DNA of 64,000 nt, taken from positions 186,001 to 250,000 of the forward strand of contig NZ_NKHK02000001.1 of NCBI RefSeq assembly GCF_002224245.2. Reading direction: 5' to 3'. Positions 1 through 64,000 of this stretch are shown piece by piece. The position numbers and the translations under genes are program-made. The stretch is from Moraxella sp. VT-16-12 (GTDB lineage Bacteria > Pseudomonadota > Gammaproteobacteria > Pseudomonadales > Moraxellaceae). The notes below the pieces were generated by a model. It was not told the DNA's origin and ran no database searches. It saw only the letters and a program-made list of their open reading frames with translations. Numbering within the stretch: position 1 is the stretch's first letter; each line of letters opens with the position of its first letter.

Positions 1-7
1 TTTCATA

Positions 8-1633
8 TTAAAAAATGCGATTAAGACCATTTAATGCCGCCACTCGGTAGGCTTCTGCCATGGTGGGGTAGTTAAAGGTGGTATTGATAAAATATTCTAG
101 GGTATGACCACATTTCATGACGGCTTGCCCGATGTGGATAATCTCGGATGAATGATTGCCATAACAATGAATGCCCAAAATCTCCAAAGTTTCACGATGA
201 AATAGGATTTTTAAGACACCAGAACGCTCACCAATGATTTGAGCTCTTGCCAAGTGCTTAAAGAACGCCTGCCCCACTTCATAGGGGATTTTTTCGGCCG
301 TCAAGTCTTCTTCGGTTTTGCCAATGCTGGAAATCTCTGGAATGGTATAAATGCCAGTAGGCACACTGTCCACAAATTCAGCGTCTTTATCGCCCACCAT
401 AAAGCCAGCTGCATTACGTCCTTGGTCATAAGCGGCTGACGCCAAAGATGGCCAGCCAATCACATCACCAACGGCATAAATGTGCGGTGTGGCGGTGCGA
501 TAGGTTTTATCTACTTCTAGCTGACCACGTTTATTGGCGGACAAACCTACCGCTTCTAGCCCCAAGCCTTCGGTGTTGCCTGTGCGACCATTACACCACA
601 GTAGGGCATCTGATTTGATTTTTTTACCACTTTTTAGGTGTAGTATCACGCAGTCATCAAATGTTTCTAAGTGGTCAATCTCTTCGTTGTTACGAATACG
701 CACCCCAAACTGACGAAAATCGTGGCTAAGTGCGTCTGAGATTTCATTATCAAGATAGCTTAAAAGCTGGTCTTTATTATTAATCAAATCAACCACATAG
801 CCAAGCCCTGTAAAGATGGACGCATATTCACAGCCAATGACGCCTGCCCCATAGATGATGATTTTGCGAGCCACATAATCCATTTGTAAAATCTTGTCTG
901 AATCAAACACACGGGGGTGGTCAAAATCCAAAAAGTCAGGACGATAAGGGCGAGAGCCGACAGCAATGATGGCTTTTTCAAAAGTAACCGTCTTAACGCC
1001 TTCGTCATGATGTCCTGTTTGTTCAACTTCTAGGGTGTGTTTATCCACAAATTTGCCCCAGCCTTGAATGATGTCCACACGATTACGCTGATAAAAAATT
1101 TTGTGAGTATTGACTTGGCTTAAAATAACTTTGCGAGCCTTGCTAAGCACCTTGTTTAGGGGGATTTGAAAATTATCAGTAACTGAACTAAATAACGGGT
1201 CTCGTCTCATGCCAATGATGTTAAATACTGATTGGCGTAGTGCTTTACTGGGAATGGTGCCAACATGAGCACAGTTACCACCCACTTGGTCTCTGGGGTC
1301 AATGACGGCAACTTTTTTGCCTGATTTGGCAAGTTTCATGGCGGCCGCTTCACCCGCAGGACCTGCACCAAGTACCACCACATCATACTCAAAGCCGTGT
1401 TTGGATTTTTGTTTGGTGGCAGATAAGGCGATACGCTGACCATCTAGGGGGCTGATAAGCTGGTGAATGCTGTCTAAATCATCAGGTAAGATGGTGGATT
1501 TTTGGGCTTCACTAGCTTTGATGGTGTCGGTGGTGGGTTTGTCGTTTTTGTCATCTGTATCTAAGATGGGCTGATGGTCAAGGCTATCAGGCTGGGGGGC
1601 GTGCTGTGTGTTGGGGGTTTTGTGTTTTGACAT
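8..1633 (-). CDS. sthA: Soluble pyridine nucleotide transhydrogenase (Si-specific NAD(P)+ transhydrogenase)
   Basis: This is a cytosolic FAD flavoprotein that moves reducing equivalents between NADPH and NAD+. The FAD-binding motif [17 protein letters not shown] begins near residue 89. The segment [17 protein letters not shown] matches SthA and has one cysteine where related disulfide reductases have a CxxxxC pair. A second nucleotide-binding fold ([15 protein letters not shown]) and a C-terminal dimerisation domain follow. At 541 residues it is about 75 longer than usual SthA because of a hydrophilic N-terminal extension rich in D, K, T and Q. That start is supported by AAGGAA (1639-1644) five bases upstream. 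It lies 22 bp downstream of ppsR and is probably co-transcribed with it. The family call is firm. The role of the extension is unknown. Confidence 0.95.
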
Positions 1634-1655
1634 GGGTGTTCCTTATAAAGTATTG

Positions 1656-2519
1656 TTAGCCAATTCGCCGAGTCAGTCCTGTGATTTGTAGGATGCGTGT
1701 GGCAATCTCTTCCACGCTCATCTCTGAGACGTTGAGATTGGGTATTTTTTGGGTGGTGTAAATGGCTTGAATGGCACGTTGTTCTTCTTGGCATTGAGCC
1801 AAAGACGCATAGCGACTGCCTGCTTTTCGCTCTTGGCGGATACGCACCAATCGCTCAGTATCAATGGTCAAACCAAATAATTTGTGGCGATAAGGCTGCA
1901 ATGATTTGGGCAGTTGGTTGGTATCTAGGTCATCTTCGGTCAAAGGATAGTTGGCGGCACGAATGCCAAATTGTAGAGCCAAATATAGCGATGTTGGTGT
2001 TTTACCCGAACGAGATAGCCCCACAAGGATAATATCTGCCCCATCATAATGGGTGGTTCTTGCCCCATCATCATTATCCAAGGCAAAATGCACCGCATCA
2101 ATTCGAGCTTTATAGTCGGCACTATCTACTCTGCCATGAGCCATGCCAGCTAAGGGGTCAGGCGTTGCACCGATTTCATCAGCAATGCGTGTGATAAGCC
2201 CTTCATAAATATCTAAATTACAAGCATCGGCTTCATTGATGATGTTTCTGATGTCATCGCTGACGATGGTGTCAAAAACCAGTGGTTTTAACCCTGATAA
2301 ACGGTATGATTCATTGATGCGAGCCACGGCATCTTGGGCAAGTTCTGGGGTATTGACATAAGGAATGATTTTGATGTCAAACTGCACCGCCCCAAACTGA
2401 CTCAGTAAAGAGCGTCCCAAAGTCTCAGCAGTAATGGCTGTGCCATCTGAGATAATAAAAGCACTGCGTATGCTGGGAGCAGGTGGTGTTTGTGATTGAT
2501 TAGGGTTGTGTATGTACAT
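1656..2519 (-). CDS. ppsR: PEP synthetase regulatory protein (bifunctional kinase/pyrophosphorylase, DUF299)
   Basis: In the characterised family this protein inactivates phosphoenolpyruvate synthase by ADP-dependent threonine phosphorylation and reactivates it by Pi-dependent dephosphorylation. The N-terminus has the family signature FIISDGTAITAETLGRSLL. The P-loop-like GLSRSGKTPTSLYLA lies near residue 165, and the typical YPLTEDDL and RIRQERK blocks follow. Its 287 residues fit the family. It is divergent from its target ppsA across a 189-bp promoter region and is followed by sthA, so the regulator and its substrate enzyme are side by side. Confidence 0.95.
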   Translation of the reverse strand: MYIHNPNQSQTPPAPSIRSAFIISDGTAITAETLGRSLLSQFGAVQFDIKIIPYVNTPELAQDAVARINESYRLSGLKPLVFDTIVSDDIRNIINEADACNLDIYEGLITRIADEIGATPDPLAGMAHGRVDSADYKARIDAVHFALDNDDGARTTHYDGADIILVGLSRSGKTPTSLYLALQFGIRAANYPLTEDDLDTNQLPKSLQPYRHKLFGLTIDTERLVRIRQERKAGSRYASLAQCQEEQRAIQAIYTTQKIPNLNVSEMSVEEIATRILQITGLTRRIG

Positions 2520-2553
2520 TTTTATTCCTTTTAAGCATTTGGCAAATTATATC

Positions 2554-2571
2554 ACACAATACTGATTGTGT
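2554..2571. promoter_or_regulatory. Palindrome in the ppsR/ppsA divergent promoter region
   Basis: ACACAAT and ATTGTGT form a perfect 7-bp inverted repeat around a 4-base spacer. It lies 35 bp upstream of the ppsR start and about 70 bp upstream of the ppsA -35 box. The position suits an operator for ppsR or for both genes, but no binding protein can be named from sequence. Confidence 0.35.
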
Positions 2572-2643
2572 CATTTTGGTTGATGAGCGGATAAGTGCTT
2601 AATATTTATTTATGAAATATATCCATTTTTATAAGAAATATGA

Positions 2644-2672
2644 TTGAGAATTGGTTAATTTACCGTTATAAT
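2644..2672 (+). promoter_or_regulatory. Sigma70-type promoter of ppsA
   Basis: TTGAGA (2644-2649) and TATAAT (2667-2672) are separated by 17 bp. The promoter lies downstream of an in-frame ATG at 2640 and upstream of the ATG at 2709. This supports 2709 as the real ppsA start. Confidence 0.7.
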
Positions 2673-2708
2673 TTGATAAATTCTTCTAATGATGAAAAGG
2701 TATTTTGT

Positions 2709-5069
2709 ATGGCACAGGTTATCCCTTTTGACAAACTTGGCAAACATGATGTAGAAATCGTCGGCGGTAAAAACGCCTCACTCGGTGAGATGATTAGTCA
2801 TTTAGGTGAGCTTGGCGTTAGTGTTCCTAACGGCTTTGCCACCACTGCCGAAGCGTTTAATCGCTTTTTAAATGAAACAGGTTTGTTGGATAAAATCAAC
2901 AGCGAGCTTGCCACATTGGATGTTGATGATGTGGAAGCCTTGGCACAAACAGGCAAAAAAGTGCGTGGCTGGGTGATTGAGCAGACCTTGCCCCAAGATT
3001 TAGAAAACGAGATTCGTGCTGCTTATGAGACGCTTACAGGCGGTCAAGATGTTGCGGTGGCGGTGCGTTCGTCTGCCACAGCAGAAGATTTGCCCGATGC
3101 GTCTTTTGCTGGTCAGCAAGAGACCTTTTTAAACATTCGTGGCATTGATAATGTGCTTGTTGCCATCAAAGAAGTGTTTGCCAGTCTTTACAATGACCGT
3201 GCCATTGCTTATCGTGTCCACAAAGGCTTTGAACATGCGGGCGTGGCACTGTCAGCAGGCGTGCAGCGTATGGTACGCTCTGAGACAGGCACATCTGGAG
3301 TGATGTTTAGTATTGACACCGAAAGTGGTTTTGACGAAGTGGTGTTTGTTACTGCCAGTTATGGCTTAGGAGAGATGGTGGTACAAGGGGCGGTGAACCC
3401 TGATGAATTTTACCTGTCCAAAGTGTTGCTTGAACAAGGTCGCCCTGCGGTCATTCGCCGTAATTTAGGTTCAAAACACAAAAAAATGATTTATGGGGAT
3501 GAAGGTAGTACCACCAAGTCCACCAAGATTGTTGATGTGGAAAAAAATGAGCGTAATCAATTTGCCCTAAACAGTGATGAGCTGATTAACCTAGGCAAAC
3601 AAGCCATGATTATTGAGAAACACTATGGACAGCCAATGGACATTGAGTGGGCAAAAGACGGCGATACAGGAGAGATTTTTATCGTCCAAGCCCGCCCAGA
3701 AACGGTCAAATCTCGCCAAGACAAAGGCGTGATGGAGCGTTATGTCATCAACTCAAAAGGAGAAAAAATCCTGTGTGAAGGTCGCTCCATTGGTCAGCGT
3801 ATCGGTGCAGGTAAAGTGCGTATCGTGCATAACTTAGCTGAGATGAGCAAAGTAGAAGATGGCGATGTGTTGGTGTCAGACATGACCGACCCAGATTGGG
3901 AGCCTGTGATGAAGCGAGCGTCTGCCATCGTTACCAACCGTGGGGGGCGTACTTGTCATGCGGCGATTATCGCTCGTGAGCTAGGCGTGCCTGCCATTGT
4001 TGGCTGTGGTAATGCCACCGAAGCACTTACTGACGGTCAAGATGTAACCGTATCTTGTGCCGAAGGGGACACAGGCTTTATTTATGAAGGGGCTTTGTCC
4101 TTTGAAGTGCAAAAAAATTCCATCAACGCCATGCCACAGCTTGCTTTTGATGTGATGATGAACGTGGGCAACCCTGACCGTGCCTTTGATTTTGCAGGCA
4201 TTCCTAATAAAGGCGTGGGTTTGGCTCGCTTAGAATTTATCATCAATCGCATGATTGGTGTGCACCCCAAAGCTCTGCTTAATATAGACAGCTTACCCCA
4301 AGAAACGGTGCTTGCCATCAATGAGCGTATCGCAGGTTATCCATCGCCTGTGGATTTTTATATCAACAAGCTGATTGAAGGCATTTCAACACTTGCTGTG
4401 GCGTTTCGTGATAAGCCAGTCATTGTGCGTATGAGTGATTTTAAATCCAATGAATACGCCAACCTTATCGGTGGTAAGCTGTATGAGCCGTCCGAAGAAA
4501 ACCCCATGCTTGGATTTAGGGGGGCAAGCCGTTATGTGTCAGAAAACTTCATTGACTGCTTTGAGCTAGAATGCCGTGCCTTAAAATATGTGCGTGATGA
4601 AATGGGTCTGACCAATATCAAGATTATGATTCCTTTTGTGCGTACCACAGGTGAAGCTGCCCAAGTGATTGAATTGCTTGAAAAAAATGGGCTAAAACGT
4701 GGTGAAAACGACCTACAAATCATCATGATGTGTGAGCTACCAACCAACGCCTTACTTGCTGATGAGTTTTTGGCGTATTTTGATGGTTTTTCTATCGGTT
4801 CAAATGATTTGACGCAATTAACGCTAGGGCTTGACCGTGATAGCGGTATCGTATCACACCTGTTTGATGAGCGAGACCCTGCCGTCAAAAAACTCTTAGG
4901 TATGGCGATTGAAGCGTGTCGCAAACAAGGCAAATATGTGGGTATTTGCGGTCAAGGACCATCAGACCACCCAGACCTTGCCAAATGGCTCATGGAGCAA
5001 GGCATCAGCTCAGTATCACTAAACCCTGATACGGTGCTAGATACTTGGCTGTTCTTGGCAGACAAATAG
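2709..5069 (+). CDS. ppsA: Phosphoenolpyruvate synthase
   Basis: PpsA makes phosphoenolpyruvate from pyruvate and ATP, releasing AMP and phosphate, for gluconeogenesis. The order is an N-terminal ATP-grasp nucleotide domain ([10 protein letters not shown] near residue 17, then [24 protein letters not shown]), the swivelling phosphohistidine domain with the active-site stretch [18 protein letters not shown], and a C-terminal PEP/pyruvate TIM barrel ending [20 protein letters not shown]. The start at 2709 gives 786 residues, close to E. coli PpsA. It has an AAAGG ribosome site and lies downstream of a good promoter, whereas the in-frame ATG at 2640 lies upstream of that promoter. PpsR next door should control its activity. 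Confidence 0.96.
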
Positions 5070-5098
5070 ATTTGGCTTGTCAAATGTGTTATGATGAT

Positions 5099-5127
5099 AA
5101 GGCGATGTTGTATCGCCTTATTTTTTT
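5099..5127 (+). terminator. Rho-independent terminator after ppsA
   Basis: AAGGCGAT (5099-5106) pairs with ATCGCCTT (5112-5119) around a five-base loop, and seven T follow (5121-5127). The T-run abuts the ribosome-binding site of the next gene. Read-through would therefore be needed to co-express it, or the hairpin could act as a leader attenuator. Confidence 0.8.
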
Positions 5128-5138
5128 AAGGAGCCAAG

Positions 5139-5534
5139 ATGTTAAAAGCCGTGTTAATTGCAGTATCTGTGATGAGTGTGAATGCTTTTGCTGATGAATA
5201 TTTTCATACGCCATCAGGTAATATCTACTGTCAAGGTGCTAATGATGGTGTAACTTGCTATATTATGGATAAGACCAATACCGCCATTGTATCAAGACCT
5301 AATGACTGCGATTTGGACTGGGGCAATCTGTTTTATCTAGAAGCTCCCCGTGGCAGAGCAGAGCTGGTTTGTCATGGTGATGCTTTGGATTTGGCAGACA
5401 CCAAAAAACTGGCATATGGCAAAACCATCAAAGGCAAAGGCTGGCAATGCACCAGTCAAAAAACAGGGCTAACTTGCAAAAACAGCCAAGGACATGGCTT
5501 TACACTCAGTCGTAAAAAACAGACGTTGTTTTAA
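5139..5534 (+). CDS. Small secreted Cys-containing protein, DUF6636-like
   Basis: This is a 131-residue protein with a clear signal peptide (hydrophobic core, predicted cut near NAFA-DEYF). The mature part begins FHTPSGNIYC and ends GLTCKNSQGHGFTLSRKKQ, the pattern I associate with DUF6636 exported proteins of unknown function. There are six cysteines, consistent with periplasmic disulfides. The ribosome site AAGGAG (5128-5133) directly follows the ppsA terminator T-run. No function can be assigned beyond probable periplasmic location. Confidence 0.75.
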   Translation: MLKAVLIAVSVMSVNAFADEYFHTPSGNIYCQGANDGVTCYIMDKTNTAIVSRPNDCDLDWGNLFYLEAPRGRAELVCHGDALDLADTKKLAYGKTIKGKGWQCTSQKTGLTCKNSQGHGFTLSRKKQTLF

Positions 5535-5605
5535 TCTGTTGGCTTGGCAAATCAAGCGACCTGATGGCATAATTTTGTTATAATAATGCCTTTTAAGAGA
5601 CGATT

Positions 5606-6247
5606 ATGCAACCAAGCCACCATTTTGAGCGTTTGTTAAACGTTCACGCTTTGTATGCCCCAAGAGATTTTGTGGCGATTGATGATACGCCCATGTGTCT
5701 TGAAATTGGGGCAGGCAAAGGCAAGCACGCTCTGATTTTTGCCGAAAATCACCCTGATACCACGCTGTATGCCATAGAGCGTACCCAAGAAAAATACCAA
5801 GCCTTTATCAAACTTGCCACACAAAAAAGTTTGCCAAATCTGCACGCCATTCATGCTGATGCGATTGCTTGGACGGCGTTTGCTGTATATCCCAAGCAAA
5901 TACAAACCTGCTTTATTTTATATCCCAATCCAGAGTCAAAAAACAAAAACCAACGATTTTTAAACATGCCATTTTTTGAGTTGCTGTTATCAAAAATGGC
6001 AGATGATGGGCAGATTGTTTTGGCAAGCAATATTGCTGAGTATGTCAGCGAAGCACAGCAGTTGTTGGACAGCGTTTGGCGACTGCCCTATACCAAAAGG
6101 TACATACCCAGCTCATCTGCTCGCACTCATTTTGAAATCAAATATCTGGCTCGTGGTGAGACTTGCCAAGAGCTTATCATCACTAAGCCTGCACAGTATA
6201 GCACCCGTTTTGATACGCTTTTGCCACTGTCTTTGGAGCGGACATGA
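5606..6247 (+). CDS. Class I SAM methyltransferase, TrmB-like (tRNA m7G46 family)
   Basis: This is a 213-residue Rossmann methyltransferase. Motif I is CLEIGAGKGKHALIFA near residue 31, followed by the acidic LYAIERTQEKYQAF block and an LHAIHADAIAW segment. This arrangement is that of TrmB, which makes 7-methylguanosine at tRNA position 46. The family's DPWPK-(K/R)-RHxKRR segment is replaced by LYPNPESKNKNQRF, so the catalytic loop is divergent. It could be a diverged TrmB or a related methyltransferase with another RNA target. A TATAAT box lies at 5579-5584. The stop codon overlaps the next start (ATGA), so the two genes are translationally coupled. Confidence 0.7.
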   Translation: MQPSHHFERLLNVHALYAPRDFVAIDDTPMCLEIGAGKGKHALIFAENHPDTTLYAIERTQEKYQAFIKLATQKSLPNLHAIHADAIAWTAFAVYPKQIQTCFILYPNPESKNKNQRFLNMPFFELLLSKMADDGQIVLASNIAEYVSEAQQLLDSVWRLPYTKRYIPSSSARTHFEIKYLARGETCQELIITKPAQYSTRFDTLLPLSLERT

Positions 6248-7473
6248 AGCCTGTTGTTGTCATCATTGGGGCAGGGGCGAGTGGTCTGATGGTGGCGGAT
6301 TATTTAAGCGATTATGAAGTTGATGTATGTGTCTATGAGCAAATGCCCAGTGCAGGACGCAAGATATTGTGGGCAGGCAAAACAGGGCTTAACATCACGC
6401 ACAGCGAGCCAATGGCGGATTTTGTGGGGCGTTATGTGCCTGATGATTGGCTAGATGCGTTTTTGTATCGTTATGACAATGCGTGGCTGGTGGCGTGGCT
6501 GTCTGCTTTGGGCGTGCAAACTTACACTGGTTCATCAGGCAGGGTGTTTCCTGTTGAAATGAAAGCATCACCGTTTTTAAGGGCGTGGCTAAAACGCTTG
6601 CTTGCTCATCATGTCCGCTTTTTTTATCGGCATCGCTGTGTGGCGATTGATAACAATACGCTTAGGCTGACCGCTACTGACAAACACGGTCAAAACACCA
6701 CTTTTGATAAAACTTTTGATGCCATCGTTTTGGCGTGTGGCGGTGGCTCTTATGCCAAGCTGGGTAGCACAGGTACATGGCAGGCGTGGTTTGCCAATGA
6801 TGAGCTAAGCCCATTGTACGCCAGCAATGTTGGTGTGGTCAAAGCGTGGTCGCCTTTTATGAATGCGTATTTTGGCAAGGCACTAAAACGTATTGCTGTG
6901 TGGGTGGACAGCCCTGAGCAAAAAAGCCAAGGTGATATCATCATCAGTCATTATGGCATGGAAAGCGGACTGATTTATAAATACAACCGCCAAATGCGAG
7001 ATGATTTGGCTCGCTGTGGGCGTATTTGTATGATGGTGGATTTATTGCCTGATAAACATGAGCGTGATATTGAGCAAATTTTATCCCAAAAAAAGAAATC
7101 GCTCAACACCTTGCTACAAAAAGCAGGGCTGGACAAAGTTAAAATCGCCCTACTGCGAGAATGCACAGACAAGGTGGATTGGACAAATCATCAGATGATG
7201 GCAAAATATATCAAGCAGTTACCTGTTATTTTTACAGACTTTCGCCCCATCGATGAAGCGATAAGTACAGGTGGCGGGGTCAAGCGGTCAGCACTGACAG
7301 ATGGGCTACAATTAAAATCCAATCCTAATGTCTTTTGTTGTGGGGAGATGTTGGATTTTGACGCACCAACAGGCGGCTATCTTTTAACGGCGTGCTTTGC
7401 TACTGGTAGGGTAGTGGGTGAGAGTGTTGCACAGCATTTAAATTTATCATTAAAACATAAAGACAAATCATAA
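6244..7473 (+). CDS. HI0933/BaiN-family FAD-dependent flavoprotein
   Basis: This 409-residue flavoprotein opens with VVIIGAGASGLMVADYLS (FAD Rossmann motif, residues 5-22) and SAGRKILWAGKTGLNITHSE, typical of the HI0933-like family. It ends with STGGGVKRSALTDGLQL and PTGGYLLTACFATGRVVGE, the C-terminal FAD-contacting block. It fits the uncharacterised subgroup near Pseudomonas PP_4765. Substrate and partner are unknown. It overlaps the TrmB-like gene by four bases. Some relatives are discussed as RNA-modification flavoproteins, which would suit this pairing, but nothing in the sequence proves it. Confidence 0.85.
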   Translation: MKPVVVIIGAGASGLMVADYLSDYEVDVCVYEQMPSAGRKILWAGKTGLNITHSEPMADFVGRYVPDDWLDAFLYRYDNAWLVAWLSALGVQTYTGSSGRVFPVEMKASPFLRAWLKRLLAHHVRFFYRHRCVAIDNNTLRLTATDKHGQNTTFDKTFDAIVLACGGGSYAKLGSTGTWQAWFANDELSPLYASNVGVVKAWSPFMNAYFGKALKRIAVWVDSPEQKSQGDIIISHYGMESGLIYKYNRQMRDDLARCGRICMMVDLLPDKHERDIEQILSQKKKSLNTLLQKAGLDKVKIALLRECTDKVDWTNHQMMAKYIKQLPVIFTDFRPIDEAISTGGGVKRSALTDGLQLKSNPNVFCCGEMLDFDAPTGGYLLTACFATGRVVGESVAQHLNLSLKHKDKS

Positions 7474-7500
7474 CGCCAAATTGGTTATGTAAAGCTGATA

Positions 7501-8166
7501 TTATTGGTGTAGAAACCGCCCATGCTCCAAAAAATAAATCACTTGTTTGGCGGTTGTCTTGTCTGTCAAAAGCCCTGTGTGTGAGACAGGCAAAACGATA
7601 TGGTCTTTGGCTTGGGGTAGGTAGGTCTCTGACAGATACACCGTGCCATCACTGGTGCAGTCATCACCCATCAGCTGATGGCGTTTGTTGTGATAAGTTA
7701 AAATTGGCAAACCAAGCCCAAGGGGGCGACTGCCTGCGATGACACCCAGCTCTATGTTGTCAGGTAGAGCCACGCATTGACCATCTAGGGCATTGGGATA
7801 GGCACGGCGAACCAGTGGTGGCAATAGTTTGTTGGCATAGTTGGCACAGACACTGCCTTGGTGGGGTGTACCAAGGGTAACACAGCGACCAATTTGCCAT
7901 GCTTGACCAAAATTTGCCAAAAAATGACGTATGACCAAACCACCTAAACTGTGCCCAACAAGATTGATGGGGGTATCAGGCTGATGATGTTGGCAAAGCC
8001 AATCATGCAAAAGCTGACTGTGTGCGTCTATGGATTTGGTAAGACTGTGATAACTTGGGGCGTGCGTGGCAAAACCTGCATTAGACAACCTTTTTGCTAA
8101 GGGGTACATATAAACCCCATTCATATGCAAACCATGTATTAGTAGTGCAAAAGGCTTGTCTGTCAT
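7501..8166 (-). CDS. Alpha/beta-hydrolase, lipase-like
   Basis: This is a 221-residue cytosolic hydrolase without a signal peptide. ALLIHGLHMNGVYMYPLAKRL gives the oxyanion HG motif. INLVGHSLGGLVIRHFLA holds the nucleophile serine in GHSLGG near residue 93. VLPVSHTGLLTDK supplies the probable catalytic histidine. The small size suits a triglyceride-lipase-like or carboxylesterase fold, and the substrate is unknown. It starts 18 bp after infA on the same strand and is probably read from the infA transcript. It converges on the flavoprotein gene with only 27 bp between. Confidence 0.8.
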   Translation of the reverse strand: MTDKPFALLIHGLHMNGVYMYPLAKRLSNAGFATHAPSYHSLTKSIDAHSQLLHDWLCQHHQPDTPINLVGHSLGGLVIRHFLANFGQAWQIGRCVTLGTPHQGSVCANYANKLLPPLVRRAYPNALDGQCVALPDNIELGVIAGSRPLGLGLPILTYHNKRHQLMGDDCTSDGTVYLSETYLPQAKDHIVLPVSHTGLLTDKTTAKQVIYFLEHGRFLHQ

Positions 8167-8184
8167 TTTTGGAACAAAGACGGT

Positions 8185-8406
8185 TTATTTGCCACGATAG
8201 GTAATGCGACCTTTTGATAGGTCGTAGGGCGTCATCTCAACTTTGACACGGTCGCCAGTTAAGATACGAATGTAGTGTTTACGCATTTTGCCTGAAATGT
8301 GAGCGATAATCTCATGCCCATTGTCAAGGCGGACTTTAAATAGGGTGTTTGGCAGGGTGTCAATCACTTCACCTTCAAACTCAATAATGTCGTCTTTTTT
8401 TGCCAT
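8185..8406 (-). CDS. infA: Translation initiation factor IF-1
   Basis: IF-1 binds the 30S A site during initiation with IF-2 and IF-3. The 73-residue OB-fold runs from [14 protein letters not shown] through [20 protein letters not shown] to GRITYRGK, essentially the family consensus and length. An in-frame upstream ATG at 8469 would add 21 hydrophobic residues that do not belong to IF-1, so 8406 is taken as the start. There is no strong ribosome site upstream. A lipase-like gene follows on the same strand. Confidence 0.97.
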
Positions 8407-8494
8407 AGTTTTATAAAGATAGAATAAAACGTCAATGATAACATAGAATTTGATAAAAATCCAGTTCATTAGACAAAGATGATACGCAGAACTT

Positions 8495-9304
8495 TCATAC
8501 AGGCAAGTTTAACCAAAGCGGTGTGAGTGGTAAATTTGGTATGTGTGTTTGAAATTTATCAGGATAATAGGCATTGATAAAGTACAAACCATCAGCGTCT
8601 GCGGTTGGCGGAAGCTGTGAGCGGTCTTTGAGTTTAATCAGATGGGGAATGTCATCAGCAAGCAGTTTGTTTGTGCCTACGGCAAATAATGTCCCCATGA
8701 TGTTACGCACCATGTGGTGTAAAAAACCATCTGCTTGGATGTCTAGCACAAAATATGCTCCGTGTTGAAACAACTTGATGTGGTGAATATCACGCACAGG
8801 CTTTTTGGACTGGCAAAGTGATGAGCGAAAGCTACTAAAATCATGTGTGCCACAAAAATGAAGGGTGGCAGCCATCATGCTATCTACATCAAGTGGCTCA
8901 TAAAAATGGGTAACTTGGCGGTGCAAGATGGCGGGGCGGTAGGGCTGATTGAGTGTGATGTAGCGATAACGCCGAGCAGTGGCAGCAAAACGTGCATGAA
9001 AATCATCGGGCATAGGCACAAGCCACCGCAGAGCAATGTCATTTGGCAGTAGGGTATTTACGCCCCGAAGCCATTGATGGGCGGTGCGAGTGGCGGTTGT
9101 ATTAAAATGAGCCACCATGTTGCTTGCGTGCACACCTGCATCTGTGCGTCCTGCTGCGATGACTTCTATGGGATGGTTAGCAACTTTGGATAGGGCGTGT
9201 TCTAGGTGTGCTTGGATACTTGCGACTTCTTGTTGGCGTTGCCAGCCTTTATAGTTTGTGCCAATAAATTCAATGCCAATGGCATAAGTGGTGGGTGCAT
9301 TCAT
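8495..9304 (-). CDS. truA: tRNA pseudouridine(38-40) synthase
   Basis: TruA isomerises uridines 38-40 in the anticodon arm of many tRNAs. The catalytic aspartate lies in [11 protein letters not shown] (Asp55 from this start). GWQRQ, RYRYIT and [15 protein letters not shown] are also typical. Start 9304 gives 269 residues, the normal size. Its ATG overlaps the TGA of the asparaginase gene (ATGA), indicating translational coupling. Longer in-frame starts up to 9349 would lie inside the upstream gene. Confidence 0.95.
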
Positions 9305-10239
9305 GATTGCCATGCCCCAAGCGTTAGGTTGCCTGTCAAATAAAGCCACAAAAGTTTGCCATAAATCCCCGCTATTGTTAAATTACCCCCCGACCATACA
9401 CCGTGTTGGTATTGCCAAGCCCCTGCACCATAGTGGTCATTCACCCCACCAAAAGCACACATGCTGGTACAGATGACGGGTATGTTTAAGCTGTTTAGTT
9501 TTTCAAGTGCTTGTATGACATCTGGCGATGATGGCACGTTGCCTGCCCCAAAAGCGATGATGATGACAGCGATGGCGTTTGTGGCGTGTTGCAACTCATG
9601 GGCTAAAACTGTTGGGCTATTGGGGGTTAGGTAGATGGTTTTGATGGGGGCGTGTGTGGCTTTTTGATGGAGTATCTCCACAGATGAAGGGGTGATTTGT
9701 GTTGGCGTGGGTGCAGTGATGGCAACAAAAGCATCATTGGCTTGACTGTGGATTTTTTGGGTATTGTGTGCCAAAAAAATATCACCCACCACCACAAATA
9801 CACCCTTTTTATGTATGTTTTTTAGGCAGATTGATAAATTTTGCCAAGCGTCTCCTGTTTTATCTATGGCATAAGGCAGATGTTTGGCGATAAATAATGG
9901 GTGCATGCTACCCATCACAAACACACTTATGTCGCACAAAGGTGCTAAGGCATAAGACAAAAACGCCCCCAAAAAGCTCAAACTGTCCGTACCAGTAATT
10001 AGGATAAAATGCCTAGCCCCTGTGTGGTAAGCTTTGGTAATGAGCTCATAAAAATGTACAAAATCAGCAGGGGTGAGCGTGCTGCTGTCTTTGATGATGT
10101 GATTTGGTAAAATGGTGTGGTCATGTTGATGAATTAGTGAGCTAAAAGCGGGCAAAAACTCATCAGCAGGTAAGGGTGTTAAAGGCGTGCCATGACTGCC
10201 AAATGTACCGCCAGCATAGATAAAATAAATGGTATTCAT
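9301..10239 (-). CDS. Asparaginase-family protein (type I L-asparaginase-like)
   Basis: This is a 312-residue protein without a signal peptide. YFIYAGGTFGSHG (residues 5-17) contains the first threonine of the amidohydrolase family, and ILITGTDSLSFLGA near residue 85 corresponds to the TGTD(T/S) motif with the second threonine and aspartate. VIIIAFGAGNVPSSPDVIQAL matches the region before the linker. The C-terminal domain is short. It probably hydrolyses asparagine in the cytosol, but substrate preference cannot be read. It is coupled to truA by a four-base overlap. Confidence 0.82.
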   Translation of the reverse strand: MNTIYFIYAGGTFGSHGTPLTPLPADEFLPAFSSLIHQHDHTILPNHIIKDSSTLTPADFVHFYELITKAYHTGARHFILITGTDSLSFLGAFLSYALAPLCDISVFVMGSMHPLFIAKHLPYAIDKTGDAWQNLSICLKNIHKKGVFVVVGDIFLAHNTQKIHSQANDAFVAITAPTPTQITPSSVEILHQKATHAPIKTIYLTPNSPTVLAHELQHATNAIAVIIIAFGAGNVPSSPDVIQALEKLNSLNIPVICTSMCAFGGVNDHYGAGAWQYQHGVWSGGNLTIAGIYGKLLWLYLTGNLTLGAWQS

Positions 10240-10350
10240 AAGATTGACATCATGATTTTTAAAGTGATTATTTTGGTAGTAAGTTTTTAGATTTGATTAA
10301 GTTGGTATGTGAAAATTCATGCGAGCCATTATAGCACCGTATCGCACATA

Positions 10351-10375
10351 AAAAAAGACGCATTTGTATGCGTCT
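10351..10375 (-). terminator. Rho-independent terminator of the FimV C-part gene
   Basis: On the minus strand AGACGCAT pairs with ATGCGTCT around a four-base loop and is followed by six T (the A-run at 10351-10356). It lies 17 bp after the stop of the 10392-12332 gene. Confidence 0.85.
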
Positions 10376-10391
10376 GTTGGTTGGGGACATA

Positions 10392-12332
10392 TTAAGAAAG
10401 CGTTACCATTAGGGCGTGTGCTTCTTGTTTTTGTGGGGGCAGACCATCTTGGACAACTTCTTGAAGCAGACGTTTGGCACTGTCATACTCACCAAGCTCT
10501 GCATACTGCTTGGCAAGCTCTAAGGTGATTTGAATGCCATCATCTGTTGGCATGCTTAGACTGTCTTCCAAAGAAGTGGCAGGAGTGGGTGTGATAACCA
10601 CGGGAATCTCTTGCACGGTGGTAACAGGCACATTTGTTGCTTCTGCTTGTGTATCTGCTTGTGTGGCAGCATTTGTGTCAAAATCAATGCTGATAAAATC
10701 ATCGTTAATGTCATTATTGACATTGGCTTTGTCAAAACTTGGCGTATCAAATCCTAAGCTGTTATCAAGTTCTAAGTCATTTTTGGACAACAAGTCATCG
10801 TCTAGCTCTAATTTTAAATCTTGGGTGGTTTTTGATGAAAAATCAAAGCCGAAATCATCTTCTGCCACCAAGTTGGGTGCGGTGGGTTGATGGGCTATGT
10901 CTGGCTTGGTGGTATCTTTATCAAAATCAAAAATAAAGTCGTCTGCTTTATTGGTGTTGTCATCAACATCAAAAGAAACTTCTTTAAAGTCTGCTGACAA
11001 ATCAAGCGTGTTATCATCTGCTGAGATGCTAGTTTGGGTGTCGTTTAGCATGCCGCCAAAATCAAAATCTTTGGCCTCATCTGTGCTGAGAACATTTGCG
11101 GTAGTGTTGGTTTGAGATTTATCATCAAACGACAGCTCTGCAAAATCTAGCATATCAGCAGGTTGGGTGGTGTGATTGTCTTTTTGTTGTGTCTTATCAT
11201 CAAAGTCATCAAAGGTAAAAGTCAAATCATCAGTACTGATGGATGGCTCGTGCTTGATGGCAGGTTGGTTGTTATCAAAATCCAGTTCAATATCTGCACC
11301 GCTGGTATTATCTGCACTTGGAGCATGAGTTACCTGATTGCTGGGAGTTTTTTCATCAAGCGTCAATGTTAAAGATTCGTTACTGGCTGATGATTCTTTT
11401 TGGGGAGCAAAACCGTCATTGCCAAAGTTAAAATCAAGGTCTATGACTTCTTTTTGGGCAATATTTTGATTGTCAGATGGCAGTATGTTTTGGTTATTTG
11501 TCGTTTTGCCCAAGTCATCATCAGCACTAGCTAAATCATCAAAGCTGGTAATGTCGGCTGGTGTGGTGGTTTTTGTGGTGGCGTTTTTGGTATTTGGTGT
11601 GTCAAAACTAAACTCAAAATCACCCAAATCTGTTAAATCATCTGTTTGGATAGTGTTGGGCGTGGCTGGCGAAGCTACCTGTTTGTTGGTAAGCTCATCA
11701 GCACCAAAGTCCAGTTCAAGTATCTCATCATCAGCCGCTTGGGACTGTGGAGCAGGAGCGGGTTTGGTATTTTGTGGTGTGGGGGCTGGCGCATCAAATT
11801 CTAACGTGTCAATTTGCACGGGGGTCGCCACAGGAGTTGCAGGCTGTGTGCTGGCAATTTCTTCATCAATCAAGGACTTAAAGAAGTTTGCATCTTGCAC
11901 GGTTTTTGCGTCAGCGATTTCGCAGATTTTTTGGTGAAGCTGATTAAAAGAGACGTATTGCTTGGTCAATCCATACACCTGCAAAAGTTTTAACATCGCA
12001 TCTGTATGGCGTGGGTTGGTCATCAATAGGCGTTTAAGCTCATTGATGGCAGTTTGGTAGTCTTGGTTTTGGATGTAAATATCTACTGTGGCGAGCTCGT
12101 TTTGTGGTGTAACTTGTGGTGCTGTTTTGGGAGTTTGCTGAGCAGATAAAGCGTTAGCAATGTCTTTATCAGACAGCAGACGTGGGTCGGCCATCTTGAT
12201 GGTGGGTTGTTTATCAATGCTTGCGGGTCTGGGCAGTTTGCCTTGTTTTTTTTGTAGCTTTTGTAAGAAAAATAAAGCAACAATGGCAATAATAATGATG
12301 GCGACGACAATAAAAAGTAAAGTGTTATTCAT
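10392..12332 (-). CDS. FimV-type protein, membrane plus cytoplasmic acidic/TPR part
   Basis: This 646-residue protein begins with a transmembrane helix (LLFIVVAIIIIAIVALFFL, residues 5-23) and a short basic stretch. A TPR-like segment lies near residue 80 (AINELKRLLMTNPRHTDAMLKLLQ). Several hundred Asp-rich, low-complexity residues follow, with repeats such as DFDFGG, ELDFD and FTFDD. It ends with the FimV C-terminal TPR (DDGIQITLELAKQYAELGEYDSAKRLL). Pseudomonas FimV joins these parts to a LysM periplasmic part in one polypeptide that controls type IV pili and cell polarity. Here that part is the separate gene upstream. Start 12332 has a GGAG site and precedes the membrane helix. The in-frame ATG at 12380 adds 16 unrelated residues. 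Confidence 0.8.
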   Translation of the reverse strand: MNNTLLFIVVAIIIIAIVALFFLQKLQKKQGKLPRPASIDKQPTIKMADPRLLSDKDIANALSAQQTPKTAPQVTPQNELATVDIYIQNQDYQTAINELKRLLMTNPRHTDAMLKLLQVYGLTKQYVSFNQLHQKICEIADAKTVQDANFFKSLIDEEIASTQPATPVATPVQIDTLEFDAPAPTPQNTKPAPAPQSQAADDEILELDFGADELTNKQVASPATPNTIQTDDLTDLGDFEFSFDTPNTKNATTKTTTPADITSFDDLASADDDLGKTTNNQNILPSDNQNIAQKEVIDLDFNFGNDGFAPQKESSASNESLTLTLDEKTPSNQVTHAPSADNTSGADIELDFDNNQPAIKHEPSISTDDLTFTFDDFDDKTQQKDNHTTQPADMLDFAELSFDDKSQTNTTANVLSTDEAKDFDFGGMLNDTQTSISADDNTLDLSADFKEVSFDVDDNTNKADDFIFDFDKDTTKPDIAHQPTAPNLVAEDDFGFDFSSKTTQDLKLELDDDLLSKNDLELDNSLGFDTPSFDKANVNNDINDDFISIDFDTNAATQADTQAEATNVPVTTVQEIPVVITPTPATSLEDSLSMPTDDGIQITLELAKQYAELGEYDSAKRLLQEVVQDGLPPQKQEAHALMVTLS

Positions 12333-12367
12333 AAAATCTCCGATAATCAAGCAGAACACTTGATAAT

Positions 12368-12415
12368 GGCAAGTGGTCAATATGATGGAATTTTATCATA
12401 TTTAAACCACCTGCC
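12368..12415. repeat. Long stem-loop between the two FimV genes
   Basis: AATATGAT (12379-12386) pairs perfectly with ATCATATT (12395-12402) around an eight-base loop. The stem is extended by GTGGT/ACCAC and GGCA/TGCC with small bulges, giving 17 base pairs. It has no T-tract, so it is not an ordinary terminator. It sits between two co-directional genes and may stabilise or process the mRNA, setting the ratio of the two FimV parts. Confidence 0.6.
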
Positions 12416-12438
12416 AAGTTAAACCAGACCCTGTGTGC

Positions 12439-13779
12439 TTATTGTTGGCTTTTTAGGGTTCTTAGGCGAGCTTCCAGTTCAGCCAATTTTTGGTTTTGTA
12501 ATTGCAGTTTTTGAGTGGCAGCAGACAGCTCTTGGTTTAGACTGCTGATGTGTCTGGCACTGGTGGCAGTTTTGTTGCGAGTGTTTTTAAGTGTGCCAAC
12601 CAAATTCTCATTACCACCAGTTACTGCTGTTTGGGTGGCTTTGGTATTTGTGCCTGTTGCTTTGCCTTGCTGACTTGGTGTTACTAGGGTAACCTGAGCT
12701 TTGGGCAGGGCTTTTTTGGCGGGACGAGCGGTGATTTGACTATCACGGCGAGTGGTGTTTTTCTTAGCAGTTGTGGTGGGTTTGGCACTTTTTTTGGTTT
12801 TTGCCTTAGCAACACGCTCGCTGTCATTGTGCTGACGTTTACTTGCAATGGCATCTTCAATGGCTTTTTGCGATAAAACCACGTCATATTCAGGCAAATT
12901 TAGGCTTGCCTTGGCTTTAAGCTGATTCATTTTGCCATGACTAAACGCACTTGGATTGGCTTCATGAATGGCTTTCATGACCTGACCGACTTTTAGGTTA
13001 TTTGCTTTGGCAATCTCGTTGGCAATGCTCCATAGGCTGTCGCCACTTTGTACAACATAGGTCGCTTTGCTTTGGGCTTGCTTGGTGTCAGGTTTGCTGA
13101 CAGCTTCTGCGGTGGTATTTTGAGTGCTTAGCTCTGATTTGGGCGTGGTAGGTGCTTGCCCTTGTGGGTAGGCATGGCGAGAGATTTCTTCACTGACGAT
13201 GTCCTGTTGGACATTGGCTTTTGAAGGCGTAACCTTTGCCACCTGTGGTGCGTTGGTGTTGGCAGAAACAACAGGAGTGGATACAGGGTCATCTGCCATG
13301 GGGCTGACTGTGGGCAGGTTGCTGGTGGTATCTGATGCGGTCATTTGTGGCTGTTTTTCAGGCAGGCTAAATGTGCTACCTGATGGCAGTGGCATCAGTA
13401 GTGTTTGTGGCTCAATGAGCTGCTGACCGTTGTTGTTTAGGTTGAGTACCACATCAGCAAAAGGGGTGGCAATTGGCGTGCTTGAAGTGAGCGTGATTTT
13501 ACCTGATGTGTCCGATGTGGGGGTAAACTTAACGTGAATCTTGGTGTCAGCAGATAGCCCCATTTGTTGGTAAATGTCAGCAGTCGCCAAACTTGCGTTA
13601 AAATTTTTGGCATCAATGTCTGACACATCAATGGTTGCAGACAAAGGCTCATGCTGTGCTGATGTGATGTTGGCTTGACCTAGACTGATGGCATTAGCGT
13701 GCAGACTGGTCGTACCAAGCAAAGAAACGAGTACTGCTTGACGAATTAGGGTGGTACGATACGGTTTGTGCCAAGACAT
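12439..13779 (-). CDS. FimV-type periplasmic LysM protein (N-terminal FimV part)
   Basis: This 446-residue protein has a signal peptide (LIRQAVLVSLLGTTSLHANA), then the FimV N-terminal region starting ISLGQANITSAQHEPLSA. A P/T/A-rich linker leads to a LysM peptidoglycan-binding domain (TYVVQSGDSLWSIANEIAKA, near residue 239), a basic Lys/Thr-rich stretch, and a C-terminal coiled coil (SLNQELSAATQKLQLQNQKL). It stops exactly where full-length FimV would enter its membrane helix. The next gene (12332-10392) starts with that helix. The two genes together look like one divided FimV for type IV pilus assembly and twitching. The stop is clean and followed by a structured spacer rather than decayed coding sequence. 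Confidence 0.82.
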   Translation of the reverse strand: MSWHKPYRTTLIRQAVLVSLLGTTSLHANAISLGQANITSAQHEPLSATIDVSDIDAKNFNASLATADIYQQMGLSADTKIHVKFTPTSDTSGKITLTSSTPIATPFADVVLNLNNNGQQLIEPQTLLMPLPSGSTFSLPEKQPQMTASDTTSNLPTVSPMADDPVSTPVVSANTNAPQVAKVTPSKANVQQDIVSEEISRHAYPQGQAPTTPKSELSTQNTTAEAVSKPDTKQAQSKATYVVQSGDSLWSIANEIAKANNLKVGQVMKAIHEANPSAFSHGKMNQLKAKASLNLPEYDVVLSQKAIEDAIASKRQHNDSERVAKAKTKKSAKPTTTAKKNTTRRDSQITARPAKKALPKAQVTLVTPSQQGKATGTNTKATQTAVTGGNENLVGTLKNTRNKTATSARHISSLNQELSAATQKLQLQNQKLAELEARLRTLKSQQ

Positions 13780-14250
13780 AATTATCCTTTTGAGTATTAG
13801 TAAGTGAATGACACCGCCATGACGGCTCTTAGTTATATATTCTTTATAACAAAATCTGCCATGAAATACCAGTGCATTTTGATGATTTGCAAAAGTATGG
13901 TGTTAAACTGCACTTAAAACGAAAAACTTTAACTTATGATTTTATTTGCAATTACTATGCCAGCTCATAAAAATGGTGAATTATTTTAAAATTACTTATT
14001 AATACATCATAACCATCTCTTTGAATTTATAAAGATTTATTGTTAATTTTAAGCAGTTTATTTTGTTAATTTGGTTAAATATTTTACTCATATTTTAATC
14101 GTATTTGTTTAATTTTTCTTCATATTATTTTTTACAAAGAGATACTAAGTGTAAATATAGATTGTTATCATATAAACATACAAAAACCCACTCTATAATA
14201 AAGTAGGTTTTTGTTAATAATGAATTAAAAATTAATCAATATACAAGCCA
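13780..14250. other. A+T-rich non-coding stretch between asd and the FimV genes
   Basis: This 471-bp stretch has no credible ORF on either strand. It should hold the FimV operon promoter at its left end (the gene starts at 13779 on the minus strand) and the asd terminator at its right end. The rest is A+T-rich with many T and A runs. I see no RNA gene or repeat that I can support. Confidence 0.6.
14182..14212 (-). terminator. Probable asd terminator
   Basis: AAAAACCCAC (14182-14191) pairs with GTAGGTTTTT (14203-14212) with one mismatch. Read on the minus strand the stem ends in GGGTTTTTG, 38 bp after the asd stop. The near-symmetry could stop transcripts from both sides. Confidence 0.6.
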
Positions 14251-15390
14251 TTAAATGCGTTTTTGAAGGATGGCAAGCATACGGCGAAGTGGTTCGGCCG
14301 CTCCCCACAAAAGCTGGTCGCCCACAGTAAATGCAGTCAAATACTCGCCACCCATGTTCATCTTACGCAAACGGCCAACCGCAACATTTAAAGTGCCAGT
14401 TACTGCCACAGGGGTCAGACGCTCCATGCTGTCGGGTTTGTTGTTTGGTACGACATCAAGCCATGGGTTTTTGCTGTCAATCAAAGCTTGTTCAATATCG
14501 GCCAACGGAATGTCTTTTTTAAGTTTGATGGTCAAAGCCTGAGAGTGGCAACGCATCGCCCCGATACGCACACAAATCCCATCAATATTGATGATATCGT
14601 CATCAGCTTTGCCAAGGATTTTGTTGGTTTCAGCTTGCCCCTTCCATTCTTCACGAGATTGCCCATTATCAAGCTGACTGTCAATATAAGGAATTAAACT
14701 GCCTGCCAAGACTGCCCCAAACTGCTGTTTTGGAAAACTGTCGCTACGCTGCGTGTTGGCAATGATGTGGTCAATCTGTAAAATTGCACTGGCAGGGTCA
14801 GCCAGTTTGTCTGCCACGCTGTCATGTAGTACGCCCATGCCAGCAATCAGCTCACGCATATTGGCAGCACCAGCACCACTTGCTGCTTGATAAGTCATGG
14901 CAGATACCCACTCCACCCAATCACGGCGGAACAGCTCGCCGATTGCCATCAACATGAGTGATACGGTGCAGTTGCCACCAATAAAGTCTTTTTTGCCATT
15001 GGCTAAGGCAGCATCAATGACATCACGATTGATGGGGTCTAAGATGATGATGGCGTCATCTTCCATGCGAAGTGAGCTGGCTGCATCAATCCAATAGCCT
15101 GCCCAGCCACCATCACGCAATGCAGGGTGCACCGCTTTGGTATAGTCGCCACCTTGGCAAGTGATGATGACATCGCATTTGGCAAGCTCGCTGATGTCAT
15201 TGGCATCTTTTAGCGTGCCAGCATTGGCAATCACGCCGCCAAAATCAGGGGCTTGTCCACCTGCGTTACTGGTTGAAAAAAACACAGGCGTAAAATGTTC
15301 AAAATCACCTTCTTCAATCATGCGATTCATGAGTACCGAGCCAACCATACCACGCCAGCCAACCAGACCAACGGTTAATTTGTCAGACAT
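14251..15390 (-). CDS. asd: Aspartate-semialdehyde dehydrogenase
   Basis: Asd reduces aspartyl-4-phosphate to the semialdehyde, the shared step to lysine, diaminopimelate, methionine and threonine. [18 protein letters not shown] (from residue 8) is the NADP-binding start and [16 protein letters not shown] holds the catalytic cysteine. [17 protein letters not shown] provides substrate and base residues. Length 379 fits the gamma-proteobacterial form. An AAGGGG ribosome site precedes the start. It is monocistronic, with its own terminator. Confidence 0.97.
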
Positions 15391-15538
15391 AAAAACCCCT
15401 TAAAAATGTTTGTAAAACTCATAAATATGCCCTTTTATGACGAAAAAATCAAGTCTTTTTTGTCATTTTTTATACATTGTCAGCAAAAACTGACAAATCA
15501 TGACGTTTTTGGCTGATGATTTGGGTGGGTAAAACCGT

Positions 15539-15617
15539 TATAATGAACTCATAACAACGGCTAGGATTGCTATTTTGTTAAGTACCCAGACCCAATTTTG
15601 AAAAATTGGGTTTTTTT
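15539..15617 (+). ncRNA. Candidate short RNA with its own -10 box and terminator
   Basis: The 244-bp gap between asd and the DUF2868 gene (both minus strand) carries plus-strand signals only: TATAAT at 15539-15544, then about 45 bases, then a perfect hairpin ACCCAATTT/AAATTGGGT (15590-15611) and seven T. The predicted RNA would run from about 15551 to 15617, roughly 67 nt, with no start codon in good context. No clear -35 box is visible. No protein-coding gene reads into this terminator on the plus strand. Confidence 0.45.
15590..15617 (+). terminator. Orphan plus-strand intrinsic terminator
   Basis: The nine-base stem ACCCAATTT/AAATTGGGT has a four-base loop and T7. Read on the minus strand the stem is followed by CTGGGTACTT, which is not a T-tract, so the polarity is plus. 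Confidence 0.8.
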
Positions 15618-15634
15618 AATGGCATTTAGCATTA

Positions 15635-16912
15635 TTAACCCACTTCAATGATGGGTACGGCTCGGGCATTTAGGGCATCTTGCCAAGCTGATAAATGCTC
15701 GCCTTCACCAAAAAATTCCACCATTACCCCAAACTGGCAATTTTGTAATAAGCCATCAAGTTTGCGTAACATACCCCTATCAGGTAGGGATTTTAGGTCA
15801 ATCCCCAAATGAAGCTGTGCTTGTAATTCGTTGGCGGTGTTGATGGCGTGTGTCAGCTCGTCTTTGTTGTCTAGCACGCCAATCTCTTTGATGTCTTGGG
15901 CGTTTTGTATGTGATACCAGTTGTTTGGGGCAGGGCGTTCTAAGGTTGCTACCACTTTGGTGGCTGTATGTATGATGGGTTTGGCAATTTGTGGGGCGTG
16001 GGGCGTGTAGTCATCTTTGTCGATGATGTCTTGGTTGAATTGGTGGAGCAGTTGTTGATAATAGTATAAATTTTGGTCAATTTTAAAGGACTGACGGGCA
16101 TTGAATAAGCAATAAAGATAGGCACAAAATCTAGGAATGATGCCATAAAACACCACGCTTGCCATCATCAGTATGGCAAGGCTGGCAGGTGTGGCAGTTT
16201 TGTGGATAAGTTCGCTAAAATTTGGCACATCAAAACCAAATATTTTTGGCAAAAATCCAAGAAATGCCAAAACGGTGGCAAAATGGCTGTCGTTGAGTAA
16301 GGTGGATTCCCAAACAAAGGCATAGCTTTTAAAGGAAAACAACAAAAGTAGGGCAAGCAAACTTCCCATCAGACCAAACAACCACGCCCGATGAACGATT
16401 GCACCCACCCGAAAACGGTCGTTTTTTTCAAACTCTTCTACGTAAATCTCAAACGCACTTCGCTCTACGGGTTTTTTGGGTTTTAATTTGTCCAAAAGCA
16501 GATAGATGATGGCGTAGTTGTGTGTTTTTCTAAGACCAATAAGCCACACCAGCAAGGTTAATGTGTGATAACCAAGCAGTCCCACCAATACATAAAAAAA
16601 GCTGATAAAATGCGTACTAAGCAGCCCAAGCACCCCCAAAAAACCCAATAAAAAATAAGACGTGCTATATACTTGGGTGGTGATACTCACCAAAAATTTG
16701 CCTTTGTGTAGGGCGGATTTGAGTTTGCCATCGCTGTCTATGAGTGTGGCACGTTTGACCAGTTTTTCCATCGGTGTACCATCTGTTTGTTTGGCAGTGG
16801 CAGTGGCGGATTTTGGGCTGGTGGCAAATAGGTGAGAGCCGTTTTCTAGTCGTCTGACCAGTTCTAGGTGTTTGTGGGTGTGGGGGCTAAGTTTGGGGTT
16901 GTGATTAGTCAT
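15635..16912 (-). CDS. DUF2868 integral membrane protein
   Basis: This 425-residue inner-membrane protein has about five hydrophobic helices: a pair near residues 80-130, one in RAWLFGLMGSLLALLLLFSF, one near FATVLAFLGFLPKIFGF and one in SLAILMMASVVFYGIIP. The FSFKSYAFVWESTLL block is characteristic of DUF2868. In Pseudomonas such proteins usually pair with a DUF3482 GTPase-like protein. Here that partner is absent, and the gene overlaps the 3' end of the RsxB-like ferredoxin gene by eight bases, implying coupled expression. Function is unknown. Confidence 0.8.
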   Translation of the reverse strand: MTNHNPKLSPHTHKHLELVRRLENGSHLFATSPKSATATAKQTDGTPMEKLVKRATLIDSDGKLKSALHKGKFLVSITTQVYSTSYFLLGFLGVLGLLSTHFISFFYVLVGLLGYHTLTLLVWLIGLRKTHNYAIIYLLLDKLKPKKPVERSAFEIYVEEFEKNDRFRVGAIVHRAWLFGLMGSLLALLLLFSFKSYAFVWESTLLNDSHFATVLAFLGFLPKIFGFDVPNFSELIHKTATPASLAILMMASVVFYGIIPRFCAYLYCLFNARQSFKIDQNLYYYQQLLHQFNQDIIDKDDYTPHAPQIAKPIIHTATKVVATLERPAPNNWYHIQNAQDIKEIGVLDNKDELTHAINTANELQAQLHLGIDLKSLPDRGMLRKLDGLLQNCQFGVMVEFFGEGEHLSAWQDALNARAVPIIEVG

Positions 16913-17732
16913 GGGACAAAGCGGTCAGTTTGGCGTTGAGTTCGTTGAGCTGTTGGCGAGTGGCAGGATTATCACGCACAGCAAGCTGTTTGGTGAGTTT
17001 TTTTATTTGGGTGCGAATTTTGGCAAGTTCAATGGTGTTTTTGGCAATGGTTTTATCTATTTGGGTGGGCGTGCTGATGGCACTGCTGATGGCGGATTCT
17101 ATGGCATTGACAACAGGTTTTGTGCCGTCTGTCATGGTTTTTGCAACACGATTTAGGTGTTGATGGTAGCGTTTTTTTAGGTGGGTTTGCTCTTGCTGGC
17201 GTGCAGTGTCTGTCAGTGTGCGATGATGTGGTACAAGACTGATGCAGTCCACAGGGCAAGGGGGCAAACACAGCTCACAGCCCGTGCACAGGTCGGTGAT
17301 GATGGTGTGCATGTGCTTGGCGGTGCCAATGATAGCATCCACAGGACACGCAGGCAGACATTTGGTACAACCGATACACTCGCTTTCATCAATAACTGCT
17401 CGTACTTCTTGGGGGCGATTGGTGGCAGGGTTGGTTTGCCATTTGCTTGGGGTGGCAGATAATACAGGTGTGGGGCGGTGTGGGGCTAACTGCTTAAAAA
17501 TCTCATCGGTTACCGCTTGACCGCCCGGTACGCACAAATTGTGAGCTTCACCAACAACCACAATGCCATAGGCATAAGGCAAACAGCCGTCATGATGACC
17601 ACACAAACCACATTGGGTTTGGGGCAGTATGTCATCAATCTTGGCAATCAATGCTCGTTCGTCATCGCTACATTTATCCAAGGCAAGCGAGCAAAACAAC
17701 ACAGGCAAAGTTGGCTTTGGTGGTGCGGTCAA
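16905..17732 (-). CDS. rsxB: RnfB/RsxB-type iron-sulfur protein
   Basis: This is a 275-residue electron carrier. Cys41, Cys44, Cys50 and Cys67 sit in the RnfB N-terminal cluster region (LPYAYGIVVVGEAHNLCVPGG). Two ferredoxin motifs follow: CIGCTKCLPACPVD (119-132) and CTGCELCLPPCPVD (149-162), each for a 4Fe-4S cluster. Normal RnfB has an N-terminal membrane helix that this one lacks, and no rnfA, C, D, G or E gene is nearby. It may be a soluble ferredoxin for another partner. The long charged C-terminal tail (residues 190-275) is coiled-coil-like. It overlaps the downstream DUF2868 gene by eight bases. Confidence 0.82.
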   Translation of the reverse strand: MTAPPKPTLPVLFCSLALDKCSDDERALIAKIDDILPQTQCGLCGHHDGCLPYAYGIVVVGEAHNLCVPGGQAVTDEIFKQLAPHRPTPVLSATPSKWQTNPATNRPQEVRAVIDESECIGCTKCLPACPVDAIIGTAKHMHTIITDLCTGCELCLPPCPVDCISLVPHHRTLTDTARQQEQTHLKKRYHQHLNRVAKTMTDGTKPVVNAIESAISSAISTPTQIDKTIAKNTIELAKIRTQIKKLTKQLAVRDNPATRQQLNELNAKLTALSHD

Positions 17733-17877
17733 AATGTTCTCTTAGTGATTTTTGATAAACCTAATATTATACCTGTTTTTTTGGGTGCAGGTAGGGTTTT
17801 GGGTATTTAATTTTTTGTTACAAGATGTTTTGAGTGGGTAATGACTGCTCATAAGCAGGACGTTACAAACCAAAAAT

Positions 17878-17898
17878 GATGGACCATCCATGTCCATC
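17878..17898 (-). terminator. Terminator-like hairpin after the 17918-18637 gene
   Basis: GATGGAC and GTCCATC form a seven-base stem with a seven-base loop. Read on the minus strand it is followed by ATTTTTGG, and on the plus strand by TTTTGTTTT. It could stop transcription in both directions. Confidence 0.5.
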
Positions 17899-17917
17899 TT
17901 TTGTTTTAGGTGAGTTA

Positions 17918-18637
17918 TTAACGAAAAGTTGATGTGCAAATATGCGTGCTATTATCTCCCCAAGCAGTCAGAGCTTGGCATTGAGCTTGACCATGTTGTT
18001 TTTCGCAGTTTTTTAGAGCTTTTTGTAGGGATTTGTTGCCATCTTTATTAACATCATAAAACAAATCGCTGATTTTTCTTTGACCCTGTGTGGTATTTTT
18101 TGGTACAATCAAAGCAATGCAGGCATTATCAAAACTGATGGTCTTGGCACATTTGCCTTGACAATTGTTATTTACATAGTTGTCTGCGACAGTTTTGCTG
18201 GTTTCGATGGTGTAAGTATAGCGGACAAAACCGTCTGCACCTTCAAAAAGCCCCAAAGTGCCATACATTTTATCAGCATAGCGTTTGTTTTGGGCTAGGG
18301 TGTCGTAGTTTACAGGGTTAAAGCAGTAACCTTGACCACGTTCGCTATAATTGGTAATAACACCGTCTTTATCGGTGGTGAGTATCTGATAGCAACAAGT
18401 GGTTTCTTTGTGGCTACGACAGTTACCATATTGGCAGTTGGTGATGACATAGCCTGTATAAGTACAATCTTTCCATGTGTATTTATTGCCTTTGACAGAA
18501 TAAGGACTGCCCCAATGACTAATCAGACTATTAATGTGATAGCCTTTTAAGCCTTTTTTACTGGCGTAATCGCTGGCATGAGCCCCCATGATAATGACCA
18601 TCAACGCCACTAAACATACACCAATGATGTGTTTCAT
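17918..18637 (-). CDS. Cys-rich secreted protein of unknown function
   Basis: I do not recognise a family. The 239-residue product starts with a signal peptide (HIIGVCLVALMVIIMGAHA-SDY). The mature part carries about a dozen cysteines in the pattern TWKDCTYTGYVITNCQYGNC, then TTCCYQ, then later NNCQGKCAK and NACIALIV, strongly suggesting a disulfide-bonded periplasmic or surface protein. The N-terminal mature segment (GYHINSLISHWGSPYSVKGN) resembles small exported domains that judge a string against a template, but this is only an impression. It appears monocistronic, between the rsxB pair and the glutarate genes. Confidence 0.65.
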   Translation of the reverse strand: MKHIIGVCLVALMVIIMGAHASDYASKKGLKGYHINSLISHWGSPYSVKGNKYTWKDCTYTGYVITNCQYGNCRSHKETTCCYQILTTDKDGVITNYSERGQGYCFNPVNYDTLAQNKRYADKMYGTLGLFEGADGFVRYTYTIETSKTVADNYVNNNCQGKCAKTISFDNACIALIVPKNTTQGQRKISDLFYDVNKDGNKSLQKALKNCEKQHGQAQCQALTAWGDNSTHICTSTFR

Positions 18638-18733
18638 TGTTTGACCCTAAGACAGTAAATTAATATAACTGTATGATAGCACAGTCATCACAAAAAATTA
18701 AGTATGTTAAGTACATTGGGTGTTTTGAGTAAT

Positions 18734-19903
18734 TTATTTGGTGATTTTGGAGAAAATCTCATCATTATCCTGCCCAAGTGTAGGTGGTGGACGGCGATAG
18801 GTGGCAGGTGTGGCAGAGAGTTTAATGGGATTACCTAAGGTTTTGATGGGGCTGTTTTTAAAAGAAACCACCATTTGACGGTCATGGGTTTGGGGTAGAT
18901 TTAGGGCTTCATCAATGCTGTTGATAGAGCCACATGGCACGCCTGATTTTTCTAATAAATCAAGCCAATAAGCTCGGGGGTGGGCATCAAACACCGCTTG
19001 CATGATGGGAATGAGCGTATCTCGGTGGGCGACACGGTCAGGGTTGGTGGCAAAGCGTTCATCAGTATGCCAATCTTGCCCAAGTGCTTGACAGAGCTTG
19101 ACAAACTGACCGTCATTCCCACACGCGATGATAAAATGACCATCACTTGCCCCAAAGACTTGATAGGGCACGATACTGGCATGGGCGTTGCCCAATCTGG
19201 GTGGTCTTGTGCCTGTTGCCAGATGATTCATGCCAACATTGGCAAGCATGGCAAGCGAGCTGTCAAACAATGCTACGTCCACGTGCTGACCGACCCCTGT
19301 GTGTGTGCGAGCATATAAGGCGGTTAAAATCCCCACGGTCAGTTGTAAGCCTGAAAACAAATCCACCACCGCAACCCCAACTTTTTGTGGCTGCCCATCT
19401 GTCTCGCCTGTGATACTCATCAAACCTGACAGACCTTGTATGATATAGTCATAGCCTGCTTTGTGGGCATCTGTGCCAGTTTGCCCAAAACCTGTCAAAG
19501 ACGCATAAATAAGGCGGGGATTAATGGCACTTAGGCTGTCGTAGTCTAACCCATATTTGGCAAGATTACCCACTTTAAAATTTTCCACAAACACATCAGC
19601 ATCTTTGATAAGCTCTTTGATGACCGATTGTCCGTAGTCGCTGGTGATGTCAAGGGTGAGAGAGCGTTTGTTGCGGTTGATGGTGGCAAAATAAGCACTG
19701 GTGGCTGTGCCATCTGTATCTATAAAATTGGGCGGATTCCAATGGCGGGTTTCATCGCCGACATCAGGGCGTTCTATTTTTATCACGTCCGCCCCAAAAT
19801 CCGCCAAAATCTGCGTGGCAGAAGGGGCTGCCAGCACACGAGATAAATCAACAACTTTAATGCCATCTAGTGCCTTAGGTGAGATTGGGGAGTTTGGGGT
19901 CAT
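18734..19903 (-). CDS. gcdG: Family III (CaiB/BaiF) CoA-transferase, probably glutarate-specific
   Basis: This 389-residue CoA-transferase begins LDGIKVVDLSRVLAAPSATQILADFG and has the family aspartate in GLQLTVGILTALYAR/HVDVALFDS (near residue 200). It would move CoA from succinyl-CoA or a similar donor to an organic acid. It lies 24 bp after gcdH in the same operon. This is the arrangement of Pseudomonas putida gcdH-gcdG, where the transferase activates glutarate for GcdH. Glutarate as substrate is inferred from that neighbourhood. The family call is firm. Confidence 0.85.
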   Translation of the reverse strand: MTPNSPISPKALDGIKVVDLSRVLAAPSATQILADFGADVIKIERPDVGDETRHWNPPNFIDTDGTATSAYFATINRNKRSLTLDITSDYGQSVIKELIKDADVFVENFKVGNLAKYGLDYDSLSAINPRLIYASLTGFGQTGTDAHKAGYDYIIQGLSGLMSITGETDGQPQKVGVAVVDLFSGLQLTVGILTALYARTHTGVGQHVDVALFDSSLAMLANVGMNHLATGTRPPRLGNAHASIVPYQVFGASDGHFIIACGNDGQFVKLCQALGQDWHTDERFATNPDRVAHRDTLIPIMQAVFDAHPRAYWLDLLEKSGVPCGSINSIDEALNLPQTHDRQMVVSFKNSPIKTLGNPIKLSATPATYRRPPPTLGQDNDEIFSKITK

Positions 19904-19927
19904 AAGATGTCCTTGATTGGTTTTGGA

Positions 19928-21103
19928 TTAAGAAAATGCCTGCAAGCCAGTGATGGCTCTTCCAAGTATCAAAGCATGAATGTCATGTGTGCCTTCATAG
20001 GTATTGACCGCTTCTAGGTTCATGACGTGGCGGATGACATGAAACTCATCATGAATGCCATTACCACCGTGCATATCACGAGCCGTGCGAGCGATGGCTA
20101 GGGCTTTACCACAGTTGTTGCGTTTGATGAGTGAAATCATTGGTGGAGCAACTTTGTCATCGTCCATCAAACGACCGACTTGTAAAGCGGCGTGCAGTCC
20201 TAAGTTAATCTCAGTCATCATGTCAGCAAGTTTAAGCTGAACCAGTTGGGTGTTTGCTAAGGGGCGACTGAACTGTTTGCGTTCTAGTGTGTAGGTGCGA
20301 GCGGCGTTAAAACAAAACTCTGCTGACCCCATCGCCCCCCACGCAATGCCATAACGAGCTTTATTTAGGCAGCCAAACGGACCTTTTAGCCCACGAATCT
20401 CAGGAAAGGCGTTTTCTTCTGGCACAAAGACCTTATCCATGACTATCTCGCCAGTAATGGACGCTCTTAATGAAAATTTACCGTCTATTTTAGGGGCGGA
20501 TAGACCTTTTGTGCCTTTATCTAGGATAAAACCACGAATCTCACCATCATCATCTTTTGCCCAAACCACAAACACATCAGCGATGGGTGAATTGGTTATC
20601 CACATTTTAGTGCCTGTCAGCTCATAGCCACCTTGGACTTTTTTGGCACGTGTTTTCATACCCGCAGGGTCAGAGCCTGCATCAGGTTCGGTCAAACCAA
20701 AACAGCCAATGTACTCACCAGTGGCAAGTTTGGGTAGGTATTTTTGTTTTTGTTCGTCTGTGCCATAAGTATAAATGGGGTGCATGACAAGGCTTGATTG
20801 TACGCTCATCGCCGAGCGATATCCTGAATCCACGCTTTCTACCGCCCGAGCGACCAAGCCATATGCCACATGGCTCATGCCAGCACAGCCGTAGCCATCT
20901 ATTGTCATGCCAAGCAGTCCAAGCTCGCCCATCTGACGCATGATGGTGGGGTCAAAATGCTCATGTCGGTTGGCGTTGATGATGTTTGGCATCAGCTCTT
21001 TTTGACAAAAGTCCTTGGCGGTGTCATACACCATGCGTTCATCATCGCTTAAAAGGCTGTTGAGATTTAAGGCATCTTGCCAGTCAAAAGGCACAAAGCT
21101 CAT
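19928..21103 (-). CDS. gcdH: Glutaryl-CoA dehydrogenase
   Basis: GcdH oxidises and decarboxylates glutaryl-CoA to crotonyl-CoA using FAD and passes electrons to [33 protein letters not shown] and [20 protein letters not shown] are acyl-CoA dehydrogenase signatures. [19 protein letters not shown] carries the catalytic glutamate in the form specific to glutaryl-CoA dehydrogenases. Length 391 is normal. It heads a two-gene operon with gcdG and has paired palindromes (21141-21178) just upstream. It is the last dedicated step of lysine/5-aminovalerate degradation. Confidence 0.96.
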
Positions 21104-21140
21104 GAGATACTCCTGTATTAAAGATTTTGTCGGTGAGATT

Positions 21141-21178
21141 TGTTCAATATAATGAACAATGGTTCTATATAAAAAACA
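21141..21178. promoter_or_regulatory. Paired 18-bp palindromes at the gcdH promoter (putative IclR-type operators)
   Basis: Site 1, TGTTCAATATAATGAACA (21141-21158), has perfect TGTTCA/TGAACA arms. Site 2, GGTTCTATATAAAAAACA (21161-21178), is weaker. The sites start 20 bp apart and end 38 bp upstream of the gcdH ATG. The same pair architecture occurs at davT and davD/iclR. Confidence 0.75.
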
Positions 21179-21295
21179 TGAGCTTATTTAAACAGATATT
21201 TGATGATTTGTAAAGGGGTTTTGTCAGATGATTTTGGGATATTTTGACCAACATTAGCAAGCCACACCACATCAGGCGATGATGGTGAAAATGCC

Positions 21296-22393
21296 TTAAT
21301 ATTTTTTTCTCACCACGTCTTTGATGGGGTCGCTTTTGGCGATTTTTTCTATGGCTTCGTTGATGTCTTGTTTGTCCGCTTCGGGTTCTTGTTGGATAAG
21401 CGTGGCTTTTGGGTGGTATTGAAATTTACCATAAACAGGAAAATGGTCAGAGCCAACATCAGGCAACACTTGTATGTCAATCATCAAAAAATCATGACTG
21501 TGAAAAATGTGGTCAAGTGGCCAACGTAAAGGGGGGTATTTGGCGTGGAAGGTGTTAAACAGTCCACGACCTTTGCGCGGGTCAAGCAGTCCACTGATTT
21601 TTTGAAACAGTTTTGAAGTTGATGACCAAGCCACGTCATTTAAATCACCAAACACCAACACAGGCTCGTCCATGTGTTCAATCTCACGCCCCACAAGTAG
21701 CAGTTCAGCATCTCGGTCGGTGGCGGTGGCGGATTCGGTGGGGCTTGGGGGCATGGGGTGTAGGCAGTAGATATAAATCCATTCTCCTGAGCGAAGTTTG
21801 AGTTTGGATTTGATGGATGGTATGTCTTCGGTAACCCAATGGCGTATTTCACTGTCTTTTAGTTCAAGGCGACTGTATAGGTGCATGCCATACAGATTGT
21901 CAAGGGGGATTTGGACGGTATAAGTATATCCGTGATGTTCAAGTATGGACAGTTGTTCTTGCCACCAGTCATCGCTTTCTAAGGTAAGCACAATGTCAGG
22001 CTGTTTTTGGTGTATTTGCTCAATCAACAGATGGGCATTGTGGTTGTCAGTCAGGACATTAGACGTTAATAATGACAAGGTGCGTAAATCTTCTTTGCCA
22101 CGATAAACGGCAACTTCTGGACGCACTAGGGGTGTGTAGGCGATGATTTGGATGAGTTGATATACCAGACAAACGGTGCCAACCATCACCAAAAACCAAA
22201 ACAAATGATGATGTGATAGGGCAAGCCATAAGCTAACAGGCAGACTAATCAGACTGACGATGGCGATTTGTAATCGGGGAAAATCAAAAATGCGAAATAC
22301 CCAATGGTCATGCTTGATAAGTGGTAAAAGTGTTGCCACCACTGGCATCAGCACAAACAACAATAACAAACAATCCCACCATGTTAATATCAT
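21296..22393 (-). CDS. Membrane-anchored endonuclease/exonuclease/phosphatase-fold protein
   Basis: This 365-residue protein has two or three N-terminal membrane helices (LLLLFVLMPVVATLLPLI, then residues 40-90). An EEP-fold domain follows: SLLTSNVLTDNHNAHLLIEQI, LTLESDDWWQEQL (metal glutamate), VLVFGDLNDVAWSS (Asp/Asn active-site pair) and LPDVGSDHFPVYGKF (catalytic His). Such proteins face the periplasm and may cut nucleic acid or phosphoesters, but the substrate is unknown. It lies between the permease and the gcdH operator and is not an obvious part of glutarate catabolism. The C-terminal tail is charged. Confidence 0.82.
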   Translation of the reverse strand: MILTWWDCLLLLFVLMPVVATLLPLIKHDHWVFRIFDFPRLQIAIVSLISLPVSLWLALSHHHLFWFLVMVGTVCLVYQLIQIIAYTPLVRPEVAVYRGKEDLRTLSLLTSNVLTDNHNAHLLIEQIHQKQPDIVLTLESDDWWQEQLSILEHHGYTYTVQIPLDNLYGMHLYSRLELKDSEIRHWVTEDIPSIKSKLKLRSGEWIYIYCLHPMPPSPTESATATDRDAELLLVGREIEHMDEPVLVFGDLNDVAWSSTSKLFQKISGLLDPRKGRGLFNTFHAKYPPLRWPLDHIFHSHDFLMIDIQVLPDVGSDHFPVYGKFQYHPKATLIQQEPEADKQDINEAIEKIAKSDPIKDVVRKKY

Positions 22394-22483
22394 AATATTC
22401 CCAACATAAAAAGCCTATGATAGCAAATTTTGATAAAAATCGCCATTGGTGGGGGTGTGGTGTCTTGGATGTTTTGAGCAATG

Positions 22484-22511
22484 CCTGATGACCGTGCTGA
22501 CAGTCATCAGG
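22484..22511. repeat. Nine-base-pair stem-loop downstream of the permease gene
   Basis: CCTGATGAC (22484-22492) pairs perfectly with GTCATCAGG (22503-22511) around a ten-base loop, 13 bp after the permease stop. No T-tract follows on the minus strand. An mRNA end stabiliser or factor-assisted terminator is possible. Confidence 0.45.
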
Positions 22512-22523
22512 TGATGTGTGGTA

Positions 22524-24005
22524 TTAAATGGACTTTTTAGATTGATTGTTTAGGGCGAAACTGCCAACACTGTTTTCTTTGAGCCAAATTTGATTGGCTT
22601 CTTTAATGGCACGAATCTCATCGTCCATAAAGGCTTTGCTTTTGCCGGGATTTTTGGTGGTAGCATGAGCATATAACACAATCCCAAGCACAAACCATAC
22701 CCCAAAGATGCCCCATTCCACTTTTCCTAGCCCGGATGGTGAAACAGGCAGATACAAAGCAAACATGGCGATACTGATGATGAGTGTCAAAATGCCAACG
22801 GCTTTACCAAAAGGCACTTTAAACGGTCTGACCATATTTGGTTCTTTGTAACGCAAATATAAAAACGCTGCCGCCACACAAGTGTAAGCGATGACAATGC
22901 CTATGCCACCTGCGTCCACAATCCACACCAACGATTTACGCCCAAAAAGCGGAGCAAGGGTGGCAAGACCGCCAATTAAGATGATGGCATTGGCAGGGGT
23001 GTTGTATTTTGGGTGTAGTTTGGCAAGGGCGTTGGGAAGCATGTGAGCTTTTGCCATGGCAAACATTAAGCGACTGCCACCGATTAAAAACGCGTTCCAG
23101 CTTGACATGATGCCCAGCACACCACCAACAACAAGCAATCTGCCCGCCCAAGTGGAATTCCAAGCATTACTCATGGCATCGGCGGTGGCAAGCGATGAGT
23201 TTTGGGCTTGCTCTAAATTTAGGGTATGTCCAACACTCCAAGCGATACCCATGTACCACATGACTGCCATGATGAGCGAGACGATAAGAAACAGACCGAT
23301 TTGGGGGCGAGTCAGGTCTATCTCTTCGGCAGCTTGGGGTATGACATCAAAACCAACAAACATAAATGGCACCATGATGATGACGGTCATAATCCCTGCG
23401 GTGCCATTGATGAAGTTTGGTATGGCAAGATTAGATAGGTTGGCGTTTGGGTTAAATAATAATGCCCCAACAAATAGCCCAATACCCACAAGTAAGATGC
23501 CAACGACCGCCAATTTTTGAAACCATGCCGCTACTTCCATGCCACGAACATTTAGGTAGGTAACCAAAATAGAGCCTACCATACCCACAAGCACCCAAGT
23601 GGCGTACACGTCCCAACCTGCAATATTGTACATATAGCCTTGGTTGTAGTTGGGGATAAGGTATTCAATCACCGTAGGTAGTGCCACCGCTTCAAAGGCG
23701 ACCACTGATAAATAACCAAACAAAATGCTCCATGAACACAAAAACGAGATGTGTACCCCAAAGGCTCGGTGTGTGTAGGTGTGTTCCCCACCTGTGATGG
23801 GCATACAAGCTGCAAGCTCAGCATAGGCAAAGCCGATGAGTATCACTGCAAATCCGCCAAGCAAAAACGCCAAGACAGCACCCCAAAGACCTGCTGATGC
23901 TACCCAGCCACCTGCCAAAACAACCCACCCCCAACCAACCATTGCCCCAAAAGCTAGGGCAATGATGTCCACGGTACTAAGAGATTTTTTAAAATTATCC
24001 GTCAT
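22524..24005 (-). CDS. APC-family amino acid permease (probable 5-aminovalerate/GABA uptake)
   Basis: This 493-residue inner-membrane transporter has about twelve hydrophobic helices. The helix-1 motif ALAFGAMVGWGWVVLAGGW is of the APC amino acid/H+ symporter type. AYAELAACMPITGGEHTYTHRAFG is the conserved TM2-TM3 region. The tail is hydrophilic. It begins 50 bp after davT on the same strand with a normal ribosome site and no promoter signal, so the two are probably one operon. The substrate is inferred from this linkage to be 5-aminovalerate, GABA or a similar omega-amino acid. Confidence 0.85.
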   Translation of the reverse strand: MTDNFKKSLSTVDIIALAFGAMVGWGWVVLAGGWVASAGLWGAVLAFLLGGFAVILIGFAYAELAACMPITGGEHTYTHRAFGVHISFLCSWSILFGYLSVVAFEAVALPTVIEYLIPNYNQGYMYNIAGWDVYATWVLVGMVGSILVTYLNVRGMEVAAWFQKLAVVGILLVGIGLFVGALLFNPNANLSNLAIPNFINGTAGIMTVIIMVPFMFVGFDVIPQAAEEIDLTRPQIGLFLIVSLIMAVMWYMGIAWSVGHTLNLEQAQNSSLATADAMSNAWNSTWAGRLLVVGGVLGIMSSWNAFLIGGSRLMFAMAKAHMLPNALAKLHPKYNTPANAIILIGGLATLAPLFGRKSLVWIVDAGGIGIVIAYTCVAAAFLYLRYKEPNMVRPFKVPFGKAVGILTLIISIAMFALYLPVSPSGLGKVEWGIFGVWFVLGIVLYAHATTKNPGKSKAFMDDEIRAIKEANQIWLKENSVGSFALNNQSKKSI

Positions 24006-24055
24006 GATAAACTCCTTTTAATCAGACCAATGTGTTGCTCAAAACTTTTAAATCA

Positions 24056-25312
24056 TCAATCCTTAAAAAACGTTTTGATAATCTGCAAGGCTTCATCAAA
24101 CACATCATCTGGTATGGTTAAAGGCATCATGACTCTGATGGTATTAAAGTGTGTGCCACAAGAAGCAAGCAGTAAGCCATGTTCAAAGGCGTGCTTTTTT
24201 AGGGCATTGGTGGCATCTACATCAGGATTACCATCTTTATCTACCAAGTCAAAGGCAAGCATGGCGCCTTTATGGCGGACATGACTGATGGCAGGCGAGT
24301 TTAGGGCATTTAAAAATGTTGCCATTTTATGACCAATGTCTTGGGATTTTTGAAGTAGGTTTTCGTTTTTGATGATTTTGATGACTTCTAAGGCAGCGAC
24401 CGTGCCAAGTGGTGAGCCTGCATAAGTGCCACCTAAGCCACCGACCTGCGGAGCGTCCATGATGTCAGCACGCCCAATCAGTGCCGAGATGGGAAAGCCA
24501 CCTGCCATAGATTTGGCACAGGTCATGACATCAGGCTCCACGCCAAGCTGTTCACTGGCAAAGAGCGTGCCTGTCCGCCCAAATCCGCATTGCACTTCAT
24601 CAAAAATCAACACGATGCCATGTTTATCACACACATCACGGAGTGCTTTGGCAAATGATGGGGTAAGCTGATGAAAGCCCCCTTCGCCTTGTACAGGCTC
24701 AATAATCATCGCTGCCACTTCTGATGGGTCAATGTCGCATTTAAAAATCATATCAAGTCCACGCAGTGCGTCATCTTCTGTGATGTTGTTTTCCACACAA
24801 GGAAAAGGTGCGTGATAGATGGACGGTGGCATAGGACCAAAATTCTTTTTGTAGGGCACAACCTTGCCTGTCAGCCCCATTGCCAGCAAGGTGCGACCGT
24901 GCCAGCCACCACTAAATGCAATCACCCCAGCCCGACCTGTTTTGGCACGAGCGACTTTGATGGCGTTTTCTACGGCTTCTGCCCCTGTGGTGAGCAAAAA
25001 CGCTTTTTTGTCGCCTGTGATGGGGGCAAGTTCACACAGCTTTTCGCACAGCTCCACGTAGCTTTCATAACCCACGATTTGAGCAGAAGTGTGTGAAAAA
25101 CGGTCAAGCTGAGCTTTTACGGCATTGACGATTTGCGGATGGCTATGCCCTGTGTTCAGTACGGAGATGCCACCCACAAAATCAATATAGCGGTTGCCTT
25201 CTACATCAATGATTTCGCTATTTTTGGCACTATCAGCAAAAATGTCAAAAGCAACACCCAGTCCTGTGGGCAAAACTTTTTTACGGCGTTCTAACAAAGA
25301 TTGATTGGTCAT
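24056..25312 (-). CDS. davT: 4-aminobutyrate/5-aminovalerate aminotransferase
   Basis: This is a class III PLP aminotransferase that moves the omega-amino group of 5-aminovalerate or GABA to 2-oxoglutarate, giving glutarate or succinate semialdehyde. VGGISVLNTGHSHPQIVNAV, LLTTGAEAVENAIKVAR, LIFDEVQCGFGRTG and TCAKSMAGGFPISA (PLP lysine) are all in place. Length 418 is typical of GabT/DavT. Sequence alone does not separate GabT from DavT. Linkage to gcdG and gcdH makes the 5-aminovalerate role more likely. Two 18-bp palindromes lie immediately upstream. Confidence 0.9.
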   Translation of the reverse strand: MTNQSLLERRKKVLPTGLGVAFDIFADSAKNSEIIDVEGNRYIDFVGGISVLNTGHSHPQIVNAVKAQLDRFSHTSAQIVGYESYVELCEKLCELAPITGDKKAFLLTTGAEAVENAIKVARAKTGRAGVIAFSGGWHGRTLLAMGLTGKVVPYKKNFGPMPPSIYHAPFPCVENNITEDDALRGLDMIFKCDIDPSEVAAMIIEPVQGEGGFHQLTPSFAKALRDVCDKHGIVLIFDEVQCGFGRTGTLFASEQLGVEPDVMTCAKSMAGGFPISALIGRADIMDAPQVGGLGGTYAGSPLGTVAALEVIKIIKNENLLQKSQDIGHKMATFLNALNSPAISHVRHKGAMLAFDLVDKDGNPDVDATNALKKHAFEHGLLLASCGTHFNTIRVMMPLTIPDDVFDEALQIIKTFFKD

Positions 25313-25334
25313 GAATTACTCCCTGTGGTGGTTT

Positions 25335-25372
25335 TGTTCTGTATAATAAACAAATGTTCTATATATAGAATA
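25335..25372. promoter_or_regulatory. Paired 18-bp palindromes at the davT promoter (putative IclR-type operators)
   Basis: Site 1 is TGTTCTGTATAATAAACA (25335-25352) and site 2 is TGTTCTATATATAGAATA (25355-25372). The starts are 20 bp apart. The nearer site is only 23 bp upstream of the davT ATG, where bound protein would block the promoter or early transcription. Confidence 0.75.
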
Positions 25373-25443
25373 TATCCATATAAAACCATATTTTTGCTGT
25401 CTTGGCAATCAATTTTTTGTAAATTTTAAAAGTTTTTGCCAAT

Positions 25444-25478
25444 AAAAAACCCTTGATAAATACTTCTTATCAAGGGTT
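25444..25478 (-). terminator. Rho-independent terminator of davD
   Basis: AACCCTTGATAA (25448-25459) and TTATCAAGGGTT (25467-25478) form a perfect twelve-base stem. On the minus strand it runs into a T-tract (25444-25449). It separates davD from the davT operator just downstream. Confidence 0.92.
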
Positions 25479-25483
25479 GGGTA

Positions 25484-26941
25484 TTAGCTGATGTCCAAAC
25501 ACCAGTATTTGGTGCTGATGTATTCATCTATGCCGTATTTTGAGCCTTCACGGCCAAAGCCTGACTGTTTGACACCGCCAAATGGGGCGACTTCGGTGGA
25601 CAGTAGCCCTGTGTTTTGGGCGACCATGCCATATTCTAGGCTTTCAGACACTCGCCAAGCCCGTGCCAAGTCTTTGGTATAAAAATAAGCCGCCAATCCA
25701 TAGATGGTGTCATTGGCTTGATTGATGACTTCTTGTTCATCATCAAACACAAAAACAGGAGCGATGGGGGCAAAAATCTCTTCATGAGCAATACGCATCT
25801 CATCGGTGATGTCGGTGATGATGGTTGGTAAAAAACACGTGGCGTGCGTGGGGTGGGGTGTGCCACCTGTGACGATGGTTGCTCCTTTGTCGGTGGCATC
25901 TTTGAGTAGTGTTTGGGTTTTGTGTAGGGCGTCTTGGTTGATAAGACAGCCAATGTCCACACCATCAATAAGCCCATTGCCTACGGTTAGGCTTTCTACT
26001 TGGGCTTTAAATTTGCTGATAAATTCATCTTTGATGGTACGATGAACATAAATGCGGTTGGCACACACGCACGTTTGCCCTGCGTTGCGGTATTTGGAAG
26101 TAATTGCTCCATCTACGGCTTTATCAATGTCGGCATCATCAAAGACGATAAAGGGTGCATTACCCCCCAATTCTAGCGACAGTTTTTTGATGGTGCTGGC
26201 ACATTGTGCCATCAATATCCGCCCCACTTCAGTAGAGCCTGTAAAGGAGAGTTTTTTGATGCGGTCATCTTCGGTCAGCACTTTGCCAATGTTGCCAGAT
26301 TTGCCTGTGATGACGGATAATACGCCATCAGGTATGCCTGCTTGTTTGGCAAGATAAGCCAAGGCTAAGGCAGAAAACGGCGTTTCACTGGCAGGTCGGA
26401 CTATCATTGTGCAACCTGCTGCTAGGGCAGGAGCGACTTTTCTGGTAATCATCGCTGCTGGAAAATTCCAAGGGGTGATGGCGGCACACACGCCAATGGG
26501 CTGTTTTAATACCACATAGCGAAGGCGGGTGTTTGGACTGGCGATGACATCACCATAGACACGTTTGGCCTCATCAGCAAACCATCTGATAAAGCTGTTG
26601 GCATAGCTTACCTCGCCCCTTGCTTCTTTTAGGGGCTTGCCTTGCTCATTTGTCATGATGATTGCCAAATCGTCAAGATTTTCATCTATCAAATCCGCCC
26701 AGCGATGTAAAATCTTTGCACGCTCATGAACGCTTTTGGCTGACCACGCTGCCAAAGCCACCGTAGCTAAACGAACAGCTTCGCTAGCTTCATCAGCACT
26801 TAGACTTGGCACACAGCCGATACGCTCACCTGTAAAAGGGTTTTTAACATCTAAGGTGTCGCCAGAGTGAGCGGACTGCCAGACACCTGCCACAAAGGCG
26901 TTTTGTTGAAAAAGGTCAGGATTTTTTAAAGATAGGCTCAT
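25484..26941 (-). CDS. davD: Succinate/glutarate-semialdehyde dehydrogenase
   Basis: This 485-residue NAD(P)-dependent aldehyde dehydrogenase is of the GabD/DavD type. TPWNFPAAMITRKVAPALAAG, SFTGSTEVGR, LELGGNAPFIVFDDADID (general-base Glu) and NAGQTCVCANR (catalytic Cys) are present. It oxidises the semialdehyde made by DavT to glutarate or succinate. It is transcribed alone from the iclR-facing promoter, with paired operators 33 bp upstream, and ends in a strong terminator. Assignment to glutarate semialdehyde rests on the neighbours. Confidence 0.92.
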   Translation of the reverse strand: MSLSLKNPDLFQQNAFVAGVWQSAHSGDTLDVKNPFTGERIGCVPSLSADEASEAVRLATVALAAWSAKSVHERAKILHRWADLIDENLDDLAIIMTNEQGKPLKEARGEVSYANSFIRWFADEAKRVYGDVIASPNTRLRYVVLKQPIGVCAAITPWNFPAAMITRKVAPALAAGCTMIVRPASETPFSALALAYLAKQAGIPDGVLSVITGKSGNIGKVLTEDDRIKKLSFTGSTEVGRILMAQCASTIKKLSLELGGNAPFIVFDDADIDKAVDGAITSKYRNAGQTCVCANRIYVHRTIKDEFISKFKAQVESLTVGNGLIDGVDIGCLINQDALHKTQTLLKDATDKGATIVTGGTPHPTHATCFLPTIITDITDEMRIAHEEIFAPIAPVFVFDDEQEVINQANDTIYGLAAYFYTKDLARAWRVSESLEYGMVAQNTGLLSTEVAPFGGVKQSGFGREGSKYGIDEYISTKYWCLDIS

Positions 26942-26973
26942 GGTGCGTCCTTGGGATATTAGTTTTGAAAATT

Positions 26974-27011
26974 TGTTCTATATATTGAATATATGTTCAA
27001 TATACAGTACA
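26974..27011. promoter_or_regulatory. Paired 18-bp palindromes in the davD/iclR intergenic region
   Basis: Site 1 is TGTTCTATATATTGAATA (26974-26991) and site 2 is TGTTCAATATACAGTACA (26994-27011), again with starts 20 bp apart. They lie 33 bp from the davD start and 65 bp from the iclR start, so one bound regulator could control davD and its own gene. Confidence 0.75.
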
Positions 27012-27076
27012 ATATTAGCACCATTCATCATTTTATACAAGTGATTTTATCCTAAGTTTAACAATTTGGAAACCGT

Positions 27077-27844
27077 ATGAGCGACAAACCTAAATCCACC
27101 AGCGTACCTGCCTTAGAAAAAGCCTTTGAGATTTTGGACTTTATTACAAAAAGCCCCACGCCTGTCTCGTCTGCCACCATCGCTAAGGAGCTGTCCTTGG
27201 CTCGCTCCACCACGCACAACATCTTGCAGGTTCTGACAAATAAAGGTGTGTTGCACAAAGACGGCAACCATTTATTTAGTTTGGGTTCGTATCTGTTGTA
27301 CTGGGCAGGGCGATTTGAAGTAGAAAAGGGCGTGGTGGCACTGTTTCATGAAATGGCGGTGGGCTTTGATGTTTTAACGCCTTATACCATCACCTTATCC
27401 ACTTTGGATTTTGAGCATGGGGAGACGGTGTTTTTGAGCAGTCATGCAGGGTCTAGTGCGATAGATTTTGTCTTTCGGCGTGGCGTGCGTGTGCCTGCAG
27501 TGTTTTCAGCGACAGGCAAAGCAATTTTAAGTCAGTATCCTTTTGATAAAGTGGTGGCAATGTACGGCAAATTTCCCACCCCTTTGACAGAGCGGGGTGT
27601 GGCAGATTTTGATGGTTTAAAAGCAGAATTTGATGACATCAAACAAACTCGTCTATCACTTGATAATGGTCAGCTTAGGCTTGGCATGACGTGCATGGGA
27701 ACATATATCAGGGGTCAAGATGGTGTGCGTCTTGGGATTGCGGTGTCATTATCTGACAGTGAGTACCATGAGCATAAAGACACCATCGGTCAAGCCATCA
27801 TCACTTTGGCACAGCAGATTGAGCGGGGGCTTGGGGTAAGTTGA
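27077..27844 (+). CDS. IclR-family transcriptional regulator
   Basis: This 255-residue regulator has an N-terminal winged helix (VPALEKAFEILDFI, then SATIAKELSLARSTTHNILQVL, residues 11-55) and the IclR effector domain (FSATGKAILSQYP, then GMTCMGTYIRGQDGVRLGIAVSLSD). It is divergent from davD with paired palindromes between them. Pseudomonas regulates gcdHG with a LysR protein, GcdR, so an IclR protein here would be a different control. Whether it represses or activates, and with which effector, cannot be read. Its 3' end overlaps the convergent glycosylase gene by 44 bp. Confidence 0.9.
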   Translation: MSDKPKSTSVPALEKAFEILDFITKSPTPVSSATIAKELSLARSTTHNILQVLTNKGVLHKDGNHLFSLGSYLLYWAGRFEVEKGVVALFHEMAVGFDVLTPYTITLSTLDFEHGETVFLSSHAGSSAIDFVFRRGVRVPAVFSATGKAILSQYPFDKVVAMYGKFPTPLTERGVADFDGLKAEFDDIKQTRLSLDNGQLRLGMTCMGTYIRGQDGVRLGIAVSLSDSEYHEHKDTIGQAIITLAQQIERGLGVS

Positions 27845-28406
27845 TTTGAGCAAACACCGCTTGATAATGACGTGCTTTTTGCTCTAATGCCAAAGGATAT
27901 GCTCGTGATGATGATGGCAAGCGGTGCAAACGGATGGTTTTACCATTGATGGATAGGGGTGATGACTGTCCTATTTTTGGGGCTGGGGTATGACCAAATT
28001 CACCAAGCAAAATTTTGGTTGCCTTTTCGCCTGTGGTGATGATGTGCGTGCAATCTGGCAAAGTCTTTAATAACCCTTTGATGTCTGTTGTTTCAACAAT
28101 GGTCAAAAATTTATCAGATGCGTTATCTTGCTGGCGAATGACGGCTTTGGCGGTGTCATAGATGGCAATGCCTTGTCGGTACAAAAAGTCTTTGATGAGA
28201 TGTTCTTTAAAGGTTTTACCATCAATAAAATACCCCTTATCTTGGTAAAACACCACGCCCATAATCCGCCAAAAATCATTATTGATGTTAGGATAATAAA
28301 ATCTCATCGCCCAACGAGCAGGTGGCGGGGGAAAACTGCCTAATATCAGCACTTTGGCATGGGGCATGACAAAGGGAGCTAAGGGGTGGTACTCAACAGA
28401 TGACAT
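27801..28406 (-). CDS. Uracil-DNA glycosylase superfamily protein (hypoxanthine-DNA glycosylase-like)
   Basis: This is a 201-residue protein of the UDG fold. VLILGSFPPPPARWAMRFYY carries motif 1 of the single-domain group related to hypoxanthine-DNA glycosylases, and NNDFWRIMGVVF follows. TRLHRLPSSS corresponds to the LPSTSPA-like second motif (here IRLHRLPSSSRAYPLAL). It would excise damaged bases in the cytosol. Specificity is not determinable. It begins 11 bp after the uvrB stop, so the two repair genes may share a transcript, and it overlaps iclR tail to tail. Confidence 0.78.
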   Translation of the reverse strand: MSSVEYHPLAPFVMPHAKVLILGSFPPPPARWAMRFYYPNINNDFWRIMGVVFYQDKGYFIDGKTFKEHLIKDFLYRQGIAIYDTAKAVIRQQDNASDKFLTIVETTDIKGLLKTLPDCTHIITTGEKATKILLGEFGHTPAPKIGQSSPLSINGKTIRLHRLPSSSRAYPLALEQKARHYQAVFAQINLPQAPAQSAVPK

Positions 28407-28416
28407 GATTTTGTTT

Positions 28417-30477
28417 TTATATTTTGTTAAATTGTGTTTTTAATGAGAGCATTTTATCTCGCACTTTCATCGCTTCTTCAAATTTAAGCTCACTTGATAA
28501 GGCTTTCATTTGCTTTTCAAGGCGGTCTATCTCTTTGGCAAGAAGTTTGGGGTTTTGTAAAATCTCTATCTCCACATCAAGGTTGGATAGTGGTAGCTCC
28601 ATCACAGGGGCTTCAATGCCAGCAACTTCTCCTGTGTCAATCTTATCGGTGGTTGCACGGCTGGCGGATTTTGGTGTGATGCCGTGTTCTTGATTAAAGG
28701 CGATTTGTTTGGCTCGTCTGCGCTCGGTCTCATCTATGGCTTTTTGCATACTGGGGGTGATGCTGTCTGCATACAAAATCGCTTTGCCGTTAATGTGTCG
28801 TGCTGCTCGCCCAATGGTCTGAATGAGCGACCGCTCTGAGCGTAAAAAGCCTTCTTTATCCGCATCAAAAATCGCCACCAAACTCACTTCTGGCATATCA
28901 AGCCCTTCACGCAACAGGTTAATCCCCACCAGCACATCATGTACACCTGTGCGTAATTCGTGGATAATTTTCATACGCTCCACAGTATCAATGTCTGAAT
29001 GTAGATAGGCGACTTTGATGCCATATTCTTTTAAATAACTGGTCAAATCTTCTGCCATACGTTTGGTCAAAGTGGTAATCAGTACCCGTTCGTTTAGGGG
29101 TTTTCTGATGTTAATCTCACCAAGCACATCATCAACTTGGGTCAGCACGGGGCGAATCTCTAACACAGGGTCAATCAAACCAGTTGGACGCACCACTTGC
29201 TCTACAATTTGCTCAGCGTGTTCAAGTTCATAGGCGGCAGGTGTGGCAGACACATAGATGGTGTGTGGCTTTATTCGCTCCCACTCTTCAAAAGTCATGG
29301 GGCGATTATCCACGGCAGATGGCAGGCGAAATCCATAACTTACCAGTGTCTCTTTGCGACTTTTATCGCCTTTGTACATCGCCCCAATCTGTGGTACAGT
29401 AACGTGGCTTTCATCTATAAATAGCAAAGCATCAGATGGCACATAGTCAAACAATGTCGGTGGTGCGACACCCGCAGGTCGCCCTGATAAGTGGCGTGAG
29501 TAGTTTTCAATGCCGTTACAGTAGCCAAGCTGCTGTATCATTTCAAGGTCATATTGGGTACGCTCTTTGATACGTTGGGCTTCTATGAGTTTGTCATTAT
29601 CATGAAAATATACCAAACGCTGGGCAAGTTCTTCTTTGATACTTTGGCTTGCCTGTTCTAGCTTATCTTTTGGGGTAACATAATGTGATTTGGGATAGAT
29701 GGTAATGCGTGGTATGGTGCGGATATGTTTGCCAGTCAAAGGGTCAAACCAGATGATTCTTTCTACTTCATCATCAAACATTTGCACACGCACAGCCAAA
29801 CTTTCGCTTTCGGCAGGATAAATGTCCAAAGTTTCGCCCCGAATGCGGTAAGTGCCACGCCCAAAATCCAGCTCATTGCGTTCGTATTGTAGTTCTACCA
29901 GACGTTTGATGAGTGCGGTGCGGTCAATCCTATCACCCACCACAATGTGCAAAAGCATTTTTAGGTAACTTTCAGGGTCGCCCAGACCATAAATGGCAGA
30001 GACACTTGCGACAATGATGGCATCTTGACGCTCCAACAATGCTCGTGTGGCAGACAGTCGCATTTGGTCAATGTGGTCATTGATGGCACTGTCTTTTTCT
30101 ATAAAAGTGTCGCTGGCAGGCACATAGGCTTCTGGCTGATAATAATCATAATAGCTGACAAAATACTCCACAGCATTATGTGGAAAAAACGCCTTAAATT
30201 CACCGTATAGCTGGGCGGCCAAGGTTTTATTGTGAGCCATGATGATGGCAGGTCGCCCAAGCTGAGCAATGACCTTTGCCATGGTGTAAGTTTTGCCCGA
30301 ACCTGTAACCCCTAAAAGCAGTTGTTCTTTTTTGCCATCAAGCACGCCATTGACCAGCTTGTTGATGGCAACAGGTTGGTCGCCTGCGGGGGCATAGTCG
30401 CTGACAAGATGAAAGGGTTTTTGGTCCTGTTTGGCAAGTTGCGACAGTTGTTGGTGATGACGTGTGGGGTTGGTCAT
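28417..30477 (-). CDS. uvrB: Excinuclease ABC subunit B
   Basis: UvrB verifies damage and loads UvrC in nucleotide excision repair. The Walker A motif GVTGSGKT lies near residue 59. [17 protein letters not shown] contains the beta-hairpin tip that inserts into DNA. The DEAD-like box is [15 protein letters not shown], and [26 protein letters not shown] is helicase motif V/VI. The C-terminal UvrC-binding helices are [24 protein letters not shown]. Length 686 is usual. Confidence 0.97.
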
Positions 30478-30548
30478 GGCGTGTTTTATTAAGTGTTTTG
30501 TTAAATATGGGGTAAAAATGTGATTTTAAAAGGTCAATCAATCATCTT

Positions 30549-30572
30549 AAAAAATCCGCCCAAAAAGGCGGA
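30549..30572 (-). terminator. Terminator of the DUF2059 gene
   Basis: On the minus strand TCCGCC pairs with GGCGGA around a six-base loop and is followed by six T (30549-30554). It lies 17 bp past the stop at 30590. Confidence 0.8.
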
Positions 30573-30589
30573 CAGTTGGTGTTTTGATG

Positions 30590-31111
30590 TCATTTTTTTT
30601 GTAAAAATACGTCCAAATCGCTTTGGAGTTTTTTGGCGTGCTTGTTTTTGTAGCTGTCGGCGATATTTTTGGTGGCGTTGCTAGCATTATTTAGGTAGGT
30701 AGATACCATGGCAGATCGTTTTTTTAGAGCATTTTGACCGTCTGTACTGCCATAAAATGCCAGTTGGGCATTGACTTCGTTTTGGTTAAATACGCTTTTG
30801 GCGGATGCCAGATAGGATTTTTTAAGTTCAGCCTGAACCGCAGGTGTGTTTAAACTGTCTAAAAAACCTTTGGCATAATTGTCATAGATTTGTAGGGCTT
30901 GATTGCGTTCATTGTCTGTCAGCTTGGTATTTTGAGCTAGGGCGTACATGAGATTTTCACGGTCAACAATGATGGATTCTGTTACCATTTCATAAAAAAA
31001 TGCTTCATAAGGGGTGTGCTTTGATAGCTCTTCTAGCGATTTGTCCGTAGGGTTGGCAAAGGCGGATAGGCTTATCATCAAAGATAGGGCGACAACAAGT
31101 TTGGTTTTCAT
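30590..31111 (-). CDS. DUF2059-family exported protein
   Basis: This 173-residue protein has a signal peptide (KLVVALSLMISLSAFA-NPTD) and a helical body. NEVNAQLAFYGSTDGQNALKKR is the DUF2059 signature (usually EL-aqi-FY-sp-GQ). Family members are periplasmic and of unknown function. It is monocistronic with its own terminator. Confidence 0.8.
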   Translation of the reverse strand: MKTKLVVALSLMISLSAFANPTDKSLEELSKHTPYEAFFYEMVTESIIVDRENLMYALAQNTKLTDNERNQALQIYDNYAKGFLDSLNTPAVQAELKKSYLASAKSVFNQNEVNAQLAFYGSTDGQNALKKRSAMVSTYLNNASNATKNIADSYKNKHAKKLQSDLDVFLQKK

Positions 31112-31188
31112 GGTTGCTCCATATTTAAAAAGAGCATACCTTAACAGATTTTTGGGTAATTTAAAAGAAATAAATTGTTATCATTCAC

Positions 31189-31214
31189 AAAAAAATCCCC
31201 ATATTGATGGGGAT
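31189..31214 (-). terminator. Terminator of the binding-lipoprotein gene
   Basis: ATCCCCAT/ATGGGGAT form an eight-base stem with a four-base loop. On the minus strand a seven-T run follows (31189-31195), 16 bp past the stop at 31230. Confidence 0.9.
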
Positions 31215-31229
31215 TGGTTGGCTTTGGTG

Positions 31230-32261
31230 TTATTTTTGGTCTGCTTTGGCAGGCGTGGTGTCCACATTGATGCCGTCTTTTAATAGAGTCTCATCAAGGG
31301 TAACTCCTTGATTTTGGGCATGTTTTGGGCTGATGTATAGGGTGAGTGTGTTCATCACTTGTGGTTTGATTTGGGCAGGTGGTGTGCCATCTAAGGCGGT
31401 GGCGACCAGTTTGGCGGTGGTGATGCCAAAATCAAAGTCATTGACTCCCAAGGCGGCGGTCGCCCCACGTCTGACTGAAAACTCATCAGAGGCGATGACA
31501 GGAATTTTTAACTCATTGGCAACAGCAACCATCGCTTCCATGGCAGATGCCACGTTATTATCCAAAGAAGTATAAATCAAATCCGCTCGCCCATCTAAGG
31601 CACGAGTGGCAGAGGCAACATCGGCGGAGCGGTTGGCAGGTATGTCCACCAATGTCATGCCATGCTTAGGTAGCTCTACTGCTAACTGCTCTTTGAGTGA
31701 TACTGAGTTCATCTCACCTGAGCTATATACAAAGCCAATACGTTTGGCATCAGGTTTGACTTTGGTAAATAGGGCGATTTGTGGTGCAAGTGGTAACTCG
31801 CTGGATAATCCTGTGATATTGGCTTGGGTGGCAACCCCTTTATCATCAATGAGTTTGGCGGCAACAGGGTCAGAGACGGCTGTATAAACTAGCGGAATGC
31901 TTTGGGTGGCAGAGGCAAGCGTTTGGGCGGTGGGTGTGGAGATGGCGACAATGGCATCAGGATTATCAGCAACAAATTGCTTGGCGATTTGCCCTGCGGT
32001 TGCCATGTTGCCTTGGGCGGATTGAAAATTGATGGTAAGATTTTGACCTTCTTTGTAGCCCAGCTCGCCCAAACCATGTATCACGCCACGGCGAATGTCG
32101 TCTAATGATGGGTGTTCTACAATGGCACTGATGGCAACGGTTTTGGCAGGTTTTTGCTCGTTTTGTGGGGTTTGAGCTTGTTCGTTTTGTGGGGTGTTTT
32201 GAGTACAGCCAAAAAGCAAGGCAGTACAAAAAGCTAGGGCGGATAACTTATGAGCAGTCAT
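31230..32261 (-). CDS. ABC transporter substrate-binding lipoprotein (TrpX/PF04392 type), orphan
   Basis: This 343-residue lipoprotein has the lipobox LLFGC (Cys19), then a Gln/Asn/Pro-rich spacer with two copies of TPQNEQ. The periplasmic-binding fold follows: AISAIVEHPSLDDIRRGVIHGL, VAISTPTAQTLASATQSIPLVYTAVSDPVAAKL and IPVIASDEFSVRRGATAALGVNDFDFG. Relatives work with a TrpY-like permease and TrpZ-like ATPase, often for aromatic amino acids. Here a strong terminator follows directly and no transporter gene lies nearby. It must use a permease encoded elsewhere or have another role. Confidence 0.85.
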   Translation of the reverse strand: MTAHKLSALAFCTALLFGCTQNTPQNEQAQTPQNEQKPAKTVAISAIVEHPSLDDIRRGVIHGLGELGYKEGQNLTINFQSAQGNMATAGQIAKQFVADNPDAIVAISTPTAQTLASATQSIPLVYTAVSDPVAAKLIDDKGVATQANITGLSSELPLAPQIALFTKVKPDAKRIGFVYSSGEMNSVSLKEQLAVELPKHGMTLVDIPANRSADVASATRALDGRADLIYTSLDNNVASAMEAMVAVANELKIPVIASDEFSVRRGATAALGVNDFDFGITTAKLVATALDGTPPAQIKPQVMNTLTLYISPKHAQNQGVTLDETLLKDGINVDTTPAKADQK

Positions 32262-32359
32262 GATAAATCCTAAAAACTAGTAACAATCAGTCATTTTACT
32301 GTAAGTTTTAGGCGATGACAATTTGAATTTTTTAGATTTTAAAAAAATACCAAAAGTTT

Positions 32360-32388
32360 TTGCAAATTTGGCTAAGATGGATTATAAT
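32360..32388 (+). promoter_or_regulatory. Promoter of tRNA-Ser
   Basis: TTGCAA (32360-32365) and TATAAT (32383-32388) are 17 bp apart, and the tRNA begins 11 bp later. Confidence 0.8.
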
Positions 32389-32398
32389 ACGCCCGATT

Positions 32399-32489
32399 GG
32401 TGATGTGGCTGAGTGGTTGAAAGCGCACGCCTGGAAAGTGTGTATACGTTAATAGCGTATCGAGAGTTCGAATCTCTCCATCACCGCCA
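32399..32489 (+). tRNA. tRNA-Ser (GGA)
   Basis: This 91-nt class II tRNA has the acceptor pair GGTGATG/CATCACC, discriminator G and encoded CCA. The anticodon loop is CTGGAAA (anticodon GGA) and the long variable arm includes ATACGTTAATAGCGTAT. The T arm is GAGAGTTCGAATCTCTC. It reads UCC and UCU codons. It is a single-gene unit with its own promoter and terminator. Confidence 0.97.
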
Positions 32490-32520
32490 AGATATACCAA
32501 ACACATTTGATGATGTGATA

Positions 32521-32553
32521 AAAAAGCAGACTCAATTAAGTCTGCTTTTTTTG
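32521..32553. terminator. Bidirectional terminator between tRNA-Ser and pta
   Basis: AAAAAGCAGACT (32521-32532) and AGTCTGCTTTTT (32539-32550) form a twelve-base stem, with T-tracts on both strands. It serves tRNA-Ser (plus) and pta (minus, stop at 32562). Confidence 0.92.
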
Positions 32554-32561
32554 TGGGCGTG

Positions 32562-34034
32562 TTATGCGTTATCACCAACCGCTTGAATGGCAGTCAAAGC
32601 AATGGTGTAAACAATGTCATCCACCAAACAGCCACGAGATAGGTCATTGACAGGCTTGTTTAAGCCTTGTAGCATAGGACCTACGCTGATGACACCTGCG
32701 GTACGTTGTACGGCTTTATAAGTGGTGTTACCCGTGTTCAAATCAGGGAAAATAAACACATTGGCTTCACCTGCCACAGGCGAGTTGGGGGCTTTTTGTT
32801 TGCCCACGCTTGGCACGCTGGCAGCATCAAATTGTAGCGGGCCATCAACTTTTAGCTCAGGAGCTTTTTCACGGACGATTTGTAGGGCGGATTTGACAGT
32901 TTCCACATCTTCGCCAGAGCCTGAGTTCATGGTGGAGTAGCTAATCAGTGCCACTTTGGGGTCAATGCCAAAGGCTTGGGCGGACTGGGCAGATTGAATG
33001 GCAATCTCAGCAAGCTGTTCGGCAGTGGGGTTTGGATTGACTGCACAGTCGCCATACACCACCACTTGCTCAGGCAATAGCATAAAGAACACACTAGATA
33101 CCAAGCTATACTCTGGGGCAGTTTTAATGAGCTGAAAGGCTGGACGAATGGTGTCAGCCGTGGTGTGTACCGCACCAGAGACCAAACCATCAACATCGCT
33201 CACTTGTAACATCATGGTGCCAAGATAGACGGTGTCTTGTAGAGCAGCTCTTGCACCTTCTTCATCTAGCTTACCCTTGCGACGTTCCACCATGGGGGCG
33301 ACATATTTTTCAATCACTGTGCTAGGCTCAATAATCTCAATGCCATCAGGTAGCGTAACATCACGTTCTTCGGCAACGGCACGAATTTTGGCAGGGTCGC
33401 CTAATAACACACATTGGGCAATACCACGGCTTTGGCAAATTGCCGCCGCTTCAATGGTACGTGGCTCATCACCTTCTGGCAAAACAATGCGTTTTTTGGC
33501 GTTTTGGGCAAGGCGAACCACTTGGTTGCGAAACGCATAGGGTGAGAGTTTTTGGGTGCGGTCAGCGGTTTTGTAGGCATCAAAAGCCCCTGTATCAATC
33601 TCAGATAGGTTACCACCTTTGTCAGTACGTGCCAGTACTTGCACTTTACCTGACAACTCTTCGGTGCCAATCACACCCCAAATGCGTTTGCCTTTTAGCC
33701 CACCAAACAAAGAAGCAAACACAGGCAAACGAGCAAAATCATCACCCACCATGATGACATCAGCATCAAAACCTGTGGCAAGCTCACGGTTTACTCTGTT
33801 GGCAAAAGGGGTGTTTTCATCCACCAGCACACCCACCATCACACTGACAGGAGCACTTTGACGAGCCACCACTTGTTCTAGCAAATCATCTAGGTTGTTA
33901 TCACCAATGGCAGCACTGAGCTCATCATGGCTTGGGGTGGCAAGTAGCTCAGCGTCCACCAGTTTGGCGACATTTTGAGCAAGTGTGTCCATGTTGATAT
34001 TACCAGTAGTAGGCACTAAAAGTAATGTTTTCAT
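32562..34034 (-). CDS. pta: Phosphate acetyltransferase, short form
   Basis: Pta interconverts acetyl-CoA and acetyl phosphate. The C-terminal catalytic domain is complete, from [16 protein letters not shown] through [19 protein letters not shown] and [16 protein letters not shown] to [19 protein letters not shown]. At 490 residues it is much shorter than the 700-residue enterobacterial form. The N-terminal part (residues 1-160) looks like a reduced BioD-like/DRTGG region without a clear P-loop. That region carries allosteric control in long Pta, so regulation may differ. It follows ackA by 64 bp and is probably the second gene of an ackA-pta operon. Confidence 0.95.
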
Positions 34035-34098
34035 AAAATGTCCTTTATGTATTAAAAATATATCAGCTAAAAGTCAGATAATCATCCAACTTTTTGGT

Positions 34099-35280
34099 TT
34101 ATAGACCTAGCACCGCACGAGTTTCACTCATGATTTGGTATTCTTCGTCCGTTGGGATAACCCACAGCTCAACGGCTGAATCATCGGCATGGAAACTGCC
34201 TTCTGCTCCACGAGACAGCTCAGCGTTTTTGGCTTCATCAAGCACAATGCCAAAATGACGCAAATGGCTTAAAATTTTGGTACGCATACCAACGGCGTTT
34301 TCGCCCACGCCACCTGTAAACGCAATGCCTGTGAGACTTGGTAGGGCACAGCTTAGACCTGCCAAGTATTTTGCCACCCGATAAGCGAACAGTTCTAAGG
34401 CAAGAGCGGCATCTTGATTGCCTTCTTTGGCGGCTTGTTCTACGGTTCTCATGTCATTAGAAAGACCAGAGACACCCAAAAGCCCACTTTTTTTGTTGAG
34501 CAAGGTATCAATCTCTTCAATGGATAAACCAAGTGTGCGATGCAGATGAATGTGCAAACTTGGGTCCACATCACCTGAGCGAGTGCCCATCATCAAGCCT
34601 TCAAGTGGCGTCAGACCCATAGAAGTGTCTAAACTTTCACCATTATAAACGGCGGTGGCTGAGCAGCCGTTACCCAAATGAGCCACCAACCAGCCGTGCG
34701 TGCCTTCTTGGTTGGTCAATTCGCTGGCACGATTTGAGACATAGGCGTGTGATGAGCCATGAAAGCCATAACGGCGAATGCGGTCTTTTTCATAAAGCTC
34801 TTTGGGAATGGCATAGCGATAAGCGACATCGGGCATGCTTTGGTGAAATGCTGTATCAAATACCGCCACTTGTGGCAAATCAGGATAGATGGCAAGCACC
34901 GCTTCAATGCCAGCAGCGTTAGCAGGGTTGTGCAATGGAGCAAGGATAGATAGGCGTTTGATTTCGCTTAATACATGGTCATCAACTTTAACTGCCGATG
35001 AAAACTCACGACCGCCATGTACCACACGATGACCAACCGCTACGGGGTGATATTGCTCAATGAGTGCTAGGATTTTTTGTAGGGCAAGCTGATGGGTAGC
35101 CCCAGGTAGGCTAATCTCTTCTTTGGTGCCATCAAGATGTGTGTGTTTAATGCGTGCATCATTGTTCCCTAGGGCTTCTGCCAAGCCTTCAATGCGTGTA
35201 TTACCATCTTCACTGATGAGTGCGTATTTGATGGATGACGAGCCACAATTTAGTACTAAGGTTGGGTTGGTTAAAGTCAT
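34099..35280 (-). CDS. ackA: Acetate kinase
   Basis: AckA forms acetyl phosphate from acetate and ATP, or ATP in reverse. VLNCGSSSIKYALIS begins at residue 9 (catalytic Asn). VGHRVVHGGREF, VFDTAFHQSMP (active-site Asp/His), LVAHLGNGCSATAV and AFTGGVGENAVGMRTKIL are all present. Length 393 is normal. It heads the ackA-pta pair and is divergent from lptM-map. Confidence 0.97.
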   Translation of the reverse strand: MTLTNPTLVLNCGSSSIKYALISEDGNTRIEGLAEALGNNDARIKHTHLDGTKEEISLPGATHQLALQKILALIEQYHPVAVGHRVVHGGREFSSAVKVDDHVLSEIKRLSILAPLHNPANAAGIEAVLAIYPDLPQVAVFDTAFHQSMPDVAYRYAIPKELYEKDRIRRYGFHGSSHAYVSNRASELTNQEGTHGWLVAHLGNGCSATAVYNGESLDTSMGLTPLEGLMMGTRSGDVDPSLHIHLHRTLGLSIEEIDTLLNKKSGLLGVSGLSNDMRTVEQAAKEGNQDAALALELFAYRVAKYLAGLSCALPSLTGIAFTGGVGENAVGMRTKILSHLRHFGIVLDEAKNAELSRGAEGSFHADDSAVELWVIPTDEEYQIMSETRAVLGL

Positions 35281-35512
35281 AAAATTTCCTTTTTTAAGCG
35301 GTCTGGGCTGGTTTAGCTAAGCTCACCGACAGATAAAATGATGAGCCAATTTGCTCCAAAATCATCAGAGCAAAGGCATTATAACACTAGTTGTTGGGTT
35401 TTTTTAGTCTTTTTTTGGGGTTTCGTGGTAAATTTTGTCGCTGGGTCAAGATTTCGTTTGTGGGCTGATTTGTGCTACAATATACGCCAAATTAACCACC
35501 TTAAACCATACC

Positions 35513-35662
35513 ATGAAAGCCATTATTTTTGCCATCATTGCCACAAGTTTGGTCGCTTGCGGACAAAAAGGGGCGTTGTATTTGCCCCAACAGCAGCCCA
35601 GTGATTTGCCAAAAACAGAGCATACAGAGCCTGTCATCAGTGATGACCCAAATGATTTTTAA
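35513..35662 (+). CDS. lptM: LptM-type small lipoprotein (LPS translocon maturation)
   Basis: This 49-residue lipoprotein has the signal FAIIATSLVAC and lipobox cysteine at residue 16. CGQKGALYLPQQQP is the LptM (YifL) signature, which helps LptD oxidative maturation at the outer membrane in E. coli. Start 35513 is chosen because it places the signal peptide correctly; longer in-frame starts add unrelated sequence. Its TAA overlaps an ATG of the map reading frame (TAATG at 35660-35664). In many gamma-proteobacteria the next gene is lysA; here it is map. Confidence 0.85.
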   Translation: MKAIIFAIIATSLVACGQKGALYLPQQQPSDLPKTEHTEPVISDDPNDF

Positions 35663-35697
35663 TGACGGCTGATTGTAAAAAATTATTGAGAAATTTT

Positions 35698-36492
35698 ATG
35701 ATTAATCAAAACATTCCTTTGCTAAATGCAGATGACATAGAAAAAATGAAAGTGGCAGGACAACTTGCCGCCGAAGTACTACAAATCCTAGACCTCCACG
35801 TCAAAGCAGGTGTTAGCACAGGATTTTTGGATGACTTGGCATACAAACACATCACCGAAGTACAAAACGCCATACCTGCTTGCCTAAACTACAAAGGCTA
35901 TCCTTATACCCTATGCACGTCCATCAATCATGTGGTGTGCCACGGTATGCCAGACCATGAGCGTGTGTTAAAAGATGGCGACATCATCAACATTGACGTT
36001 ACTGTCATCAAAGATGGCTACTATGGCGACACATCAGCGATGTGGATTATTGGTGAAGGCTCCATCATGGCAAAACGCTTGTGTAAAACCGCCCAAGACG
36101 CTCTTTATGCAGGCATTAGCGTGGTCAAAAATGGTGCACGCCTTGGTGATATTGGGGCTGCCATTCAAAAAGTGGTTGAGCCTGAGCGGTTTAGTATCGT
36201 GCGTGAGTTTTGTGGGCATGGTATTGGTAAGTCATTTCACTGTGAGCCCCAAGTCTTACATTATGGCAAAGCTGGCACAGGCACCATCCTAAAAACAGGC
36301 ATGGCTTTGACCATTGAGCCGATGATTAACCAAGGGGTTTGGCAAACCAAAATCATGAAAGACGGCTGGACTGCTATTACCAAAGACCGCAAGCTCTCCG
36401 CCCAATGGGAGCATACGCTCATTGTTACTGACAATGGCTGTATCATCACCACAGGCAGACCTGATGAAGATTTAAGTTGGGTGAAAAGCTAA
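35698..36492 (+). CDS. map: Methionine aminopeptidase type I
   Basis: Map removes the initiator methionine from nascent proteins. LNADDIEKMKVAGQLAAEVL opens the enzyme. The metal ligands are in DGDIINIDVTVIKDGYYGD (two Asp), EFCGHGIGKSFHCEP (His), ALTIEPMIN (Glu) and AQWEHTLIVTD (Glu). Start 35698 gives 264 residues, the E. coli length. An alternative start at 35662 overlaps the lptM stop and would add 12 residues, so coupling to lptM is possible. A terminator follows. Confidence 0.94.
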   Translation: MINQNIPLLNADDIEKMKVAGQLAAEVLQILDLHVKAGVSTGFLDDLAYKHITEVQNAIPACLNYKGYPYTLCTSINHVVCHGMPDHERVLKDGDIINIDVTVIKDGYYGDTSAMWIIGEGSIMAKRLCKTAQDALYAGISVVKNGARLGDIGAAIQKVVEPERFSIVREFCGHGIGKSFHCEPQVLHYGKAGTGTILKTGMALTIEPMINQGVWQTKIMKDGWTAITKDRKLSAQWEHTLIVTDNGCIITTGRPDEDLSWVKS

Positions 36493-36498
36493 GCAAAT

Positions 36499-36525
36499 AA
36501 AGGGCAAGTCAGTCTTGTCCTTTTT
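36499..36525 (+). terminator. Terminator of map
   Basis: AAAGGGCAAG pairs with CTTGTCCTTT (one G-T wobble) around a five-base loop and ends in five T. Confidence 0.8.
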
Positions 36526-36626
36526 AATGTTTTTGCTTTAATAAATCGTCATGATTAAATTATCTGTGAAGATTGAGCATTTTATTTTTTATATTAAATT
36601 TGATTAAAAAAGGATAATAAGACAAC

Positions 36627-37061
36627 ATGGATAACGCTCAAAAAGAAACAATCACCCATTTAATCAATGAGCTGATAAAAGGCGATTATTCAGAAGAAGA
36701 AATAAATAGGATTTATACTAAGCTTGATAAACTCATCATTGACCCTAAATGGAGCGATTATATCTTTTGGAGCAATGATTGTTTTGATTCAAATGATGGC
36801 TTTGTTAGTCATGTATTTTTTGATAAAATTGAGCAATATCAACTGTCTGATGAATATAAAAGAGACCAATATGTCATTTCTTTGGTGAATAATTTATTAC
36901 AAAGAAACTTTCAATACAAATCAGAGATGGATATTGTTAATGAGCTAAACAAGCTATTACCAAATACTGATTGGATTGATTATTTGTTTGTTAGCAAAAT
37001 ATGCCTTGATGAACACGGTGCTTTATATGAGCATAATTTTATTAATTTAGTTTTTGGATAG
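36627..37061 (+). CDS. Unknown acidic protein made of two tandem homologous halves
   Basis: I do not recognise a family. The 144-residue cytosolic protein is an internal duplication. Residues 9-68 (ITHLINELIKGDYSEEEINR through DPKWSDYIFWSND to HVFFDKI) align with residues 83-143 (VISLVNNLLQRNFQYKSEMD through NTDWIDYLFVSKI to HNFINLVF). It is acidic and visibly richer in A+T than its neighbours map and glnD, which suggests later acquisition. Small acidic duplicated proteins of this style are often immunity or antitoxin proteins, but no toxin gene is adjacent, so that is only a possibility. An AAAGGA ribosome site precedes it. Confidence 0.7.
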   Translation: MDNAQKETITHLINELIKGDYSEEEINRIYTKLDKLIIDPKWSDYIFWSNDCFDSNDGFVSHVFFDKIEQYQLSDEYKRDQYVISLVNNLLQRNFQYKSEMDIVNELNKLLPNTDWIDYLFVSKICLDEHGALYEHNFINLVFG

Positions 37062-37128
37062 TTTTAGATAAATTTATTGTTAATTACCCATATTTGATAA
37101 CACTTTTTAATTTTTACTTAAAAATAGT

Positions 37129-39777
37129 ATGATTTCATCTCATTTTTTACCTTCTTTACCACCATTTAGCACCGCAGACTACAAAAACCATCTGCACACA
37201 CTTAATGAGAGCATAGACCACCAAATCACTTTGTTGGGATTGCAAGCAGTAGAAAACATTGACCAGTTTATACAGCTTCGCACACAAACAATGGACGACA
37301 TGCTCGCTCAGGTATTTGCTCAGGTTTTATCAGATGAACTTGCTTTGTTTGCCATAGGTGGCTATGGGCGTGGGGAGCTTTTTCCTTATTCTGATGTGGA
37401 TATGTTGATACTGGGCAAAGACATACAAAAACACCAAGCTGCCATCGAACGCTTTGTGGCAACGCTTTGGGATATTGGTATCACGCCTGCCATCTCTGTA
37501 CACAGCACAGATACGCTGGCAGATGGCATGAATGAGCCAAGCTTTGCCACGGCGGTGCTTGATACGCGTTTTATCGTAGGCAACACCAGTTTGGCAGACA
37601 CACCAACAAATACGCTGAGCAAACTTTGGACGATACAGCAGTTTTATCATGCCAAAATCCACGAAGCCAAAGCTCGCCATCTGTCGCACTACGGTACTGA
37701 GTATCACCTAGAACCCAATATCAAAAACGGCGTGGGCGGACTTAGAGACCTTCACATCATTCATTGGCTAAACCGTTTTTATGCTTTGTGCCACAAGCCA
37801 CGCCCCAATCTAAATATCACTCATCATGCTTTAACATTGGATAATGCCAGACGCTTTTTTTGGGTGGTGCGTCATCATCTGCACGCCTTATCTGCTCGCC
37901 CTAATGAAGTGATACATTTTGACAAACAACCCAAAATTGCCATGCGTTTAGGTATCCTAAAAGACAATCCAAGCCCCAACGCCCATGCCGAAGCACTCAT
38001 GCGACAGTATTATCATCATGCAATGACAACAGCAAGTTTATCAGAGTTGATGTGTGATGATTTTGCTGAGAAATATTTGGGCTTACCATGCAAAACGCTT
38101 GTGCTAGATGACGATTTTTATCAGCTTACTGTCAAAGATGACGTACAAATTGCCATACAAGATGGGGATTTGTTCATCAAAAAGCCATCTGCCATGCTTA
38201 GGATTTTTTTGGCGATGGGTCAATTTGGCATTAAAAAAATCCAAGCCAACACACTAACACACTTATCACTTGCCGTACATTTGATAGATGATGATTATCG
38301 AGCCAACCCTACCCATAAGGCGTTATTTTTGGCAAATTTGCAAGAAAATAACTACCTGTTTCATCGCCTACGCCTGATGAAACGCTTTGGGGTGTTGGGG
38401 GCGTATCTGCCTGCGTTTAGGGATATTATGGGGCTTAGTCAGTATGATTTGTTTCATTGTTATACGGTGGACGCTCATACGTTGTATTTGGTGCGTATTT
38501 TGCACCGTTTTGGCGACCTTGATAATGATGAATATCAACAAAAATTTGGTTTGGTCAGTCAGATTTACCAGCACATTCACCGCAAGGACATTTTAAATAT
38601 CTGTGCCATATTTCATGACATTGCCAAAGGGCGAGATGGCGACCATAGCCAGCTTGGGGCGGTAGATGTCTATGAGTTTTGTATGAGTCATGGCATGAGT
38701 CAAGATGACAGCGAATTTGCGTCGTGGTTGGTTCGTCATCATCTGACCATGTCGCTGACTGCTCAAAAAAAGGACATTTATGACCCTGATGTGATTGGTC
38801 ATTTTGCTCGTTTGGTGGGGAGCATTACTCGTCTAAACCATCTGTATGTGCTGACGGTCGCTGATATGAATGCCACCAACAGCCAGCTTTGGAATACGTG
38901 GCGAGCCAGTTTGTTAAAACAGCTTTATCTTAGCACGCACAAGGCACTCATGGGCGAGATGGGCGACCCACAAACCATCATTCATCGCCGTAAAGTCAAT
39001 ACCCAAGCCATCACGCAGACCCCAAAAACTGTGCTTGATGAGCTGTGGCAGGGTTTTGGTGATGAATACTTTTTGACCCAAAAATCCACCGACATCGCTT
39101 GGCAAACCACCGAGATTTTACGCCATGCACACACATTATCCACCGCTCCCATCATCAGCTTAAAGCCCCACAGCGATTTGGCGTTAGATGCGATTTTATT
39201 ATTTATCTGTGTGCCTGACCAAGATGATTTGTTTGCCACCATCGTTTGTGTGCTGGATAAATTGGGATTATCGGTACTAGATGCTAATATTTTGACCGCA
39301 CATATTGCTGGCTTTGAGTGTGCCTTGGACAGCTACATTGTCATTGACCGCTTTGCCAAACGTGATGATAAAGGTGCTCTTATGAGTGATTTTTTAAGCG
39401 ACCGCTGCCGTCAGGACGAGCTAAAACTTGCTTTATGTCAAGCCTTTGATGGTCATGATTGCCAAGTTAGCACCAGCCTAGAAAATCACACGCTTCGGCA
39501 TTTTACTGTGCCAACTAAGATAGACATCAGCCCTGCCAAAAGCCATGCTCATATTGGTCATCACGTTTTAAATCTTGTTGCCAAAGACCGTCCTGCTTTG
39601 CTTGCCAAAGTGGGTCAAGTATTTCGCCAACACGACATTAAAGTACATAAAGCAAGGATTACGACCATGGGTGAACGTGCCGAAGATGTGTTTTATATCA
39701 GCGATGAGCATGGCAAAACCCTAAGTGATGACAGGCTTGATGAATTAAAGATGGGTTTGGTTGCGGTTTTGGGCTAA
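37129..39777 (+). CDS. glnD: [Protein-PII] uridylyltransferase / uridylyl-removing enzyme
   Basis: GlnD senses glutamine and uridylylates or deuridylylates PII proteins, setting nitrogen control. The nucleotidyltransferase motif GGYGRGELFPYSDVDML lies at residues 77-93. GVGGLRDLHIIHWL follows near 201. The HD domain (FHDIAKGRDGDHSQLG) lies near 495. Two ACT domains sit at the C-terminus, the second starting near HVLNLVAKDRPALLAKVG. The 882 residues match E. coli GlnD. No strong ribosome site is visible. Confidence 0.96.
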   Translation: MISSHFLPSLPPFSTADYKNHLHTLNESIDHQITLLGLQAVENIDQFIQLRTQTMDDMLAQVFAQVLSDELALFAIGGYGRGELFPYSDVDMLILGKDIQKHQAAIERFVATLWDIGITPAISVHSTDTLADGMNEPSFATAVLDTRFIVGNTSLADTPTNTLSKLWTIQQFYHAKIHEAKARHLSHYGTEYHLEPNIKNGVGGLRDLHIIHWLNRFYALCHKPRPNLNITHHALTLDNARRFFWVVRHHLHALSARPNEVIHFDKQPKIAMRLGILKDNPSPNAHAEALMRQYYHHAMTTASLSELMCDDFAEKYLGLPCKTLVLDDDFYQLTVKDDVQIAIQDGDLFIKKPSAMLRIFLAMGQFGIKKIQANTLTHLSLAVHLIDDDYRANPTHKALFLANLQENNYLFHRLRLMKRFGVLGAYLPAFRDIMGLSQYDLFHCYTVDAHTLYLVRILHRFGDLDNDEYQQKFGLVSQIYQHIHRKDILNICAIFHDIAKGRDGDHSQLGAVDVYEFCMSHGMSQDDSEFASWLVRHHLTMSLTAQKKDIYDPDVIGHFARLVGSITRLNHLYVLTVADMNATNSQLWNTWRASLLKQLYLSTHKALMGEMGDPQTIIHRRKVNTQAITQTPKTVLDELWQGFGDEYFLTQKSTDIAWQTTEILRHAHTLSTAPIISLKPHSDLALDAILLFICVPDQDDLFATIVCVLDKLGLSVLDANILTAHIAGFECALDSYIVIDRFAKRDDKGALMSDFLSDRCRQDELKLALCQAFDGHDCQVSTSLENHTLRHFTVPTKIDISPAKSHAHIGHHVLNLVAKDRPALLAKVGQVFRQHDIKVHKARITTMGERAEDVFYISDEHGKTLSDDRLDELKMGLVAVLG

Positions 39778-39813
39778 ATCTTTTAAAATAATACGCATTT
39801 AACCATCATAATC

Positions 39814-40602
39814 ATGAAGCGATTTATTTTTCTTGTTGGTGCTGTTTGGGCAACGGTGGCGTCTGCCAACTTTTATGAAGTGGACGAAAAAAACGCCTGC
39901 GAAAACACCATCACATTGCCACAAGGCTACACATTTAGCGAATTTACCCCAGATTGTCAGTACGACCAAAATCTCACGCCCATCAAAGCAGGCGAGCTTT
40001 ATGGCTATGCCAATGCCCAAGGCGACATTAAAATAGCCCCACGTTTTGAGATGGCGTACGGCTTTGATGAAGGGTTGGCATTGGTAAAAGCAGGCGGTAA
40101 ATATGGCTACATTAATGCCACAGGCAAATTTACCATCAAGCCCATTTATGATGACGCATGGGGATTTTTAGACGGTCAAGCCAAAGTGATACAGCAGGGC
40201 AAACATGGTTTTATAGATAAAACAGGTAAATTTGCCATCAAGCCTGTCTATGATGACATGGGGATTTGGTTTGAAAATGGGCTCATTCCTGCCAAAAAAG
40301 GCAATAAATGGGGGTTTATTGATAAACAAGGCAAAACCAAAATCCCATTTATTTATGATGTCGCTGATGGATTTAGTGAAAATATGGCGGTCGTGGGACT
40401 AAATAAAATAAACAGCCACGCCCCCAAATTTGGCTATATCAATGCTCAGGGCGATGTGGTGTTGCCCATCAATTACGATACTGCCAGTGCTTTTGTGGAT
40501 GGCGTGGCGATGGTGATGAGTGAAGGTCTGCTACATCACATTAACCCCCAAGGTCAAAAAGTTGCCCCCACATCAGGTTTATTAGATGTGGGCAGCCCCT
40601 GA
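39814..40602 (+). CDS. Exported WG-repeat protein
   Basis: This 262-residue protein has a signal peptide (FIFLVGAVWATVASA). Five to six WG repeats of about 30-45 residues follow, each of the form KYGYINATGKFTIKPIYDDA or KWGFIDKQGKTKIPFIYDVA. WG repeats fold as beta-structures with unknown ligands. The last repeat is degenerate, and the 3' end overlaps the convergent DUF4105 gene by 49 bp. Confidence 0.82.
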   Translation: MKRFIFLVGAVWATVASANFYEVDEKNACENTITLPQGYTFSEFTPDCQYDQNLTPIKAGELYGYANAQGDIKIAPRFEMAYGFDEGLALVKAGGKYGYINATGKFTIKPIYDDAWGFLDGQAKVIQQGKHGFIDKTGKFAIKPVYDDMGIWFENGLIPAKKGNKWGFIDKQGKTKIPFIYDVADGFSENMAVVGLNKINSHAPKFGYINAQGDVVLPINYDTASAFVDGVAMVMSEGLLHHINPQGQKVAPTSGLLDVGSP

Positions 40603-41591
40603 CGGATAAGCTGCGAAAACTCTGATGATGAGACGTGGCTGTTTTTGCCCAAATGAGCCACTTTGGGATTAGCATGAGCGTGTGTTCGCCAAACATCTAG
40701 CGGATGGGTGTTATCAATCGCTCCATGCTCATACAAATAAGATGACAATCGCCCTGAAACCACAATGCGATAATCCATGGGTATTTTATCAAACCCTTTA
40801 ATCATGTCATAAATCACCGTGGTGCAGTTACTGATTAAAGAATGATAAAATTTTGGCGTGTCATATAATGTTTGCCCATAATTTAAATAAGTTAAAAATA
40901 ATTGCTTGATTTTATCTTGGGGATAGTTGATTGGATAAATGGACACTTGTTCATTGCGGATATTGGTGCGAGTATAAATCAAATCCATCTCATCCCCAGC
41001 AATGATGGATAAATCATATAAGCGAAAAAACCCACCAATGGTAGAAAAATCTTCGTGAGTCTCTTTACGAGCTTCTACCGACAACACCAATCTGTCTATA
41101 TTGCCATTGTCATTTTCAAAGCCAAATGACAGCATGATATGAGCAATGTCATCGCTCCCCCAAGTTGTGCTAATCATATCCAAATATTTAAGCTGTCGCA
41201 TATCATAGTTGCGAGTTTCCCATTGCTCAGTATAACCATCATCATGCCAATGAAAATTACGCACATGATGAATGCTAATCATATCCCCTTGTTTGTGATG
41301 GGTGAATTGATGACGAAACTCATCTTGCCACGCTCTGTTGTTGCTTGGTGTCATCATCATAAACCAAACAAACACCATTGCAATCATCAGCCAAAATAAT
41401 ATACGAATGTTGGTCGGTGTTATCCATGATAATTGATAAATACTTTTAATTTGATGTATTGATAATATTGCCAAAATAAATGTGAAAAATATGATGAGAT
41501 AGGTGGCATTCCCCAAAGGCAGATGCACCCACAATGCCAAACACGCCCATAATGCCACCATCAAATATAATATGCCGAATAATATTGCCAT
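40554..41591 (-). CDS. DUF4105 membrane protein
   Basis: This 345-residue inner-membrane protein has three N-terminal helices (residues 2-30, 30-45 and 64-82). A large soluble domain follows with NYDMRQLKYLDMISTTWG and FGFENDNGNIDRLVLSVEAR, then SLISNCTTVIYDMI, all hallmarks of DUF4105. The cysteine in SNCTT is the conserved candidate nucleophile. It is named for the family only. Its 3' end runs into the WG-repeat gene on the other strand. Confidence 0.82.
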   Translation of the reverse strand: MAILFGILYLMVALWACLALWVHLPLGNATYLIIFFTFILAILSIHQIKSIYQLSWITPTNIRILFWLMIAMVFVWFMMMTPSNNRAWQDEFRHQFTHHKQGDMISIHHVRNFHWHDDGYTEQWETRNYDMRQLKYLDMISTTWGSDDIAHIMLSFGFENDNGNIDRLVLSVEARKETHEDFSTIGGFFRLYDLSIIAGDEMDLIYTRTNIRNEQVSIYPINYPQDKIKQLFLTYLNYGQTLYDTPKFYHSLISNCTTVIYDMIKGFDKIPMDYRIVVSGRLSSYLYEHGAIDNTHPLDVWRTHAHANPKVAHLGKNSHVSSSEFSQLIRQGLPTSNKPDVGATF

Positions 41592-41608
41592 AACACGCCT
41601 TGTGATAG

Positions 41609-42172
41609 TTATCTAAATTGACAGGTTAATAGATGGTCATTGACCATGCCAACCGCTTGCATAAACGCATAGCATGTTGTTGCTCCTATAAATTTAAATC
41701 CGTCCTTTTTTAATTGTTTGGATAATGCCAAACTGACATCTGTTTTGGTGGGAATGTCAGCGACATTTATGGGCTGATTGTCCTTGGGAAAACTGTCATA
41801 TTGATTAATGATTTGATATAAATAATCATAAAAAGAGCAATGTTTTGTGATGGATAAATATATTTTGGCATTATGAATGATGGCTTGTATTTTGGCTTTA
41901 TGACGAATAATGTCTTTATTATTCATCAGCTCATTGATTTTATCATCATCATAATCAGCAATTTTATCGGGATTAAATCCATCAAAGGCTTGATATAAAT
42001 CATCACGCTTTTTTAAAATAATCATCCAACTCAATCCTGATTGCATGCTCTCCAAACACAAACAGGCAAATAATACCTTATCATCAGTTACCACTTTGCC
42101 CCATTGTGTGTCATGATAATTCATATACATACGGTCAGATAAACACCACGGGCAACGCTGAATATGGGTCAT
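41609..42172 (-). CDS. tag: DNA-3-methyladenine glycosylase I
   Basis: Tag excises 3-methyladenine from alkylated DNA. The start MTHIQRCPWCLSDRMYMNYH contains the N-terminal zinc cysteine, and MNYHDTQWG supplies the histidine. LFACLCLESMQSGLSWMIIL is the family core, and GATTCYAFMQAVGMVNDHL provides the C-terminal zinc ligands. An in-frame ATG at 42214 would add 14 unrelated residues, so 42172 is chosen, giving 187 residues. A+T content is high here, as in the neighbouring DUF4105 gene. Confidence 0.93.
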   Translation of the reverse strand: MTHIQRCPWCLSDRMYMNYHDTQWGKVVTDDKVLFACLCLESMQSGLSWMIILKKRDDLYQAFDGFNPDKIADYDDDKINELMNNKDIIRHKAKIQAIIHNAKIYLSITKHCSFYDYLYQIINQYDSFPKDNQPINVADIPTKTDVSLALSKQLKKDGFKFIGATTCYAFMQAVGMVNDHLLTCQFR

Positions 42173-42260
42173 GGTTTTTGCTTTAATAATTTTTAAATTG
42201 TCATCATACCGCAAATTTGTTAAACTTGCACTTATTTTTATGGATATTTCGGGGAGTGAT

Positions 42261-42569
42261 ATGATTAAAACTCAGCCTATTGATGAGTTTAAGCCAACGG
42301 TTGATTTGGCGATTTGGGACGTCAGAGATACGGATAAATATCAAGAAGGGCATATCGCTTATGCGGTCAATATGCCGATTGAGTGTATCAATGAAACAAC
42401 GCTGGCACAAACTTGTGGCGACATTTATGTGTTGTGTGGTGGTGGCACAAAAGCAGGGCGAGCTTGTGAGCTGCTAGAAAGCCTTGACCCCACTCGCACC
42501 TATGTTCATCTGACAGGTGGCACTCGTGGGGCGGCTGCATTAGGTTGGGAGCTGATAAAAGAAAAATAA
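42261..42569 (+). CDS. Rhodanese-like domain protein
   Basis: This 102-residue single-domain rhodanese has DLAIWDVRDTDKYQEGHIAYAVNMP (CH2A-type start) and IYVLCGGGTKAGRACELL with the active-site cysteine. It may carry persulfide sulfur; the acceptor is unknown. Start 42261 has GGGGAG four bases upstream. In-frame ATGs at 42240 and 42171 lack such a site. It is divergent from tag and is followed by the tRNA operon. Confidence 0.82.
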   Translation: MIKTQPIDEFKPTVDLAIWDVRDTDKYQEGHIAYAVNMPIECINETTLAQTCGDIYVLCGGGTKAGRACELLESLDPTRTYVHLTGGTRGAAALGWELIKEK

Positions 42570-42620
42570 ATTTAAAATCAATGGCTTATAAATTTTTTAT
42601 CAAATTTTTAAAATAACTCA

Positions 42621-42648
42621 TTGACACTTATTAAATTTCGGCTATAAT
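42621..42648 (+). promoter_or_regulatory. Consensus promoter of the tRNA operon
   Basis: A perfect TTGACA (42621-42626) and a perfect TATAAT (42643-42648) are 16 bp apart, 38 bp upstream of tRNA-Pro. This strength is expected for stable RNA. Confidence 0.92.
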
Positions 42649-42686
42649 ACGCACCACTAACAACAACTTCATGTTGCTAAGTAAAT

Positions 42687-42763
42687 CGGGGCGTAGCGCA
42701 GCTTGGTAGCGCATCTGCTTTGGGAGCAGAGGGTCGGGGGTTCAAATCCCTCCGCCCCGACCA
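42687..42763 (+). tRNA. tRNA-Pro (TGG)
   Basis: This 77-nt tRNA has acceptor CGGGGCG/CGCCCCG, discriminator A and encoded CCA. Anticodon loop TTTGGGA gives anticodon TGG, and GGGGTTCAAATCCCT forms the T arm. It reads CCA and CCG codons. Confidence 0.97.
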
Positions 42764-42766
42764 TTT

Positions 42767-42787
42767 AAGCCTAGTTAGGCTTTTTTT
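42767..42787 (+). terminator. Terminator-like hairpin between tRNA-Pro and tRNA-Arg
   Basis: AAGCCT (42767-42772) and AGGCTT (42777-42782) pair around a four-base loop and are followed by seven T (42781-42787). It is a compact intrinsic terminator inside the tRNA cluster. It would reduce transcription of tRNA-Arg and tRNA-His unless they have their own promoter. Confidence 0.65.
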
Positions 42788-42802
42788 GTTAGTAAATACC
42801 GA

Positions 42803-42879
42803 GCGCCTGTAGCTCAGTTGGATAGAGCATCCGCCTTCTAAGCGGGTGGTCGCAGGTTCGAATCCTGCCAGGCGTGCCA
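42803..42879 (+). tRNA. tRNA-Arg (TCT)
   Basis: This 77-nt tRNA has acceptor GCGCCTG/CAGGCGT with a terminal G-T pair, encoded CCA, anticodon loop TTCTAAG region with anticodon TCT, and GCAGGTTCGAATCCTGC as T arm. It reads AGA and AGG. Confidence 0.96.
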
Positions 42880-42907
42880 TTTGCCTGTTACAAAACAAAT
42901 CATTATG

Positions 42908-42983
42908 GTGGGTATAGCTCAGTTGGTAGAGCCCCGGATTGTGATTCCGGTTGTCGTGGGTTCAAGTCCCATTACTCACCCCA
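42908..42983 (+). tRNA. tRNA-His (GTG)
   Basis: This 76-nt tRNA has acceptor GTGGGTA/TACTCAC. The base before it (42907) is G, matching the extra G-1 of histidine tRNAs opposite C73. Anticodon GTG sits in the loop of GGATTGTGATTCC, and CCA is encoded. Confidence 0.97.
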
Positions 42984-42993
42984 TATTAAATAA

Positions 42994-43024
42994 AACGGTT
43001 CATGGTGGTTCATGAACCGTTTTT
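42994..43024 (+). terminator. Terminator of the tRNA operon
   Basis: AACGGTTCATG (42994-43004) and CATGAACCGTT (43011-43021) form an eleven-base stem with a six-base loop and end in a T-run. Confidence 0.92.
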
Positions 43025-43192
43025 GACGTCTCGTCTATCAATCATTCAATCATCAATGCTTACATCACGATAAATAACAATAAATAATCTATTTTCCCCC
43101 ATGACAAACATTAAGTACAAATCCTTGTACGTGATTTTTGGGCATGATAGAATAAGACATCAATATGAATCCATCAAAATGGGAGCGTGTTT

Positions 43193-43594
43193 ATGCTTAG
43201 AATGTTGGTAGGTGTTGGTCTGCTTTGTTTGGCTCAAACCGCCCTAGCGGACAGCTATTGGAATCATAATGGCTCGGTCATGAGATTGGTGGCTGAGGGC
43301 AATCAGCGTTATTTTTACTATCATCAGCCTTCGGACAAAATGCAAAAAGCGGGCGTTTATGCAGGTGAGCTTTTGTTTGATGGTACTAAGCAGGGCAATC
43401 ACTATCATGGTACGGCACGAGTGTTTTCACAATACTGCCAAGAGCCTTTGACCTATGGCGTTTCGGGCAATGTTTCCCCAAACCAAACCAAAATCACCCT
43501 AATCGGCACGCGTGAAAAATACGCAAAAGGTTGCCGTGCCACAGGAAAGATCACCAAAGACACCTTGGTATTTACCTACCTGTATTCTGATTGA
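43193..43594 (+). CDS. Small secreted protein of unknown function
   Basis: This 133-residue protein has a signal peptide (MLVGVGLLCLAQTALA-DSYW) and a beta-rich body with two cysteines (FSQYCQEP and AKGCRATG), probably one disulfide. SYWNHNGSVMRLVAEGNQRYFYYHQP and a later GTARVFSQYC resemble small exported proteins that I cannot name. The start ATG at 43193 has GGGAG seven bases upstream; the in-frame GTG at 43187 is too close to that site. Confidence 0.7.
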   Translation: MLRMLVGVGLLCLAQTALADSYWNHNGSVMRLVAEGNQRYFYYHQPSDKMQKAGVYAGELLFDGTKQGNHYHGTARVFSQYCQEPLTYGVSGNVSPNQTKITLIGTREKYAKGCRATGKITKDTLVFTYLYSD

Positions 43595-43779
43595 TGATTA
43601 AGATTGGACATCATCTTGTTAAATGCGGTCAAATTTACAAGATGGTCTGTAAAACGCAGTTGAGCATCATAAATCACTTAAAAATCATCATCAGGCGAAA
43701 TTTGGCGTGTATTTTATAAATTGTTTAAAATCAAACAGTTAGCATTAAGTATACGTCAAGTTTTATTTTGTGATTTTGC

Positions 43780-43808
43780 TTGTTATTTTGTTGATTTTTG
43801 CTTATACT
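43780..43808 (+). promoter_or_regulatory. Promoter of the universal stress protein gene
   Basis: TTGTTA (43780-43785) and TATACT (43803-43808) are 17 bp apart, 32 bp upstream of the start codon. AAGGAG lies at 43829-43834. Confidence 0.6.
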
Positions 43809-43840
43809 AAAAAGACCCTAATTACATTAAGGAGTTTTTC

Positions 43841-44293
43841 ATGTATCAACACGCTTTAATGGTTACTGATTTAAACGATGATACCGATTTGGTTGCCCAA
43901 AAAGCCAAATGGATTTTGGAATCATCGCCTGCCACACAGCTTTCTGTGCTTCACGTGGTAGAGGAGACCATGTTGGGCTTTGGTTACGAGCTTATCCCTG
44001 CGACTGCTTTACATGAAGAGATTGACGATGAGCGTTGTCGTATGGCTCGCACTCGTTTGGCGGAAGTTTTGGCAAGAAACAATCTGCAAGCCCACGATGC
44101 CAAAATCAAAACCGCCATTTCAGGACGTAAAGGCATCATAGATTACTGCAAAAGCCACGCCATTGACTTAGTTATCATCGGTCGCCACAAACGCACAGGG
44201 TTGTCAGCGTGGCTGACAGGAGCGACCGCAGACAGCATTTTGCCTGATGTGGATGCCGATTTTTTGGTGGTGCAGTTGGCACAAGTGGACTAA
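43841..44293 (+). CDS. Universal stress protein (UspA family)
   Basis: This is a 150-residue cytosolic alpha/beta protein. YQHALMVTDLNDDTDLVAQKA opens the fold, LSVLHVVEETMLGFGYEL is the second strand region, and DLVIIGRHKRTGLSAWLTGATA is the C-terminal nucleotide-binding loop of the G-2X-G-9X-G(S/T) kind. Such proteins rise under starvation or oxidative stress. It is monocistronic, with its own promoter and terminator. Confidence 0.9.
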   Translation: MYQHALMVTDLNDDTDLVAQKAKWILESSPATQLSVLHVVEETMLGFGYELIPATALHEEIDDERCRMARTRLAEVLARNNLQAHDAKIKTAISGRKGIIDYCKSHAIDLVIIGRHKRTGLSAWLTGATADSILPDVDADFLVVQLAQVD

Positions 44294-44305
44294 GTGGCAT
44301 TAAAG

Positions 44306-44332
44306 AAAAGGGCGGATATTCTGCCCTTTTTT
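44306..44332 (+). terminator. Terminator of the universal stress protein gene
   Basis: AAAAGGGC (44306-44313) and GCCCTTTT (44323-44330) pair, with extra inner pairs and a five-base loop, followed by T. Confidence 0.9.
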
Positions 44333-44365
44333 ATGGGGATTTTATTTAAATGTTTTAAAAATATC

Positions 44366-44393
44366 TTGACTTTTTATTTTAAAGTCTTATTAT
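44366..44393 (+). promoter_or_regulatory. Promoter of the rtcB leader
   Basis: TTGACT (44366-44371) and TATTAT (44388-44393) are 16 bp apart. A transcript would start near 44400, about 440 bp before rtcB. Confidence 0.6.
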
Positions 44394-44460
44394 ATGCGTA
44401 TCGTTGATTATCTTTTATGGATAATTTGTCATTCACCCAAACAGCAATAGGAGTAAAACA

Positions 44461-44532
44461 ATGTCTGTTCTTAATTTTACAACACATAAGACAAGCCGTA
44501 TTGATTGTTTGGGCAAGGTTTATTTTATTTAA
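44461..44532 (+). CDS. 23-codon leader ORF upstream of rtcB
   Basis: An AGGAG site (44449-44453) stands exactly seven bases before an ATG that opens a 23-codon frame ending in TAA. The peptide starts MSVLNFTTHKTSRIDCLGK and ends with a short hydrophobic/aromatic tail (residues 20-23). It is neither a membrane toxin nor a run of one amino acid like classic biosynthetic leader peptides. A strong terminator begins 27 bp after its stop. The layout of promoter, short ORF, terminator and structured spacer before rtcB is that of a leader-peptide or attenuation unit. It could instead be an independent small protein gene. I do not recognise the peptide. Confidence 0.55.
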   Translation: MSVLNFTTHKTSRIDCLGKVYFI

Positions 44533-44559
44533 CTTTCATAAAATAACCCCATTCATCTT

Positions 44560-44601
44560 ACGGTGTTAAAGCCTGTTATATCAAGGCTGACACCGTTTTT
44601 T
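44560..44601 (+). terminator. Terminator in the rtcB leader
   Basis: ACGGTGT (44560-44566) pairs with ACACCGT (44590-44596), and inside it AGCCT pairs with AGGCT around a nine-base loop. A T-run follows. It stops transcription 27 bp after the short ORF and 237 bp before rtcB, so it is either the end of a small gene or an attenuator. Confidence 0.85.
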
Positions 44602-44615
44602 ATTGCCCAAATTTT

Positions 44616-44650
44616 ATTAAACTATTGGTAGTCAAATACCATGGTTTAAT
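44616..44650 (+). promoter_or_regulatory. Second hairpin in the rtcB leader
   Basis: ATTAAAC (44616-44622) pairs with GTTTAAT (44644-44650), and inside it TGGTA (44626-44630) pairs with TACCA (44637-44641), separated by a small internal loop. There is no T-tract immediately after. It could be a regulatory element or a processing site. Confidence 0.5.
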
Positions 44651-44719
44651 TTAAACGTCTTATTCGGTTTTTTCTTTTTTTATAAATCAATCTTGTCGCT
44701 TTTTTATTTAAAAAGTGAT

Positions 44720-44801
44720 GGGGGAATTATTGTCTTTTTAATTGATGAATTGCTAAAAATGGTTAATTTTTGGTAAGGGGGTTTATTGTCTTTTTTTTAA
44801 T
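44720..44801 (+). repeat. Imperfect direct repeat before rtcB
   Basis: GGGGGAATTATTGTCTTTTT (44720-44739) and GGGGGTTTATTGTCTTTTTT (44777-44796) are near-copies 57 bp apart, each a G5 block, TTATTGTC and a T-run. The second copy ends 36 bp before the rtcB start. They may be protein or RNA binding sites. The stretch otherwise has no ORF. Confidence 0.6.
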
Positions 44802-44837
44802 AGACCTACCAAGTCAATTTGTTAGAGAAATATCAAT

Positions 44838-46052
44838 ATGAGTATTCAACTTATTTTAAATGAACATGCCAAAAACGGCGTGCCTGTCAAGATTTATACC
44901 ACCGATGTGGAGCAGTCAGCACTCAATCAGCTGTATGCGTTAAGTCAGTTACAGTTTATTCACTCGCACATTGCGGTGATGCCTGATGTGCATGCAGGCA
45001 AAGGGGCGACGGTGGGCAGTGTGATACCAACCAAATCGGCGATTATCCCTGCGGCGGTGGGCGTGGACATTGGTTGTGGCATGAATGCCCTGCGATTGTC
45101 TATCAAAGCGTGTCAGCTGCCTGATAACTTAAAAACAGCCCGTCTTGCCATTGAAAAACATGTGCCTGTGGGCTTTGCCAAGCACAAACAAATCATGGCA
45201 AAGATGAGTACGCTTGACCCCTTGGCAATCCGCCTAAAACGCATTACCGATAAGCATAAGGGCTTACTAAAAATGCTAAATAACTTTGAGCGAACATGGG
45301 CAAAACAGCTGGGCACGCTCGGCGGTGGCAACCATTTTATTGAGCTGTGTGTGGACGAAAATCAAGACGTTTGGATTATGCTCCACTCGGGCAGTCGTGG
45401 CATTGGCAGCTGTATTGGTGAGTATTTTATCACCCTTGCCAAAAAAGAAAACGAAACACGCTTAGGCTACATTCCTGACCGTGATTTGTCCTATTTTGCC
45501 GAAGGGTCGGCGTATTTTGATGATTATATAGAAGCGGTGGGCTGGGCTCAGGATTATGCGATGGAAAACCGTAAAGAGATGATGCGATTGATTATCAAGG
45601 CGTTACAATCCAAAGACGCTCATTTTCCACACTTTACCATCACCAAAGAAGCGATTAACTGCCATCACAACTACGTCAGCCAAGAGACGCATTTTGGGCA
45701 AGATGTCTATGTTACTCGCAAAGGGGCGATTAGTGCCTATGATGGTGAGCTGGGCATTATCCCCGGTAGCATGGGAGCAAAATCTTATATCGTGCGTGGC
45801 AAGGGCAATCGTGAGAGCTTTTGTTCGTGCTCGCATGGGGCAGGGCGAGCGATGAGTCGTGGCAAGGCAATGCGTCAGTTTAACGTGGATGATTTAAAAG
45901 CACAAACATCAGGCGTGGAATGTCGCAAAGACAAAGGCGTGTTGGATGAAATCCCACAAGCGTACAAAGACATTGATGTGGTGATGGACAATCAGCGTGA
46001 TTTGGTGGAAGTGGTGCATACCTTAAAACAAGTGATGTGCATCAAAGGTTAA
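44838..46052 (+). CDS. rtcB: RNA ligase RtcB
   Basis: RtcB seals RNA 2',3'-cyclic phosphate ends to 5'-OH ends using GTP and manganese, repairing or healing cut RNA. MPDVHAGKGATVGSVIPTK, AVGVDIGCGMNALRL (Asp/Cys metal site), GTLGGGNHFIEL (His), MLHSGSRGIG, NCHHNYV and the guanylylation segment SCSHGAGRAMSRG (His) are all present. Length 404 fits the bacterial short form. No rtcA or rtcR is adjacent. A structured leader precedes it and a small basic protein gene follows. Confidence 0.96.
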   Translation: MSIQLILNEHAKNGVPVKIYTTDVEQSALNQLYALSQLQFIHSHIAVMPDVHAGKGATVGSVIPTKSAIIPAAVGVDIGCGMNALRLSIKACQLPDNLKTARLAIEKHVPVGFAKHKQIMAKMSTLDPLAIRLKRITDKHKGLLKMLNNFERTWAKQLGTLGGGNHFIELCVDENQDVWIMLHSGSRGIGSCIGEYFITLAKKENETRLGYIPDRDLSYFAEGSAYFDDYIEAVGWAQDYAMENRKEMMRLIIKALQSKDAHFPHFTITKEAINCHHNYVSQETHFGQDVYVTRKGAISAYDGELGIIPGSMGAKSYIVRGKGNRESFCSCSHGAGRAMSRGKAMRQFNVDDLKAQTSGVECRKDKGVLDEIPQAYKDIDVVMDNQRDLVEVVHTLKQVMCIKG

Positions 46053-46077
46053 TTGATGACTAAAAATGGGTGAAAAC

Positions 46078-46266
46078 ATGAGTTTAAAACAGCAATTAAA
46101 AAACGAAAAATCTTATATGGGTGGGGTAAATATGCCCAAAGCACGCAATTTATCCGCCCTAAGTCCGTTATTAAAAAAGGGTGGTGTCCATGACAAAGAT
46201 AATCCCAAAACACGCCACAAAAAAGACCGCAAACTGATGAAGTTATTTTTAAAAAAGTCCTATTAG
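46078..46266 (+). CDS. Small very basic protein downstream of rtcB
   Basis: I do not recognise it. This 62-residue product is rich in lysine, with KKGGVHDKDNPKTRHKKDRK and KLFLKKSY at the end, so it probably binds RNA or ribosomes. Start 46078 has a GGGTGA site; an in-frame ATG at 46066 lies within that site. It follows rtcB by 25 bp and is very likely co-transcribed. In other bacteria rtcB is linked to a release-factor-like gene, prfH. This is far too short for PrfH but might play a related RNA-repair part. Confidence 0.65.
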   Translation: MSLKQQLKNEKSYMGGVNMPKARNLSALSPLLKKGGVHDKDNPKTRHKKDRKLMKLFLKKSY

Positions 46267-46317
46267 TGATTGTCAGTAAAATGCGATTGGCAAAATTATT
46301 GATGACAGGTTTTTTGA

Positions 46318-47067
46318 TTAAAAATCTGATGGGTGATTAAAAAGCTGATTTTGTAATATGGTTCGCATGGGATTAAAACTTTTGCGGTGTTCTGGTAATA
46401 TCCCATGCTTATAGATGGCGGTGGTGTGGGCTTTGCTGGCGTAGCCTTTGTGTTTATCAAGATGATACTGTGGGTAGCGTTTGGCAAATTCACACATGGC
46501 AGTATCACGGTGTACCTTTGCTAAAATACTGGCACAAGCGATACTGCTGTGTTTGGTATCGCCTTTTATTAGGGTGTTGATGGTGTGCTGAAAGTCGGCA
46601 AAGTCTGGCGACAGTGTTGGCGTGGCATTGCCATCTATCAAAATACGGATATCATCATGGGGGTAAAGCTCATTGACAGTGAGCAGCTGCTCAATTGCTA
46701 GTCTCATGCCCAAAAGTGTCGCTTGATAGATGTCAATTTTATCAATCACAAAAGCAGGTATGTCAATGATGGTATAACTTTGGCAGGTGGTTTTGATGGG
46801 CTCAAAAAGCTTATCTCGCTTTTTTTCTGAGAGCTGTTTGCTGTCGTTGATGGCGGTAAGTGGCGTGTTTGTCAAATCAATCTGCCCAAATTCGCCCGTT
46901 AGCTCATCGCTCAAAATCACCGCAGCCACCGTCATTTGACCAAACAGTGAGCCACGCCCCACTTCATCAATGCCTATGGTGATGGGGCGTGTGTTGGTTG
47001 GCTCATAATTTTTATGACTAAAAATCGTACAATCATAGATGTGGGTGTTTGCGGTGTGGGCTTTCAT
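46318..47067 (-). CDS. rnhB: Ribonuclease HII
   Basis: RnhB cuts the RNA strand of RNA-DNA hybrids and single embedded ribonucleotides. GIDEVGRGSLFGQMTVAAVIL holds the first Asp-Glu of the DEDD site, ILIDGNATPTL the next Asp, and ASILAKVHRDTAM the last. An N-terminal extension of about 35 residues precedes the core. ATG 47067 is preferred to the in-frame TTG at 47082, which lies inside mnmC. It is the last gene of the yciB-yciI-mnmC run. Length 249. Confidence 0.92.
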   Translation of the reverse strand: MKAHTANTHIYDCTIFSHKNYEPTNTRPITIGIDEVGRGSLFGQMTVAAVILSDELTGEFGQIDLTNTPLTAINDSKQLSEKKRDKLFEPIKTTCQSYTIIDIPAFVIDKIDIYQATLLGMRLAIEQLLTVNELYPHDDIRILIDGNATPTLSPDFADFQHTINTLIKGDTKHSSIACASILAKVHRDTAMCEFAKRYPQYHLDKHKGYASKAHTTAIYKHGILPEHRKSFNPMRTILQNQLFNHPSDF

Positions 47068-47075
47068 GAGTGTTG

Positions 47076-48959
47076 TTAGCAAGTTTGGTCAATGGGGTTT
47101 TGTAGTCGTGGGCGTGCAGGCAAGAGCTTGTCTAGTAGAGCTTGGCTGACACAGATGGGCGTATGACACACCATGTCTGCCAAAATTTCACCACATAAAG
47201 GGGTAAAGCTAAATCCCTTTGAGCCCATGCCATAGATGGTGTAAATCTGTCCTTCCACCTTGCCAACAAGGGGGTGATAGTCAGGCGTTTGGGCTCGTAT
47301 GCTAGCACGTCCCTGCAAATCAGCAGGGTTGATGTTAAGTTTTTGAGCAAGTGTGGGTAAGGCTTGGCTAAATTTGTGTAAGTTAAAGGCGTGTTCGTCA
47401 GCTTTGACTTCTGTGTCGGTGCAGTTACGCACAAAACTTGCTCCCATCAGCAAGGTGTCATTGAAACTGGCACAATAACCATCGTACTTGATGGGGGTGG
47501 CTAATGCCGTCTTTGCTGTATCGTCTTTGTTTGCGATAGATAAAAAAGAGACTTGACCACGGATTTTGCGTGGATTAAATAATTGACCGTTTAATAAATG
47601 ACTTTCAAAGCCTGCACAAATCACAGCAATGTCTGATGTGAGCGTTTGTTGTTCGTCTTTGATGATGGTTTTTTGATGATAAGTGTCAATGGAAATGACA
47701 TTAAATTTTTTAAAATCAATCAAAGGGTGCGATAACACAACATCTGCTAAATTTTGGGTATCTATTAACCCCGCTTTTTGAATAAAGGTGTTGATGGTGT
47801 GTTGATTAAAATCGTCATTATCTGAATTTAGCTCATGATTAAACTGATAAATCAGTTCATCAGGATAACTATTGACCAGTTTGGCAAGTTTGTCGTACGA
47901 TTTTTGGGTGGGCAATAAAAAATCCACCACCCCTGTTTGTTCAAAAATCGTTGTATTTGACCACTCATTAAGTGCTTTATAAATGCGATGAGCGTACAAA
48001 AAACCAACCGTAGGCAGATGATGAGCCACGCCATCTGGTAGGCTTAGTTTGGGGGCGAATAGGGCTTTTGGGTTGCCTGACGCCCCTGCGATGGGAGCGG
48101 TTTTGTCAATGAGCGTTACTGATACGCCACGGCGTGCCAATGCGTAGGCACTAAACAGCCCCGAAATGCCTGCTCCAATGACGGCGGCGGTGCGTGGTGC
48201 GGGCGTGTGTGTGGCGGGCTGATTAAAATGGGCGGTAATCATCTCTCGCTTACGCCCAAAGCCTTTGGTTTTGACCACCGTCATGCCAATGGACTGCAAG
48301 GCTCGTTTGACAAAGCCAGCACTGGTAAAGGTGGCAAGGGTGGCATTTGGTTTGGATAGCCGAGCAATCTGCTCAAAAATCTGTGGCGACCACAGCTCGC
48401 TGTTTTTGCTGGGGGCAAAGCCATCTAAAAACCAAGCGTCCGCCAAGCCTGTCTTTGTATGCATTTGACAAAAACTTTCATAAGCGTCCCCCAACCACAA
48501 ATCCAGCGTAATCGCCCCAAAATGCAAGCGATGACAGCCTGACAGTGCCATTGGGTATTGGGTGAGTAGCTTGTCAATCTGCTCTTTTAGCTCTGCATGG
48601 TCTTGCCAGATGTGTAGGGCTTTTTGTAAATCACTGGCAGACAGTGGGTGCTTTTCGGTGCTGACAAAGTATAGGCGAGCGGTGGGTGGGGCAGTTTTTG
48701 ACCACAACAGACAAGTTGCCAAAAAGTTAAGCCCTGTGCCAAAGCCTGTCTCCATGATGACAAAACTTTGATGGTCGGTCAGATTACCAAAGCGTGTTGG
48801 CAGCCCATTGCCTTGCAAAAAGACGTAATGAGTCTCATCTAGCCCACCTGCTTTTGAAAAATAGACATCATCAAAAGCGGTGGAGATGGGCGTGGTATTG
48901 CCTGTATGGTCGGTTTGCCAAGTGATGGTGGCGTTTTTTAGGGTGCTTTGGTGGTTCAT
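47076..48959 (-). CDS. mnmC: Bifunctional tRNA 5-methylaminomethyl-2-thiouridine biosynthesis protein
   Basis: MnmC finishes mnm5(s2)U34 in tRNA. The N-terminal methyltransferase domain (residues 1-235) has FVIMETGFGTGLNFLATCLLW as SAM motif and DAWFLDGFAPSKNSELWS. The C-terminal FAD oxidase domain starts AAVIGAGISGLFSAYALARRG (near residue 263) and ends with YTIYGMGSKGFSFTPLCGEIL. The ATG overlaps the TAA of the upstream gene (TAATG). Length 627 is typical of the fused form. Confidence 0.96.
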   Translation of the reverse strand: MNHQSTLKNATITWQTDHTGNTTPISTAFDDVYFSKAGGLDETHYVFLQGNGLPTRFGNLTDHQSFVIMETGFGTGLNFLATCLLWSKTAPPTARLYFVSTEKHPLSASDLQKALHIWQDHAELKEQIDKLLTQYPMALSGCHRLHFGAITLDLWLGDAYESFCQMHTKTGLADAWFLDGFAPSKNSELWSPQIFEQIARLSKPNATLATFTSAGFVKRALQSIGMTVVKTKGFGRKREMITAHFNQPATHTPAPRTAAVIGAGISGLFSAYALARRGVSVTLIDKTAPIAGASGNPKALFAPKLSLPDGVAHHLPTVGFLYAHRIYKALNEWSNTTIFEQTGVVDFLLPTQKSYDKLAKLVNSYPDELIYQFNHELNSDNDDFNQHTINTFIQKAGLIDTQNLADVVLSHPLIDFKKFNVISIDTYHQKTIIKDEQQTLTSDIAVICAGFESHLLNGQLFNPRKIRGQVSFLSIANKDDTAKTALATPIKYDGYCASFNDTLLMGASFVRNCTDTEVKADEHAFNLHKFSQALPTLAQKLNINPADLQGRASIRAQTPDYHPLVGKVEGQIYTIYGMGSKGFSFTPLCGEILADMVCHTPICVSQALLDKLLPARPRLQNPIDQTC

Positions 48960-49459
48960 TACCAATCCGATTTTTTCTTGTTAAGAATGAACCATGTTCC
49001 TAGTACGCCCATCAACAAGGAGACGATGACTGTCAAAGCCCCGTATAAATAAAGCTGCCCACTTCTTTCATTGACCAGTACATTAACCTGCGTGGTCAGC
49101 TCAGCAATGCGTCCTTCAAGCTCGGCGTTTTTGGCAAGCAGTTCGGTGTTGGCAGCCGATAGCTCACTTTCTTTGGGGGATTGTAGTTGGGCAAGTGTGG
49201 GAGCGTTGGGGTCATGTGGGCTTGTTGGCGGTGGCGTGCCTGTCGTCTCGCCTTCACCATTGGTGGGTGTTTCTGTGGGTGCGGCAGTATCAGTATCAGG
49301 TGGGGTGTTGACAGGTGGTGTGGTGTTTTCTTGGGGGATGGGGGTGGTTTTATTGGCAACAGGCTCTGCTGTGGCTGTCGCTGTTGATGGCGGTGTAGAT
49401 TGTGCTGTGGCACCGATGGATATTGATAAAAAAAGCAGTATTATCAATGTCTTATTCAT
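48959..49459 (-). CDS. Membrane-anchored Pro/Thr-rich coiled-coil protein
   Basis: I do not recognise a family. The 166-residue product has a signal peptide (LIILLFLSISIGATA-QST), then a 75-residue Pro/Thr-rich stretch (TTPPVNTPPDTDTAAPTET and similar). A short coiled coil follows (LSAANTELLAKNAELEGRIA), then a C-terminal membrane helix (LYLYGALTVIVSLLMGVLG) ending NKKKSDW. It would be anchored in the inner membrane with a periplasmic stalk. Start 49459 overlaps the yciI 3' end by eight bases, and the stop overlaps the mnmC start, so it is translationally tied to both. The end architecture (SH3-less coiled coil plus TM helix) recalls the YgiM/TIGR04211 type, but the SH3 domain is missing. Confidence 0.7.
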   Translation of the reverse strand: MNKTLIILLFLSISIGATAQSTPPSTATATAEPVANKTTPIPQENTTPPVNTPPDTDTAAPTETPTNGEGETTGTPPPTSPHDPNAPTLAQLQSPKESELSAANTELLAKNAELEGRIAELTTQVNVLVNERSGQLYLYGALTVIVSLLMGVLGTWFILNKKKSDW

Positions 49460-49760
49460 GGTCATCTGCCTTGGGTAGGGCTTGGATAAAGGGTTTAATG
49501 TCCACATGACTGTACACACCGCCATGCAAATAAGGCTCATCATTGACCCATGTACGAGCTTGTTCCAAATCATCAAAATGAGCCACAATCAGGCTGCCGC
49601 TCATGGCAGGTTCGCCGTGTGCGATAGGTGTTGGACCTGCGACAACAAGGCGATTTTGGGCGTGTAGGGCTTGGATTCGTGCTAAGTGAGCAGGGCGAAT
49701 TTCGGTGCGTTTGGCACTACTGTCGGCAACGTCATGACCGATGATGGCAAATAATGGCAT
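49452..49760 (-). CDS. yciI: YciI-family protein
   Basis: This 102-residue ferredoxin-like-fold protein has PLFAIIGHDVADSSAKRTE, RPAHLARIQAL, VVAGPTPIAHG and SLIVAHFDDLEQARTWVNDEPY, the YCII consensus with the His/Asp pair. Biochemical role is uncertain. It follows yciB by 66 bp, a pairing conserved in many gamma-proteobacteria. Confidence 0.93.
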   Translation of the reverse strand: MPLFAIIGHDVADSSAKRTEIRPAHLARIQALHAQNRLVVAGPTPIAHGEPAMSGSLIVAHFDDLEQARTWVNDEPYLHGGVYSHVDIKPFIQALPKADDHE

Positions 49761-49826
49761 GGTTATTCCTAATAAACTGATTAAATTTAATCTGTGATGT
49801 GATTTGCTATTGATTTAAAATTATTT

Positions 49827-50441
49827 TTAGGCGTGTTCATTTAATTTAAAATGTTTGCGTAATACCACAAACATGATTATCATAAACGTCATCATCACAA
49901 TGATGTCGCCAAAAGCGGTAAATTCTCCCCAATATTCACCCCCCATAAACACAAAGGCAAAAAAGGCATGTAGTGTCGCCATCAGTGCAAATAAGCCCGC
50001 CCAAGCCCAGTTTAATCGTATCCAGCCTTGTGGTGAAAGTGCCAAAACCGGTCCAAATAATTTTTTGACGACAGGCTCTTTATTTTTGATAAATACAGGC
50101 GAGATGACAATCCCTAGGGCAAATGCAAGGTTAATTAGCACCGCTTTTAGGCGGATATAATAATCATCACTGAGTGCTAAGGTGAGACCGCCAAAACCTA
50201 CCGTCATGATAAGCACAAGCCACTGCTGTTTTTCTAGGCGAAATTTTTGGCTGATAAATAAATAGCCATAAACCAGCACGGTTGCCAGTACCAGCCCAAG
50301 CGTTCCCACCAAAACATGATTATTATTCACGCCACCAGACAGCCCAAAAAGGCTTAATAAGGGGTGATTTGCATCTGCTTTGTCCGTGTTTTTATATAAA
50401 ACATAAAAGATGATGAGTGGCAAAAAATCAAGTAAGGATTT
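49827..50441 (-). CDS. yciB: Inner-membrane septation protein A (YciB)
   Basis: This 204-residue protein has about five membrane helices. MKSLLDFLPLIIFYVLYK is the standard N-terminus. PVFIKNKEPVVKKLFG, LNWAWAGLFALMATLHAFFA and WGEFTAFGDIIVMMTFM are family blocks. YciB affects cell-envelope synthesis and intracellular septation. Start 50441 is used; an in-frame ATG ten codons upstream adds non-family residues. It heads the operon yciB-yciI-(membrane protein)-mnmC-rnhB. Confidence 0.95.
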   Translation of the reverse strand, partial: KSLLDFLPLIIFYVLYKNTDKADANHPLLSLFGLSGGVNNNHVLVGTLGLVLATVLVYGYLFISQKFRLEKQQWLVLIMTVGFGGLTLALSDDYYIRLKAVLINLAFALGIVISPVFIKNKEPVVKKLFGPVLALSPQGWIRLNWAWAGLFALMATLHAFFAFVFMGGEYWGEFTAFGDIIVMMTFMIIMFVVLRKHFKLNEHA

Positions 50442-50529
50442 CATGGGGTTATCTTGTGATTTAAACGCCATATTTTACATGGTTTTGTAGGAAAAATCAG
50501 CTTTTTGTTTGGGTTTTTTAAAAATGATT

Positions 50530-50553
50530 AAAAACCGCCCAAATGAGCGGTTT
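50530..50553 (-). terminator. Terminator of the His-rich protein gene
   Basis: AAACCGC (50532-50538) and GCGGTTT (50547-50553) form a seven-base stem. On the minus strand a T-run (50530-50534) follows. The stop codon of the gene is five bases away. Confidence 0.65.
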
Positions 50554-50557
50554 GGCA

Positions 50558-50809
50558 TTATCTGTGATGAGCGTGTTTTGGGTGGTGTGGGTGTGCTTTG
50601 CCATGTCGTTTGTGTTGGGCTTGTGAGTGATGGTGTGTTTGTTGGCTGATGTCAAATTGTGCATCAGGCGTTTTGGTAACATTGGTTTGTACTTGTGATT
50701 GGGGTGTGGCGTGGTTTTTGTGGTGTGGGTGGTGATAAGTGCCATCAGCAAAGGCAGGAGCAGTTAAGCTCAAAGCAAGCAAAGTTGCAATGGGTGTGAG
50801 AATTTTCAT
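50558..50809 (-). CDS. Histidine-rich secreted small protein
   Basis: This 83-residue product has a signal peptide (LTPIATLLALSLTAPAFA-DGT). The 62-residue mature part has about 16 histidines in clusters (TYHHPHHKNH, QQTHHHSQAQHKRHGKAHPH and HHR at the end). It has no cysteines. Such composition suggests binding of zinc, nickel or copper in the periplasm. No metal transporter lies next to it, and it is monocistronic. It was probably called from a real start: GGAG-like GGAGAC lies eight bases upstream. Confidence 0.7.
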   Translation of the reverse strand: MKILTPIATLLALSLTAPAFADGTYHHPHHKNHATPQSQVQTNVTKTPDAQFDISQQTHHHSQAQHKRHGKAHPHHPKHAHHR

Positions 50810-50956
50810 AAGGTCTCCAAATAACTGGGTGTGATTGCCATTAGTGTAGTATAGATAAAATTTTCTAACTGTGTGGGAGTGTTTGGTAGAAAATTCTTGC
50901 CAAATTTTTGATTTTATTACAGAATTTTAAATAATATCTTTGGTGTATTACACAGC

Positions 50957-50980
50957 AAAAACCCAGCACAAGGCTGGGTT
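50957..50980 (-). terminator. Terminator of lon
   Basis: AACCCAGC (50960-50967) and GCTGGGTT (50973-50980) form an eight-base stem with a five-base loop. On the minus strand TTTTTGCTG follows, 14 bp after the lon stop. Confidence 0.85.
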
Positions 50981-50994
50981 TGTTGGCAGTTACA

Positions 50995-53400
50995 TCAGTT
51001 TCTTAGTGTTTGCTCGTCAGTTTTAACCATCACGCTTGGCTTTAGGGGTATGAGCGGTGATGTTAGGGCGGTGCTAAACACTTCATCAATGCTCTCAACG
51101 GTCTGAATGGTCAGGCCGTCTTTGACATTATCAGGAATGTCCGCCAAATCTCGCTCGTTGGATTTGGGGATTAGCACATGTTTAATACCGCCACGATGAG
51201 CCGCTAAGAGTTTCTCTTTAAGTCCGCCAATGCGTAAGACTTTGCCACGCAGTGTTACTTCACCTGTCATGGCAATGTCAGCTCGGATTGGTATGTCTGT
51301 AAATGCAGAAACAATGGCGGTCGTCAAAGCGATGCCTGCTGATGGTCCATCTTTGGGTGTGGCACCTTCTGGCATATGCACATGAATGTCAGTTTCTTTA
51401 AATTTATCATAACTGATACCAAATCTGTCTCCCCCTGCACGCACCACACTCATGGCGGCACGGATTGACTCTTTCATGACATCGCCCAATGAACCTGTAA
51501 AGGTGAGCTCGCCTTTGCCTTGCATGGTCGCAGTTTCAATGGTTAAAAGCTCTCCGCCCACTGATGTCCATGCCAACCCTGTAATACGCCCAACTTCTGG
51601 CTCTTTTTCTGCCAAGCCAAAATCAAACGGCTTGACGCCAAGGTAATCGGCAATGTTGTCATCATTGATACTGATGGACTGGATGGTTGTGCCTTTTTTG
51701 GGTTTAACACCGTAGGTTTCTACTTGTGAACGTACGGCTTTACGGCTGATTTTGTTAATCTCACGCTCCAAATTACGCACACCTGACTCTCGGGTGTAGT
51801 GGCGGATAATGCTGATGACCGCTTCATCTGTGATGTCAAGTTCGTTTTCACCCAGTCCATTTTGCTCCAAGGCTTTGGGGGTTAGGTAATTTTTGGCGAT
51901 ATTGAGTTTTTCATCTTCGGTATAGCCGGGTAAGCGAATCACTTCCATGCGGTCAAGCAGGGCAGGCGGAATGTTCATACTGTTGGCAGTACAAATAAAC
52001 ATCACTTCCGACAAATCCAAATCAAGGTCTAAATAATGGTCGTTAAAGCTGTTGTTTTGTGATGGGTCCAAAACTTCAAGCAAGGCAGACGCTGGGTCGC
52101 CACGGTAGTCTTGTGCCATTTTGTCAATCTCATCTAGCAAAAATAGCGGATTTTTAACTTCAACTTTTGCCAAAGATTGCACGATTTTGCCGGGCATAGA
52201 CCCAATATAAGTGCGTCTATGACCACGAATCTCAGCTTCATCACGCACCCCGCCCAATGCCATACGCACAAATTTACGCCCTGTGGCACGAGCAATGCTT
52301 TCACCAAGCGATGTTTTGCCCACCCCCGGCGGACCAACAAGGCACAAAATAGGACCACGCATTTTTTTGACACGAGATTGCACCGCCAAATACTCCACAA
52401 TGCGGTCTTTGACATCATCAAGCCCATAATGGTCCTTATCTAGGATTTGTTTGGCTTTTTTGATGTCGGCAGATGTTTTGCTGGTCTTTTTCCAAGGCGT
52501 GTCCAAAATCCACTCTATATAGCCACGCACCACTGATGCTTCTGATGAATTAGAAGGCATTTGTTTTAATTTTTTAAATTCTGTTTGGGCTTTTTTGCGG
52601 ACATCATCAGGCAAATCGGCATCGTTTAGGCGTTTTTCAAGCTCGCCATCTTCGTCATCTTCGCCATTATTTAAATCAGACAGCTCCGATTTAATCGCTT
52701 TCATTTTTTCATTTAAAAAGTACTCACGATGATTGTTTTCCATCTGTTTGCGAACAGACTCTTGTAGCTCGTTTTCAATGGATTGTTCGGTTTGGTTTTT
52801 GATAAAATAGTCATTTAAAATGTCTAAATACTCATGCACATCATTGCCAGTTAGGATTTTTTGTTTGTCATCTAGGGGCATGGCGGTGCGAGTGGCAACA
52901 AAATAAATCAGTTCAAGCAAATCATCAATGCGACCTGCCACACGAGTCAACTCACGAGCATTACGCAAATTGGCTTCGGCATAATCATTAAACCGCCCCA
53001 AAAGTAGCGATTTTTGGGCATCTTGGTCGCTGTCATTAAGCGTGTTAATGACTTGTTCTTTGTTAAATGTGGCAACAAAAATCTCATCATCGGTAATGTC
53101 TTGGACTTTGGTACGAGATAAGCCCTCAATCAGTACTTTTAAAGTTTTGTCATCGCCATCATGGGGCATGATGCTGACGATTTTGCACAGCGTGCCATAA
53201 GGGTGTAGGTTGTTAAGTTCAATCTCTTCGGTGAGTGAGTCTTTTTGGGAGACGACCAAAATCATGCCGTCATGTTGTTCTTGGGCAATCTCAATGGCAC
53301 GAATGGACTTTTTGCGACCCACAAATAGGGCGATTTGCATGTGCGGATAAACCACGACATCACGCACAGCAAGCAAAGGCAGGGTTTGGTTATCAGACAT
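50995..53400 (-). CDS. lon: ATP-dependent protease Lon
   Basis: Lon is a cytosolic AAA+ serine protease for misfolded and regulatory proteins. The N-terminal substrate domain starts [20 protein letters not shown]. Walker A is [20 protein letters not shown] (near residue 359), and [20 protein letters not shown] follows Walker B. The protease domain has [20 protein letters not shown] with the catalytic serine and [20 protein letters not shown] with the lysine. Start 53400 gives 801 residues; the ORF extension to 53412 lacks the family start. A CTTGACA element 70 bp upstream might be part of a heat-shock promoter. Confidence 0.97.
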
Positions 53401-53543
53401 GATAAACTCCAAATTCTTATAATGTCAGCCTGTTATGGTGGTGGGTGTGCTAAATTGCAAGGGGTGGGGGTGTTTTTGCTTGTCAAGTATGATAAATTTT
53501 GCTAAATTATGAAATTAGTACAACCGTTTATTAAGGAAATGCC

Positions 53544-53993
53544 ATGATTACCATAAACAAACCAACTTCTGCTTATATTGGGGCGTCTTGGGCGGTACTT
53601 GGTGTGGGAGTGTTGGGGTTTTTGATTGGGCTTTATAATGCTCAAATGCAGTTAAATGAAAAGGGTTATTATGTTGCGGTGCTTGCGTTGGGGCTATATG
53701 CGGCAATCAGTTTACAAAAAACCATTCGTGATAAAGCAGAAAACATCCCTGTGTCAGGCATTTATTATGGCATTAGTTGGTTGGCATTGGCTTTGGCATT
53801 GGTGCTGATTACTGTGGGTCTGTGGAACGCAACGCTCATGCCAAGTGAAAAGGGTTATTATTTCATGGCGTTTACGTTGTCGCTGTTTGCGGTGATTACC
53901 ATTCAAAAAAACATCCGTGATTTGCAAAGTGCCAAAGGTGATGAGCTTTATGACACAAAGGCAGATGTTTTTGAAAATGAGTATTTAAAGTAG
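53544..53993 (+). CDS. YiaA-like inner-membrane protein with two YiaAB domains
   Basis: This 149-residue protein has four membrane helices in two homologous halves. NAQMQLNEKGYYVAVLALGL with SLQKTIRD in the first half matches NATLMPSEKGYYFMAFTLSL with TIQKNIRD in the second. This is the YiaA/YiaB two-helix domain duplicated, as in E. coli YiaA. Function is unknown. It is divergent from lon and has an AAGGAA ribosome site. Confidence 0.85.
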   Translation: MITINKPTSAYIGASWAVLGVGVLGFLIGLYNAQMQLNEKGYYVAVLALGLYAAISLQKTIRDKAENIPVSGIYYGISWLALALALVLITVGLWNATLMPSEKGYYFMAFTLSLFAVITIQKNIRDLQSAKGDELYDTKADVFENEYLK

Positions 53994-54087
53994 TGTCAAT
54001 CATGACTGTTGGCGTGATTAAAACAAGGCGTTTTGATGGCTGAGTTTGTCTTTTAAATTTATCATTAAGCATAAACAGATAATAAGC

Positions 54088-54112
54088 AAAGAGATTTTGC
54101 AATCCCTTTTTT
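54088..54112 (+). terminator. Probable terminator of the YiaA-like gene
   Basis: AAAGAGATT (54088-54096) and AATCCCTTT (54101-54109) pair with one mismatch around TTGC, and T follows. It lies between two convergent genes. Confidence 0.55.
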
Positions 54113-54120
54113 GGTTTGGT

Positions 54121-55512
54121 TTATGAGTGCTGTGGCTCGATGCGACTGATGGTAAATCCTGTCATGCCAAAAATAAGCGTCAGTGCCAGACTTAGATAGC
54201 AAAAGAAAGCATAAGGCAGATAATCCACCACAGGCATGCCAAATGTGCCTGCCAAAAACACCCCATACACGCCCCAAGGCACCAAGGGGTTGATGACGGT
54301 GCCAGCATCTTCAATGGTGCGAGCCAAATTTTTTGGGTGCAAACCTAGACGCTTAAACTCTGGTAAAAACGTGTTGCCAGATAACAATAGGCTTAAATAC
54401 TGTTCGCCAACAAGCACATTGATGCCAAATGAAGTAAAGGCAGCTGCCATCACGCCACGGCTGGCTTTGGTGAGTAAGTGTCTAGCACCATCTAGCAGTG
54501 CTGGCAAAATACCCAAAGCATGCAACAGCCCACCAAGGCTCAACGCCAAAATCACCAAGATTTGGCTAAAAAACATGTTTTGTAGACCACCACGAGAAAC
54601 CAGTTTGCCCACCGCTCCCAAATCCAACTCTTGGGCGGGTGCATAGCCTGCAAAAAACCAACCACCCAAATCGGCAAGGCTAGGCGTGCTATGAAGATAA
54701 GTCAGCACAACAGCCACAGCAATGGTAGCGGTGATGGTATAGATGGCATTGACTCGCATTACCGCCAGTGCCACAAGCACCACAAAAGCAATGAGCGAAT
54801 ATCCATGCACAAGCCCGCTATCAATGAGCTGCTGTTGCAAGGTGGCAATGTCTGATAAATCGCTACCGCTGCTTTGCCCTGATAGCATCCAAAAAATGAT
54901 GGCACTTAGCACCCATGCAGGCACGGTGGTATACATCATGTTTTTGATATGCTCAAACAAATCAATCCCTACGATGGATGCAGCAATGCTGGTGGTGTCT
55001 GATAATGGCGACATTTTATCGCCAAATAACGCTCCAGAAACCACCGCACCAGCAACAATGGCAGGATTGGCGTCAAAGACACTTGCCATACCCAAAAACG
55101 CCACGCCCACCGTGGCACACGTGGTAAAACCGCTACCCAAAGCCACCCCAATGACCGAAGCCAAGACAAAGGCGGACAAATAAAAGGTACTGGGTGAAAG
55201 CACATTAAAGCCATAATAAATCAGCGTTGGGATGGTGCCTGCCATCATCAAAGCCGAAACCAAAAGCCCAATAAATGAAAACAGATAAATCGCCCCAATG
55301 CCAGTCATCACGCCGTTTGCCATGTGTGTTTGCATGTCGTCAAATTTGACTTTTTTGATAAGCCCAAACATCAGCAAGCCCACAATCACCAAAATCAGCG
55401 ACAGATGTGGCACCCAGCCCCATGCAATCATGGTGATGCCAAGCACAGCGACAATCAATATTGCCAAGACAACCGCTTGGCTGGGTTTCATATTTAATAA
55501 AGTATCAGTCAT
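54121..55512 (-). CDS. nhaC: Na+/H+ antiporter NhaC family
   Basis: This 463-residue inner-membrane transporter has about eleven or twelve helices. GVALGSGFTTCATVGVAFLG and VVSGALFGDKMSPLSDTT are the NhaC-type conserved blocks, and TIEDAGTVINPLVPWGVYG is the C-terminal repeat counterpart. It would exchange sodium for protons; NhaC-type members may also exchange malate/lactate (MleN), which is not excluded. It is monocistronic. Confidence 0.9.
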   Translation of the reverse strand: MTDTLLNMKPSQAVVLAILIVAVLGITMIAWGWVPHLSLILVIVGLLMFGLIKKVKFDDMQTHMANGVMTGIGAIYLFSFIGLLVSALMMAGTIPTLIYYGFNVLSPSTFYLSAFVLASVIGVALGSGFTTCATVGVAFLGMASVFDANPAIVAGAVVSGALFGDKMSPLSDTTSIAASIVGIDLFEHIKNMMYTTVPAWVLSAIIFWMLSGQSSGSDLSDIATLQQQLIDSGLVHGYSLIAFVVLVALAVMRVNAIYTITATIAVAVVLTYLHSTPSLADLGGWFFAGYAPAQELDLGAVGKLVSRGGLQNMFFSQILVILALSLGGLLHALGILPALLDGARHLLTKASRGVMAAAFTSFGINVLVGEQYLSLLLSGNTFLPEFKRLGLHPKNLARTIEDAGTVINPLVPWGVYGVFLAGTFGMPVVDYLPYAFFCYLSLALTLIFGMTGFTISRIEPQHS

Positions 55513-55754
55513 AAACCACTAGCTCCTTGTTTTATGAACTATTAAGCCATACAAAAGATGGGTTTGTCAAATCCATGTGGTATCTTTCATGTATGATAAT
55601 TGATGGCTTTAAGTTGTGTTGTGAGTCAGGTGGCGTATGTCTGTCATCAATACTATGTTAAACATCTATCATCATATTTGGATAAATAGTTTAGCAAATG
55701 CCCCATTTATGCTAAAATAATCAGTTTTATCAAAGATTTTATAACGAGTATTAT

Positions 55755-57173
55755 ATGAGTTTAAAACCCGTCATCGCCCTGATTGGTCGCCCCAATGTCG
55801 GCAAATCCACGCTATTTAACCAGCTCACCAAATCTCGCCAAGCACTTGTGGCAGATTTAGCAGGCTTGACCCGAGACCGTCAATATGGCGATGTGCATTT
55901 TGAAAACAAATCATTTATTGTCATTGATACAGGTGGTATCGGCGAGGCGGATGACGGCAGTGGCAATATTGATGACTATATGGCAAGCCAGTCTTATACC
56001 GCCATTCATGAGGCAGACATGGTGGTGTTTGTGGTGGACGCACGAGCAGGACTGACACCTAGCGATGAGGAGATTACCCAATTTTTGCATACGTTGGGTA
56101 AACGTGTGTTTTTGGTGGCAAACAAAACTGATGGCGTGCATGAAGCGGCAATCGGTGAGTTTTTTGCTTTAGGCTTTGGCGAACCTTTTCCCACAGCTGC
56201 CAGCCATGGTAAGGGCGTTACCAATTTGTTGGAAGCCTTAACAGCAGATATGCCAGAAGATGACCAAGCGGTTCAAGAGATAGACGGCTTAAAAATGGCG
56301 ATTATTGGTCGCCCCAATGTCGGCAAATCCACGCTGGTCAATCGCTTGCTTGGTGAAGAGCGAGTGGTGGTTTTTGATATGCCGGGGACGACACGAGACA
56401 GCATTTATATCCCTTTTGAGCGAGAAGGACGAAATTATACGCTGATTGACACCGCAGGGGTGAGACGGCGTGGTCGTATTGATGAAAAAGTAGAAAAGTT
56501 TAGCGTTATCAAAACCTTACAAGCCATCAAAGATGCCAATGTTGTGGTACTGGTGGTGGACGCTCATGAAGGCATTGTTGACCAAGATTTGCATATGCTT
56601 GGTTATGCCCTAGACGCTGGGCGAGCGATTGTCATTGCCATTAACAAATGGGACAACCTGTCTGATGAGCAAAAGAAAATTGTCAAGATGGAGATGGAGC
56701 GGCGGTTTCATTTTGTGCCTTGGATAAAAATTCATTTGATTTCAGCACTGTATGGCAACGGCGTGGGCAATCTGTATCCATCTATTCACAAAGCCTATGA
56801 CGCATCTATGTTTAAGGTGTCCACAAGTCGCCTGACGCAAATCTTACAGGATGCCATAGAAAACCATCAGCCCCCCATGGTCGGTGGTCGTCGGATTAAG
56901 CTTCGCTATGCTCATCTTGGCGGGCATAATCCCCCTGTGATTGTCATTCATGGCAATCAAACATCTGCCTTACCAAAAAGCTACCAGCGGTATCTTGAAA
57001 ATATTTATCGGGACGTATTTAAATTAGAAGGCACACCTTTGCATATTGAGTTTAAACAAAATGCCAACCCTTATGAAGGCAAAAAAAATCCCGTCATCAA
57101 AAACAAAGCCAAAAAAATGCGAGACAAAAAACGCATTGCCGAGTTTAAAAAGCGAGATAAGAAGCGTAAATAA
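55755..57173 (+). CDS. der: Ribosome biogenesis GTPase Der (EngA)
   Basis: Der is a double GTPase needed for 50S assembly. G1 motifs [14 protein letters not shown] (residue 11) and [14 protein letters not shown] (residue 186) mark the two G domains. [26 protein letters not shown] and NKWDN complete them. A KH-like domain follows ([20 protein letters not shown]), then a lysine/arginine tail. Length 472 is normal. The two P-loops share an identical 32-base DNA segment (see findings). Confidence 0.97.
55782..55813 (+). repeat. 32-bp exact internal repeat in der, copy 1
   Basis: The DNA encoding the first P-loop (starts ATTGGTCGCCCCAATGTC) is identical over 32 bases to 56304-56335, which encodes the second. 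Codon choice is the same in both, although synonymous change would be expected. Confidence 0.9.
56304..56335 (+). repeat. 32-bp exact internal repeat in der, copy 2
   Basis: This segment is identical to 55782-55813, which is 522 bp upstream, and encodes the second GTPase P-loop. Confidence 0.9.
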
Positions 57174-57176
57174 TCC

Positions 57177-57938
57177 ATGTTCAAAACACTACGCGTCGTC
57201 ATCTTGCTAGGTGTCTTGTTGGTGGTGGCGGTTAATGCCTATCAAGACCATCATCACAACTGGACACAGCCAGTGTACGTGGCACTTTATCCTGTCAATG
57301 TGGATGGCTCACCTGAAGTTGCCAGCTATATCCATGCTTTGTCTGATAAAGATTTTAAAGAGATAGAAGGCTATCTAAACACCCAAAGCAAAAAATACGG
57401 TCAAAATGTCCATTTTTATTATCGTTTGGGTGATGAAGTCAAAGCCTTGCCCCCTGTTGTTCCCAAAAATAGTGGTGTGATAAGTGCGATGATGTGGAGT
57501 TTAAAATTTCGCTATTATGCCCATAAAAACGCCACAGATGTGGGTGTACCGACCAATTTACGGCTATTTTTGCAGTACCATCACACGGATAAGCGTATTT
57601 TGACTGAGACTTCTACTGCCCTGCAAAACGGTCGCATTGGCGTGGTCAATTTATTTGCCAGTGGCGATAAAACCACAAATAACAACGTGGTGATTGCTCA
57701 TGAAAGCTTACATGGCTTTGGGGCAACGGATAAATATAATTTGGCAAATGGCATTCCTAATTACCCAGATGGCTATGCCAATCCTGCTCAAAATCCGCTT
57801 TATCCACAAAAATATGCAGAGCTGATGGCGGTGCATATTCCCACCAGTGAAACTAAATTTGTCATGGCACGAGCGTTAAACCAAACAATGATAGGTGAAT
57901 TAACCGCCAAAGAGATTGGTTGGGTGCAAGATAAATAA
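57177..57938 (+). CDS. Putative membrane-anchored metzincin-like metalloprotease
   Basis: I do not recognise a named family. The 253-residue product has an N-terminal signal anchor (LRVVILLGVLLVVAVNA). HESLHGFGATD at residues 175-185 fits the HExxHxxGxxD zinc-protease signature, with Asp as third ligand as in some metzincin-like clans. TNNNVVIAHESLHGFGATDK is the surrounding helix. Residues YVALYPVN and FLQYHHTDKRILTETSTALQ belong to the preceding beta sheet. It starts three bases after der and is probably co-transcribed. It would act in the periplasm. No substrate is evident. Confidence 0.7.
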   Translation: MFKTLRVVILLGVLLVVAVNAYQDHHHNWTQPVYVALYPVNVDGSPEVASYIHALSDKDFKEIEGYLNTQSKKYGQNVHFYYRLGDEVKALPPVVPKNSGVISAMMWSLKFRYYAHKNATDVGVPTNLRLFLQYHHTDKRILTETSTALQNGRIGVVNLFASGDKTTNNNVVIAHESLHGFGATDKYNLANGIPNYPDGYANPAQNPLYPQKYAELMAVHIPTSETKFVMARALNQTMIGELTAKEIGWVQDK

Positions 57939-57952
57939 CGTGGTTAAAAATA

Positions 57953-58555
57953 ATGACACTATTTGAAACTTTGGCAATGCAACATGGGAATATCTTAAAT
58001 TTACATTATCATAATCAGCGATTTAGACAAGGGCAAGTTTTTTTAAATCGTCAAAATGTTATTGATGATATAGCAAAATTAATCACACTACCCAAAGACA
58101 TTGGTATCAAAAAACTGATTCGTTGCCGTGTTACTTATGATAAAGATGATGTTAAAGTGGCATATTTTGATTATATACCAAAAAATATTTGCTCTTTTAA
58201 ACTGATAGAATGTGATAAGATAGCCTATGAGTATAAATATGATGATAGAAATGTATTAAATCATTTGTTATCACAAAAGAATAAATGCGATGAAATTATC
58301 ATTATCAAAAATGGCTTTGTTACCGATTGTTCTATTGGTAATCTGATATTTTTAAAAGATAATATTTGGTACACGCCAGATACACCATTATTGAAAGGTA
58401 CACAAAGAGCGTATTTGCTGGATAATAAAAAAATACAATTAGCCACCATTAAAAAAGATGACATTTGGCAATATCAAAAAGTGATGATGATAAATACCTT
58501 AAATGCATTTGATGAAACTCGGGCAATTATGATAAATCAGCAAAACATTCAATGA
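57953..58555 (+). CDS. Class IV aminotransferase-like protein, short form
   Basis: This 200-residue protein resembles PabC/branched-chain aminotransferase fold. MTLFETLAMQHGNILNLHYH is the start, YKYDDRNVLNHLL includes the likely PLP lysine, and EIIIIKNGFVTDCSIGNLIF is the class IV motif, with Cys where Glu is common. LKGTQRAYLL follows. It is about 60-80 residues shorter than PabC or IlvE. It could make 4-aminobenzoate from aminodeoxychorismate or have lost activity. A+T content is markedly high. It starts 14 bp after the metalloprotease gene. Confidence 0.65.
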   Translation: MTLFETLAMQHGNILNLHYHNQRFRQGQVFLNRQNVIDDIAKLITLPKDIGIKKLIRCRVTYDKDDVKVAYFDYIPKNICSFKLIECDKIAYEYKYDDRNVLNHLLSQKNKCDEIIIIKNGFVTDCSIGNLIFLKDNIWYTPDTPLLKGTQRAYLLDNKKIQLATIKKDDIWQYQKVMMINTLNAFDETRAIMINQQNIQ

Positions 58556-58585
58556 TTGTCAAACCAAATGCTCAATTGGTCTTTT

Positions 58586-59368
58586 TTATTTTCTTTGCTT
58601 TTTTGCCAAAATATGTAAATACCGCCCCATTTGCCAAAAAGGGTGTGTTTGTGAGTATTTTAATTCCATCGCCACCACATCATCAGGATTGTTAAGTCCG
58701 CCACGCTTTAAGGGGGCGTAATCAGAAAATACCCGTATGCCAGATTGGCACAGTATGACGTAGCCTTGTTTGGACAGCCAATGTTGTACGTCTTGATATG
58801 CCACAGGATTGTTTGGCGTGAGACTTTTGTTGTCGGCAGGTTTTGGTTTGTCTAATTGATAAAAATTTCCCATCACCAAATTGCGATATACCAAGCTGGC
58901 AGGGTTGTAAAAACACAGCGATAACACGCCATCATCTGCCAAATACTCATCAAAAAATGCCATGATTTGCTTGGGGTCGGACAGCCATTCTAGCACAGCA
59001 TGGCACAGTATGACATCAAACTTTTGTTTGTGTAAATGTTGATGGAGCTTTTGATAGGGCGATACGATAAATTGGGGTGTTACATTCAGCTCATTGGCGG
59101 ATAATTTGGCTTTGTTTATCATGTTTTGTGAGATGTCGCTGATGATGACATCGTGATGAGTGGCAAGCGATAGGCTTATCTGAGCAAGTCCCGCTCCCAC
59201 ATCCAACACCTTTAAACGTTGGCTGGGCAAATGCTCTGCCAAGTCTCGTTTTAGGATGGCAAGGCGGATTTGACCTTTGAGACTGCCATAGACTTTTTTG
59301 CTAAAATGGTCAGCAATATCATCAAAATTGCGGTCATTATTTGTCAAATTGTGTAGATGAACGGTCAT
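58586..59368 (-). CDS. cmoM: tRNA 5-carboxymethoxyuridine methyltransferase
   Basis: CmoM methylates cmo5U34 to mcmo5U34 in some tRNAs. NDRNFDDIADHFSKKVYGSLKG matches the E. coli N-terminus. LKVLDVGAGLAQISLSLA is the SAM motif, VILCHAVLEWLSDP is the post-II block, and SLCFYNPASLVYRNLVMGNF and GIRVFSDY are also conserved. Length 260 is normal. It lies among other tRNA-modification genes in this window. It is divergent from a lipoprotein gene. Confidence 0.93.
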   Translation of the reverse strand: MTVHLHNLTNNDRNFDDIADHFSKKVYGSLKGQIRLAILKRDLAEHLPSQRLKVLDVGAGLAQISLSLATHHDVIISDISQNMINKAKLSANELNVTPQFIVSPYQKLHQHLHKQKFDVILCHAVLEWLSDPKQIMAFFDEYLADDGVLSLCFYNPASLVYRNLVMGNFYQLDKPKPADNKSLTPNNPVAYQDVQHWLSKQGYVILCQSGIRVFSDYAPLKRGGLNNPDDVVAMELKYSQTHPFWQMGRYLHILAKKQRK

Positions 59369-59446
59369 AAATTTAAGATAAAATGATAAGTTTTGTAATT
59401 GATGTAAAAAAATAGTATGAGCGGTATAGCAACAACAAACGCCTGT

Positions 59447-59454
59447 GTTATAAT
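59447..59454 (+). promoter_or_regulatory. Extended -10 promoter of the lipoprotein gene
   Basis: TGTTATAAT contains TG at the extended -10 position and a perfect TATAAT (59449-59454). No good -35 is visible, which suits an extended -10 promoter. It lies 78 bp upstream of the start. Confidence 0.45.
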
Positions 59455-59531
59455 GCCAAAAATTTGCCTATTGTAACTTATTTTTAAGATAATTGCTTGG
59501 GTGATGGCACAAAACGCAAAAAGAGTATCCT

Positions 59532-60515
59532 ATGAAACAGCACATAAAATTTATTTTTGGTGTGTCTTTGGTGGCACTGGCATTGGCAGGGTGTGGCAAA
59601 AAAGAAAAAACCGAAGAAGCACCCAAATCACAAGAGACAGCTCAGCCTGTTGTTACAGAACGTCCTTCGGTGGTGTGTGATGATATTGCTACTAAAAATC
59701 GTGTGGTTGGTTTGGTTCAAGATGAGCTTTTGGTGGCATCCATTGAAGCACTTGGCAATCCTAAAAATCTGTCTGCCTTAGAGCAACATCTAAAATCTCG
59801 CCTTGCTCAAACTCAGGTGGACGTCCAAAACATCCGCTATGAAAATGGCGAGTGTCATGGCGAGTTGCATATTAGCCTAGACCCCCAAGATGTGGCGGCT
59901 GCCAATAAAGCATTTAAAACCGCTCGTGTGGCAAGTTTGGATGAGCGTGCTTTGGAAAATGGGGTGAGTTTGCTTGGTGATAATCGTTTGGTGGCAAATT
60001 TTGTGTATCAAGTAGATGGTAATGCTGTGGCCATCAACACATCAAATCCTGCCATTTTGGTGGCGTCAAAGGGCTTGGCTCAGGCAACCATCGCCACTTA
60101 TCAGCAAAATCAAGCAACCGCACGTCGTGATTCGGGCAGTTCTTACCAAGCCCCAAATATTACGCCACCACCTACTGTTGCGGTTCGTCCTGCACCAGTT
60201 CCACGTCCTGTTGAGCCACAGGTGCAACGTCGCACCCCAACGCCTGAGACCGCTGTACTTCGCCCAGAAGATGTGCCAAGTCGTGAAACTCAGCCAGCAC
60301 CTACCCCAAGTGGCGAACCGCCGATTACTGACCAAGAGCGAAGTCAAATTCAAGCCCAATCTCAGCCCAAGCCACAACCAAAAGCAGAGCCCAAGCCTGA
60401 ACCAAAACCACAGCCAAAAGCAGAACCCAAGACAGAGCCTAAATCTGAACCTAAGCCGACTGTTCAAGACACCAGCTCTGAGATTACCATTGTTGAGAGC
60501 AATGAAACTTACTGA
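59532..60515 (+). CDS. Lipoprotein with Pro/Lys/Glu repeats
   Basis: This 327-residue lipoprotein has the lipobox LALAGC (Cys21) followed by GKKEK. A folded region of about 160 residues contains one cysteine pair (VVCDDI and GECHG). After residue 200 it turns proline-rich (QAPNITPPPTVAVRPAPVPR). It ends with PKPEPKPQ-type repeats (QPKAEPKPEPKPQPKAEPKT). Such PK/PE repeats often span the periplasm or bind peptidoglycan, as in TonB, but there is no TonB domain. I do not recognise the folded part. Confidence 0.72.
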   Translation: MKQHIKFIFGVSLVALALAGCGKKEKTEEAPKSQETAQPVVTERPSVVCDDIATKNRVVGLVQDELLVASIEALGNPKNLSALEQHLKSRLAQTQVDVQNIRYENGECHGELHISLDPQDVAAANKAFKTARVASLDERALENGVSLLGDNRLVANFVYQVDGNAVAINTSNPAILVASKGLAQATIATYQQNQATARRDSGSSYQAPNITPPPTVAVRPAPVPRPVEPQVQRRTPTPETAVLRPEDVPSRETQPAPTPSGEPPITDQERSQIQAQSQPKPQPKAEPKPEPKPQPKAEPKTEPKSEPKPTVQDTSSEITIVESNETY

Positions 60516-60547
60516 TTGAGCAAAAAAGGGGATTAAATCAGCAGACG

Positions 60548-61138
60548 TTATAAATCTGCCAGAATCTCCTTTTGCCATAAAGTTTCGCTGATGTGCCTAT
60601 CATCAGTCAAATATCGCCCAAGAACAAATAAATAGTCAGATAAGCGATTTAAAAATATTAAGCCATCATGACCTAGGCGTTTAGGCTCTTGCTGTTTTAA
60701 GGTGGTGGTGGCACGTTCAGCTCGCCGACACACACTTCTTGCCAGATGAGTTTGACAAACAATGAGCGAGCCTTTGGGTAAAATAAAGTCTTTTAATGGC
60801 GACAAAGTGGCATTCATGCGGTCAATTTTTTGTTCAAGCCAATGGATATGCTTTGATTCAATGCCAATAAAATGTGGCATGGCAAGCTCACCACCTAGAT
60901 TAAACAGCAAATGTTGAATGACTGTCAGCTCATGGCAAAGTGTGTTTTTGTCTATCTTTTGGGATAAATTGGCAGTTGGTAGTAGTGCTAATATCATGCC
61001 AAGATGGCTATTAAGCTCATCAACATCACCCATTGCCACAAACACCGCATCATCTTTGGGTAGGCGGCTGCCATCAGATAGTGCCGATGTGCCATTATCA
61101 CCAGTACGAGTGTAGATTTTTGAAAGTCGGTTGCCCAT
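60548..61138 (-). CDS. Cob(I)alamin adenosyltransferase, PduO type
   Basis: This 196-residue enzyme converts cob(I)alamin and ATP to adenosylcobalamin. IYTRTGDNGTSALSDGSRL is the ATP site (P-loop-like), VFVAMGDVDELNSHLGMI the helix with substrate contacts, and SVCRRAERATTTL the C-terminal arginine block. Start 61138 has AAGGAAAA upstream; the in-frame ATG at 61174 does not fit the family start. No cobalamin synthesis or B12-dependent enzyme gene is in the window. Confidence 0.93.
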   Translation of the reverse strand: MGNRLSKIYTRTGDNGTSALSDGSRLPKDDAVFVAMGDVDELNSHLGMILALLPTANLSQKIDKNTLCHELTVIQHLLFNLGGELAMPHFIGIESKHIHWLEQKIDRMNATLSPLKDFILPKGSLIVCQTHLARSVCRRAERATTTLKQQEPKRLGHDGLIFLNRLSDYLFVLGRYLTDDRHISETLWQKEILADL

Positions 61139-61256
61139 GATTTTCCTTAAATGTGAGTGTATTAAAGATATCAATTGTAAGATTTTTTGGATTGTAGCAC
61201 TTTTTAGTAAATTTTGATATGATAAACGATTTACTCAAAAATTTAAAAGGCACATC

Positions 61257-62660
61257 ATGACTTTGCATTTATATGATACCCTAACCGCTCAAAAACGCCC
61301 CTTTACACCCATTCATGAAGGCAAAGTGGGGATTTATGTGTGTGGTATGACGGTGTATGATTATTGTCATATTGGACATGCTCGGGTGATGGTGGGTTTT
61401 GATGTGATTGTGCGTTGGCTAAGACAGATTGGTTATGAGGTCAATTATGTGCGTAACATCACAGATATTGATGACAAAATCATCAAACGAGCCAATGAAA
61501 ATGGTGAAAGCATTGGGGATTTGACCGAGCGGTTTATCAAGGCTATGCACCAAGATGCCGATGCCCTAGGCTGTGTGCGACCAGATAGCGAGCCACGTGC
61601 CACTGAGCATATTTCACAGATGTTAGAGATGATAACTACCTTACAAAACAAAGACTTGGCTTATCAAGGTCAAGGTGGTGATGTTTATTATGCAGTGGAT
61701 AAATTCCCAAGTTATGGCAAACTCTCCAAACGAAAACTTGCCGATATGCAAGCAGGAGCAAGCGAGCGTGTGGGCGAAAGTGATGATAAACACAATCCCT
61801 TTGATTTTGTCTTATGGAAATCTGCCAAACCGTCCGAGCCGCATTGGGACAGTCCGTGGGGAGTGGGTCGCCCTGGTTGGCACATTGAATGCTCGGCGAT
61901 GAGCACTTGCTGTCTAGGCGAGAGTTTTGACATTCACGGTGGCGGACATGATTTGCAGTTTCCCCACCATGAAAACGAAATCGCTCAAAGCGAAGGAGCG
62001 ACTGGCAAAACCTATGCCAACAACTGGCTACACGTCGGCTTTGTCAATGTGGATGGTGAAAAGATGAGCAAATCGCTGAATAACTTTTTTACCATTCGTG
62101 AAGTGATGGCAGATTTTCATGCCGAAACCATTCGCTTTTTTATTTTGTCTAGCCATTATCGCAGTCCGATTAACTTCTCTGACACCGCTCTAAAAGAAGC
62201 TCACACCGCCTTATCACGACTATATCACGCTTTAAAGTCTTTTGAGAGGGTGGTGATTGATGATGGCGTGTGGGATAGCGAATATGGGCAAGCCTTTACT
62301 CAGGCGATGAATGATGATTTTAATACCGCCAAGGCGATGAGCGTGCTGTTTGGTTTGGCAGGCGAGGTCAATAAAGCCATTAAGGCAGGCGATGATAAGC
62401 AGGCTTTGTATTTTGCCACTATGCTAAAAACGCTGGCTTACCCACTTAATATCGCTCAGCAAAACCCCAGTGAGTTTTTGCAAGCAAGTTTGAGCGATGA
62501 TGGGTTAAGCCAAGAGGAGATTTTGGCGAAGATTGATGCACGCAACCAAGCCAAAGCCGATAAAAATTATGCCCTTGCTGACCAAATCCGAGCTGAACTA
62601 AAAGAGCAAGGTATTGAGCTAGAAGACAGTAGGGCAGGGACGACATGGCGAAGAGTATAA
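61257..62660 (+). CDS. cysS: Cysteinyl-tRNA synthetase
   Basis: CysS charges tRNA-Cys. The HIGH-type motif is [19 protein letters not shown] (residue 26 on) and the zinc cysteines are Cys28, in [20 protein letters not shown], and the His/Glu after it. The KMSKS motif is [14 protein letters not shown] near residue 268. The C-terminal DALR-like domain ends [16 protein letters not shown]. Length 467 is usual. Its 3' end overlaps the DUF2272 gene by 16 bp. Confidence 0.97.
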
Positions 62661-63499
62661 AATATGGGGTGCTGGGCGGCTTGTTATTGACATTGACCGC
62701 TTGTGTGTCGCCCAATATGAACAAAAACACGCCTGTTTTATGGCAATCACCCAAGCCTGTTTTTGCTGATGGTATGACAACAGCCGAGCGTATCCGAGCC
62801 ATTGCTCACCGTGAGCATCAGGCATGGCATGGCTCTTTTATAGATGCAAAAGGTGGGATTCGTCGTTATCAAATCAGTGAAGCTGAACGGTTTTTGCTGA
62901 CCGATGGTGCTCCTGCATGGCAAAGGGTGATGGCATATTGGCGAGATAGTGGCGGTATGGCAGAGCTGTCCGAACGTCAAAACTGCTTGGTTGGCGGTCT
63001 TGATGTCAATAAATGCCGAGTTTTTGTGATGGACAGTGCATGGTCAGCGGTGTTTGTCTCTTATGTGATGACTCAGGCAGGCGTGGCAGATTTTATTGGT
63101 TCTCCCAGACATTTTGATTATATTAAACACGCATGGCAACATGGCACGCCCTATGCTTATACCAATCCCAAGAGCACCGCTCCCAAGGTGGGCGATATGC
63201 TGTGTTATGTGCGGGGAAAAAATGGCGTGGCAGGCTTTGATGGGCTAAGTGAGTATCTGCACACCCAAAGCCACTGGCTAACCGCCCACTGTGATATTGT
63301 GGTTGATGTGAATGCTGATGATGTGTGGCTGATTGGTGGCAATGTCATGAATACGGTCATGCTCAGAAAACTTCCTTTGGGCGATGATGGTTTGATGACC
63401 CTGCCTGTAACTAAGGGTGATTGCCATCACAATAATGAAAACGCCTGCAACCTAAATCGGCAAAATTGGGCGGTGTTATTAAAGCTACAAGTGCCGTGA
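62645..63499 (+). CDS. DUF2272-family lipoprotein
   Basis: This 284-residue lipoprotein has the lipobox LLTLTAC (Cys20). A DUF2272-like fold follows with [39 protein letters not shown] and [23 protein letters not shown]2272 is thought to be a cell-wall-associated NlpC/P60-like (CHAP-type) fold. The usual catalytic Cys position in WSAVFVSY is not clearly present here, but a His in HCDIVV is. It overlaps cysS, so expression is coupled, and ends in a terminator. Confidence 0.8.
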
Positions 63500-63525
63500 T
63501 GTTTTAATTTGTCGGCTTGGTGGTA

Positions 63526-63556
63526 ATGGGCAAATGAAATGGATTTGCCCATTTTT
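63526..63556 (+). terminator. Terminator of the DUF2272 gene
   Basis: ATGGGCAAAT (63526-63535) and ATTTGCCCAT (63543-63552) form a ten-base perfect stem, then T. It lies 26 bp after the stop. Confidence 0.92.
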
Positions 63557-63731
63557 ATTTGATAAATTTTTATATAAAAATAATAAATAGTTTTTATATT
63601 TTTAAAAAATATAGGCAGCCTAAGTGCAAAATTATAATATAATTAATTAAATTTTTTACCTAAAATGACATATCTTTATAAATGTTTGTAATTAAAAAGA
63701 TGGTCATTCATTATAATTTTAGAGTAAACTT

Positions 63732-63757
63732 AGGGCGATGATGGTCGCCCTTTTTTG
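63732..63757 (+). terminator. Second plus-strand terminator before macB
   Basis: AGGGCGA (63732-63738) and TCGCCCT (63745-63751) pair around a six-base loop, then seven T follow. TATAAT occurs at 63712-63717, only 15 bp upstream. No plus-strand gene reaches it past the terminator at 63526-63556. The rest of 63557-63731 is very A+T-rich with no ORF. Confidence 0.75.
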
Positions 63758-63760
63758 TTT

Positions 63761-64000
63761 TTAATGGTGTGCCAATGCGTCCACAGGGTTAAGTCGTGAT
63801 GCATTACGAGCAGGTAAAAAGCCAAAGATGACACCGATGAGTGTGGAGCAGACAAAGGCAACCACAATGGCTAAGGGCGAGTAAATTACCCCCACATTCT
63901 CACCCCCAAATTTATTTATCAAAGAGCCAACCCCAAACGCCAGCAAAATCCCCAGTGCCCCACCAAGTACGCATACCAACACCGCTTCTATCAAAAATTG
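63761..64000 (-). CDS. macB: MacB-like ABC transporter permease, C-terminal fragment (cut by window edge)
   Basis: Only the last 79 codons are in the window; the gene continues past 64000. QFLIEAVLVCVLGGALGILLA is the penultimate FtsX-type helix and GVIFGFLPARNASRLNPVDALAHH is the C-terminus of MacB-type permeases. MacB with MacA and TolC exports macrolides, toxins or lipopeptides. The ATPase domain cannot be seen, so a LolE- or other FtsX-family permease is not excluded. Confidence 0.8.
   Translation of the reverse strand, partial: QFLIEAVLVCVLGGALGILLAFGVGSLINKFGGENVGVIYSPLAIVVAFVCSTLIGVIFGFLPARNASRLNPVDALAHH

Follow-up and report, generated by a model that had tools for sequence, protein, structure and literature searches.

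Paired palindromes at 5-aminovalerate and glutarate genes of Moraxella

The window, a stretch of 64,000 nucleotides from Moraxella sp. VT-16-12, contains the following genes, among them those of an inferred 5-aminovalerate/glutarate route, which degrades a compound derived from lysine.

18734..19903, minus strand: gcdG-like CaiB/BaiF CoA-transferase (closest to the succinate-glutarate CoA-transferase model, 453 bits; cutoff 750)
19928..21103, minus strand: gcdH, glutaryl-CoA dehydrogenase (best chain 1SIR, named glutaryl-CoA dehydrogenase, 605 bits; under the NCBIfam cutoffs)
22524..24005, minus strand: APC-family amino acid permease, 3' of davT
24056..25312, minus strand: davT/gabT-type aminotransferase (TIGR00700, 512 bits; cutoff 506.65)
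25484..26941, minus strand: davD/gabD-type semialdehyde dehydrogenase (TIGR01780, 694.8 bits; cutoff 646.35)
27077..27844, plus strand: iclR-1, IclR-family regulator of 255 aa, recognition helix ARSTTHN

The iclR-1 and davD genes form a divergent pair, and the upstream neighbour of gcdH within the window is a gene at 21296-22393 on the same strand. A plasmid search gave no match. Three pairs of 18-bp palindromes lie in this region.

21141..21178, minus strand: O-gcdH, palindromes at 21141-21158 and 21161-21178
25335..25372, minus strand: O-davT, palindromes at 25335-25352 and 25355-25372
26974..27011, no strand assigned: O-davD/iclR, palindromes at 26974-26991 and 26994-27011, in the divergent intergenic region

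The initial annotation had described six sites, with starts exactly 20 bp apart within each pair, at gcdH, davT and davD/iclR, and a direct check found all of them where they had been placed. The consensus given with them was loose; measured against TGTTCNATATANNGAACA, the best-strand mismatches are 0 (21141), 2 (21161), 2 (25335), 1 (25355), 1 (26974) and 1 (26994). The site just before gcdH, which had been singled out as the best palindrome, in fact shares that rank, as 21141 and 25355 both have 8/9 half-site positions identical; 26974 follows with 7/9, and 21161, 25335 and 26994 have 6/9 each.

With up to three mismatches, TGTTCNATATANNGAACA matched the window 14 times against 2.74 expected, a count reached in 0 of 100 window shuffles; 12 of the 14 matches came from the six sites, each of which matched on either strand. 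A genome scan with TGTTCWRTATAWNRAAYA at up to one mismatch recovered five of the six sites on the plus strand and 26994 on the minus strand, together with one further, unpaired site at position 11216 of contig C11. Weak single sites are uninformative because at three mismatches they are no commoner genome-wide than a reversed-pattern control (102/113 matches versus 112/104). The 38-bp pair pattern (up to three mismatches) matched exactly the three pairs in the 2.15-Mb genome, which upholds the earlier statement that only the inferred 5-aminovalerate/glutarate genes carry them. Random genome-wide occurrence had been set beforehand as refuting, and the control gave 0 matches for this pattern. 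A matrix derived only from pairs of other Moraxella genomes scored the six sites at 13.0 to 25.8 bits.

The pairs follow or overlap putative promoters

Candidate core promoters were located next to the pairs.

21186..21214, minus strand: putative gcdH core promoter, TTTACA-17-TTAAAT
25380..25408, minus strand: putative davT core promoter, TTGCCA-17-TTTTAT (consensus match only)
27012..27040, minus strand: putative davD core promoter, TTGTAT-17-TAATAT, chosen by eye (7/12 consensus letters; outside the six best matches)
26985..27013, plus strand: putative iclR-1 promoter, TTGAAT-17-TACAAT, overlapping O-davD/iclR

Sigma-70 matches in the region number 19 against 19.3 expected by chance, and among these promoters wide conservation backs that of gcdH only. 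Its pattern was present in 30/30 gcdH upstreams examined, in a comparison for which the -10 letters were made degenerate after inspection of the sequences and four upstreams of more distant gcdH genes were left out (G232, G349, G358 and the second G361 copy, whose upstream is cut by a contig end). At the davD promoter, 27037-27041 and 27012-27017 are invariant in a four-genome alignment. O-gcdH and O-davT start 7 bp downstream of the putative -10 boxes, the gap at gcdH being 7-8 bp across Moraxella, and O-davD/iclR abuts the putative davD -10 box.

Palindromes so placed could also act in the transcript, as 5' leader hairpins for translation control or attenuation. The davD leader does fold well for its composition (z -4.1, with 0/200 shuffles as good), but the other two leaders do not (z -1.19 and -0.60), and at iclR the pair overlaps the putative promoter, not the leader. 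Hairpins would moreover leave both the exact 20-bp spacing and the co-occurrence with IclR-1 described below unexplained, and we consider this explanation highly improbable. Because the pairs follow or overlap the putative promoters, IclR-1 is instead most likely an autoregulated repressor that binds each pair as two dimers, a layout for which the family offers precedent (PMC8222616).

The pairs co-occur with IclR-1

The 38-bp pair pattern was present in 5/22 genomes of the window's genus, 65/105 genomes of a sister genus and 0/175 genomes of a third genus, and every pair-bearing genome (5 own-genus, 65 sister-genus) has IclR-1. The sister-genus pairs occur once per genome, and all 65 sit 96-430 bp upstream of the first codon of iclR-1 covered by the alignment. 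In this genus, the pair was found in 65/90 genomes with IclR-1 and 0/15 without it (Fisher p 7e-8, uncorrected for kinship); the other 25 of the 90 have no pair at up to three mismatches, and the part of them that was fetched carries weaker pairs by matrix.

Orthologous promoters from four genomes were aligned, which showed that the sites and adjoining bases are kept while the flanks diverge. For wider comparison, a first matrix was built from 11 Moraxella pairs; its scores are circular for the promoters it was trained on, whereas the sister genus and G292 are independent tests. Adding 4 sister-genus pairs gave a second IclR-1 matrix, which extends the circularity to those 4. When spacings of 19-21 bp were allowed, the best davD/iclR pair by the Moraxella-trained matrix had a spacing of 20 in 21/21 loci, and these pairs beat the best of 400 random windows, drawn from the window genome only, in 20/21 loci (the exception being G430, 1.1 versus 2.3). 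When any spacing was allowed, the two top-scoring sites lay 20 bp apart at 28/30 davD, 4/4 Moraxella davT and 3/3 Moraxella gcdH promoters, hence in 35 of the 37 promoters counted; the two exceptions, both davD, had spacings of 12 (G443) and 145 (G413). The count started from 41 upstreams with a best site of at least 7.5, from which four sister-genus davT upstreams (spacings 112, 211, 294 and 294) were omitted as chance. A scan of genome contigs gave six loci, two of which, in M. lacunata and in a Moraxella MAG, are orthologues.

At each of the 30 IclR-1 loci examined, davD adjoins iclR-1, and three fetched genomes with davD and without IclR-1, one of them a Moraxella, scored under all 30. Because the davD operator lies next to iclR-1, its loss is in part a matter of linkage. 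In G400, which is without IclR-1, the davD upstream contains a weak match with 20-bp spacing (-0.5; 99% null quantile -4.1, null maximum 5.3) that is perhaps a remnant. At davT of G352, which lies ~70 bp after davD, no pair was found (-14.5) despite the presence of IclR-1; IclR-2, a second IclR protein discussed below, was not found in this genome.

The occurrence of pairs only with IclR-1, the pair before iclR-1 itself and the lower scores of davD loci that lack the protein make the adjacent IclR protein, as first proposed, the very probable ligand. Another regulator of the same regulon could occupy the sites, IclR-1 binding being a prediction. However, when its own genome was searched with IclR-1, the only IclR match at E 1e-3 was IclR-1 itself, and IclR-2 as query gave no match there at 1e-15. 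The motif's length, letters and tandem phase also match the IclR class (PMC8222616), and every pair found is in a genome with IclR-1. From these comparisons, which covered IclR-family proteins, another regulator is very improbable.

IclR-1 compared with other IclR-family regulators

IclR-1 belongs to the IclR family (HTH_IclR 47.2 bits, Pfam gathering threshold 22; IclR_C 48.3 bits, threshold 24). Its closest solved structure over the full length is BlcR 3MQ0 (210 bits with a profile and 136 with the single sequence), and TtgV scored 61 and 31 bits, respectively. It falls below the PcaR/PcaU/PobR model TIGR02431 (50.6 bits, cutoff 284.75), against which three IclR-2 proteins scored 108-121 bits, and below the BhcR model NF045644 (78 bits, cutoff 350).

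The operator had been called previously undescribed, which does not hold for its kind, since tandem palindromes 18-22 nt apart have been predicted for 94/181 IclR groups (Suvorova and Gelfand 2021, PMC8222616). The main text of that study mentions no Psychrobacter, Moraxella or glutar-, and its supplementary tables may list the group. Our sites share with operators described there a distance between centres within 18-22 nt, the GTTC...GAAC letters of group 1 and, as in one of its subgroups, an even length. Compared with that subgroup, NGT-12-ACN (consensus NGTYCRAW4TYGRACN), they fit in length and in GTTC-8-GAAC, but match the inner RA/TY only in part. According to the same study, Ser30 and Asn33 are strongly favoured in regulators with even-length IclR motifs, and Arg33 is strongly avoided. 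With residue numbering mapped to its Table 5 by eye, IclR-1 carries the residues linked to NGT-12-ACN, Ser30/Asn33 without Arg33: residue 33 is Asn in 57/59 rows and residue 30 is Ser in 49/59 and Thr in 10, and residue 33 of IclR-2 is Arg in 58/59 rows with one gap, some rows being one gene fetched twice. By the even-length rule, these helix residues agree with an 18-bp operator of IclR-1 and a 17-bp operator of IclR-2. PcaU, PobR and PcaR are also of the IclR family, with half-sites such as TGTTCG in PcaU and an extra direct half-site repeat in PcaU and PobR (PMC8222616); they differ in serving aromatic catabolism and in having three boxes, whereas two full palindromes are present here.

In Pseudomonas putida, glutarate catabolism including gcdH is likewise controlled by regulators, but these, GcdR (LysR) and CsiR (GntR), are from other protein families. 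Glutarate is the effector with which GcdR activates gcdH, and the LysR and GntR proteins of this species are the regulators that we found described for glutarate catabolism (PMC6667623). The circuit here differs from LysR control, as the initial annotation had anticipated: two IclR proteins are the regulators beside these genes, a divergent GcdR-type LysR gene beside gcdH is absent in the window, and the sister-genus loci inspected have IclR-2 in that place.

A predicted mechanism of repression and release

BlcR of Agrobacterium tumefaciens is a repressor that binds as a tetramer and controls a pathway via succinate semialdehyde, the C4 analogue of the DavD substrate (PMC6402643). That route leads from gamma-butyrolactone through succinate semialdehyde to succinate. 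The targets are not those of a BlcR orthologue, as BlcR controls blcABC and the neighbour of IclR-1 is davD throughout.

From sequence comparison, we assign a probability of about 0.8 to the explanation that the three pairs are operators of IclR-1, at which two dimers repress transcription until a metabolite releases them. The two dimers would sit side by side on one DNA face, one per 18-bp palindrome and two helical turns apart. Because the pair lies 7 bp after the -10 box at gcdH and davT, or directly after it at davD, bound IclR-1 would block transcription start at these promoters, and it would repress its own gene where the pair overlaps the putative iclR promoter. A metabolite of the 5-aminovalerate/glutarate route would release IclR-1. 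Our best guess for this effector is the C5 semialdehyde, the product of DavT and substrate of DavD, because davD stands beside IclR-1 in 30/30 loci and BlcR, the closest solved relative, represses the C4 analogue.

PcaU and PobR are IclR-family activators. IclR-1 might therefore use the same operators as an activator or dual regulator that its effector switches on, given that the family includes activators, repressors and dual regulators (PMC8222616) and that iclR-1 is divergent from davD. Yet the gcdH pair lies downstream of the conserved -10 box, at the gap of 7-8 bp seen in Moraxella, which suits a block, and BlcR is a repressor (PMC6402643). Activation thus seems unlikely, and we retain repression by IclR-1 as the preferred reading.

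Predicted IclR-1 and IclR-2 operators differ at the same promoter

In the sister-genus loci fetched, gcdH adjoins the gene of IclR-2 and carries a different pair, of 17-bp palindromes. A LysR site as explanation of the GTTTC palindrome at sister-genus gcdH was rejected, the neighbouring gene being an IclR gene. Three Moraxella genomes without IclR-2 instead have an IclR-1 pair there, downstream of the same conserved promoter of gcdH. The reverse case is Moraxella G367, which has IclR-2 only and IclR-2-type sites at davD, davT and gcdH. This operator difference at gcdH and its reverse in G367 are new here and go beyond the initial annotation. The IclR-2 pair pattern had fewer matches than its control in 20/22 own-genus genomes and is too loose, so that IclR-2 sites were judged only by matrix on fetched promoters; this matrix comes from 25 sister-genus gcdH promoters, and its untrained tests are G292, G232 and G367 only.

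Judged by these promoters, two related repressors appear to have swapped pathway control through changes of the operators where they stand. IclR-1 probably acquired gcdH and davT secondarily, gcdH having originally been under its paralogue IclR-2. We find the following history fairly likely: IclR-1 runs davD-davT and IclR-2 runs gcdH in the sister genus, and in separate Moraxella lineages, once one of the two had been lost, the remaining one took the entire pathway (IclR-2 in G367, IclR-1 in relatives of the window genome and in that genome itself), the 18-bp and 17-bp pairs being converted in place downstream of an unchanged core promoter and the gcdH operator of G369 remaining readable as a hybrid. 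The UvrB tree was not used to date the losses because several of its forks are poorly resolved. If this history is true, the loci hold a natural mirror-image record of a regulator capturing a promoter from its paralogue, with both outcomes within one genus and a possible intermediate. Two paralogues, motifs of 17 and 18 bp and one conserved promoter make this a compact system for operators changing hands. For 5-aminovalerate/glutarate catabolism in Moraxellaceae, the analysis yields a candidate regulator with its predicted operator, and a handful of candidate effectors; an IclR protein that answers to the C5 semialdehyde, glutarate or 5-aminovalerate would be a useful biosensor.

One further feature lies between davD and davT.

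25448..25478, minus strand: terminator-like hairpin just past the davD stop, with a stem of 13 pairs followed by TTTTATT

Terminator-like sites in the region number 12 against 11.3 expected, and this one has the longest stem; it would give davT a separate transcript.

Paired palindromes at three promoters of one gene cluster

The cluster consists of the following genes:

27077-27844, IclR-1, IclR-family protein
minus strand, semialdehyde dehydrogenase davD/gabD
minus strand, aminotransferase davT/gabT
minus strand, APC permease
minus strand, glutaryl-CoA dehydrogenase gcdH (605 bits to 1SIR)
minus strand, CaiB-type CoA-transferase

Together, these genes suggest an inferred route from 5-aminovalerate through glutarate semialdehyde, glutarate and glutaryl-CoA to crotonyl-CoA, and davD/davT could serve GABA too. 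An endonuclease/exonuclease/phosphatase-family gene (21296-22393) lies between gcdH and the permease, and shifts place within the cluster, since its homologue adjoins iclR-1 in another Moraxella genome (G361). Overlapping the iclR-1 3' end on the opposite strand is a DNA-deoxyinosine/uracil glycosylase-like gene (27801-28406; 45.9 bits, under the cutoff of 80).

The six 18-bp palindromes that the initial annotation had placed at the davD/iclR, davT and gcdH promoters (21141, 21161, 25335, 25355, 26974 and 26994) are present and fall into three pairs, the two starts of each pair being offset by 20 bp. With up to three mismatches, the degenerate motif occurs 14 times on both strands of the window versus 2.74 expected, a count reached in none of 100 shuffles of the window. 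The proposed restriction of the pairs to this pathway held genome-wide: in 2,154,924 bases, the 38-base pattern of the pair matched these three pairs only, and the reversed pattern, used as a control, had no match. One extra single site was found at one mismatch (position 11216 of contig C11), directly before an open frame and with no partner palindrome at 20 bp. A terminator-like hairpin separates davD and davT in the window.

The operator pair accompanies IclR-1

IclR-1 orthologues (E <1e-30) were found in 6/22 Moraxella genomes, in 90/105 genomes of a sister genus (g3), and in one genome (G292) of a third genus (g93); in a class-wide sample of 369 genomes at E 1e-20, the sole match was the window genome itself. 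The first 20 neighbourhoods fetched all kept iclR-davD, 19 kept davT, and 15 had gcdH within the stretch. Promoter conservation bore out the 20-bp phasing that had been claimed, as the best davD pair was spaced 20 in all 21 loci (window included) and in 20 of these outscored every one of 400 random windows. The 38-base pattern was found in none of 15 g3 genomes without IclR-1 and none of 175 g93 genomes. Nor was it found in 16 Moraxella genomes without IclR-1, a number that includes G355, a one-contig genome with zero matches to queries and to the control pattern, counted as unsearchable. The pair of G292 was seen by matrix (score 34.8) and not at three mismatches. One g3 genome (G447; loci L146 and L147) carries iclR1-davD-davT twice, with a separate 20-bp pair at either copy.

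The 400 bp before each gene were scored with matrices for IclR-1 and for IclR-2, a second, paralogous IclR protein; 600 random windows gave null maxima of 5.3 and 3.3, respectively. With the IclR-1 matrix, davD scored 10.1-49.4 in all 30 loci with IclR-1, and -19.4, -18.1 and -0.5 in the three loci that have davD without IclR-1 (G367, G418 and G400). In G400 (L203), where davD adjoins gcdH and iclR-1 was not found, the davD promoter has a weak match with 20-bp spacing, perhaps a decayed operator. An own davT pair is present in the window genome, G361, G363 and G369, in the last of which davT is inverted with the pair retained; davT of G352, which has no pair, is an exception. The operator set is real, and IclR-1 is well supported as its putative regulator.

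Proposed mechanism and known systems

Most likely, two IclR-1 dimers would occupy each operator, block initiation at davD, davT and gcdH, and repress iclR itself, until a pathway compound releases them. Among solved proteins BlcR is the closest, described as a tetrameric repressor of a pathway running through succinate semialdehyde (PMC6402643); by analogy, the C5 semialdehyde is therefore our first guess for the effector, a tentative one, followed by glutarate and 5-aminovalerate. The class of operator is already known. We found no description of this circuit in the titles and displayed abstract openings of the open-licence papers listed, with the supplements of PMC8222616 outside that scope. 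In strain R. CL21, an IclR protein, PcaR according to the authors, is reported to limit glutarate use; the target they propose for its repression is a promiscuous CoA-transferase rather than gcdH (PMC12543098).

A second IclR protein with its own probable operator type

In the g3 loci inspected, IclR-2 is encoded divergently from gcdH, and the intergenic region carries a pair of 17-bp palindromes (GTTTC-7-GAAAC), also 20 bp apart. At E 1e-15, IclR-2 was found in most g3 genomes, in G367 alone among Moraxella (not in G000, the window genome, or G352, G353, G361, G363 and G369), and in G292 (48% identity) and G232 (43%) of g93; weaker matches in many other g93 genomes were taken as other IclR proteins.

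With the IclR-2 matrix, gcdH scored 21.2-44.2 in all 28 loci with IclR-2 (25 of which had served to train the matrix), and without it 1.1 in G363 and <0 in G349, G358 and the second G361 copy. The resemblance between the two motifs explains why gcdH of the window (8.1) and of G369 (14.6), genomes where IclR-2 was not found, exceeded the null, and why davD/davT promoters with IclR-1 sites reached up to 9.7. With the IclR-1 matrix, gcdH scored 43.7 in the window, 46.8 in G363 and 33.3 in G369, and <=7.6 in loci with IclR-2, where only G413 (7.6) and G419 (5.6) passed the null maximum. A second gcdH-gcdG type (about 70%/55% identity) with neither operator occurs in G349 (L214), G358 (L215) and G361 (L216, where the contig stops within the upstream region).

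With positions assigned by eye from Table 5 of PMC8222616, the recognition residues are mostly Arg28, Ser29, Ser/Thr30, His32 and Asn33 in IclR-1, and Lys28, Ala29, Thr30, Thr/Ser32 and Arg33 in IclR-2. In that independent data set, even-length motifs are reported with a strong preference for Ser30 and Asn33 and strong avoidance of Arg33 (PMC8222616), a pattern that fits the palindrome lengths here, 18 bp with IclR-1 and 17 bp with IclR-2.

Proposed operator exchange in place at gcdH

The evolutionary record of the operators is unusual. TTTAC[A/T]-17-(TTWAAT or TAAACT) precedes the operator in all 30 gcdH upstream regions examined (3 with IclR-1 pairs, 27 with IclR-2 pairs). The gap from the -10 element to the operator is 7-8 bp in four Moraxella genomes with either operator type, 0-1 bp in g3 and -3 in G292. 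The gcdH protein tree unites G000, G363 and G369 in a single clade (98/94); G367 and G292 branch next to it, and g3 falls outside. The simplest history would start from an IclR-2 operator at the ancestral gcdH, with a single replacement by an IclR-1 operator upon loss of IclR-2. Both matrices recognize the gcdH operator of G369 (GTTTCAATATACAGAACT followed by TGTACAGTATATTGAATA), possibly an intermediate form.

In G367 (L200), IclR-2 stands in IclR-1's place, divergent from davD (10704-12137). The IclR-1 matrix detected no site there at davD, davT (-2.7, slightly over the 99% null quantile) or gcdH (-11.7), and IclR-2-type sites with a spacing of 21 scored 28.2, 18.3 and 31.3, respectively. 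The davD of G367 shares only 60% identity with that of the window, so it may be foreign, perhaps acquired together with IclR-2. The single replacement is an inference, limited by several points: the cluster occurs patchily among Moraxella genomes, transfer between species may have taken place, G367 davD may be foreign, and the lack of IclR-1 in G367 rests on one draft genome, 88% complete. In G292 (L149, 8799-10308), davD is preceded by a tandem of iclR-2 and iclR-1, possibly an ancestral or intermediate arrangement.
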